A stretch of DNA of 34,698 bases, taken from NCBI GenBank assembly GCA_017616445.1, contig JAFZYE010000064.1, positions 1 to 34,698 of the forward strand. The letters are read 5' to 3'. The position numbers and the translations under genes are program-made. This DNA comes from Bacteroidaceae bacterium. Lineage in GTDB: Bacteria > Bacteroidota > Bacteroidia > Bacteroidales > Bacteroidaceae. Positions 1 to 34,698 of this stretch are shown piece after piece; within the stretch, counting starts at the first letter, position 1, and every line of letters begins with the position of its first letter. The notes below the pieces were generated by a model. That model did not search any database, was not told the origin of the DNA, and worked only from the letters and a program-made list of their open reading frames with translations.

Positions 1-1443
1 AGAATCTCTTTGTGCGAGGACTGCCGTCAGCGAATCGGCTTCGTTTCCATCTCTATCTATATAGAACAAACGATCATTCATTGTTACCGTCACATAGCCA
101 TTCTTAAAGCTGTTCATGCTTGAATATTGGATTGGCGTAATCGTTTTCCCTTCGGTATCTATATACCCATATTTCCGTTTACTAAACTCCTTCCCTATAC
201 CTACAACTGCCCTACCTTCGTGGAATGTCTGTGCATAGTCATACTGACAAGGAATGACCTCATTCCCATTAATATCAATGTATCCATATTTGTAGTCTTT
301 GAACTCCTTGCCTTTCGCCACAAGCGCCCTTCCATCAGCGAAGATGCCAAGCCGTGCATATTTCTGGACAGCTTCTGTGAGCGATTCTGTGATTTTCAGT
401 TCACCTGCTTCCGCATTCTTTGCCTTCTGGTCGTCTTTTGAGAATTTAGCAACCAGCAATATGGCTATCAGCAGGGCTGGGAGCAGATACAGGAGTTTAA
501 GGAGTGACTTGCGTTTGCTTGTTCCTTTAAGCATCATTGCGAGGCGACTTTTCACTTCGCTTTGGTTGAAGTTGTTTGCGATAGCACGTTCAGATTTGCA
601 GGTTGACTTTTCAATAATCAAGTGTTGATAGAGGGTACTGTCCACCCCTGATGCCAACACGCAGCTGTCGGCTTCGTATTCGTGTACATCACGCAGATCT
701 TTACGTAGCATCCATGAAACAGGTAGCCACCACAGCATATTGACAGTAAAGTCGCACAGCAGCATATCGGCAGAATGCCAGCGTTGTATGTGACTCATTT
801 CATGAACGATGATAGCATGTTGCTTCTCTGCATCGTCCTCTTTTCCTATCACAATCCAACGGAACCAGCTGAACGGAATCGTGACATCCGCATTTCTCAG
901 CAGTCTTATGCCGTGTGGTAATTCACGATATTCTACAGGTTTGCTCTTTGCAATCACTCTATGCAATGAAATGAGCGACCACAAATAACTTCCCCACGCA
1001 ATCACCATACCTATTATATACGTAATGCCCAGTAGAAGGACCAACAGATTATTTCCTGTGGGTAGGGGATGGGCTACACCATTAGAGCTTCTCTGTTCAA
1101 GCCCCCCTTCCCGTCCCCCCTCTATGGGGGAAGCCTCCACATTGGGGAGATTTCCATCCGGATTGCTAACATCAGCCACCCTCCCTATAGAGGGGGAGGG
1201 ATGGAGGGAAGGTTGGCGAGTTAAGGGGAAGGGATCTTTTTCCGTTTGCCACACATTCATCTCTACAAAACGATTCATAGGAATTGTCAATAGAGGTAGT
1301 AGAGGACTCACCACCAATATGCCAAGCAGCACCAGACGGTTCACTTTGTGAAACTTCTCACGACTTAACAGAAGCCGATAGAATGAATACAAGATGGTAA
1401 GGGCACAAGCCCACTTCAGCATATAAATGAGCAAGACATTCAT
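1..1443 (-). CDS. M56 (BlaR1/MecR1-like) membrane metallopeptidase with C-terminal WG repeats, partial
   Basis: Membrane zinc protease that is expected to sense an envelope signal and relieve BlaI repression. The reading frame is open from an ATG at 1443 to the left edge (about 481 residues visible, C-terminus missing). Transmembrane segments lie near residues 5-22 and 35-52, a third near 120-140, and another follows the protease domain. The zinc motif HEMSH is at 214-218. After the last membrane segment, from about residue 340, come repeats of the KYGYIDxxG type (WG/KWG repeats) instead of a penicillin-binding sensor domain, so the ligand is probably not a beta-lactam. The ATG overlaps the blaI stop by 4 bases (ATGA), so the two are co-transcribed and probably translationally coupled. 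Residues about 76-116, between the second and third membrane segments, are encoded by a G/C-rich imperfect palindrome that looks like an inserted repeat. Confidence 0.85.
   Translation of the reverse strand, partial: MNVLLIYMLKWACALTILYSFYRLLLSREKFHKVNRLVLLGILVVSPLLPLLTIPMNRFVEMNVWQTEKDPFPLTRQPSLHPSPSIGRVADVSNPDGNLPNVEASPIEGGREGGLEQRSSNGVAHPLPTGNNLLVLLLGITYIIGMVIAWGSYLWSLISLHRVIAKSKPVEYRELPHGIRLLRNADVTIPFSWFRWIVIGKEDDAEKQHAIIVHEMSHIQRWHSADMLLCDFTVNMLWWLPVSWMLRKDLRDVHEYEADSCVLASGVDSTLYQHLIIEKSTCKSERAIANNFNQSEVKSRLAMMLKGTSKRKSLLKLLYLLPALLIAILLVAKFSKDDQKAKNAEAGELKITESLTEAVQKYARLGIFADGRALVAKGKEFKDYKYGYIDINGNEVIPCQYDYAQTFHEGRAVVGIGKEFSKRKYGYIDTEGKTITPIQYSSMNSFKNGYVTVTMNDRLFYIDRDGNEADSLTAVLAQRDS
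1098..1216. repeat. G/C-rich imperfect inverted repeat inside the M56 gene
   Basis: The left arm (about 1098-1130) is C-rich with CCCCTCTATGGGGGAAG. The right arm (about 1180-1216) contains CTATAGAGGGGGAGGG, and its complement matches the left arm imperfectly. The element adds about 40 residues rich in P, S and G to a loop of the membrane protein without breaking the frame. It resembles the G/C-rich palindrome at 10836-10863. Confidence 0.6.
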
Positions 1444-1799
1444 TTTGTTTGTTTTAGGGTTTCAAGATAATCCAACAACTCTTCACGACTGATTCGCTCT
1501 TCTTTCACTAATGTGGTAACCACATTGAGATAAGAATTGTCAAAGTAGCGACTGACGAACGAACCCAATTTCGTGCGTCCGTAGTCCTGTTTGCGTACAA
1601 TGGAGGTGTAGATATACCCACGTCCTTTCAGTACATGTGTCAGAAACCCTTTCTTCTCCAGATTCTGGAACATCGTAGCGATGGTATTCACATGAGGCTT
1701 AGGATTGTCATACAATTCAACGATATCTTTCGGAGAACATGGGCCATAGTTCCATATCAACTCCATTACCTCCTCTTCTTTTCCTGTCAGCTTTTCCAT
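1440..1799 (-). CDS. BlaI/MecI-family transcriptional repressor
   Basis: Small winged-helix repressor, the DNA-binding partner of the M56 protease encoded directly downstream. The start chosen is the ATG at 1799 (MEKLTGKEEEVM), preceded by AAAGGAAT; the frame also extends upstream to a GTG at 1829. The N-terminal winged helix includes EEEVMELIWNYGPCSPKDIV and a recognition region around HVNTIATMFQNLEKKGFL. The C-terminal half is the dimerisation region, where family members are cleaved by their M56 partner; I cannot identify a cleavage site. Length (119 residues) is normal for the family. A promoter and a dyad that could be its own operator lie just upstream, which fits autoregulation. Confidence 0.9.
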   Translation of the reverse strand: MEKLTGKEEEVMELIWNYGPCSPKDIVELYDNPKPHVNTIATMFQNLEKKGFLTHVLKGRGYIYTSIVRKQDYGRTKLGSFVSRYFDNSYLNVVTTLVKEERISREELLDYLETLKQTK

Positions 1800-1843
1800 A
1801 TTCCTTTCTTTGTTTGACTCTGCAATCACTTAATCGTATTTTC

Positions 1844-1859
1844 AACTATTTTTGTAGTT
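1844..1859. promoter_or_regulatory. candidate BlaI operator dyad
   Basis: Perfect inverted repeat AACTA-N6-TAGTT located just downstream of the predicted -7 box, around the expected transcription start of blaI. BlaI/MecI repressors bind short dyads at their own promoters. The position supports an operator; the exact motif is an inference. Confidence 0.5.
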
Positions 1860-1865
1860 CGTTGG

Positions 1866-1897
1866 CAAAGATAGAGAGTTTTTTTCATTCCACCAAA
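1866..1897 (-). promoter_or_regulatory. blaI-M56 promoter, Bacteroidetes type
   Basis: On the minus strand TTTG (1897-1894) is followed after 20 bases by TATCTTTG (1873-1866). This matches the Bacteroidetes primary sigma consensus (TTTG, 19-20 bases, TAnnTTTG). Confidence 0.75.
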
Positions 1898-1959
1898 CAA
1901 TTACTGCATTTTCTTACAAAAAAAAATCAAAACAAGGTTTCAACGAAAGGAATTCTATT

Positions 1960-4449
1960 TTATGGTTGTACTTTGTTTTTTATTCCAAATATGTTGGTTA
2001 TACTTTTAGGCAATGAAGATTGCTCGTAGAGTTCGAAATATTCTGTTCCATCGGCTTCTGTAAGGAATGGAAGCAGGAAGGTATCTGTGGCTTTCCAATC
2101 CAGTTTAACAGTTCGTGTGCCTTCTGTCAACAATTGCTGATTCGGATTGTATTGATACGTTCTCGTTCGGGTGGTGAACCCGGATGCCACATCCTCTGTA
2201 TATGAGGACGATCCTGTGAATGGGACATATAAGTCTACTACTTGTTGGAGGCTGAATAGTTTGTATTTTTTAGGGACATATAATGGGAAGAAATTTTCTA
2301 TGATTCCTTCGCGCATCTTTAAGATTCCTATTCGCTGCCAGCAGCCAGTGAGAGGTGAGAGGTAAGAGGTGAGAGGTGAGAGAGTTGAAAGAGCTTCAAG
2401 TATGTCAACCGTTATTCTGACATCTGAGGCTATTCCTTCTTTGGCATCGTAGTGTTCGTTGATAAACTTGTCTCGTGGGAATATTTCTGATTCTGTCCGA
2501 TCGCTGTTGTACCATTTCAGAGTGAAACGTGCAGAATCGCTATCATATACTCGGATACCTCGCCCATTGGTGCCGACTGGCACATTTCCTGTATGACGGA
2601 ACACCGTTGTGCGGTCGTTATCGAGGAACGGTATAGTTAGTGTTCCGTCGGTTGCCCGTTCGGGCTGGGTTGTTAAGGTGATGGAACGAGTACAGTATTT
2701 ATACTGTTCGAAATCGGGGACGGTTTCAGTTGTTCCTTCATCGTAGGTGACTTTTGTCAGATGATACAGTCCTATCGGGTCCTTTTCGGTCAGTTCACCT
2801 AAGTTCTGCTTTTTAAATTCTACTGGACTTTCCTTTATGTTACCCTTTTGCCCTTTTGCATAATATGGCCTCAATACGATGGGCTTTGTATTCACTTTTG
2901 TTTGATACCCCATTCGATAGAACGCAAAATCGCCAACATAATGCTTTCCATATTCATACTCAATCTCAGGGGTGGGAATCGAAACTTCATCTATCTGGGT
3001 TTCAAAGAATGCTCCCTCGCGGATATGCAGCAGTTTGTCTGGGATATTGATTGACTTGATGGATGTATGGGCAAATGCATAATTGTCAACAACTATCAGG
3101 TCGGGAGGAAGTACGATAGAGGTCAATTGCCGGCATCCTGTGAAAGCATATTCGCGTATGCTCAACAGACTCTTCGGCAGTTGAATGTCTGTAAGCGTCT
3201 GACATTGATAGAAGGCATAAGGTCCGATATGGCGGATTCCTTCAGGGATGATGCTCGTCTTGCAACCACGAACCACCATACGGCGGTCGGTATCGATGAT
3301 GGCGTTGCAGTTCTCGCGTGAATCGAGCACACGATTCTGGCTGTCAACCACAATCCGCTCCAGATTGGTGCAGCGGGTCAGGGCCTGCTGTCCGATACGT
3401 TTCATCGTTGCAGGGATATAGACGGCTGTCAAGTGAGGATTGTTGCTCAAGGCTTTGTCGCCAATAGTTGTCACCTTGTATTGCTTTCCTTTGATGGTGA
3501 CTGTAGCAGGGATATGTAATTCTCCTGCGATGTTTGCATCGTTCTTCTCGTTATAGGTAAGTGCTACGGTAGATTCCGTCATTTTGATATAGTCAAGTTT
3601 CACTCCGTCCTCGTTCTTGATGGTGTAGATCCCATTATCGCCAGCAGAGACATCCATAGCAAGACGCAAGCCCGCTATTTGGGTGGGGTAGCGAGATGTC
3701 ACCGTACAGCCCGAAGCATCACCATATTGTACACTCCCACCTCGAACTGCATGACCTCGTGTGATATCGACTTCATCAATACCGATACGGAAATCAGTCG
3801 CTATCGGTTCCCTTCTGGAAGTGTTCCAAATGAACACATCATCGCTGCATCGCTCACCTACATTACCACTCATGTCATATAGTCCTAATTCATTTGGCTG
3901 CTTAGTTGCTACGGCATGATACCTTCTTTCAGCATGTCCCCATCCCCACCAAGCTACATCGTCAGGATAATTGCTGCCTGCAAAAAAGTATCCTTTGCTC
4001 TTGATGCCTCCACGAGCAGCAAATTCCCATTCGGCCTCGGTAGGCAAGCGGAAATGCTGTTTCGTCAGTTGGTTGAGGCGATTGATGAACTCTAAACATG
4101 CCTCATAGTTCAAGTCCAATACTGGTAAGGTGTCGCCGATAAGGGCAGCATCTTTCGCTTTGGGGGTTCGTTCCATCACGGCTTTCCATAGTTTTTGAGT
4201 CACTTCTGTCTGACCGATGAAAAAAGTATTGACCCGTTCTTCGTGCGGCTGTAATTTATTGTTATTTGCCGAAGCACTTTCAAGTATGTACTCTCCCATA
4301 GTAAAGATGCCGCCCTCCACTTTCACCATTTGGAAACTGACTCCACGCACCTTTATAGTCAAGACATCATCAGCCCTCACAACTTGACTAAAGATGAAAG
4401 AAAAAAAGCAAAGGGCAAAACAAAAGATTCTATTATTATAATGTGCCAT
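1960..4449 (-). CDS. secreted SUMF1 (FGE-sulfatase-like) and BspA-type LRR_5 fusion protein
   Basis: Exported protein of about 829 residues. The ATG at 4449 is chosen because it gives a clean signal peptide (residues 1-27); an upstream in-frame TTG at 4485 adds only a hydrophilic stub. Residues about 38-266 form a formylglycine-generating-enzyme-like fold, with GGIFTMG, EVTQKLW, RLPTEAEWEFAARGG (134-148), LYDMSGNV (190-197) and RGGS. The cysteine pair of true FGE is not visible in the RGGS region, where only one Cys follows, so a structural or binding role is more likely than sulfatase maturation. Residues about 320-500 are LRR_5 repeats (IGxxAFxxCxxLTxIxLP). The last 330 residues have no recognised domain. 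It is the last gene of the ECF sigma operon, 54 bases after the previous stop. Confidence 0.85.
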   Translation of the reverse strand: MAHYNNRIFCFALCFFSFIFSQVVRADDVLTIKVRGVSFQMVKVEGGIFTMGEYILESASANNNKLQPHEERVNTFFIGQTEVTQKLWKAVMERTPKAKDAALIGDTLPVLDLNYEACLEFINRLNQLTKQHFRLPTEAEWEFAARGGIKSKGYFFAGSNYPDDVAWWGWGHAERRYHAVATKQPNELGLYDMSGNVGERCSDDVFIWNTSRREPIATDFRIGIDEVDITRGHAVRGGSVQYGDASGCTVTSRYPTQIAGLRLAMDVSAGDNGIYTIKNEDGVKLDYIKMTESTVALTYNEKNDANIAGELHIPATVTIKGKQYKVTTIGDKALSNNPHLTAVYIPATMKRIGQQALTRCTNLERIVVDSQNRVLDSRENCNAIIDTDRRMVVRGCKTSIIPEGIRHIGPYAFYQCQTLTDIQLPKSLLSIREYAFTGCRQLTSIVLPPDLIVVDNYAFAHTSIKSINIPDKLLHIREGAFFETQIDEVSIPTPEIEYEYGKHYVGDFAFYRMGYQTKVNTKPIVLRPYYAKGQKGNIKESPVEFKKQNLGELTEKDPIGLYHLTKVTYDEGTTETVPDFEQYKYCTRSITLTTQPERATDGTLTIPFLDNDRTTVFRHTGNVPVGTNGRGIRVYDSDSARFTLKWYNSDRTESEIFPRDKFINEHYDAKEGIASDVRITVDILEALSTLSPLTSYLSPLTGCWQRIGILKMREGIIENFFPLYVPKKYKLFSLQQVVDLYVPFTGSSSYTEDVASGFTTRTRTYQYNPNQQLLTEGTRTVKLDWKATDTFLLPFLTEADGTEYFELYEQSSLPKSITNIFGIKNKVQP
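2348..2382. repeat. five tandem 7-bp repeats inside the SUMF1-LRR gene
   Basis: GTGAGAG, GTGAGAG, GTAAGAG, GTGAGAG, GTGAGAG. On the coding (minus) strand these encode the low-complexity stretch LSTLSPLTSYLSPLTG. Three 7-bp units equal seven codons, so the peptide also repeats. Similar simple repeats occupy the alaS upstream region. Confidence 0.85.
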
Positions 4450-4503
4450 ACGGAAAAATGAAAGATTGAAGTTATCTATTATCAATTATACATTATAAAT
4501 TAT

Positions 4504-5754
4504 TTAAAAGTCTTCCTCGTAGTATGTAACCACGCCATTGTCATAGTCGCGAATCGTTTCCCAATCTTTGGGCAGATTGTGCAGTCTTCCTCCATTTGTT
4601 TTCAGTAGCAATATATGATAATAACCTTTGCTGTATGCCGTCAATACATCGAAATAATTTGTGTCACTAAGTCCACTATAGTCGTTCCATCCAAGCTGAT
4701 AGACCCGGAAATCATGCTGTCCATAAAAAACTTTTTCAGCACTCTTTCCGAAACGGCATCTGTTCGGGTTTATGGCATGACAATCTTCATGAGGATGTGA
4801 CAGAATGTAATCGATTGTCGCCTTCCAATAGTCTCTTATCACCGTCTCAGCAACTTCCTTTGACTGAATGATGTAGTGCAGACCGTATGTGTCGCTTTCC
4901 GTAATGAAAGGGAAGGAACCCGTGATTGAATTTCCATAGGAATCGGAGGTACTACCAGTCGAAAAGTTGCCTTCCAACTTGTAGTAGTGCACTTGACGCA
5001 TCACAACTCCTGGACGATTGAGCACTTTCTGAATTGCTTCACAATATGTATCGGGGTTGAATGGTGTGACAAACAACTGCACACCTCGTTCATCGGGATT
5101 ATTGACAAAGGCTGAATCCAGATAATAGAAGTAGTTGAGCGATGCATGGGCAATATTATAAGAGGCAACTACGGAACTATCGACCTCAACGATGGTCTTT
5201 CCTGTTTGTTCATCCTTTTTGTAGTTTCTCTCCGGATAATATGGAATATCACGCGTAGCATAGTAATTCATGTTGATGTACTCCCCACCGAAAGCAGCAC
5301 TCGGACCAAATCGGGAATTGGTGGATTTGCGTAGGGAGAACATCTGTTGGGCAGGACGCAGATACATCGCATAATTGAGGGTATCAGCGTTGTTGCTATG
5401 CATTTCCCAATGAGAGGCTTCTATAGATTGCTTTGACAGATGGTCTAAAGTCTGACGAACCCGATTCAGCATTTCCTCCATCTTTTGCTTCTGAAGAGCT
5501 ATCCACTCAGGCTTTGTTGCGGTGGAATGCCCCTCAATATACGAATGCTGAAACGAAAGTCGCCCCTGGCATTCGAGTCCGGTGCGTCCAACTCCAAAAG
5601 TCATGTAATTTGACAGAGAGAGGCCCGTCTGTTCCTGTTTCATCGAGTCTACATATGCCATCAGGGCATCAATCTCTGGACAGAATTGTGCCGCAGCTCC
5701 CAATGTATATGAGGCTATCAGCAGCATGATACATGTTCTTAATCTGTTCATCAT
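4504..5754 (-). CDS. secreted protein of unknown function in the ECF sigma operon
   Basis: Not recognised. A 416-residue protein with an N-terminal signal peptide (MMNRLRTCIMLLIASYTLGA, cleavage expected after AAAQ). There are two adjacent ATG codons (5754 and 5751). The mature part is mixed alpha/beta and rich in aromatic residues, with no transmembrane segment or repeat and no catalytic motif I can name. It lies 77 bases after the anti-sigma-like gene and 54 bases before the SUMF1-LRR gene, all in one direction, so it is probably part of the sigma factor's operon or regulon. The gap before it carries the hairpin repeat described at 5774-5829. Confidence 0.7.
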   Translation of the reverse strand: MMNRLRTCIMLLIASYTLGAAAQFCPEIDALMAYVDSMKQEQTGLSLSNYMTFGVGRTGLECQGRLSFQHSYIEGHSTATKPEWIALQKQKMEEMLNRVRQTLDHLSKQSIEASHWEMHSNNADTLNYAMYLRPAQQMFSLRKSTNSRFGPSAAFGGEYINMNYYATRDIPYYPERNYKKDEQTGKTIVEVDSSVVASYNIAHASLNYFYYLDSAFVNNPDERGVQLFVTPFNPDTYCEAIQKVLNRPGVVMRQVHYYKLEGNFSTGSTSDSYGNSITGSFPFITESDTYGLHYIIQSKEVAETVIRDYWKATIDYILSHPHEDCHAINPNRCRFGKSAEKVFYGQHDFRVYQLGWNDYSGLSDTNYFDVLTAYSKGYYHILLLKTNGGRLHNLPKDWETIRDYDNGVVTYYEEDF

Positions 5755-5773
5755 ATTCTTAGTTTTTCAATTG

Positions 5774-5829
5774 ACTTCGTCCAAAATGCTTCCGCTCGGC
5801 ATAGTTCAAGCAAGCTTGACTCTGCTCTC
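5774..5829. repeat. 56-nt hairpin repeat, copy 1
   Basis: Shares a 35-base core (CTCGGCATAGTTCAA followed by CAAGCTTGACTCTGC) with 17729-17763, with three differences, and the similarity extends to an ACTTCGT block on the left. The core folds as TCAAGC/GCTTGA with loop AA, then AG/CT and GCA/TGC pairs. It lies between two co-directional minus-strand genes. Confidence 0.75.
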
Positions 5830-5831
5830 AC

Positions 5832-6545
5832 TTAATTGCATTTTTCTTCAATTCTTCTTTGCAGTCGCTTTCCTTTCGATTTAATAGTCGCGATATTCTC
5901 TTGTATGTCATTTGCTGCCCACTCCTGATCCAAACGTTTCTGCCAATCGTCATTTAAATCAATCACTGGAGAGATTTGCGAGGGCTTATTATCTCCCATC
6001 GCGATGGACTTTGAGACTTCTTCATCCTCATGATAATTATCAATCAACGAACGTGCCCAAGCATAGTGTGGATCATAGTCCTCTTCAAGTTCGTTTTCAT
6101 GGGTAGGACGATGCTGCTTGCCAGATTCCACCCTCTGCGGTTCAGCAATAAGCGGTTTTTCCTGAGAAACGACAATCTGCGGTTTCTGTTCCTTTTCTGT
6201 AGGTATTTGCTGCACCACAGCTTTCTCTTGTTTAGGTTGTGCAGGAAGGGTTTCGTGATGTCTAAAGAACAGAACGGCAACGATGATTGATGCAGCCACA
6301 GCAACAAGAGCGAGTGAAGCATAACGCAGACGGCGCTTCGTTAATAAGTTAACGCTATGTTTAGGGTTAACGTTAAATATCTCATCGTCATACACCTTTG
6401 GTCTGGGAGTAAGCATCAGCAGCAGAGCTTCTTCCTGCTTGGTTCGCTCTCCCTCTGGCACAGCCTGCAACAATTGCAGCAACTGCTGTTCTTCTGCACG
6501 TGTGGTTGTGCCATCTATGTATTTCTCTATCAATGTTTGTTTCAT
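5832..6545 (-). CDS. single-pass membrane protein, probable anti-sigma factor
   Basis: 237-residue protein whose ATG overlaps the stop of the ECF sigma gene by 4 bases (ATGA), the usual arrangement for a sigma/anti-sigma pair. Residues 1-70 are cytoplasmic and helical (LIEKYIDGTTTRAEEQQLL), similar to the N-termini of Bacteroidetes anti-sigma factors. One transmembrane helix covers about residues 75-93 (YASLALVAVAASIIVAVLFF). The rest is a periplasmic tail that is first Q/K/E/P-rich and then acidic. No FecR-type domain is evident. The assignment rests on context and topology, not on a strong domain match. Confidence 0.65.
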   Translation of the reverse strand: MKQTLIEKYIDGTTTRAEEQQLLQLLQAVPEGERTKQEEALLLMLTPRPKVYDDEIFNVNPKHSVNLLTKRRLRYASLALVAVAASIIVAVLFFRHHETLPAQPKQEKAVVQQIPTEKEQKPQIVVSQEKPLIAEPQRVESGKQHRPTHENELEEDYDPHYAWARSLIDNYHEDEEVSKSIAMGDNKPSQISPVIDLNDDWQKRLDQEWAANDIQENIATIKSKGKRLQRRIEEKCN

Positions 6546-7027
6546 TCTGTCAGTAAGTTTAAAAGTTTACGTCGGGCAGACGATATGATGGTTTGAATGG
6601 AATGCAGTTTCAGTCCTGTGATGGTTGAAATCTCTGGCGCCTCGAGATTGTCTTGCTGAATCAGCCTGATGATACGCTGCTCACCACGGCTCAGCTTGCT
6701 GATTGCAGCATCCAGCTGTCGTTCTTTGTCAGCAGCCATGAGATGGGAGTCGGCTCCGACATCATCCTCCACCCCACGGAGACCTTCGATACCTACCGTC
6801 TCACGCAGCCGTTGTTTCCGCCACATGCTGATACAGTAGTTACGAGTTGCCTGAACAGCCAACCCCTCTATGTTGCTTTCTATCTGCTCATGATGCAACC
6901 ATAAGCGCAACATAATCTCCTGAACAACATCCTCCAAGTCCTCCTTATTATGTATGTAGCCCATCGCCACACCCATGATTCTGGGGCGAACCTCATTGGC
7001 AATATGTTCAAATTCTTCTGACGTCAT
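6542..7027 (-). CDS. ECF-subfamily RNA polymerase sigma factor
   Basis: 161-residue sigma-70 family protein with only regions 2 and 4. Region 2 covers about residues 10-75 (GYIHNKEDLEDVVQEIMLRLW, with the DxxQE-type core). Region 4 covers about residues 105-158 (LSRGEQRIIRLIQQDNLEAP, then an HTH and ARRKLLNLL). Start is the ATG at 7027. It heads a minus-strand operon with the anti-sigma-like protein, an exported unknown and the SUMF1-LRR protein, so its regulon plausibly includes these envelope proteins. A promoter with good spacing lies 250 bases upstream, beyond a WYL-regulator relic. Confidence 0.9.
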   Translation of the reverse strand: MTSEEFEHIANEVRPRIMGVAMGYIHNKEDLEDVVQEIMLRLWLHHEQIESNIEGLAVQATRNYCISMWRKQRLRETVGIEGLRGVEDDVGADSHLMAADKERQLDAAISKLSRGEQRIIRLIQQDNLEAPEISTITGLKLHSIQTIISSARRKLLNLLTE

Positions 7028-7095
7028 CTGCTATTATATACGCACAACTTCTGTTTTTTCAATATAATTCTACCGCTCATCAATAAAAACAAGCT

Positions 7096-7250
7096 TTAAT
7101 TATGGTTGAAAGTAGCACGTGCCATTTCTACACCCTGCTTATTTCTGCCTCAAACCATCTTTCGTTTATCTCTGCAAAGGTAATCCTCCTTGCCTTCCAG
7201 ATGGTATCTATCAGCCAAATAGATTCCTTAAACAGCGTTGGTACTTTCAT
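7096..7250 (-). pseudogene. relic of a WYL-type transcriptional regulator, N-terminal part
   Basis: On the minus strand an ATG at 7250 opens a frame reading MKVPTLFKESIWLIDTIWKA followed by RRITFAEINERWFEAEISRV and a stop. In a shifted frame, the next bases read GVEMARATFNHN before another stop at 7096. Joined, this matches the start of Bacteroidales WYL-domain regulators as I know them (IWLIDTI, then GRIT.E.LNE.W, then MPR.TF...R). The WYL domain itself is missing. It is followed by the ECF sigma gene 69 bases downstream. Confidence 0.65.
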
Positions 7251-7277
7251 AATAAATAACAACAAGAATCATGGTTG

Positions 7278-7308
7278 CAAAAGTAGTAATTATTCTTCAA
7301 TCCACCAA
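7278..7308 (-). promoter_or_regulatory. promoter upstream of the WYL relic and ECF sigma operon
   Basis: On the minus strand TTG (7308-7306) is followed after 20 bases by TACTTTTG (7285-7278). It would drive the relic and, by read-through, the sigma factor. A second -7-like box, TACCTTTG, lies at 7182-7175 inside the relic but has no good -33 element. Confidence 0.6.
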
Positions 7309-7341
7309 GCAATTCACGATATTTCTTCGTTCAAAAGTTAC

Positions 7342-7507
7342 TTACTCACTTACTCACTTTGTACATTTACATTTTCAACAAATGCTCAGTCTGAAAATGT
7401 AAAAAGAAGATAATTATTAAATACTAATTTTAATATATAATTATATATTAATTTTTTCTTCCTGAATTTTTCAAAAAACAAGATGTACAAAGTGAGTAAG
7501 TGAGTAA
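7342..7507. repeat. 166-bp nested inverted-repeat element
   Basis: A perfect 25-bp inverted repeat at 7342-7366 and 7483-7507 carries the period-8 string ACTTACTC and ends in TTTGTACAT. Inside are a 12-bp inverted repeat (7366-7377 with 7392-7403, TTTACATTTTCA) and a 22-bp perfect AT palindrome (7430-7451). No coding sequence is apparent. The whole could fold as a multibranch cruciform or represent a MITE-like element. Confidence 0.85.
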
Positions 7508-7725
7508 CCTCCCCTTTCATACGGATTTAGTTGACTACAGATTTATAGCTTACTGCATATAGCTTAAAAGGTTAGCTGAGTATCATCTGTCACTCCTTAA
7601 TTCTACATTCTACATTTTATATTATACATTAGCTACGTTGCTATGTAACGATTGCCAAACAGGCAAAAAAGCAAAACTTTCTGTAAATCCATTGAATTTT
7701 TACAAGTTGTAAAGTTTATTTTTCG

Positions 7726-7733
7726 TAACTTTG
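7726..7733 (+). promoter_or_regulatory. candidate -7 box for the PI-PLC gene
   Basis: TAACTTTG on the plus strand, 122 bases before the ATG. The best -33 candidate (TTG at 7707-7709) is too close (16 bases). A second box, TAATTTTG, is at 7777-7784, also without a good -33 element. Confidence 0.4.
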
Positions 7734-7787
7734 CAGTATCAAACAAAAGGGGCGAAAAGCGACAGCCTCGAACAAGTAATTTTGCAG

Positions 7788-7820
7788 CCCCTAGGGGTAA
7801 CAAAATTTTCCCTTAGGGGG
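7788..7820. repeat. paired C/G palindromes upstream of the PI-PLC gene
   Basis: CCCCTAGGGG (7788-7797) and CCCTTAGGGGG (7810-7820) flank the A/T string AACAAAATTTT. They would lie in the 5' untranslated region of the following gene. Confidence 0.55.
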
Positions 7821-7855
7821 AACAAAAAAAAGGAGTAAAATAGGTAGCATAAAAA

Positions 7856-8887
7856 ATGGAACAGATGAAACAGGGAATATGGTTGCTGATAGTCGGAGCG
7901 CTGTGGTGCTTCGGTGAGTTAAAGGCAGAGAACTGGATGGCTCGGCTGGCTGATGACATGTATGTGGCTGAGGTGTCCATCCCTGGTGCTCACGATGCTG
8001 CCACAGGAAGCGGATGGGCTGGATTGAGCGGACCTATCGGCAATAAGTTCGCGAAGACGCAGGACCTGAACATGCAGGAGTTGTGGGACGTGGGTGTGCG
8101 TGCGTTCGACCTGCGGCCAGCAATGCATAAACACTACATGAGCCTGAACCACGGGATGGTGGCTACGGATCTGCGATTGGAGAAGGTGCTGGCGCAGATG
8201 TGCGGGTGGCTGAAACAGAATCCTTCGGAATTTATCATCATCCATCTGCTTCATGCGGGTGACGGGGATAAGGTGAAGGACGACTACGGCACACGACTCA
8301 TGGAGGTGCTGAACCGCAAGGAAGTTCGCAGCTATCTGACTGATTTCAAACCGCACCTGCGGGTGGGTGAGATTCGTGGTAAGATACTACTGCTGAGCCG
8401 TAACAGCTACAGAGGCGGCCCGATAGGTGGCATCTTACAGCATTGGACTGGTGCAGATAACTGGGACCGTCAGACTCAGGGGCGCATCGTCGGAGCCCGT
8501 GGCGCGAACGGTCGGATGTATATGCAGGACTTCTCTGCTACCTACTTCCCCAGGGCACTCCAAACGAAGGTGGGGGCCATCGAACGGATGCTGGATTTCA
8601 GCACCACCCATAGGGCATCGAACACAGAGGACATCGTGTGGGTGATGAACTTCGCATCGGCCTACTCGAAGGTGCTGAAGCTGTTCGGACATGAGATCTC
8701 GACGAGTAACGGTTATCGCGATAATGCGGTTCACACGCATGCTGCCTTCCTCCGCTACTTCGAGGCTCATCCGAAAGGGACAACGGGCATCGTGCTGATG
8801 GACTTCGCTGGTGTGGACAAGTCGCACGGCTATCAGGTGAATGGGCGAAGGCTGGTAAGAGGGATTATTGAAAGAAACTTTAGATAA
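7856..8887 (+). CDS. secreted PI-PLC X-domain phosphodiesterase
   Basis: Predicted exported phosphatidylinositol-specific phospholipase C-like enzyme (343 residues) that would cleave phosphoinositide or GPI-type headgroups. A signal peptide covers about residues 1-24 and ends at LKAEN. The two catalytic histidines are visible: His46 in SIPGAHDAAT and His99 in SLNHG, along with Asp85 in RAFDLRP and the core strand SEFIIIHL. The C-terminal barrel strands (IVWVMNFAS, GIVLMDFAG) complete the fold. An in-frame ATG at 7865 is an alternative start. AGGAG lies about 20 bases upstream of the first ATG, too far for an ideal ribosome-binding site. It stands alone on this strand. Target unknown; host or dietary inositol lipids are possible. 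Confidence 0.88.
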   Translation: MEQMKQGIWLLIVGALWCFGELKAENWMARLADDMYVAEVSIPGAHDAATGSGWAGLSGPIGNKFAKTQDLNMQELWDVGVRAFDLRPAMHKHYMSLNHGMVATDLRLEKVLAQMCGWLKQNPSEFIIIHLLHAGDGDKVKDDYGTRLMEVLNRKEVRSYLTDFKPHLRVGEIRGKILLLSRNSYRGGPIGGILQHWTGADNWDRQTQGRIVGARGANGRMYMQDFSATYFPRALQTKVGAIERMLDFSTTHRASNTEDIVWVMNFASAYSKVLKLFGHEISTSNGYRDNAVHTHAAFLRYFEAHPKGTTGIVLMDFAGVDKSHGYQVNGRRLVRGIIERNFR

Positions 8888-8902
8888 TGCATAATTCATA
8901 AT
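8885..8902. repeat. AT-rich dispersed repeat, copy 1
   Basis: An 18-base string (TAATGCATAATTCATAAT) starting at the PI-PLC stop codon and repeated exactly at 9915-9932. Related strings lie around 4478-4500. Confidence 0.8.
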
Positions 8903-8956
8903 TGATGTAAAATGTAGAATGTAAAAGTTTAAAGTTAATAGTTTAATTATTTGTCA

Positions 8957-8983
8957 CACAGATAGCACAGATATCACAGATTT
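8957..8983. repeat. three tandem 9-bp units
   Basis: CACAGATAG, CACAGATAT, CACAGATTT. This type of string is frequent between Bacteroidales genes; no function is apparent. Confidence 0.8.
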
Positions 8984-9350
8984 TATACAAAAACATTTCA
9001 AAACAGCTTTTCCAGACGTTGGGACTTACGTCCTTGATGTCGATCTGATATGCCTTCTTTTGTGAACGAGTTCCCAAAGAAATCCTCTCATCTCACCATC
9101 CATCCTACGGATGTCAACATCTTTAAAAGTAAAAAACAAGAAAAACAATTGTTAATGTTAACGTGCCGCATGGTGTTTTTGAGCAAAAGCGACTGTTTTT
9201 TACTTAGGTAAGGTTGTTTCCCGAAGGGATGCAGATGAGGATGGAAAACTGAGATAGGAGCTCGCTCATAAGCTCAGGATTACGGCCTCAGATGCATAGC
9301 ACGAAGTGCTACAGCCTTGGCTAAGCTATTTTTGTTGTTTTTGTTTTACA

Positions 9351-9389
9351 AGAAAGAAAAACTGAGCCTACTACGAGAGTGGGCTCAGT
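9351..9389 (-). terminator. luxS rho-independent terminator
   Basis: On the minus strand ACTGAGCC...GGCTCAGT form a stem of about 12 bp (9389-9361, one G-U pair, 5-base loop) followed by TTTTTCTTTCT. It lies 24 bases after the luxS stop. Confidence 0.8.
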
Positions 9390-9412
9390 ATATGTAAAGG
9401 GGGAATGGGTAA

Positions 9413-9907
9413 TCAAGCATCAGCAAAGACGCGACCATCGTCGAGAGTGACCTGGAGCTTGGTGTACTCACAGTGGAAATCATGCTCGAGGCGGTCGAGA
9501 TAGCGGGCACTCTCCCACTTGCACATAGGCAGGTCGTGCAGCAGATAGTTGCCGCAGGTCTGTGGTTCGGTGGCTGGCACCTCGGTCTGAGTGAGAATCC
9601 AACGCAGGCACTCGATGGTGAGACGTCGCATATCTTCAACCGAATAGGTACCCGTCATGATGATGTACATGCCTGTGAGACAACCCATAGGGCCTACATA
9701 CACCACATCGTCCTTCGCCTCGCTGTTGCGGAACCAAGTGGCCATGAGGTGTTCCAGACTGTGCATAGCAGCAGGTGCTACGGCAGGTTCCTGGTTCGGC
9801 TCAGTGATGCGCAGGTCGAAAGTGGTGAAACCTTTATCTACACGCGACACGTAGATGCCTGGCTTCAGATGGGTGTGGTCGATGGTAAAACTCTGTATGA
9901 CTTCCAT
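9413..9907 (-). CDS. luxS: S-ribosylhomocysteine lyase
   Basis: Cleaves S-ribosylhomocysteine to homocysteine and DPD, the precursor of autoinducer-2, in the activated methyl cycle. The start chosen is the ATG at 9907 (MEVIQSFTIDH); an in-frame TTG six bases upstream is less likely. In the 164-residue product the metal ligands are His49 and His53 in HSLEH and Cys118 in PQTCGN; Glu52 is the likely general base and Cys76 in GPMGCLTG is the other catalytic residue. Length is typical of the family. It follows the acetylesterase-like gene by 94 bases, a gap filled with AT-rich repeats, and ends at a strong terminator. Confidence 0.96.
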   Translation of the reverse strand: MEVIQSFTIDHTHLKPGIYVSRVDKGFTTFDLRITEPNQEPAVAPAAMHSLEHLMATWFRNSEAKDDVVYVGPMGCLTGMYIIMTGTYSVEDMRRLTIECLRWILTQTEVPATEPQTCGNYLLHDLPMCKWESARYLDRLEHDFHCEYTKLQVTLDDGRVFADA

Positions 9908-9914
9908 AATCAAT

Positions 9915-9947
9915 TAATGCATAATTCATAATGCATAATGCATAATT
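9915..9947. repeat. AT-rich dispersed repeat, copy 2, upstream of luxS
   Basis: Contains the same 18-base string as 8885-8902, extended by further ATAATGCATAATGCATAAT units. It lies just upstream of the luxS start, so it would sit in the luxS leader. Confidence 0.8.
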
Positions 9948-10001
9948 TCTGAATTCTTAACTTCTAAAGTTTAGCGTTTAGAGTCTAAAGTCTATTTTTC
10001 T

Positions 10002-10901
10002 TTACTTTTTCTTCATCTTGTACTTATGCAGTTTCAGCATCTGCTCGGCATAACGGTAGCCGAGGGTACGCATACCTTCGGTGCTGAAATGGAACTGGTC
10101 GCCTGTGCTTGCACAGTCCTTAGCAGAGATGATGTAAGAGTTGGGAAGGGTCTTTGGCAGATTGGGCAGGATGTCCACATTGAATCGCCAGCAGACACCA
10201 CCCTGCTCCTGATGCTTCAACTCACCAGCCAGCAAAGGCACATCCTTCGGATTGAGGTTCAAATCCTTGCAGAGGTCGTTGTAGATCTTCTTCACACGCT
10301 CAGGCCACTTCTGATCGTCGGAATTCGACTCACCCTGATGGATGAGGATACCTTTGATGACACCATCTTTCTGTGCGATACGAGCCATATCGACAAGTCG
10401 CTGGTAAGGATTGCCGTCGTATTGATTGACAATGTTTTTCATCCAATCGCGCTCGTTATCGATGTATTCTTTGTAGTCGTCCTTATCCCATAGTTCGATC
10501 TTGGCTCCAGCCACAGACACGTTGATGACACCAATGCGATACTTGTCATCGATGCTCTCAATCATCTTACGGCCAAAGAAATCGACAGGTCCCATGTTGT
10601 TGCCTTCACGGCAGATAGGTGGAATGGCGGTGTACCAATGACCCATCTCACGCTGAGTTCGCGGCATGTTGACAGCTGCGAGGAATTGGAAACGTGGATC
10701 GTTGAAGTCCTTATCCTGCTCAGCAGGACGTGCACCAGCTTCCATGTTCGACTGTCCGAAACAGAGGAAGATGTGGAAGTTCTTATCCGGTTTCTGAGCC
10801 TGTGCCACTAATGGCAGGCAGAGAAGCAAGAGGAGGACCCCCCACCCCCCTTTAGGGGGAGTCAGGAGTGAACTGATTGTGTGTAAAAAGGATTTGTTCA
10901 T
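10002..10901 (-). CDS. secreted SGNH-hydrolase / sialate O-acetylesterase-like carbohydrate esterase
   Basis: Predicted exported esterase that removes acetyl groups from glycans (CE6 or SASA-type). The 299-residue product has the block I motif FGQSNME with nucleophile Ser51, a central ILIHQGESN block and a C-terminal GDQFHFS with the catalytic His. The signal peptide is unusual: between the N-terminus and the hydrophobic core (VLLLLLCLPLVAQAQ) sits the insert TPPKGGWG, encoded by a G/C-rich palindrome (10836-10863). The true start could be the ATG at 10901; no later ATG would leave a complete signal peptide. It lies 45 bases after alaS and upstream of luxS in the same direction. Confidence 0.85.
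   Translation of the reverse strand: MNKSFLHTISSLLTPPKGGWGVLLLLLCLPLVAQAQKPDKNFHIFLCFGQSNMEAGARPAEQDKDFNDPRFQFLAAVNMPRTQREMGHWYTAIPPICREGNNMGPVDFFGRKMIESIDDKYRIGVINVSVAGAKIELWDKDDYKEYIDNERDWMKNIVNQYDGNPYQRLVDMARIAQKDGVIKGILIHQGESNSDDQKWPERVKKIYNDLCKDLNLNPKDVPLLAGELKHQEQGGVCWRFNVDILPNLPKTLPNSYIISAKDCASTGDQFHFSTEGMRTLGYRYAEQMLKLHKYKMKKK
10836..10863. repeat. G/C-rich palindromic repeat within a signal-peptide coding region
   Basis: On the minus strand GACTCCCCCTAAAGGGGGG followed by TGGGGGGTC. The CCCCC-TAAA-GGGGG core is a hairpin. It is read in frame as TPPKGGWGV. Similar in style to 1098-1216 and 7788-7820. Confidence 0.7.
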
Positions 10902-10946
10902 AGGAATTTTTACATTTTATAATTATTTCATTTTTAGATTGAACCA

Positions 10947-13565
10947 TTAAAGGTTTGCTAATTCGATTACCTTATCAACAGCAGCCTTCATACCATCAGG
11001 ATTCTTACCTCCTGCAGTAGCGAAGTGTGGCTGTCCACCACCACCACCTTGCATCAGCTTGGCAGCTTCACGCACGAGTTGACCAGCGTTCTTACCTTCC
11101 TTCACAAGGTCGTCAGACAAGCCGACGGTGAGGGTTGGCTTACCTGCTGACGCACAAGCGATGACAACGAGTAACTGTTCTGGGAACTGAGTACGCAACT
11201 GGAACACCATATCTTTCACATTCTGTGGCTCAGCAATAACGATGCCGCTGATGACTTTCACACCATTGATGGTCTTAGCCTGCTCGATGAGGGTCTTCTT
11301 GTACTCCTGTGCCTTCTGAGCCTTGAACTCATCGACCTGAGCCTGGAGTTCCTTGTTGTCGGCAATGGCCTTCTGGATGGTGGTCTTGAGGTCGGGTGCG
11401 TTATTGAGCAATGTGCGCAGGTCGGCAATGAAGTCCTGAGCCTTGTCGAGCATCTCTTCTACTTTCTTGCCTGTGATGGCTTCGATACGACGAACACCAG
11501 CTGCGATACTGCTCTCAGAGATGATGCGAACCATACCCAACTGACCTGTTGCCTGAGCATGACATCCTCCACAGAACTCAACGCTTGAGCCGAACTTCAC
11601 AACACGTACCTTATCGCCATACTTTTCGCCAAAGAGCGCAATCGCACCCAGTTTCTTGGCTTCCTCGATAGGTGTATCGCGGAATTCCTCGAGTGGGATG
11701 TTAGCACGTATCTTTTCGTTGACGATATGCTCTACCTCACGCAACTGCTCTGGAGTGACCTTCTCGAAGTGTGAGAAGTCGAAGCGGAGAGAGTCGGCAG
11801 TTACCAACGATCCCTTCTGCTCTACATGGGTTCCAAGCACCTCACGCAACGCCTCATCAAGCAAGTGGGTACATGTGTGGTTGGCCTCGATGGCACGACG
11901 ACGCTCCACATCGACACAAGCCATAAATTCAGCTGCAGCATCCTGTGGCAACTTATCGACGATATGGATGGACTGACCGTTCTCCTTCTTCGTATCCACT
12001 ACATTGATGGTCTCGGTTTCGTTGACGAGCACACCTGTGTCGCCTACTTCACCACCCATCTCGGCATAGAACGGAGTCTGGTCGAGTACTACCTCATAAA
12101 CCACACCTTTCTTCTGCTTCACCTCACGGTATTTGAGGATGTGACAGCTGTATTCTGTATAGTCGTAGCCAACAAACTGGCTCTCACCCTCAACGAGTGT
12201 CGTCCAGTCACCCATCTCCACCTGTGCAGCATTGCGAGCACGGTCTTTCTGTTTCTGCATCTCGGCATTGAAACCTTCTTCATCGACTGTCATATCGTTC
12301 TCACGGCAGATCAACTCAGTGAGGTCGAGTGGGAATCCATAGGTATCGAACAGTTTGAATGCCTCTGTTCCAGGAATGACACTCTTACCTGCGGCCTTCA
12401 CCTCGTCCATCACGTCTGACAACAGCTTGATACCGTTAGCAAGGGTACGGAGGAAGGAGTCTTCCTCTTCCTTCATCACCTTCATGATGAGCTCTTTCTG
12501 GGCAGCAATCTCAGGGAAAGCCTCACCCATCTCTGCGATGAGTGTAGGTACCAACTTGTAGATGAACGACTCTTTCTGGTCGAGGAACGTGTAGCCGTAA
12601 CGAACAGCACGACGGAGAATACGACGGATGACATAACCAGCCTTTGCATTGCTTGGCAACTGACCGTCAGCAATAGAGAATGCGATGGCACGAAGGTGGT
12701 CAGCCACAACACGCATAGCCACATCGGTCTTCTCGTCCTCACCATAATGCTTGCCTGTCATATCACCAATCACCTTGATGATAGGCTGGAACACATCGGT
12801 ATCGTAGTTGGAAGTCTTGCCCTGAAGGGTACGAACCAGACGCTCGAATCCCATACCGGTATCGATCACCTTTGCAGGCAACGGCTCGAGCGAACCATCG
12901 GCCTTACGGTTGTACTGCATGAATACAAGGTTCCATATCTCGATGACCTGCGGATGGTCTTTATTGACAAGTTCACGACCAGGTATTTTTGCTTTCTCCT
13001 CAGCAGAACGAGAATCGACATGAAGCTCGGAGCAAGGGCCACAAGGACCTGTATCGCCCATTTCCCAGAAGTTATCGTGCTTATTACCATTGATGATATG
13101 GTCTTTCGGCAGGAACTGCTCCCAGATGGCTGCTGCCTCGTTGTCACGCTCCAATCCTTCCTCAGGCGAACCCTCAAAGACGGTTGCATAGAGGTCAGCC
13201 GGATTGATCTTCAGCACATCGACGATATACTCCCACGCCCAACTGATGGCTTCCTTCTTGAAGTAGTCGCCAAACGACCAGTTGCCCAACATCTCGAACA
13301 TCGTGTGGTGATAAGTGTCGTGTCCTACCTCTTCGAGGTCGTTGTGCTTTCCGCTCACACGCAGACATTTCTGCGAGTCAGCCATACGGCGACACTTTGG
13401 CTGCACGTTACCAAGGATGATATCCTTGAACTGGTTCATACCTGCGTTGGTAAACATCAGTGTTGGGTCGTCTTTCACTACCATCGGAGCAGAAGGAACA
13501 ATCAGATGCTCCTTCGACTCGAAAAACTTCTTGTACGATTCACGTATCTCTTTTGCTGTCATCAT
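10947..13565 (-). CDS. alaS: alanyl-tRNA synthetase
   Basis: Class II synthetase that charges tRNA-Ala and edits mischarged Ser and Gly. At 872 residues it is full length. The aminoacylation core begins at once ([16 protein letters not shown], then [15 protein letters not shown]). The editing domain carries the zinc motif HTCTH at about residues 562-566, with the partner CGGCHA near 665, followed by [12 protein letters not shown]. The C-terminal C-Ala domain ends with the glycine-rich [14 protein letters not shown]. Two adjacent ATG codons (13565, 13562) are both possible starts. It is probably the first gene of a minus-strand unit with the acetylesterase-like gene and luxS. Confidence 0.97.
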
Positions 13566-13607
13566 TATATTTACGATTTACTTTTTAACTATTGACATAT
13601 TTGGGTG

Positions 13608-13615
13608 CAAAGTTA
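13608..13615 (-). promoter_or_regulatory. alaS -7 box
   Basis: TAACTTTG on the minus strand, 43 bases upstream of the alaS ATG. The -33 position falls in a simple-repeat tract (TTAGGAG units) and has no clear TTTG. Confidence 0.5.
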
Positions 13616-13618
13616 CGA

Positions 13619-13699
13619 AAAAGTTAGGAGTTAGAAGTTAGGAGTTAGGAGTTTTTTTGATTTTTCACTTTTCACTCTTCACTTTTCACTTTTTTTTTC
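13619..13699. repeat. simple-repeat tract between the divergent alaS and glycosyltransferase genes
   Basis: Four TTAGGAG-like units (13623-13652) are followed by a T run and then five TTTTCAC/TCTTCAC units (13664-13690) and another T run. It separates two divergent promoters and replaces sequence where -33 boxes would be expected. Confidence 0.85.
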
Positions 13700-13707
13700 T
13701 ATCTTTG
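13700..13707 (+). promoter_or_regulatory. -7 box immediately before the glycosyltransferase ATG
   Basis: TATCTTTG ends 4 bases before the ATG at 13712. If used, transcription would start at or within a few bases of the ATG, giving a leaderless mRNA. No clear TTTG at -33. Confidence 0.45.
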
Positions 13708-13711
13708 CAGC

Positions 13712-14620
13712 ATGAAACTATCCATCATCGTTCCTGTTTATCGCGTCGCAGACACACTTCGGCGGTGTGTTGACAGCATCATTTCACAGTCGTTTTCCGA
13801 TTGGGAAATGATATTGGTAGATGACGGTTCGCCCGATAACTGCGGAGCCATCTGCGACGAGTATGCAGAGAAGGACAGTCGCATACGGGTGATTCATCAA
13901 GAAAATGGAGGGTTGAGCGATGCCCGCAATGCAGGACTGAAGATGGCAAAAGGAGAGTTCGTCACGTTTGTCGATAGCGACGATTACATCCGTCAGGACA
14001 CATACGAACAGGTGATGAGATACGCAGCAGACGAGGAGGATGTGGAGATCATAGAGTTCCCAATCGTAGTGCATGCAGGACATGCGAGCCAGCAGGAGTT
14101 ACGATTCGACGACATGATTTTTCCTGATGCCCGTACCTATTGGCTGGAAGGAAAAGCATACGCCCATTCATACGCTTGCAATAAGGTGTTCCACCGCTAT
14201 CTCTTTGACGATGTGGTATTCCCCAAGGGGTATAAGTTTGAGGATGTATGGGCTTTACAACAGATATTACAGCATGATCCGATAGTGATGACCATATCCC
14301 AAGGACTTTATTATTATTGTTGGAACACGGAAGGCATCACAGTACAGGCATCGGGCAAAGATCTGGAACAGCTGCTTGATGCACATCTTTCTGCCGCAAA
14401 CACGTTGCATCTCTCATGGGAAGGCGAAGACGTAGCTTCGTATTACCTGCACGTGCTAAATATTCAGCTGGATGTGTGCAAACGCTTACGAACCCAACCC
14501 AAGCTTCCCTACAGAAGACTACCCTTTAGCGTTGCATCGACCACACATGAGCGCATCAAAGTATTCATCCTTAACACATTCGGCATCAACGTCCTATGCA
14601 AGCTAAAGCAGATCATATAA
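13712..14620 (+). CDS. family 2 glycosyltransferase
   Basis: GT-A fold transferase (302 residues), cytoplasmic or membrane-associated, that would add a sugar from a nucleotide donor to a surface glycan. The N-terminus is the classic GT2 start (KLSIIVPVYRVADTLRRCVD), with ILVDDGSPD, NGGLSDARNAG and the metal-binding VDSDD at 87-91. The fold begins at residue 3, so a later start is not possible. The C-terminal 100 residues are a helical acceptor-specific region. First of three overlapping transferase genes (25-base overlap with the next) between alaS and trpS; no flippase or polymerase gene is nearby, so the product glycan is unknown. Confidence 0.92.
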   Translation: MKLSIIVPVYRVADTLRRCVDSIISQSFSDWEMILVDDGSPDNCGAICDEYAEKDSRIRVIHQENGGLSDARNAGLKMAKGEFVTFVDSDDYIRQDTYEQVMRYAADEEDVEIIEFPIVVHAGHASQQELRFDDMIFPDARTYWLEGKAYAHSYACNKVFHRYLFDDVVFPKGYKFEDVWALQQILQHDPIVMTISQGLYYYCWNTEGITVQASGKDLEQLLDAHLSAANTLHLSWEGEDVASYYLHVLNIQLDVCKRLRTQPKLPYRRLPFSVASTTHERIKVFILNTFGINVLCKLKQII

Positions 14621-15573
14621 ACCCTTTCTCCATCAGTTTTATAATTCCATATTATAATCTGCCTGTGGACATGCTCAAGGAATGCATCGACAGCATTCTG
14701 TCGCTTCCTCTGCAACCCCAGGAACGGGAAATCATCATCGTGGACGACGGTTCCGACTGTAGTGTCGAAGCAGACCTGAATGCATACGCAGACAATATCA
14801 GCTATATCAGGAAAGAGAACGAGGGTGTGAGTGTTGCACGTAACGTAGGATTAGAAGAAGCGGAAGGCAACTATATCCAGTTTGTAGATGCAGACGACAA
14901 ACTGATGAAAGGGCCATACGCCCATTGCATCGAACTCATTCGAAACAACCCAGCAGATATGCTTCTGTTCGACTTTACGACAACTCAATCGTCTGCTGCG
15001 GCCTATACAGACGAAGGTCCCATGAGTGGCACAGCAGTCATGCGCAACCGCAACATTCACGGTTCGACCTGGGGGTACATCTTCCGCAAATCGATTGGTC
15101 AGAATTGCCGATTCACCCCTGGTGTCAGCTATGGGGAAGATGAGGAATTTACGGCACGGTTGCTCATACAAGCGGAATCGGTCATGATGACAGATGCCCA
15201 AGCATATTACTATCGGCAACATGAGCGTTCTGCCACCCAACAAACCAGCAGAAACGACAAACGGCTGTCAGATACCCGAGCGGTCATCTCACGTCTGTAT
15301 CACCTTGCAGAGACACTCCCTGAAGACAAGCACGATGCACTCCAGCGACGGGTGGCTCAACTCACGATGGATTATATCTATAACGTGATACGCCTGACAA
15401 GGTCGGAAGAGCTCTTAGACAGCACACTGGTAGATTTGCGTAGCGAACACCTCTTCCCGCTGCCCGACAAAGCCTACACAACCAAATATACTTGGTTCCG
15501 TCGTATGACCAACAGCGCCTTTGGACGTAAGATGCTGATTATGACGATACCCTTAATGAAAAAAGAACGATGA
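14596..15573 (+). CDS. family 2 glycosyltransferase
   Basis: Second GT-A transferase (325 residues). Motifs: ISFIIPYYNLPVDMLKECID, IIIVDDGSD, NEGVSVARNVGLEEAEG and VDADD at 97-101. The ATG at 14596 lies inside the end of the previous gene; the fold begins around residue 12, so no downstream ATG would keep it whole. It ends with a basic stretch (MKKER) overlapping the next gene's ATG by 4 bases. The tight overlaps indicate a single transcription unit and suggest the three enzymes act on the same glycan in sequence. Confidence 0.9.
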   Translation: MQAKADHINPFSISFIIPYYNLPVDMLKECIDSILSLPLQPQEREIIIVDDGSDCSVEADLNAYADNISYIRKENEGVSVARNVGLEEAEGNYIQFVDADDKLMKGPYAHCIELIRNNPADMLLFDFTTTQSSAAAYTDEGPMSGTAVMRNRNIHGSTWGYIFRKSIGQNCRFTPGVSYGEDEEFTARLLIQAESVMMTDAQAYYYRQHERSATQQTSRNDKRLSDTRAVISRLYHLAETLPEDKHDALQRRVAQLTMDYIYNVIRLTRSEELLDSTLVDLRSEHLFPLPDKAYTTKYTWFRRMTNSAFGRKMLIMTIPLMKKER

Positions 15574-16670
15574 AGATACTGCTCGTAGGAGAATATAGCA
15601 ATGTACACGCCACTCTTGCCGAGGGGTTGAGAGCGTTAGGATACGAGGTGACGGTCATCTCGAATGGTGACTTCTGGAAGAACTATCCACGCGATATCGA
15701 TGTATCACGCCGTCCAGGCAAGTTGGGAGGCATCGCCCTAATGTTCCGACTATGGAAACTATTGCCAAAGATGCGAGGATACGATGTGGTTCAACTCATC
15801 AATCCTATGTTCTTTGAAGTGAAGGCTGAACGTCATTTCTTCTTCTACGACTACCTACGCAAACACAACAAGAAGGTATTCCTTGGTGCATTTGGGATGG
15901 ATTGGTTCTGGGTTTACACTTGCAGCGTCAGGAAACCCCTTCGATACAGCGATTTCAATTTCGGCAACAAACTACGTACAGACCCTGAATCGCTGAAAGA
16001 GCAGAAAGACTGGATAGGCACCACGAAGGAACGACTCAACAAGTATATCGCAGAAACATGCGACGGTATCATTACGGGCCTTTACGAATACTGGGCATGC
16101 TATCATCCTGCCCTTCCTCAAAAGACGACATTCATTCCATTTCCTATCCGCTGTCCGGAAAAAGTCTCCATTTCATCGACGGTTCCTAAGAAAGTACGCA
16201 TCTTCATCGGTATCAACAAAAGCCGTTCGGTCTATAAGGGGACAGACATCATGTTGCGTACAGCAGAAGATGTGCTGGCGAAGTATCCTGACAAGATGGA
16301 ACTCGTCAAAGCCGAATCGGTCCCGTTTGCTCAATACCGGCAGATGATGAACGGTAGCGATGCCATCCTCGACCAACTCTATGCTTATACGCCTTCTATG
16401 AATCCGCTGTCGGCAATGTCGAAAGGTATCATCTGTATCGGTGGAGGCGAACCTGAGAACTACGAAATCATCAACGAGACGGAGCTACGTCCCATCATCA
16501 ACGTAGAGCCGAACTACGAGAGCGTATACAAAGAGGTGGAACAACTAGTGCTCCACCCCGAACGTATTCCTGAGCTGAAACGACAAAGCGTCGAATATGT
16601 CAGAAAGCATCATGACTACCTGAAGGTTGCCCGTCAATACCTCACTTATTGGGAATCATGCGGCAACTGA
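15570..16670 (+). CDS. GT-B fold glycosyltransferase (GT4-like)
   Basis: 366-residue transferase starting at an ATG that overlaps the previous stop (ATGA). The N-terminal Rossmann half begins KILLVGEYSNVHATLAEGL and contains YDVVQLINPMFF. The C-terminal half has VRIFIGINKSRSVYKGTD and a donor-site region around PSMNPLSAMSKGIICIGGGE, with a glutamate where GT4 enzymes place the catalytic E. Family assignment within GT-B is by pattern and moderate. Third gene of the transferase unit; it ends 13 bases from the convergent trpS stop, with no terminator visible between them. Confidence 0.82.
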   Translation: MKILLVGEYSNVHATLAEGLRALGYEVTVISNGDFWKNYPRDIDVSRRPGKLGGIALMFRLWKLLPKMRGYDVVQLINPMFFEVKAERHFFFYDYLRKHNKKVFLGAFGMDWFWVYTCSVRKPLRYSDFNFGNKLRTDPESLKEQKDWIGTTKERLNKYIAETCDGIITGLYEYWACYHPALPQKTTFIPFPIRCPEKVSISSTVPKKVRIFIGINKSRSVYKGTDIMLRTAEDVLAKYPDKMELVKAESVPFAQYRQMMNGSDAILDQLYAYTPSMNPLSAMSKGIICIGGGEPENYEIINETELRPIINVEPNYESVYKEVEQLVLHPERIPELKRQSVEYVRKHHDYLKVARQYLTYWESCGN

Positions 16671-16683
16671 CCTCAGCAGGTTC

Positions 16684-17673
16684 TTAATAAACTTTGAAAC
16701 CAATAATCTTACGCACTTCACGCAAAGTGGCGCTTGCACTCTCGCGTGCTTTCTCTGCACCCAGGCGTGCAATCTTATCCAGTTTATCCTGATCGGATGA
16801 AATCTCGATGATGCGCTCACGGATAGGAGCCAACGTGTTGACGAGGTCTTCAGCAAGTTGTTTCTTCAAATCTCCGTAGCGGATAGAGCAGTCATTCCAT
16901 TTCTCGTTGAAATAGTCGTAGGTATCCTTCGAGGATGCAATCTCCATCAGCGTGAAGAGGTTCTGGATGACTTCTGGCTTTTCGCTGTTAGGTTCTGTAG
17001 GACCGTTATCTGTCACAGCACGCATCACTTTCTTGCGGATAGACTTCTCGTCCTCGTAGAGATAGATGCAGTTTCCGTTGCTTTTTCCCATCTTGCCCGA
17101 ACCATCCAATCCTGGAATTTTGATAGCATGGTCGCCAAAGTAGAAGTTCTGTGGCTCTGGGAAGAACTCCACACCATATATATTATTAAAGCGGCGGGCA
17201 CACTTACGCGCCATCTCCATATTCTGCTCCTGATCCTTACCTACAGGCACCTTAGCGGCACGATGCTGGAGGATGTCAGCTGCCATCAGGGTAGGATAAG
17301 TCAACAAGCCTGCGTTGACGTTATCAGGTTGCTGACGTGCTTTCTCCTTGAATGTCGTCACACGCTCCAACTCTCCCAGATAGCAGTTCATATTGAAATA
17401 GAGATAAAGCTCGATGGTTTCAGGCACATCGCTCTGAATATAAATCGTCGCCTTCTCTGGGTCGATACCACATGCCAAATACTCTGCGAGGATGGTGCGT
17501 GCACTACGCTGTATATCCTCTGGTTTGGGGTGTGTGGTGAGCGAGTGCCAATCGGCTATAAAGAAATAGCAGTTATACTCATCTTGCATCTTCACGAAGC
17601 TGCGAGCAGCTCCGTAGTAGTTTCCTAAATGTAGGTTGCCCGTTGGGCGCATTCCACTTAATACTGTTTCCAT
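16684..17673 (-). CDS. trpS: tryptophanyl-tRNA synthetase
   Basis: Class I synthetase that charges tRNA-Trp (329 residues, normal length). The HIGH-type motif is HLGN at 15-18 in GMRPTGNLHLGNYYG and the KMSKS-type motif is KMGKS at 194-198. The tryptophan-binding region includes YPTLMAADIL and VGKDQEQNMEMAR. Start is the ATG at 17673. The 162-base gap upstream carries copy 2 of the hairpin repeat and no clear promoter, so it may be transcribed from the recJ-recQ-TPR unit or from a promoter I cannot see. Confidence 0.97.
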   Translation of the reverse strand: METVLSGMRPTGNLHLGNYYGAARSFVKMQDEYNCYFFIADWHSLTTHPKPEDIQRSARTILAEYLACGIDPEKATIYIQSDVPETIELYLYFNMNCYLGELERVTTFKEKARQQPDNVNAGLLTYPTLMAADILQHRAAKVPVGKDQEQNMEMARKCARRFNNIYGVEFFPEPQNFYFGDHAIKIPGLDGSGKMGKSNGNCIYLYEDEKSIRKKVMRAVTDNGPTEPNSEKPEVIQNLFTLMEIASSKDTYDYFNEKWNDCSIRYGDLKKQLAEDLVNTLAPIRERIIEISSDQDKLDKIARLGAEKARESASATLREVRKIIGFKVY

Positions 17674-17706
17674 CTTCTTATTTACTATTCGACAATTTAC
17701 GATTTA

Positions 17707-17763
17707 ACTTCGTTCAATCTTGTCACGACTCGGCATAGTTCAAACAAGTTTGACTCTGCGCTC
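17707..17763. repeat. 56-nt hairpin repeat, copy 2
   Basis: Matches 5774-5829. Relative to copy 1 the stem changes from CAAGC/GCTTG to CAAAC/GTTTG, so both sides change and pairing is kept; the third core difference is a T/G. It lies between the trpS start and the TPR gene stop, both on the minus strand. Confidence 0.75.
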
Positions 17764-17835
17764 GCTGCTCCAAGATGTTCCTATTTATTTCCAATTGAAT
17801 TATTTTGCAATTTATTTTTTGTCTTCATCATACTG

Positions 17836-18726
17836 TTAAATGCCTACGTTGAAGCCCAGAGGATCCATTGCCTTGTAAGCATCGCGCATCTCTTGCTCCA
17901 CGTTGCTATATTCACCATTCACATTCTTCAGTTCCTCGGGAGCCAGTTGCAGACCTTCTTCCACAATCTTCGCTGCCTCTTCTTTCTTTCCTTCTGCCAT
18001 CAGGATGGCACCTAATCGGATATATGCCTTCGTGATATAAGGATTGAGTTCTTTCACTTTCAGATAGTACTCTTTGGCCTCTTCGGGTCTCTGCAATGCC
18101 TCACAGCACTCACCTTTCAGCATCAGATACTCATCGTTTTCCTCATCGAGCGACAGAACCACATCGATGTCAGCCTCAGCTTCCGTAAACTGCTGCATCT
18201 CCATCAACAGTTGTGCCCTGAGATAATACGCCTCAGCATAGGGTGCTTCCTGTTGTTTGGAAATAGCCAACGTACACTGTGCAACAGCATTAATCATATC
18301 ACCTTTTGCCTTATACATCTTCGCCATCAGATAATGTGTAGCAGCGACTGAATCATTTACCTGCAAAGCTGCGTTGCAAAGAGTTTCCATAGGTTCGTAC
18401 TGCTCCATTTGGAAATACAACTCAGCCAATGGGAGCAACACATTCAAATCTTCAGGTGTTTTCTCGCGAACTTTCTCCAGCTGCTCAGCAGCAGCTTCCA
18501 GATTGTCCATACTCATCAACGCATTGGCATAAATCATGCGTGTTTCCGTATCGTCCTGCAAGTCGAGTGCACGCTTATAGCACTCAAGGGCGTAGTCCAT
18601 CCTTCCGATGCGCTGAGCCTGAATGCCATCGTACTTGAACACATCGAACTGGTTCTTCACCTTCTGTTCCTGTTTTTCCTCTTCGGTTTCTTCCTTACCT
18701 GTGAATAAAGTCTTGAAAAATCCCAT
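17836..18726 (-). CDS. tetratricopeptide-repeat protein
   Basis: 296-residue protein made almost wholly of TPR helices (for example GRMDYALECYKRALDL, LLPLAELYFQMEQYEPMETL, AYIRLGAILMAEGKKEEAAK). No signal peptide; the short N-terminal MGFFKTLFTGKEETEEEKQE is charged, so it is probably cytoplasmic. Partner unknown. It begins 15 bases after recQ and belongs to the same unit, so co-expression with the repair enzymes is expected, but a direct role in repair is not shown. Confidence 0.8.
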   Translation of the reverse strand: MGFFKTLFTGKEETEEEKQEQKVKNQFDVFKYDGIQAQRIGRMDYALECYKRALDLQDDTETRMIYANALMSMDNLEAAAEQLEKVREKTPEDLNVLLPLAELYFQMEQYEPMETLCNAALQVNDSVAATHYLMAKMYKAKGDMINAVAQCTLAISKQQEAPYAEAYYLRAQLLMEMQQFTEAEADIDVVLSLDEENDEYLMLKGECCEALQRPEEAKEYYLKVKELNPYITKAYIRLGAILMAEGKKEEAAKIVEEGLQLAPEELKNVNGEYSNVEQEMRDAYKAMDPLGFNVGI

Positions 18727-18741
18727 ATTCTATTTTGTTTG

Positions 18742-20646
18742 TTATTTCTTCTTTATCTTATTACTTTTCACCACAACTTCCTCCTCCGCTATCATCCACT
18801 TCACAGCTGCACGGATATCCTCTTCGTTTCCTGAGATAGCCCAGAGGTCAGCCATCGTGTGCCACTCACCATCTGCCAGCACTCCATCAATCTTTTGCGA
18901 CATCTGCATCTTCAGCTGCTCTTGTTTCGGCATTTTCTTCTTGCGGATACACACATCACACCCTCCACATTCCTCAGCCTTGGGTTCTCCGAAATAGGCT
19001 AACAGCATCTTGCTACGGCATTGGTTGTCTTCCGATGCATAGTGTATCATCTCCTCAATTCTGCGTGCAAAATCAGCCTTACGGTCCTCATACACATAGG
19101 GAGGCAACCCTATTTCCTCCTTATCCACCCGTCCTATGCGGAACATCACGGTTGGCGTGTTACGACGTGGGATGTAATCGATGATGCGACGTTGGTTCAA
19201 ATCCTTCAGAACTCGATAGACTGTCTCCACATCCAACCCTGTGAGATGCGACAGATAGTTCTCGTCGATATACTCGAAGTCGGCGAACAGACCTGTGTAG
19301 TTCCTCAGAAGTGCATGTATCAGCGTATCGATTTGCTTTTCGCGGCTATTGAGCAAATAGAGTTCTTCTTTGTGCAGGATGATATGCACCCTCGACTTGA
19401 AGTCGTTATCCTCCGCATAGTCAATATACCCTGCGTTGTTCAGCAATCTGAGTGCGCTGTTGGCAGTATTGGCGAAATGGCGGAAATACTTGCAGAACTT
19501 CTCCAGACTGAAGTCAAAAGTACGTCCACACCCTTCACCTGTCCCCACTTGCAGGAAATGACACACATCCTCGTAGGTCTGGCGGATGTATTCCGGATCA
19601 GGATAGGTTTCATTGACACGCCTGCGCAAGATGGAATCATCCAACCGATTATAGAGCAACACAGCGTATGACTTCTCTCCGTCTCGTCCTGCACGTCCTG
19701 CCTCCTGGAAATACGACTCGATGGAATCGGGCACATTGTAGTGTATCACCAACCGCACATCGGCTTTATCGATTCCCATTCCGAACGCATTGGTAGCCAC
19801 CATCACCCGATTTCTGCCTTTCGACCAGTTGATGTGTCGCAAGTCCTTCTCTGCATCCGTCAACCCTGCGTGATAGTTGTCGGCTGTGATGCCATTTGCA
19901 ATCAGGTACTTCGCCAACTCGCTCGTCAGGCGGCGACTACGCGTATAGACAATCGCACTTCCTTGCGGCATCTTCTGGAGGATGCTCAGCGTTTCCGCTG
20001 TCTTGTCGACAGTCTGGCGGACGATATAAGCCAGATTCTTGCGTTCGAAACTCATCGAGAACACATTGTGTTCCTTGAATTCCAGTTTGTCCTGAATGTC
20101 ATCCACCACCTTAGGAGTGGCTGTAGCCGTCAAAGCCAGCACAGGCACATGATACGGGATGAGATGACGCACCTCTACGATTCTCAAGTACGACGGGCGG
20201 AAGTCATATCCCCACTGGGACACACAATGGGCCTCGTCGACCGTTATCATACAGATTCTCGGAATGTGAGCGAGTTTCTGTCTGAACAGTTCAGAACCAA
20301 GTCGCTCAGGGGAGATGTAAAGAAACTTATAATTGCCGTAGATACAATTGTCGTAAGCTCGACTGATATCGTCACGCATCATCCCCGAATACACAGCTTC
20401 GGCTTTGATGCCATTCATTCGCAGGCGGCTCACCTGGTCTTTCATCAACGAAATCAATGGGGTCACCACGATGTTCAGTCCGTCCATCGCCAGCGTAGGC
20501 ACTTGGAAACAGATGGACTTTCCTCCGCCTGTCGGCATCAACCCCAACGTGTCCTTACCTTGTGCGATGCTTTCGATGATTTCTTCCTGAATGCCTCGAA
20601 ACGAATCGAAGCCCCAGTGTTCCTTCAACAGCTCCCTAAAGGTCAT
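18742..20646 (-). CDS. recQ: RecQ-family ATP-dependent DNA helicase
   Basis: 3'-5' DNA helicase for recombination and fork repair, 634 residues. Motifs: PTGGGKS (Walker A, 40-44), DEAH at 137-140 in TVDEAHCVSQWGYDFRPSY, QEAGRAGRDG (motif VI), then the RecQ zinc site with CRSKMLLAYFG and CGGCDVC, and a winged-helix RQC-like part. The C-terminus is short and lacks an obvious HRDC domain. The ATG at 20646 has GGAGG 6 bases upstream and shares one base with the recJ stop (TGATG); a GTG at 20649 is an alternative. Coupled translation with recJ is likely. Confidence 0.95.
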   Translation of the reverse strand: MTFRELLKEHWGFDSFRGIQEEIIESIAQGKDTLGLMPTGGGKSICFQVPTLAMDGLNIVVTPLISLMKDQVSRLRMNGIKAEAVYSGMMRDDISRAYDNCIYGNYKFLYISPERLGSELFRQKLAHIPRICMITVDEAHCVSQWGYDFRPSYLRIVEVRHLIPYHVPVLALTATATPKVVDDIQDKLEFKEHNVFSMSFERKNLAYIVRQTVDKTAETLSILQKMPQGSAIVYTRSRRLTSELAKYLIANGITADNYHAGLTDAEKDLRHINWSKGRNRVMVATNAFGMGIDKADVRLVIHYNVPDSIESYFQEAGRAGRDGEKSYAVLLYNRLDDSILRRRVNETYPDPEYIRQTYEDVCHFLQVGTGEGCGRTFDFSLEKFCKYFRHFANTANSALRLLNNAGYIDYAEDNDFKSRVHIILHKEELYLLNSREKQIDTLIHALLRNYTGLFADFEYIDENYLSHLTGLDVETVYRVLKDLNQRRIIDYIPRRNTPTVMFRIGRVDKEEIGLPPYVYEDRKADFARRIEEMIHYASEDNQCRSKMLLAYFGEPKAEECGGCDVCIRKKKMPKQEQLKMQMSQKIDGVLADGEWHTMADLWAISGNEEDIRAAVKWMIAEEEVVVKSNKIKKK

Positions 20647-22373
20647 CACGCACCTCCCTTATCACTCCTGATATCTTCAATCTGCAGTTGCACTTCTCCG
20701 TGCTTATGTGTATTCTCTTCTATCGTGTAAACGATATCAAACGATCCTTTCGTCTTGATGTAGCGAGCCTCAGAACTCTGTCCGAAGGCAATACCGTTCA
20801 TCACATTGCTCGATTTGCTATCCACGAGTTCCAGCTTGATATGTTCCTGCTCACGACCTACCACCTTACTGGTTCCGTAGTCGTACACCTGATGGGTGCA
20901 GAAGATGGGTTTGGGGTTCTCTGGACCAAACGGACGGAATTTCTTCAAGTCGGAGAAGAACTTATGGGTAATCTCCTTGAAGTTGATTAGGGCATCCACT
21001 TCCAGCGTAGGCTTGATATGCTCTGGGTTGATGTTTTCCGTCACATAAGTCATGAAACGCTGTTTGAACTCTTCGAGGTTTTCCGCCTTGAGCGACAGAC
21101 CTGCCGCATAGGTGTGTCCACCAAAGTTGATGAGCAAATCTCGGCAACTCTCGATAGCTGCATAGACATCGAATCCTGCCACACTTCGAGCAGAACCCAC
21201 GATTTCATCGCCTGCTTTGGTCAGCACCACAGCCGGACGATAATAGAGTTCTGTCAGTCGTGAGGCCACGATTCCAATCAGGCCCTTGTGCCAGTCCTCA
21301 TTGTAGATGACAATCGCACTCTCGTCCTCGTTGCTGCTGATGTCCTTCACCAGATTGCTGGCTTCGACCGTCATACGCTTGTCGAGCTCCTTACGCTCTT
21401 CGTTATACTGGTCAATCTGCTCTGCCATCTTCTTTGCGGCCTCCGGGTCGTGCTCTATGAGGAGCGATACCGACTCCTTACCGTTCTGCATTCGTCCTGA
21501 GGCATTGATACGCGGACCTATCTTGAAGATGATGTCCGACATGACCACATCTCTGCCTGTCAACCCGCAGTTGTCCAGGATTGCCTTCAATCCCGTACTT
21601 GGTTTCGTGTTCAGCTGACGCATGCCGTGATAGGCCAGAATGCGGTTCTCACCTACGATTGGTACGATATCGGCTGCGATACTTACGACTACAAGGTCCA
21701 GCAAAGGCAACAGGGTATTGAAAGCAATACCGTTACTCAGAGCAAATGCCTGAACCAGTTTAAATCCTACGCCACAGCCCGACAGGTTCTTGTCTGGATA
21801 AGTGGCATCTTTGCGTTTTGCGTTCAGAATGGCTACGGCTGGCGGCAACACCTCATCTGGCACATGATGGTCGCAGATGATGAAGTCAATCCCCTTCGAC
21901 TTCGCATAAGCTATCTCCTCAACGGCCTTGATGCCGCAGTCGAGGATGATGACCAGCTTCACACCTGTCTCGTACGCATAGTCAATCCCCTGCTTCGACA
22001 CTCCGTATCCCTCATCGTTGCGATCGGGGATATAGTAGTCGAGGTTCGAATAGTATTGCTGCAAAAACCGATAGACCAATGCAACCGCAGTACACCCGTC
22101 CACATCATAGTCACCATAGATCAAGATGCGCTCCTTCCTGCCCATCGCCTCGTTCAGGCGCTCCACAGCCAAGTCCATATCCCTCATCAGGAATGGATCG
22201 TGTAGGTCGTGCAATTGGGGTCGGAAGAACTTACGCGCCTCGTCCTCTGTGGCTATGCCTCGCTTGAGCAGCAGTCGACACAAGGTGGGGCTGATATTCA
22301 GCTTACCAGCCAGCTCTTGCGCAGCTTCCTCTTCTTGAGGTGTTGAGGGTTTGTAGTTCCATTGATAATTCAT
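20646..22373 (-). CDS. recJ: single-stranded-DNA-specific exonuclease RecJ
   Basis: 5'-3' ssDNA exonuclease of the DHH phosphoesterase family, 575 residues. Motifs: GDYDVDG at 87-93, the DHH signature CDHHVPDE with DHH at 168-170, RINASGRM, and the DHHA1 motif GGHTYAAGL near residue 415; the C-terminal OB-type domain follows. Length is usual. It heads the recJ-recQ-TPR unit. RecJ and RecQ act together in resection, so their coupled translation fits their roles. Confidence 0.96.
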   Translation of the reverse strand: MNYQWNYKPSTPQEEEAAQELAGKLNISPTLCRLLLKRGIATEDEARKFFRPQLHDLHDPFLMRDMDLAVERLNEAMGRKERILIYGDYDVDGCTAVALVYRFLQQYYSNLDYYIPDRNDEGYGVSKQGIDYAYETGVKLVIILDCGIKAVEEIAYAKSKGIDFIICDHHVPDEVLPPAVAILNAKRKDATYPDKNLSGCGVGFKLVQAFALSNGIAFNTLLPLLDLVVVSIAADIVPIVGENRILAYHGMRQLNTKPSTGLKAILDNCGLTGRDVVMSDIIFKIGPRINASGRMQNGKESVSLLIEHDPEAAKKMAEQIDQYNEERKELDKRMTVEASNLVKDISSNEDESAIVIYNEDWHKGLIGIVASRLTELYYRPAVVLTKAGDEIVGSARSVAGFDVYAAIESCRDLLINFGGHTYAAGLSLKAENLEEFKQRFMTYVTENINPEHIKPTLEVDALINFKEITHKFFSDLKKFRPFGPENPKPIFCTHQVYDYGTSKVVGREQEHIKLELVDSKSSNVMNGIAFGQSSEARYIKTKGSFDIVYTIEENTHKHGEVQLQIEDIRSDKGGA

Positions 22374-22451
22374 CTATATTTTGTATTTTAGTCAGCGTAT
22401 TCAGAGGGCAACTTTTCATTGCCCGCAAGGGTAATGCCACAATTCGGCATT

Positions 22452-22459
22452 CAAAGTTA
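22452..22459 (-). promoter_or_regulatory. recJ -7 box
   Basis: TAACTTTG on the minus strand, 79 bases upstream of the recJ ATG. At the -33 position only TTCG is present. The leader that follows contains a GGGCAA/TTGCCC hairpin (about 22416-22438). Confidence 0.45.
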
Positions 22460-22461
22460 AG

Positions 22462-22506
22462 AAAAAAAACTCATACCGAAGGTATCATCGGACTTTTTTC
22501 CGATGA
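22462..22506 (-). terminator. second terminator-like structure upstream of recJ
   Basis: On the minus strand an 8-bp perfect stem (TCATCGGA, 6-base loop, TCCGATGA) is followed by ATACC-TTC-GGTAT and then a run of eight T. Two hairpins plus a T run lie just before the recJ -7 box and may insulate it. Confidence 0.5.
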
Positions 22507-22551
22507 AACGCCTGCATTTTCTCTCAAAAAGTAGCAAATTGACATAAAAAA

Positions 22552-22579
22552 GCGCCTTACATTCGAAAATGTAAGGCAC
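22552..22579 (-). terminator. rho-independent terminator of the metallopeptidase gene
   Basis: On the minus strand a 12-bp stem (GTGCCTTACATT with AATGTAAGGCGC, one G-U pair) closes a UUCG loop and is followed by TTTTTTAT. It lies 40 bases after the stop at 22620. Confidence 0.9.
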
Positions 22580-22619
22580 CTTTAGTTGTTGACAATTAAT
22601 CGTTTTCCACCTTGGGGTC

Positions 22620-23513
22620 CTATAGTTCGCTGTCGCTTCGACTGAAGGTGTCGCCTCTTGTTACGTCACCCGTCTGAAGTCCCAGTTTGAACCAACGCAT
22701 TCGCTGTGCTGAAGTACCATGAGTGAACTCCTCAGACACCACAACTCCACGCGCTTTCTTCTGCAGGTAGTCGTCGCCTATGACCTGAGCACACTTGATG
22801 GCTTCTTCGATGTCGCCATCATCCAACGAGTTGAACATCTTGTTGTCATAATGTGCCCACACACCTGCATAGAAGTCGGCAAGCAATTCCAAACGCACAG
22901 AAACCTTGTTGGCCTCCTCCTTACTGAGTTTTGCCATCTGCTGATGTGCCTTACCCAATGTTCCATTGAGGTATTCCACATGATGACCCACCTCGTGAGC
23001 AATCACGTATGCGTAAGCAAAGTCACCATCGGCACCCAGCGACTGTTTCATGGTCATGAAGAAAGAGAGGTCGATGTAGAGCGCCTGATCGCCAGAGCAA
23101 TAGAAAGGTCCCATCTGAGCAGAACCGTTTCCACATGCGGTCTGAACGGCATCAGTGTAGAGCACCATACGTGGGTACTCATACTCACCCCACCCATTCT
23201 GCTTGAATACTTGCGTCCAAACATCCTCAGTTCCAGCGAGAATCTGCTTCGAGAATTTTGCCAGCTCTTGCTCCTCAGCTGTGAACTCACGTTGCTGACC
23301 CTGAGCCACCTCTGTGCTACCACCAATGACAGAACCCAATCCGCCATTCTGATTCACAGTATCCACCACAGCAGAGAATGGGTCTCCACCACTAATCCAT
23401 GCTATCAATGCAGCAATAATGATACCTCCAATGCCCAATCCGGCCTTGGCCCCACCGCTCATCCGGCGGCGGTCGTCTACATTTGTGCTTTCGCGTCTTC
23501 CGTCTAGTTTCAT
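22620..23513 (-). CDS. YpfJ-like neutral zinc metallopeptidase
   Basis: Single-pass membrane protein, 297 residues. Short basic cytoplasmic N-terminus (MKLDGRRESTNVDDRRR), one transmembrane helix at about 25-41 (GLGIGGIIIAALIAW), then an extracytoplasmic domain with the zinc motif HEVGHH at 173-178 and a downstream LELLADFYAGVW that supplies the third ligand region. FYCSGDQALYIDLSFF is typical of this family. Substrate unknown. It starts 36 bases after hepT in the same direction and ends at a strong terminator. Confidence 0.9.
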   Translation of the reverse strand: MKLDGRRESTNVDDRRRMSGGAKAGLGIGGIIIAALIAWISGGDPFSAVVDTVNQNGGLGSVIGGSTEVAQGQQREFTAEEQELAKFSKQILAGTEDVWTQVFKQNGWGEYEYPRMVLYTDAVQTACGNGSAQMGPFYCSGDQALYIDLSFFMTMKQSLGADGDFAYAYVIAHEVGHHVEYLNGTLGKAHQQMAKLSKEEANKVSVRLELLADFYAGVWAHYDNKMFNSLDDGDIEEAIKCAQVIGDDYLQKKARGVVVSEEFTHGTSAQRMRWFKLGLQTGDVTRGDTFSRSDSEL

Positions 23514-23549
23514 AGTTGTAAAAAGTCTTTATATTTAGGTTATTTTCGT

Positions 23550-23936
23550 CTAAGCCAAAGAATCTAACAGAAAATCTGTTGCTTCTTCCAAAGCATCAAG
23601 ATCGTTTTTAACTGATGAAAAAATAACATCTCCATCTATATCAAAGTAACCATGAGCAATATGATTACGAATACCCATTACATCTTCCCAAGGAATCTCA
23701 GGACGCATAAATAGGAAGTTTCCATCTGTCAGTTGATTGATTTGTTTAAAGCCTTCACCTATTGCCTCTATCAACATACAACTTGCAGCCAATTTCTGCA
23801 TCCCTTCAGGAGAAACATAATAATCTTCTGAAGAAGTGATAGCTTCATTCCACTCCTTCAACTGTCCTATAGCCGTCTTGATTTGCTCAAGAGTTCCTTT
23901 TACACGATTGCGTTTATCTAATGACGTAAATTCCAT
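23550..23936 (-). CDS. hepT: HepT-family HEPN toxin of an MntA/HepT system
   Basis: Predicted RNase toxin (about 128 residues). The motif RX4HXY is complete: Arg90, His95 and Tyr97 in RNHIAHGY. In characterised members the tyrosine is AMPylated by the partner MntA, which inactivates the toxin. The ATG at 23936 is chosen; the frame also opens at a TTG at 23954. Either start lies inside the end of mntA (23-41 base overlap), so the two are translationally coupled. The complete motifs suggest a functional rather than degenerate pair. Confidence 0.88.
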   Translation of the reverse strand: MEFTSLDKRNRVKGTLEQIKTAIGQLKEWNEAITSSEDYYVSPEGMQKLAASCMLIEAIGEGFKQINQLTDGNFLFMRPEIPWEDVMGIRNHIAHGYFDIDGDVIFSSVKNDLDALEEATDFLLDSLA

Positions 23937-24210
23937 CACGTTCGATATTTTCAAGAAGATACGGATTGATATGTTTATGCATCCTCACGACATCAACTGA
24001 GCATTGCAGCAATTGCTCCAAAAAGCGTTTAAGGCGAGCAAGCATGTAGAGACTTGGCTCCATTTCTACACAGACATCCACATCACTATCGTCCCTCTGC
24101 TCACCTCGAGAAACAGAACCAAACAAGCGCAGCGAACGTATACCAAATTGCGTCCGCAGTTCCTCACTATGTGCAGAAATCAACTCTATGTAATCTTTTG
24201 CCTTTCGCAT
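23914..24210 (-). CDS. mntA: MntA-family nucleotidyltransferase antitoxin
   Basis: 98-residue minimal nucleotidyltransferase with the exact signature GSX10DXD: Gly31-Ser32 in FGSVSRGE and Asp43/Asp45 in DSDVDV. Members AMPylate the partner HepT and so neutralise it. Start is the ATG at 24210. The product is standard length and overlaps hepT. A -7 box (24231-24238) lies 20 bases upstream, with a direct repeat of TACACAAAAG that might serve autoregulation. Confidence 0.88.
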   Translation of the reverse strand: MRKAKDYIELISAHSEELRTQFGIRSLRLFGSVSRGEQRDDSDVDVCVEMEPSLYMLARLKRFLEQLLQCSVDVVRMHKHINPYLLENIERDGIYVIR

Positions 24211-24230
24211 GTTCTATCTCTTTTCGATTG

Positions 24231-24269
24231 CAAATATACACAAAAGAATTCAATGATGTACACAAAAAG
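24231..24269 (-). promoter_or_regulatory. mntA promoter region with direct repeats
   Basis: TATATTTG (24238-24231, minus strand) is a good -7 box; the nearest TTG is 24 bases away, longer than usual. TACACAAAAG at 24237-24246 recurs as TACACAAAAAG at 24259-24269, about two helical turns apart. Confidence 0.5.
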
Positions 24270-24459
24270 TCGGAAAAAGTGAGTTTTGCCAGCTTTCATG
24301 CTGATGTTTCGTCAATTTTCCCTACAACCTATGCAGTTAACGCGGATTCTATACCACAAGTGAAACCAGAAAACTACCAACAAATCTTTTTTCTTACTAT
24401 TTCGGCTATTTTTTTGTCATCCCAAGAGAAAAAAGTTTCTTAGCAGGAAGAAAAAAGTT

Positions 24460-24541
24460 GTTCGTGGGCGGCGAACACTGGTTCGTGGGCGACGAACACT
24501 GGTTCGTGGGCGGCGAACACAGGTTCGTGGCCCACGAACAG
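24460..24541. repeat. four tandem 21-bp units, each with inverted symmetry
   Basis: Units start at 24460, 24481, 24502 and 24523, the last being 19 bp. Each has the form GTTCG-N7-CGAAC plus a short linker; the last is GTTCGTGG-C-CCACGAAC, an 8-bp stem. In one plus-strand frame the array encodes a heptad repeat FVGGEHW, but that frame has no ATG. Confidence 0.9.
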
Positions 24542-24585
24542 AAAAATCCATTAGGAATTAGAACAAAAAGGATGCGTTAGAACAA

Positions 24586-24678
24586 AAAATCTATAGTGAC
24601 CTCGTAACAATCCCCTCTTTGTTGCTGGAGCATTGAGAGGATACCCTCACAGCCCTGCATTTTGAACTGATGGGCTAT
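24586..24678 (-). pseudogene. 3' relic of a TraB/GumN-like gene
   Basis: On the minus strand the bases read AHQFKMQGCEGILSMLQQQ. This matches the C-terminus of the intact TraB-like protein at 32934-34055 (AHLLNTPGSEGILSMLQQQ). At DNA level a 24-base run is identical (24619-24642 and 32961-32984). Upstream of AH the relic is closed by a stop codon, and after QQQ the sequence diverges. Confidence 0.7.
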
Positions 24679-24715
24679 CTACAGTTTTAATCTCGAAAAG
24701 AAATAGTAGAAATTA

Positions 24716-24747
24716 TTTGGTACTTTCAAATAAATGCCGTATATTTG
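24716..24747 (+). promoter_or_regulatory. promoter of the DUF4384 gene, Bacteroidetes type
   Basis: TTTG (24716-24719), 20 bases, TATATTTG (24740-24747): a perfect match to the consensus. The predicted start of transcription is about 45 bases before the ATG. Confidence 0.85.
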
Positions 24748-24797
24748 CAGCGCTGTTACTAATCAAGCACAATCATGAATCCGTAAAAAAGAACAAT

Positions 24798-25700
24798 ATG
24801 ATGCAAAGTAGACATTTGATTATCTTTCTTAGCCTTATCTGTTTCCACATGACAGCAAATGCACAGAAGCAAAAGTCGGTGGAGGCCACCTACACCTACG
24901 TAGCTGCCCAACGTGAGAGTTTAGAGGATGCAAAGCGCAATGCTGTACATTACGCCAAAATCGAGGCGTTGAGAAAAGAGTTTGGCACTCTGGTCAGCGA
25001 CGCTTCGGCCAGCACCATCGTTCAGAAAGGCAATAAAACCACAGAGAAGTTTGTGTCGATGAGTGGAGAAGGTGAGCTCAACGGCGAATGGATTGGCGAC
25101 AGAGAGGCTCCCAAAATAGAAACAACACTCGATGGAGATAAGTTTGTGGTGAAAGCTACCGTGAAAGGTTATGCAACAGAAATCAACAACAACACCATTG
25201 ATTATGTAGCAAAAGTGCTGCGCAATAGACCAAGTCCTGAATACGAGAGTGAGGAATTCGTAGCAGGAAATGACATCTACGTCAGCTTCTCTGCCCCTAT
25301 CGACGGCTACTTAGCCATCTATCTGCTCGACTCAGACAACGCCTACTGCCTGCTGCCCTATCGCGCCAATAAGGACGGTTTCTTCAAAGTGACCCACCAG
25401 ACAGAGTATATTCTGTTCAGTCAAAGCCATCATGCCGTAGGAGAAAACCCACAGGAAATTGACGAGTACACCGTCACATCTGACAAAGAAATGTCCGACT
25501 TCAACCAGATTTACTTCATCTTCTCGCCCAACATGTTCCGCAAACCTGTAGACTTCAACAAACAGGTAGAAGAAGGTATCGTCTATCCACGCATGATGAC
25601 GTGGGGGAACTTCCAGGAATGGATCATCAAGGCTCGCAAACGCGACAAAGAGATGTCCGTAAAAGTGAAGAACATAGAAGTCAAGCCCCAGAACCTCTAA
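24798..25700 (+). CDS. exported DUF4384-domain protein
   Basis: Exported protein of 300 residues (ATG 24798; a second ATG at 24801). Earlier in-frame codons to 24717 are rejected because they overlap the promoter and spoil the signal peptide MMQSRHLIIFLSLICFHMTA (cleavage after NAQ). Residues about 28-130 form an alpha/beta domain of the type found in LPP20/TolB-N-like surface proteins (AQRESLEDAKRNAVHYAKIE). Residues about 155-250 match DUF4384 (YVSFSAPIDGYLAIYLLDSD, then LLPY and IYFIFSP). DUF4384 is often fused to or beside caspase-like C14 domains, and here the convergent neighbour is such a protease. The two genes share a terminator hairpin. Molecular role unknown. Confidence 0.82.
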   Translation: MMQSRHLIIFLSLICFHMTANAQKQKSVEATYTYVAAQRESLEDAKRNAVHYAKIEALRKEFGTLVSDASASTIVQKGNKTTEKFVSMSGEGELNGEWIGDREAPKIETTLDGDKFVVKATVKGYATEINNNTIDYVAKVLRNRPSPEYESEEFVAGNDIYVSFSAPIDGYLAIYLLDSDNAYCLLPYRANKDGFFKVTHQTEYILFSQSHHAVGENPQEIDEYTVTSDKEMSDFNQIYFIFSPNMFRKPVDFNKQVEEGIVYPRMMTWGNFQEWIIKARKRDKEMSVKVKNIEVKPQNL

Positions 25701-25727
25701 CCCAAATCCGTTTGGTACGCATATATA

Positions 25728-25762
25728 AATCAGGAGCGATGCACCTTGCACCGCTCCTGATT
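25728..25762. terminator. bidirectional terminator between the DUF4384 and caspase genes
   Basis: An 11-bp perfect stem (AATCAGGAGCG with CGCTCCTGATT) encloses a 13-base loop that itself contains TGCA/TGCA. Short T-rich sequence follows on the plus strand (TTGCTTTTC). It lies between two convergent stops. Confidence 0.75.
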
Positions 25763-25782
25763 GCTTTTCGCCGCTGAAAGAA

Positions 25783-27156
25783 CTACTTATTCAAAGTCGC
25801 ATTCCTCCAGTCATTGCTCATCGATGCCGAAGGAATCACGGTTGGCGTCTGCAGTTTTCCGCTGTTGATAATGACACTACGCTTCTTCACACTACTGGTA
25901 ACATATTCAGAGAGTTCTCCCAATTGCACCTGTCCCTTATTGTCGCGCAGACACTTCAAGAGATAATAGGTAAAGATACCATGATGCAGGTCTTTATCAC
26001 AGATTGCCGTCTCATCACCTGTGGCAGCTGTGAATACAAGAAGTTTCCCTTCTGGAGCCGTCTCCTTCACCTTGATGGCTACACCACGCGCAGAAGCCAA
26101 CATCTCGCCATCACGCTTTGCGCCACTGAAGCAAGCATCGAGGAACACAGTAATCTGCTCAGCAGGAACAGAACTGAGTGTCTTATACATTTTATCCAGA
26201 CTGTAACCACTCTCGATATCGGATGCGAATCCGTCAACAGGAAGCAGATAGGCAGTCTTATCCTTCTCGTCAGGAACACCATGCCCTGCATAATACACAA
26301 TGGCACGTCCTTCGCCGTTGAATGCTTCAAGCCTATTGGCAAGGGTCGATACTCCATGTCGCATATCGTTCTGGGTGGCATCAGTCACTAGTTCGATATT
26401 GGATTTAGGTATCCCAAGCGTCTTCTCGCAATACTCTGCAAAGATATTGGCATCGTTGTTTGCAAATGGAACAGCAGCCAAACGCTTGTAGTTCTCATTA
26501 CCAATAATCAACGCAAAAGTATTCTCGTTCTTCGAACGTCCCTTTGGAATGTTGATATCAACATCCTCAATCTCTTCTTCCTCCTCTTCTTCAACAATTT
26601 CTTCATCTGCGTTAGTCACCTTCTTCTTGCGTACCACTTTTATGACCTGAGCAACATCAGGCTCTTCCTCAATCACAACCACATTCTTTGTGAAACAAGG
26701 GTTCGAAGTGTCGATTACCGCCAGCAGATAATCAATCTGTCCACCTTTGGAGTGAGTGCGTACACCAGCAATAGCCGTACAGCCGTCAAAAGCGACATCG
26801 TCGATTGTGCAAGGAGTATCAGGGATGACAACTTTCGAGAGATTCGAACAGCCACGAAAAGCATATTTCTCAATCTTTGTCACCGTATTAGGAATCACGA
26901 TGCTCGTGAGATACTCGTTTTTCTTAAAGTAAGCCTCACCTATGCAGGTTGTGGTATAACTCTTCCCTTTGATCTTGATGTTCTCCTGAATCTCCACATC
27001 GCCAATCGCCTTGACCGTAAGGCAAGCCGTCACAGTATTGTCGCTGGTACTTGTGTACTGTATGCCCCCAGTGGTAATACGTACTACAGCATGTCCCACC
27101 AGCGACATGGAGAACAGCACAGCAAGCACGAACATTCGGGGTATTGTCTTACACAT
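25783..27156 (-). CDS. exported LRR_5 and caspase-like (peptidase C14) fusion protein
   Basis: 457-residue protein with a signal peptide (residues 1-23, MFVLAVLFSMSLVGHA core). Residues about 60-135 are BspA-type LRR_5 repeats (YLTSIVIPNTVTKIEKYAF, then CSNLSKVVIP). A basic KVVRKKKV patch is followed by a very acidic linker (about 181-200, EEIVEEEEEEEIEDVD). Residues about 212-440 are a caspase/metacaspase-type C14 domain: FALIIGNENY, catalytic His292 in YYAGHG and Cys342 in LDACFSG, with an acidic S1-like region and a substrate-pocket LLVFTAATGDETA. Both catalytic residues are intact, so proteolytic activity is likely; the linker could be a processing site. It is the last gene of the six-gene operon, 29 bases after a beta-barrel gene. 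Confidence 0.88.
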   Translation of the reverse strand: MCKTIPRMFVLAVLFSMSLVGHAVVRITTGGIQYTSTSDNTVTACLTVKAIGDVEIQENIKIKGKSYTTTCIGEAYFKKNEYLTSIVIPNTVTKIEKYAFRGCSNLSKVVIPDTPCTIDDVAFDGCTAIAGVRTHSKGGQIDYLLAVIDTSNPCFTKNVVVIEEEPDVAQVIKVVRKKKVTNADEEIVEEEEEEEIEDVDINIPKGRSKNENTFALIIGNENYKRLAAVPFANNDANIFAEYCEKTLGIPKSNIELVTDATQNDMRHGVSTLANRLEAFNGEGRAIVYYAGHGVPDEKDKTAYLLPVDGFASDIESGYSLDKMYKTLSSVPAEQITVFLDACFSGAKRDGEMLASARGVAIKVKETAPEGKLLVFTAATGDETAICDKDLHHGIFTYYLLKCLRDNKGQVQLGELSEYVTSSVKKRSVIINSGKLQTPTVIPSASMSNDWRNATLNK

Positions 27157-27185
27157 AATTAATGATTTGTTAGTTTTACATCTTT

Positions 27186-27854
27186 TTAGAAGTTATAGCC
27201 AATCGTCATGTTGGCATTCCGAGTATTGAACTTACCAAAGACTTTAGCTACATCCGAGAATCCATATTCGTAACCTATTCCAGCCGTGAAATGACCAATC
27301 AGCACATTTACACTTCCACTCAAACCAATATCCTGATGCTTCCAGAATCCCTTGTCACCAAAAGTGTCCTGGTCATCCCAGCGATATATGTTGTTTCTGT
27401 CGAAATACTGATAATCAGTCTTACCGCTGATACCATATGCATAGTAAGGACCTATATTGACATGGAACTGAACCCCTGATGGAGCTTCAATTCGCCACGA
27501 TGCCAATAATGGAACCTGTATGTAGTTTGCCGTCATCTTTGAGGCAGTATTCGACGAGGCATTGGATCCTGGCACGAAATTAGGGTCAGGGAAATTACCT
27601 TTGAATCCTTTGCTGACAAAGAAGACCCCAGAAGAAACAGAGAAACTCTTGATGATGTTGTAATCTGCTGTAACACCAAAATGAGCGCCTGTCTTTGTAG
27701 ATGTTGCCTGGTTTTCCGTGCTGCTGGCAAAATTTATACCTGCTCGCACACCAAAAGTGAAAGTCTGATCAGGCTTAGAGGTGTCCCACAAAGACTGTGC
27801 CTGAACACTTGTACCGACCAATATGGTGGTTAATAGCAATAATATCTTTTTCAT
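27186..27854 (-). CDS. outer-membrane beta-barrel protein
   Basis: 222-residue protein with a signal peptide ending VQAQ. The mature part has alternating amphipathic strands (FTFGVRAGINFAS, VSSGVFFVSKGF, YIQVPLLASWRIEA, NIGPYYAYG) and ends in the terminal-aromatic strand NANMTIGYNF, the sorting signature of outer-membrane barrels. It resembles the OMP_b-brl/PorT-like family and is a paralogue of the gene immediately upstream, from which it is separated by 13 bases. It may anchor or export other operon products; no specific function is established. Confidence 0.85.
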   Translation of the reverse strand: MKKILLLLTTILVGTSVQAQSLWDTSKPDQTFTFGVRAGINFASSTENQATSTKTGAHFGVTADYNIIKSFSVSSGVFFVSKGFKGNFPDPNFVPGSNASSNTASKMTANYIQVPLLASWRIEAPSGVQFHVNIGPYYAYGISGKTDYQYFDRNNIYRWDDQDTFGDKGFWKHQDIGLSGSVNVLIGHFTAGIGYEYGFSDVAKVFGKFNTRNANMTIGYNF

Positions 27855-27867
27855 ACATTATACCGTT

Positions 27868-28515
27868 TTAAAAGTTATACCCTAATGAAAGTGCAATCGC
27901 GCCATTCTGGAACTTGTTGTTCGTATCTCTTGACATGTTGATGAGTCCACGCTCATAGTTGAGACCCACATAGATTTTTGAGAATGTGAAGCCAGCACCT
28001 ATAGAAACGCCACAATCAAATTTCTTGTTTCCACGATACTCATCAAAACTGTCAATCTCCGAATTACCCATGTTATAGTTACTTTCAACTTTCTGTTTTC
28101 CAAAAGCGCCAAAGGCGAAGTACGGGCCAAGATTCAGCTGGAACTGAGCTTGGTCGGACAATTCTACTCGATACGATGCCAACAACGGAATCTCGAAATA
28201 GGTAGCATTATCTGTAACATCAATCTTACCACCTGCGTCTGAGTAGTCTTGCTTCCAACCTTTCTGTATCATCAACACACCCGTGTTGATAGAAAAACTG
28301 CGAGCAAGGTTCACGTCGACAGCCACACCGACCTGATATCCCAAACGAAATTCGCGGTCTGCCTGGTCGTCCAATGCATTCTGTTTTCCGACATTGAGTC
28401 CAGCACGAACACCAAGCGTAAACAACTTGTCTGCTCGAGATCCGTCCCAATACTTTTGGGCTGATGCACCTATTGTGCACATCAAAGCCACTAATACTAA
28501 TACAGTTTTTTTCAT
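27868..28515 (-). CDS. outer-membrane beta-barrel protein
   Basis: 215-residue paralogue of the next gene. It has a signal peptide (cleavage after ASAQ), the same opening (KYWDGSRADKLFTLGVRAGL), IPLLASYRVEL, NLGPYFAFGAFG and a C-terminal strand ending GAIALSLGYNF. The signature GPYFA is shared with GPYYA in the paralogue. Together the pair suggests a small duplicated barrel family. It begins 22 bases after the third BACON lipoprotein and is probably translated from the same message. Confidence 0.85.
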   Translation of the reverse strand: MKKTVLVLVALMCTIGASAQKYWDGSRADKLFTLGVRAGLNVGKQNALDDQADREFRLGYQVGVAVDVNLARSFSINTGVLMIQKGWKQDYSDAGGKIDVTDNATYFEIPLLASYRVELSDQAQFQLNLGPYFAFGAFGKQKVESNYNMGNSEIDSFDEYRGNKKFDCGVSIGAGFTFSKIYVGLNYERGLINMSRDTNNKFQNGAIALSLGYNF

Positions 28516-28537
28516 ATTAATTTCGGTTTAGCTTATT

Positions 28538-29935
28538 TTATTTGATAATCGTAACACTTCTCTCAAATTCTTCCATATCGATAGGTTCACATCTCTCGTC
28601 TGGTCCGTCACTCTCAAGCATCATCGAACGGTTAGGAGCAGAATTGTGCTCGCTGGTCAAATAACGACTGATTAAACCTGACATTCTATTTTCGCTTTGT
28701 CCTAAGCCCCAAGTGACAATCAACAATGGATCAGGTGAATGATATGTCCAACTGAGTGCTTTTGAATAAAGCGGGAATTTATTCGTTGTGGCGTCATTAT
28801 GCATCAAACGGTTGATCCGCCATGCCAATGCTGCATCGAAATCGTCAAAATACGTAGAATTTGTGGTTGTCAGTTTTACATATGCTTTGCAGTTACTTCC
28901 AGGGCGCACTGTGTAGTTCCATGAGTCTCCTTTTTTCACCACATTACTGATAGGTGCCAAAGCCTGATTGCTTTCCGAAGGAGTAATACAATATGTAGAA
29001 TTGTAATGTTTGACCGTTCCGTTTGCAGAGCCAGCCGAGTACAAATAATAGCATGTATTTGCGTCTAGATTTCTCCAACTATTCAGAGTCGTCGGCTTAG
29101 CCTGTTTCCACTTCTGTATAGCCTCTACTGTTATCTCGCTGGCAGGGATTACTTCTTTTGTAAGTTTATAATAGATATCCGTCACTTCGATTCCAACTTT
29201 CCAGTCGCAAGCCATGCCATGTGCTAAAGCAACACTGACATTGGGGGTCGCACTATGTTTACCTAATTGACATACTTGGAATTTCTCCCCCATATTTTCA
29301 TTATATGACGGTTTAATGTACAACTCATCAAATACATCGTCAATTTGATCCAAGGCTTTAGCTGTCCTCAGTTTGACAGTTACAGTAAGGCTGTTTTCTA
29401 CATCACCCTTCACTTTAGCTGTTGTTGGCGACAATGTAACCCATTTACCGTCATAGTAGGCCTCCAACCATTCAGGTCCATACAGCACCCAAGAAGTATT
29501 GGTCATTACCATCAGCGAATCTTCATCATGAGCCTTACCGCCGAATGCAATATATATATTTTTATTGGTGACTGATAGCGTCGTTCCCGAAAGCAATTCT
29601 CCTGCCTGTTTAATCAAAATATTACGAGTCGCACCATTGTCCGCTCTGACCATAATATGGTTTTCTGTAGCTTTAACAGAGGTGGTAGCACCCATCGCTA
29701 TTTCTATCTCGCAATCTCCCTTTCCTTGAGTCTGCGACAGCCAGATAGCTTCATTATCACAAACCACACTCCAACTGGTTGTACAGGAAATCTGGAATGT
29801 TGCCGAACCACCCTCCGCAGGAAAGTTTATCACTTCTGCTGATACGGACAAGGAGTCATTATCAGACTTACTTTCGCTACATGCTGCCACCACTGCCACA
29901 ATGCATAGCAACAATATTGTTTTCAAGTTCTTCAT
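28538..29935 (-). CDS. BACON-domain lipoprotein, paralogue C
   Basis: Surface or outer-membrane lipoprotein of about 465 residues. The ATG at 29935 gives a clean lipoprotein signal (lipobox VVAAC, Cys19); a GTG at 29944 would overlap the previous gene by 4 bases. A BACON domain covers about residues 28-115 (INFPAEGGSATFQISCTTSW). A second beta-sandwich (about 120-220) has FGGKAHDEDSLMVMTNTSW and YGPEWLEAYYDGKWVTLSPT. The remaining half is shared with the two upstream paralogues (CDWKVGIEV, CYYLYSAGS, VTWGLGQSENRMSGLISRY). BACON modules usually mediate adhesion or carbohydrate binding; no enzyme domain is visible. Confidence 0.85.
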   Translation of the reverse strand: MKNLKTILLLCIVAVVAACSESKSDNDSLSVSAEVINFPAEGGSATFQISCTTSWSVVCDNEAIWLSQTQGKGDCEIEIAMGATTSVKATENHIMVRADNGATRNILIKQAGELLSGTTLSVTNKNIYIAFGGKAHDEDSLMVMTNTSWVLYGPEWLEAYYDGKWVTLSPTTAKVKGDVENSLTVTVKLRTAKALDQIDDVFDELYIKPSYNENMGEKFQVCQLGKHSATPNVSVALAHGMACDWKVGIEVTDIYYKLTKEVIPASEITVEAIQKWKQAKPTTLNSWRNLDANTCYYLYSAGSANGTVKHYNSTYCITPSESNQALAPISNVVKKGDSWNYTVRPGSNCKAYVKLTTTNSTYFDDFDAALAWRINRLMHNDATTNKFPLYSKALSWTYHSPDPLLIVTWGLGQSENRMSGLISRYLTSEHNSAPNRSMMLESDGPDERCEPIDMEEFERSVTIIK

Positions 29936-29940
29936 AAGCG

Positions 29941-31332
29941 TCACTTAATTAGTTGAACATCAATTATAGCATTCTTTAATTCATCTTTAGATACTTTCTT
30001 CAAGATTGGAGCAGATTGGGCACCTTTTCGTGCAGGCACCCTATTGTAATAGTTGGTTTTGTAGCGTCCCAATAGTCCAGAAAGGACGTTGGAGCCTTTT
30101 GCGATACCCCAGGTGATAATCTGTGCATCCTTATTATCCGTTCTCACCACAAAGTGTCCACTCTCCTGACATCTGGGAAGATCTTGATTGTTCGAATACA
30201 TTAGAAATGCGAGTGTGGCATCTGTCGCATCAAGAAGATTGGTTATGGTGAGTTGAAAATAACCAGCACTATATTCATTCATCTCAGTATCCCATTCCAA
30301 ACGATTACCATCGAATTCTACATTCTTAATAGCCACATAGGCTTGATTAGCTTCTGATTGCGTTTTTATAATTCGATGATTCAGATGGTACTTTCCGTCC
30401 TTATCAATACCAGCAGTGTATATATAATAGTCCTTTCCTGCTTCCAGTCCCCCCACACTACAGATGTCATCAAGGCTCCAAATTCCCCATTCGTTGATAA
30501 AGTCATCTGTCAATTCGTCCTCTGTAAACGCTTCGTTTGCCATCTGTGCTGCGAACCGTTCAACAGCAACACCCACCTTCCAATAAGCGCAGGCAATGCT
30601 GTGGCACAAATTAAAGACTCTATCAGGCACCACTCCATATCTTCCTAATTGAACTGCCTCAATTTCAAAACTTTCATTACCTTCATAAATAGGAGTGATA
30701 GAGATTGTGCCAACCAAATTATCGTCCGACTCGTTTCTGCCATGCGTACGAAATTGAACAGTATGAGCCTCATCTAACTTTACATCATTACCACTGTTGA
30801 AAACAGCTTTAGTAGGTGATAGGGAAACCCATCTGGTACCATTATAAACCTCTATCCAATCTGGTCCTTTTATCTGCCAAGGGATATTACTTAGTATGAC
30901 TAGTGAATCAGCATGATGAGCCTCTCCGCCAAATGTAACTTCATTAACATGATTGGTGACCTTCATAACGAAACCTTCAAGATACCTTGACTTCTGCGTA
31001 ACAACAACATTCTTGATAACAGCTCCATTGGAAGTGTTGATTGTCAAACGACAAGAATTTTCTTTTGTATCCCATGTTTCTGGAAGCGAAACCTTCACAT
31101 CGGCATCGCCAGATCCACTCATGGGCGAAACAGAAAGATCTAGGTTGTCAGTCCTGATCGACCAACTGCTATTGCTGGAAATGCGCAACGTCTCTGTTCC
31201 TCCCTCAGCAGGAATTATAATGGATATCTTATCCACGTCCAAATAAGTCTGCTCCGAAGAAGAAGACTCACTACAGGCAACGAGCAAAGCCATCAATGCC
31301 AATAAGCTGAAATATTTTACGTGCTTCATCAT
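29941..31332 (-). CDS. BACON-domain lipoprotein, paralogue B
   Basis: 463 residues, lipobox LLVAC with Cys20 (two ATG codons, 31332 and 31329). The BACON domain is at about 30-115 (IIIPAEGGTETLRISSNSSW), then a second sandwich with VTFGGEAHHADSLVILSNIP and KGPDWIEVYNGTRWVSLSPT. The shared C-terminal half has YWKVGVAV, YYIYTAGIDKDG and ITWGIAKGSNVLSGLLGRYK. It starts 14 bases after paralogue A and ends 5 bases before paralogue C. Divergence among the three copies is high except at structural motifs, which suggests old duplications and possibly different ligands. Confidence 0.85.
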   Translation of the reverse strand: MMKHVKYFSLLALMALLVACSESSSSEQTYLDVDKISIIIPAEGGTETLRISSNSSWSIRTDNLDLSVSPMSGSGDADVKVSLPETWDTKENSCRLTINTSNGAVIKNVVVTQKSRYLEGFVMKVTNHVNEVTFGGEAHHADSLVILSNIPWQIKGPDWIEVYNGTRWVSLSPTKAVFNSGNDVKLDEAHTVQFRTHGRNESDDNLVGTISITPIYEGNESFEIEAVQLGRYGVVPDRVFNLCHSIACAYWKVGVAVERFAAQMANEAFTEDELTDDFINEWGIWSLDDICSVGGLEAGKDYYIYTAGIDKDGKYHLNHRIIKTQSEANQAYVAIKNVEFDGNRLEWDTEMNEYSAGYFQLTITNLLDATDATLAFLMYSNNQDLPRCQESGHFVVRTDNKDAQIITWGIAKGSNVLSGLLGRYKTNYYNRVPARKGAQSAPILKKVSKDELKNAIIDVQLIK

Positions 31333-31346
31333 AATATTCAGGTTGC

Positions 31347-32747
31347 TTACTTGATTCGAATGATTGACTTTCTAAGATCATCACGATTAATGGTTATACT
31401 ACCCAAACTCGTTTTTACGTTAGCAGCACGTCGCGGAGCCTCAATATAACGTTCATCTGTTGTGCTGTTATAACGATCAATCACTGAAGCATATCGATTA
31501 CTGCCCTTTCCTCCTGCCCAAGTTACCACTTGAATGTGCTGAGGTGAATCCATGATCCAATTGAAACTCTTATCCGTCGTATAAAGTGGGAATTCACTCA
31601 ACATCGATTCGTCTTGCGTATATAGTCCCAAGAACCAAGCCAACACTATATCCGGATAATCAAAAAGTTCGGAAAATGACCACATGCGATAGCCGCTACA
31701 GTATTTGTTCATCTTCACCTGCCATGTCCATTCATTCTGATCGAAATCTAAGTTGACATTCTGAATCTCAGCTAATGGTTGATTCATCGAACTACCAGTC
31801 TGAACAGGTACCATACTTGTAAAATCAGAACCCATCCCATAGCAGTAAAGATAATAGGTAGTATTCTCCTCAAGCGAATCCCAATAGGCAATTCCGTCAG
31901 GATCAGCTTCCCCAAAATCTCCTGGGTCATTTGCATCCAACTCTTCATCAGAAAGGTATGCCAATATACTCTTCACATCAATACCGTATTCCCAATCAGT
32001 AGCGATGCCATCCGATAGGGCAGCAATGTAATTCGGGACAGCCATGTGTCTGCCCAATTGCAATGCCGTTAACGTCACCTGGACATCCGTTCCGCTGTAT
32101 GCGGGCTTCAGCACCAAATCGGCCATTTTATAGTCTTCGCCCGTGTTGGAAGCCTTCGTTCTAAGACGTTGAATCATCGTGCCCTCTGCATCCTTTTCTG
32201 TCGTACGGTTACCCTTAATTACGGCATTCGTCTGTGAAAGAGGCACCCATCGATTACCATCCCAGGCTTCAATCCATTCTGGGCCATAAAGCAACCAAGG
32301 GACATTACTCATAATGCGAAGCGAATCAAGATCCTGACGATTTCCACCAAACGAAATCACTCCTGCATAATTGTTGACCTTCAACGTCACATCACCCGAA
32401 ATAAACCGACCTGCCTGCTTCACCCTCACGTTCGTTGCTACACCACCTTCAGGTTTTACTGCTATCAAATACTGCAATTCCTCAATAGACGAACTTGCAG
32501 GCAACGAAACTGTAATGGTTTTGTTGTAACTTCCGCTTTTTGGAGAAACCAGCATATCGGGATTATCCCAAGTGATAGTCCAATTCGTGTTACTCTTTAT
32601 TTCAAAAGATGTCATACCTCCTTCGCTAGGAAATTCCAATGTAGTTGGTGTCACCTCCAGTTCTGGAGCTTTCACAGAATCTTCGCTACACCCTATTGCC
32701 AGCAAAAGAAGAATTGGGAGAATTGACAAACGGTAGTATTTCTTCAT
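31347..32747 (-). CDS. BACON-domain lipoprotein, paralogue A
   Basis: 466 residues, signal peptide with lipobox LAIGC (Cys20). BACON domain at about 30-113, with LEFPSEGGMTSFEIKSNTNW and LVSPKSGSYNKTITVSL. The second sandwich (about 120-235) has ISFGGNRQDLDSLRIMSNVP and YGPEWIEAWDGNRWVPLSQT. The C-terminal half has DWEYGIDV, TYYLYCYGMGSDF and VVTWAGGKGSNRYASVIDRY, aligned with the other two paralogues. First gene of the six-gene operon and directly behind the strong promoter at 32802-32833. Confidence 0.86.
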   Translation of the reverse strand: MKKYYRLSILPILLLLAIGCSEDSVKAPELEVTPTTLEFPSEGGMTSFEIKSNTNWTITWDNPDMLVSPKSGSYNKTITVSLPASSSIEELQYLIAVKPEGGVATNVRVKQAGRFISGDVTLKVNNYAGVISFGGNRQDLDSLRIMSNVPWLLYGPEWIEAWDGNRWVPLSQTNAVIKGNRTTEKDAEGTMIQRLRTKASNTGEDYKMADLVLKPAYSGTDVQVTLTALQLGRHMAVPNYIAALSDGIATDWEYGIDVKSILAYLSDEELDANDPGDFGEADPDGIAYWDSLEENTTYYLYCYGMGSDFTSMVPVQTGSSMNQPLAEIQNVNLDFDQNEWTWQVKMNKYCSGYRMWSFSELFDYPDIVLAWFLGLYTQDESMLSEFPLYTTDKSFNWIMDSPQHIQVVTWAGGKGSNRYASVIDRYNSTTDERYIEAPRRAANVKTSLGSITINRDDLRKSIIRIK

Positions 32748-32762
32748 GATTATCAGGTTTTA

Positions 32763-32786
32763 ATCGTTAGTAATTATCGTTAGTAA
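32763..32786. promoter_or_regulatory. direct 11-bp repeats in the operon leader
   Basis: ATCGTTAGTAA at 32763-32773 and again at 32776-32786 (plus strand), 13 bases apart start to start. They lie between the promoter and the ATG of the first BACON lipoprotein, so they could be an operator or leader RNA element. Confidence 0.6.
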
Positions 32787-32801
32787 CATTAGTTTCCGCG
32801 G

Positions 32802-32833
32802 CAAATATAATGATTTTTTTCTCTTCTTCCAAA
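32802..32833 (-). promoter_or_regulatory. promoter of the BACON-barrel-caspase operon
   Basis: On the minus strand TTTG (32833-32830), 20 bases, TATATTTG (32809-32802). Perfect consensus, about 55 bases before the ATG at 32747. Confidence 0.88.
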
Positions 32834-32872
32834 TTTCTGTGCAGAAAAATGACAAATTATGCTAAAAAAAGC

Positions 32873-32903
32873 AAAAAAGCCTCGAAGATATCACCTCGAG
32901 GCT
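32873..32903 (-). terminator. terminator of the TraB-like gene
   Basis: On the minus strand AGCCTCGA, 10-base loop, TCGAGGCT (32903-32878), followed by TTTTTT. It lies 30 bases after the stop at 32934 and separates this gene from the downstream operon promoter. Confidence 0.88.
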
Positions 32904-32933
32904 ATTGTATCGTTGTTGGTATATGAACTGTGA

Positions 32934-34055
32934 TTAGAGTATTCTCGTTATCTTATACCCTTGTTGCTGGAGCATTGAGAGGATGCCTTCGCTGCCTGGA
33001 GTATTGAGCAGATGAGCCAATCCTACCACGATGAGGGTTGGACGGTCTTTCATCAACTGCGGCAACTGGGTCATCCAATAGCGATTACGGTCACTGATAA
33101 GCACATCATTGCCATATACACGATCGGATTCTGGCATTTCGTTGAGAAAATCTATCAATTCACAACCTTTTCCACTTCTGTAGATGGAATCAATCTTGCC
33201 GATTTGGTTACTGAGTTCATATTGTGCCACTCCTCCCCTATAAATCAACTTTACGAGATTCTTTGCACTAAAGTCATCCAGAAGCAGGTTTATCATATCT
33301 GACTGGCTGTCAATTAAGGCGCCCATTACATTGATGCTGTCAAGCCCTACACTCTTGATACGTGGCTGCTCATCAGGATGTTCTGCTGCATACGCCTCGT
33401 TCATTTCGTTGACCTTTGTAGCAATCATGAGATCCAGCAGCTTATAGTCGCTTGTATAGCCACGAACATCTTTATAGAACTGAGTTATTTTCGACATCGT
33501 AAGTGATTGCCACAGAGAAGGGAGCACAAACGGAAGCGCATATCGATAGGCTTTCTCACCCTGAACAGTCGACATACTCGCCACTTTGTCATTCAATTGG
33601 TAATAGTCTGCCACAAGATCCAACGAATCGAGTTGCTGTGGTGTGAGGTAGCGGGTGTAGGCATCTATCCCTGTGGTATCCAGGAATTCTTGCATCACCG
33701 TAGGCATCTCACGCTCCAATTTAGAGGAGTCAAATCCCTGCAATTTTGCGATAAGACTTGCCATTGTAGCCTGCTGATCAGGATGAATCATCTCTTCCAT
33801 CCCCATCTCTGAGGCCATACACGTGATGGTGCCGAGTATGGAGTCAAGTCCAGGAATCTCATGCATGTAGTCGCCATGAACATAATGCACAGTTCCCAAT
33901 GCATACGAAGGCTTCTGTCCTTTTTTCTCAATCTTGAAGAACACTCCGTCGAGTACCTTCTGCCCCTTCTGCTGAGCCGCGAGAGGTGCAGCGCCCGTCA
34001 CGAGGACGGACACTGCAAATAGTATTAACCTTAATAATCTCGTTTTCATAATCAT
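32934..34055 (-). CDS. TraB/GumN-family protein
   Basis: 373-residue exported protein with a signal peptide (cleavage after LAAQ). It shows the two family signatures: GTVHYVHGDY near the N-terminus and VVGLAHLLNTPGSEGIL near the C-terminus, with Glu in MASEMGMEEM between. TraB/GumN proteins belong to the Tiki/erythromycin-esterase-like superfamily and may be metal-dependent hydrolases; the bacterial substrate is unknown. The ATG at 34055 follows the upstream stop directly (TAAATG), so it is co-translated with the small lipoprotein; a second ATG at 34049 is possible. A relic of a second copy of its 3' end is at 24586-24678. Confidence 0.88.
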   Translation of the reverse strand: MIMKTRLLRLILFAVSVLVTGAAPLAAQQKGQKVLDGVFFKIEKKGQKPSYALGTVHYVHGDYMHEIPGLDSILGTITCMASEMGMEEMIHPDQQATMASLIAKLQGFDSSKLEREMPTVMQEFLDTTGIDAYTRYLTPQQLDSLDLVADYYQLNDKVASMSTVQGEKAYRYALPFVLPSLWQSLTMSKITQFYKDVRGYTSDYKLLDLMIATKVNEMNEAYAAEHPDEQPRIKSVGLDSINVMGALIDSQSDMINLLLDDFSAKNLVKLIYRGGVAQYELSNQIGKIDSIYRSGKGCELIDFLNEMPESDRVYGNDVLISDRNRYWMTQLPQLMKDRPTLIVVGLAHLLNTPGSEGILSMLQQQGYKITRIL

Positions 34056-34514
34056 TTACCACATTCCATAGACAATTAGCCCTGTCTTCTCTCCCTTAGT
34101 TATGTTCAACTTAAAAAAGCGATCTTCTTCATCCTTTTCACCTTCAGGAGCAGGGATTCCATTACCCCACGTTACATTGTATGAGTATTCGTTGTTGTCT
34201 TTGTGCCATCCAGATTTTCCTGCTGCAATCAGCGAATCAATCTGCTCAAACAACTCAGCTGATGGCATCGACTCAAATTCAATATAAAGACTGTCTGTAA
34301 AATCCCCTGTGAAAGTTGTAGGTCCTATAAATGCTTTGGTGACTTGGTATTCAGGGATTCTTATTTTAGTAATTCTTTCAATCCTGTCAGTAGGCCACTC
34401 TTCATATTTAGGAGTCCATTTCTCACCGCCCACACATGAGGTCAGACAAACCAACACCAGCCCAAAAGCAGCAAATGCCCATTTCGACACCTTATTATTA
34501 CTCTTCGTTTCCAT
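34056..34514 (-). CDS. small lipoprotein of unknown function
   Basis: Not recognised. 152 residues with a lipoprotein signal (KWAFAAFGLVLVCLTSC, Cys27). The mature part has a conserved-looking RIERITKIRIPEYQV, then GDFTDSLYIEFESMPSAELF and an aspartate/glutamate-rich stretch before FKLNITKGEKTGLIVYGMW. No catalytic motif. It is placed between a partial upstream gene (24 bases away) and the TraB-like gene with no gap, so it may work with the TraB-like protein. Confidence 0.7.
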   Translation of the reverse strand: METKSNNKVSKWAFAAFGLVLVCLTSCVGGEKWTPKYEEWPTDRIERITKIRIPEYQVTKAFIGPTTFTGDFTDSLYIEFESMPSAELFEQIDSLIAAGKSGWHKDNNEYSYNVTWGNGIPAPEGEKDEEDRFFKLNITKGEKTGLIVYGMW

Positions 34515-34537
34515 AACAGTTTATTCTTGGATTCAAT

Positions 34538-34698
34538 TCACTTTCTTCAGCTGCTTTGTCTTTAGCGTATCTTCCTCTACGCGAAGCTCTGCAGGCTCCA
34601 CAACATCAGCTTTCAGATGACGGGTCTTGATGCCGCCCAACGATGCGCGTGTTTTGCGGAGCACCTTGGTTACACCTTCAATCTCGACATCGCCTGCA
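34538..34698 (-). CDS. C-terminal end of an unidentified gene, partial
   Basis: Open frame from the right edge to a TGA at 34538-34540 on the minus strand, 53 residues. It reads AGDVEIEGVTKVLRKTRASL and then KTRHLKADVVEPAELRVEED with a lysine-rich end (KTKQLKKVN). The family cannot be named from this fragment. Codon pattern and spacing (24 bases to the next ATG) support a real gene in the same unit as the small lipoprotein. Confidence 0.55.

Follow-up and report, generated by a model that had tools for sequence, protein, structure and literature searches.

BACON/fn3 lipoproteins as possible partners of exported Bacteroidales peptidases, including a caspase-fold protease in a conserved six-gene operon

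Lipoproteins with BACON and fn3-like domains may form a general outer-membrane partner class for exported Bacteroidales peptidases of three unrelated classes (C14, C10, and M6). The C14 branch would belong to a module that controls an exported caspase and also includes two outer-membrane barrels and a DUF4384-like protein; we give this reading a probability of about 0.45. Its parts are of known kinds, and what appears new, within the open-licence literature, is their combination and the three-class lipoprotein link; no description of this gene set or of that link was found there by title or abstract start. Here, we report the operon, its relatives, and the peptidase loci in which the lipoprotein family recurs.

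The window (the whole 34,698-nucleotide stretch analyzed) comes from a rumen bacterium. Six minus-strand genes span positions 25783 to 32747, separated by 5 to 29 bases. The first encodes lipoprotein A (31347 to 32747; 466 amino acids [aa]), with a lipobox Cys20, a BACON domain, a second BACON-like domain, two fn3-like domains, and a variable tail that includes Arg440. Its paralogues, lipoprotein B (29941 to 31332; 463 aa) and lipoprotein C (28538 to 29935; 465 aa from the ATG, with a GTG start at 29944 possible), are followed by outer-membrane barrel 1 (27868 to 28515; 215 aa; OMP_b-brl_2, 7.8e-24), outer-membrane barrel 2 (27186 to 27854; 222 aa; OMP_b-brl_2, 3.4e-22), and an exported LRR_5-C14 caspase-fold protease (25783 to 27156; 457 aa) with His292 (YAGHG) and Cys342 (DACFSG). 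The barrels are 94% and 95% identical, respectively, to those of genome G173 (RUG13039). A convergent plus-strand gene (24801 to 25700) encodes a 299-aa exported DUF4384-like protein, from a partner family of exported C14 proteases.

The operon promoter (32802 to 32833, minus strand; TTTG-N20-TATATTTG) lies 54 bases 5′ of the lipoprotein A gene and is of the Bacteroidetes type. The DUF4384-like gene has a promoter with the same 20-base spacing (24716 to 24747, plus strand; TTTG-N20-TATATTTG). Finding one such pair in 9.3 kb is close to the chance expectation (0.64); the promoter was dropped as stand-alone evidence, and only its place and conservation count. A similar element lies 59 bases 5′ of the first lipoprotein gene in G173 (locus L039) and also 5′ of that in RUG12758 (L054); none was found in L040 or in the short upstream stretch of the Prevotella SRR8387719_bin.49 locus (L055). 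A generic scan listed nine sigma-70-like minus-strand sites within the operon, about the number expected by chance. The nearest upstream minus-strand terminator-like site (32878 to 32903) is 3′ of the preceding TraB-like gene. Between the stop codons of the protease and DUF4384-like genes, RNA folding predicts a 35-base hairpin (25728 to 25762) without a clear T-run, which the generic scanner did not list. An earlier note on this DNA had placed the six genes behind one promoter, and that layout is borne out: within the operon, the scan gave no minus-strand terminator-like site, and there is no second Bacteroidetes-type pair on that strand. The best explanation of this predicted arrangement is that the six genes are transcribed together, as a unit that encodes an envelope peptidase module.

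Strong relatives of lipoprotein A occur in 3 of 17 genus genomes (its own counted), and a contig scan with one peptide pattern gave four loci, two of which were the genus loci again. The order lipoprotein(s)-barrel 1-barrel 2-LRR/C14 is the same in all five loci, the window included. The earlier note had named homologues scattered without a conserved neighbourhood as what would tell against it; the block instead recurs in all four other loci. Lipoprotein copy number differs (three in the window, four in G173, two in G145 [RUG14251], one in L054, and three in L055), and lipoprotein identity across the five C14 loci ranges from 20 to 82%. In L055, barrel 1 is preceded by a gap of about 700 bases, and the DUF4384-like gene lies inside the block, between barrel 2 and the protease; the gene is convergent in the window and in G173. 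Between the window and G173, all nine compared genes are under purifying selection, with dN/dS values of 0.02 for the barrels, 0.035 for the protease, 0.048 for the DUF4384-like gene, and 0.07 to 0.18 for the lipoproteins (dS, 1.1 to 1.5, near saturation).

The link to other peptidases came from the lipoprotein C-terminal half. A profile of this half (alignment A7, which included M6 loci L041 to L043, picked by sequence, with L139 and the three C10 loci outside it) matched in 12 of 201 genomes of the family and 3 of 247 of the order, its own genome being counted in both. An order-wide extension of the family was rejected on these 3 genomes and on the two new loci (L163 and L164), which have no C10, M6, or C14 gene. 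Every locus from the C-terminal profile searches and the contig scan was taken (n = 16), and the peptidase check used eight query proteins from the three classes. Five loci have C14, four have Peptidase_M6 (L041, L042, L043, and L139), and three have Peptidase_C10 (L136, L137, and L138); no such gene is in view in L140, L141, L163, or L164, and L140 stops at a contig end, which leaves the following gene out of view. At each of the seven M6 and C10 loci, a lipoprotein gene lies directly upstream of the peptidase gene on the same strand, 14 to 69 bases away; in the window, the two barrel genes separate lipoproteins from protease. For C14, the lipoprotein gene closest to the protease is three to five listed open reading frames upstream in the same operon. 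In G186, a second family copy lies downstream of the M6 gene. Since C10 and M6 rows together average six per partner genome, the chance expectation for direct adjacency is about 0.5% at each locus (2,000 to 2,500 genes assumed).

Controls were 24 loci matching by the BACON part only (G001:C11, G054:C6, and G135:C1:3196164 were left out). A peptidase was in the fetched stretch at 12 of 16 C-terminal-family loci versus 4 of 24 controls (Fisher, 3e-4), and at 7 of 11 versus 4 of 24 once the C14 loci were removed (Fisher, 0.015). BACON alone was accordingly rejected as a marker of the peptidase link. All four positive controls (L142, L146, L147, and L150) have C10 or M6 within two genes, which means that BACON proteins near peptidases are not rare, and the barrel 1 family taken alone is common (44 of 201 genomes at 1e-15). 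Both observations would suit an ordinary neighbour effect, in which Bacteroidales genes for exported proteins of many kinds cluster and nothing specific ties the lipoproteins to the peptidases. We consider this very improbable, given the excess over controls, the finding that every one of the 12 peptidase loci has one or more lipoprotein genes upstream of the peptidase gene on its strand, and a block kept in five of five C14 loci at the lipoprotein identities given above. By eye, and in a split noticed after the result, the 12 peptidase loci have lipoproteins and the other four seem to be without; L141:7772-8992 has a Cys in its leader, and the L138 lipobox is doubtful because the start is unsure. 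In a tree of the C-terminal domain, the 13 C14 partners fall together (support 93/93, which is under the level that the program stars), whereas partners of C10 and of M6 are intermixed.

Lipoproteins A, B, and C share a BACON-BACON-fn3-fn3 architecture. Their Pfam BACON/BACON_2 scores fall below the cut-off (21.6, 17.1, and 20.1 bits, respectively, versus 25), and the BACON assignment comes from the fold and from a profile match to a solved BACON structure. Six diverged genus lipoproteins share 46 invariant columns, among which Arg425 and Arg440 are the only invariant Arg or Lys residues. Arg440, singled out after the alignment was viewed, stands in a tail whose other columns have a mean share of 35% (versus 52% for the whole protein), and residues 432 to 443 are among the least confident parts of the lipoprotein model; an invariant arginine in such a tail fits a bait or a cut site. 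At this position, L054 has Tyr, and the L055 copies have Lys, Trp, or, in one case, an end before the position is reached.

The lipoproteins could instead be substrates, which the caspase-fold protease would cut after a basic residue and so release or assemble on the surface, as Arg-gingipains, clan CD enzymes with the caspase fold, do with lipoprotein fimbrillins. The invariance of Arg440 in six genus lineages would agree with this, although the Tyr of L054 would not, and cleavage at this site would release no more than the C-terminal 26 residues. Fimbrillin-like domains do occur at related loci: in G186, the same C-terminal domain is joined to one close to an M6 gene (L043:13572-15197), and a lipoprotein of fimbrillin type is encoded at a sister C14 locus (L088:13477-15246). 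The matches of A, B, and C themselves, however, include no fimbrillin family up to an E value of 1, and no Arg specificity is known for the M6 and C10 partners, which also counts against this reading. In Porphyromonas gingivalis, an envelope protease acts on surface lipoproteins, with RgpA/B processing of the surface lipoprotein Mfa1 starting its polymerization (PMC5954841); here, in contrast, A to C have no fimbrillin domain, no type IX secretion system (T9SS) tail was found on the protease, and the operon has barrels. We judge a substrate role to be unlikely.

The protease matches Peptidase_C14 (PF00656) at 83.8 bits (curated cut-off, 21.4), and His292 and Cys342 are invariant in all five module proteases, so the caspase-fold peptidase proposed earlier stands, with an intact His-Cys dyad. 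A Foldseek search with the protease model (overall confidence low, 58.8) gave MALT1 first (E value, 5e-10), with metacaspases and caspase-9 further down; the protease profile found only LRR chains among solved structures at 1e-3, and the NCBIfam model NF047832 (EACC1-associated caspase) stayed below its cut-off (84 versus 140 bits). A known anti-phage system was rejected, as PADLOC returned a generic caspase model only (44 bits), nothing in A to C or the barrels, and, for the DUF4384-like protein, a marginal hit to BrxC (14 bits). No T9SS sorting domain (Por_Secre_tail) was matched in the protease of the window, in that of L040 (Pfam), or in those of L054 and L055 (NCBIfam), so these C14 proteases may stay in the periplasm. 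Signal sequences support the envelope location of the products.

In the model of the earlier note, surface lipoproteins and the LRR would capture an outside protein (from food, host, or rival), which the protease would then degrade. Acidic residues directly after the lipobox Cys are a surface-export signal and are present in most of 22 lipoproteins, in agreement with such a role. The lipoproteins have also diverged four to nine times faster than the barrels (dN, 0.11 to 0.21 versus 0.02), but their dN/dS marks purifying selection, and diversifying selection, considered as a candidate, was not seen at these near-saturated dS values. Also on the side of capture, other C14 loci have weakly fn3-like or fimbrillin-like lipoproteins instead, and two M6 partners match the T9SS sorting domain (L043 over the cut-off and L042 just below). 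This export signal is missing, however, from the scanned C14 proteases and also, by NCBIfam, from all three C10 partners and two of the four M6 partners, and the LRR of the protease is a single short block (residues 72 to 135). Capture thus appears about as unlikely as the substrate role. From the envelope protease system set out in the earlier note, the conserved block, the signal sequences, the dyad, and the DUF4384 link hold; recognition of an outside target would be one candidate role, but the family also lies 5′ of C10 and M6 genes, and Bacteroidales precedents (lipoprotein genes at that place for reported or proposed inhibitors, and fimbrillins cut by Arg-gingipain) make a protease-directed role at least as likely.

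The link to DUF4384-like proteins that was first drawn from the window is real: such a protein is a partner of exported C14 genes. We name it DUF4384-like because its PF14326 score is under the cut-off (16.1 versus 27 bits; two relatives score 26 and 24.1). Among 201 family genomes, C14 was found in at least 31 (E value, 1e-30 or better) and the DUF4384-like protein in 28 (E value, 1e-8), and all 28 also have C14 (Fisher, 3e-31, relatedness ignored); a C14 place is no more than 5 kb away for 28 of the 33 DUF4384 places. Among 247 order genomes, 56 have C14, as do 25 of the 26 with DUF4384, and 18 of 28 DUF4384 places are within 5 kb of a C14 place. Presence counts from several genome searches are lower bounds (first 8 to 12 candidates scored per genome), as are the C14 genome counts (first 8). 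In cyanobacterial orthocaspases and in one alphaproteobacterial clade, DUF4384 is reported to be an accessory domain (PMC7475262 and PMC6426788). Two further observations concern the surroundings of exported C14 genes: 17 of 38 C14 loci have, within five genes, an exported protein of 225 aa whose LPP20 match falls below the cut-off, and some other loci adjoin CHASE2 proteins.

Such consistent co-occurrence, together with the CHASE2 neighbours, could speak for a periplasmic protease-signalling module that serves envelope stress or programmed death. DUF4384 would be its core partner, and the lipoproteins and barrels would act as sensors. Yet the operon has no signalling domain, and the DUF4384-like gene is not always close by: it is on a separate 3.3-kb contig in G145 (L162), is absent from the 21 kb of L054, and lies within five genes in only 24 of the 38 C14 loci, leaving 14 where it does not. 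We therefore hold a signalling module to be improbable, less so only than a mere neighbour effect.

The place of the lipoprotein family ahead of unrelated exported proteases hints at a partner, perhaps at restraint, and known systems offer analogies. Potempins of Tannerella forsythia are described as small lipoproteins that inhibit a co-expressed KLIKK protease, the inhibition being cited as data to be published (PMC7296668). As in the seven C10 and M6 loci, the lipoprotein gene of this Bacteroidales species sits directly ahead of the protease gene; the lipoproteins here, by contrast, are about 460 aa long, with BACON and fn3-like domains, in one to four copies and alongside barrels and a C14 protease, and their inhibitor role is putative. 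For Bfi of Bacteroides fragilis, inhibitors were proposed from sequence and co-transcription with the protease was shown (PMC2873492): an exported or lipoprotein partner is co-transcribed with an exported cysteine protease (Bfp, a C10 enzyme). Bfi proteins are staphostatin-like and 116 to 138 aa long, versus 404 to 631 aa for the four C10-linked lipoprotein relatives here, three of which have BACON-type matches (one over the cut-off). Prokaryotic metacaspases and orthocaspases share with the present protease a caspase-type domain, the His-Cys pair, a DUF4384 accessory, and predicted exported forms (PMC3501461, PMC6426788, and PMC7475262); here, an LRR_5-C14 protein comes with a lipoprotein array and a barrel pair, and the DUF4384-like protein is separate and exported. 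The portions of those three papers at hand do not describe that set.

By analogy with these systems, the lipoproteins may be dedicated partners that keep their own peptidase in place, or in check, at the outer membrane, which we rate a little below the general partner class and well above each alternative. Translated first, they would be anchored in the outer membrane and would bind the peptidase, made last from the operon; the bound peptidase would stay inactive, or be held in position, until a client or a signal comes, and the barrels may help to seat the complex. This would be the logic of potempin-protease and Bfi-Bfp pairs, carried out by a different and larger protein family. The five-locus block, the position directly 5′ of M6 or C10 in seven loci, and an Arg440 that an Arg/Lys-cutting protease might read all favour a partner role. 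Against it, one family beside C14, C10, and M6 is odd for active-site inhibitors, and the three C10 enzymes (L136, L137, and L138) already carry Spi (I69) propeptides. Lipoprotein copies do not track C14 counts either (3 to at least 3 in G000, 4 to at least 1 in G173, and 2 to at least 4 in G145), Arg440 is not general, four domain loci show no C10, M6, or C14 gene, and the additional G186 copy is downstream of its peptidase gene.

The role of exported bacterial caspase homologues is a standing question, and here it meets a compact, conserved module with named partners, so that whether a lipoprotein binds, restrains, or is cut by the protease becomes testable. If the C14/C10/M6 link is true, a single lipoprotein family would be a marker, and perhaps a controller, of many peptidases that gut and rumen Bacteroidales export.

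The genome carrying the operon also encodes other proteins with the caspase-fold Peptidase_C14 (C14) domain. One, an exported TPR-C14 protein (839 aa), belongs to a run of genes at L045:4232-13219 that also encodes a CHASE2 protein and a barrel with weak resemblance to OmpA, and is preceded by a 210-aa exported protein; a run resembling it was seen at locus L113 of G145, a genome of the genus with the same lipoprotein-barrel-barrel-LRR/C14 block. A Sel1-C14 protein and its preceding genes occupy L044:8571-12910 of the operon's own genome, where the upstream genes encode a CarboxypepD_reg protein, a second protein that looks similar to it by eye, and a lipoprotein. The lipoprotein has weak matches of the fn3 type, and its C-terminus can be aligned with a weak Lcl_C domain. 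This arrangement is present in G145 too (L099). At L101:5733-10277, an exported C14 gene has a barrel neighbor, and the genes ahead of it were judged by eye to encode a putative PP2C phosphatase and a putative Ser/Thr kinase.

The LRR part of the LRR_5-C14 protease gave 63 match rows in total against its own genome. Among the many matching proteins was a second LRR-type protein of the window (positions 1960 to 4485, minus strand; 841-aa frame).

In G186, three lipoprotein-like genes lie downstream of a Peptidase_M6 gene (L043:12008-17742), and one of the three (L043:13572-15197) is a fusion of Mfa_like_1 with the C-terminal domain of lipoproteins A to C. In G173, another genome with the block, there are two copies of the TraB-like gene that precedes the operon (L039:1-5462), one cut by the contig start (L039:2-583) and one with a shorter, 211-aa frame (L039:4827-5462).

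The window also contains an overlapping minus-strand gene pair (23550 to 24210), encoding a 98-aa nucleotidyltransferase-like protein (PADLOC match to PDC-S09, 2.8e-24) and a 134-aa protein with an RNHIAH motif. Judged by eye from its motifs, the pair reads as an MNT-HEPN toxin-antitoxin pair.
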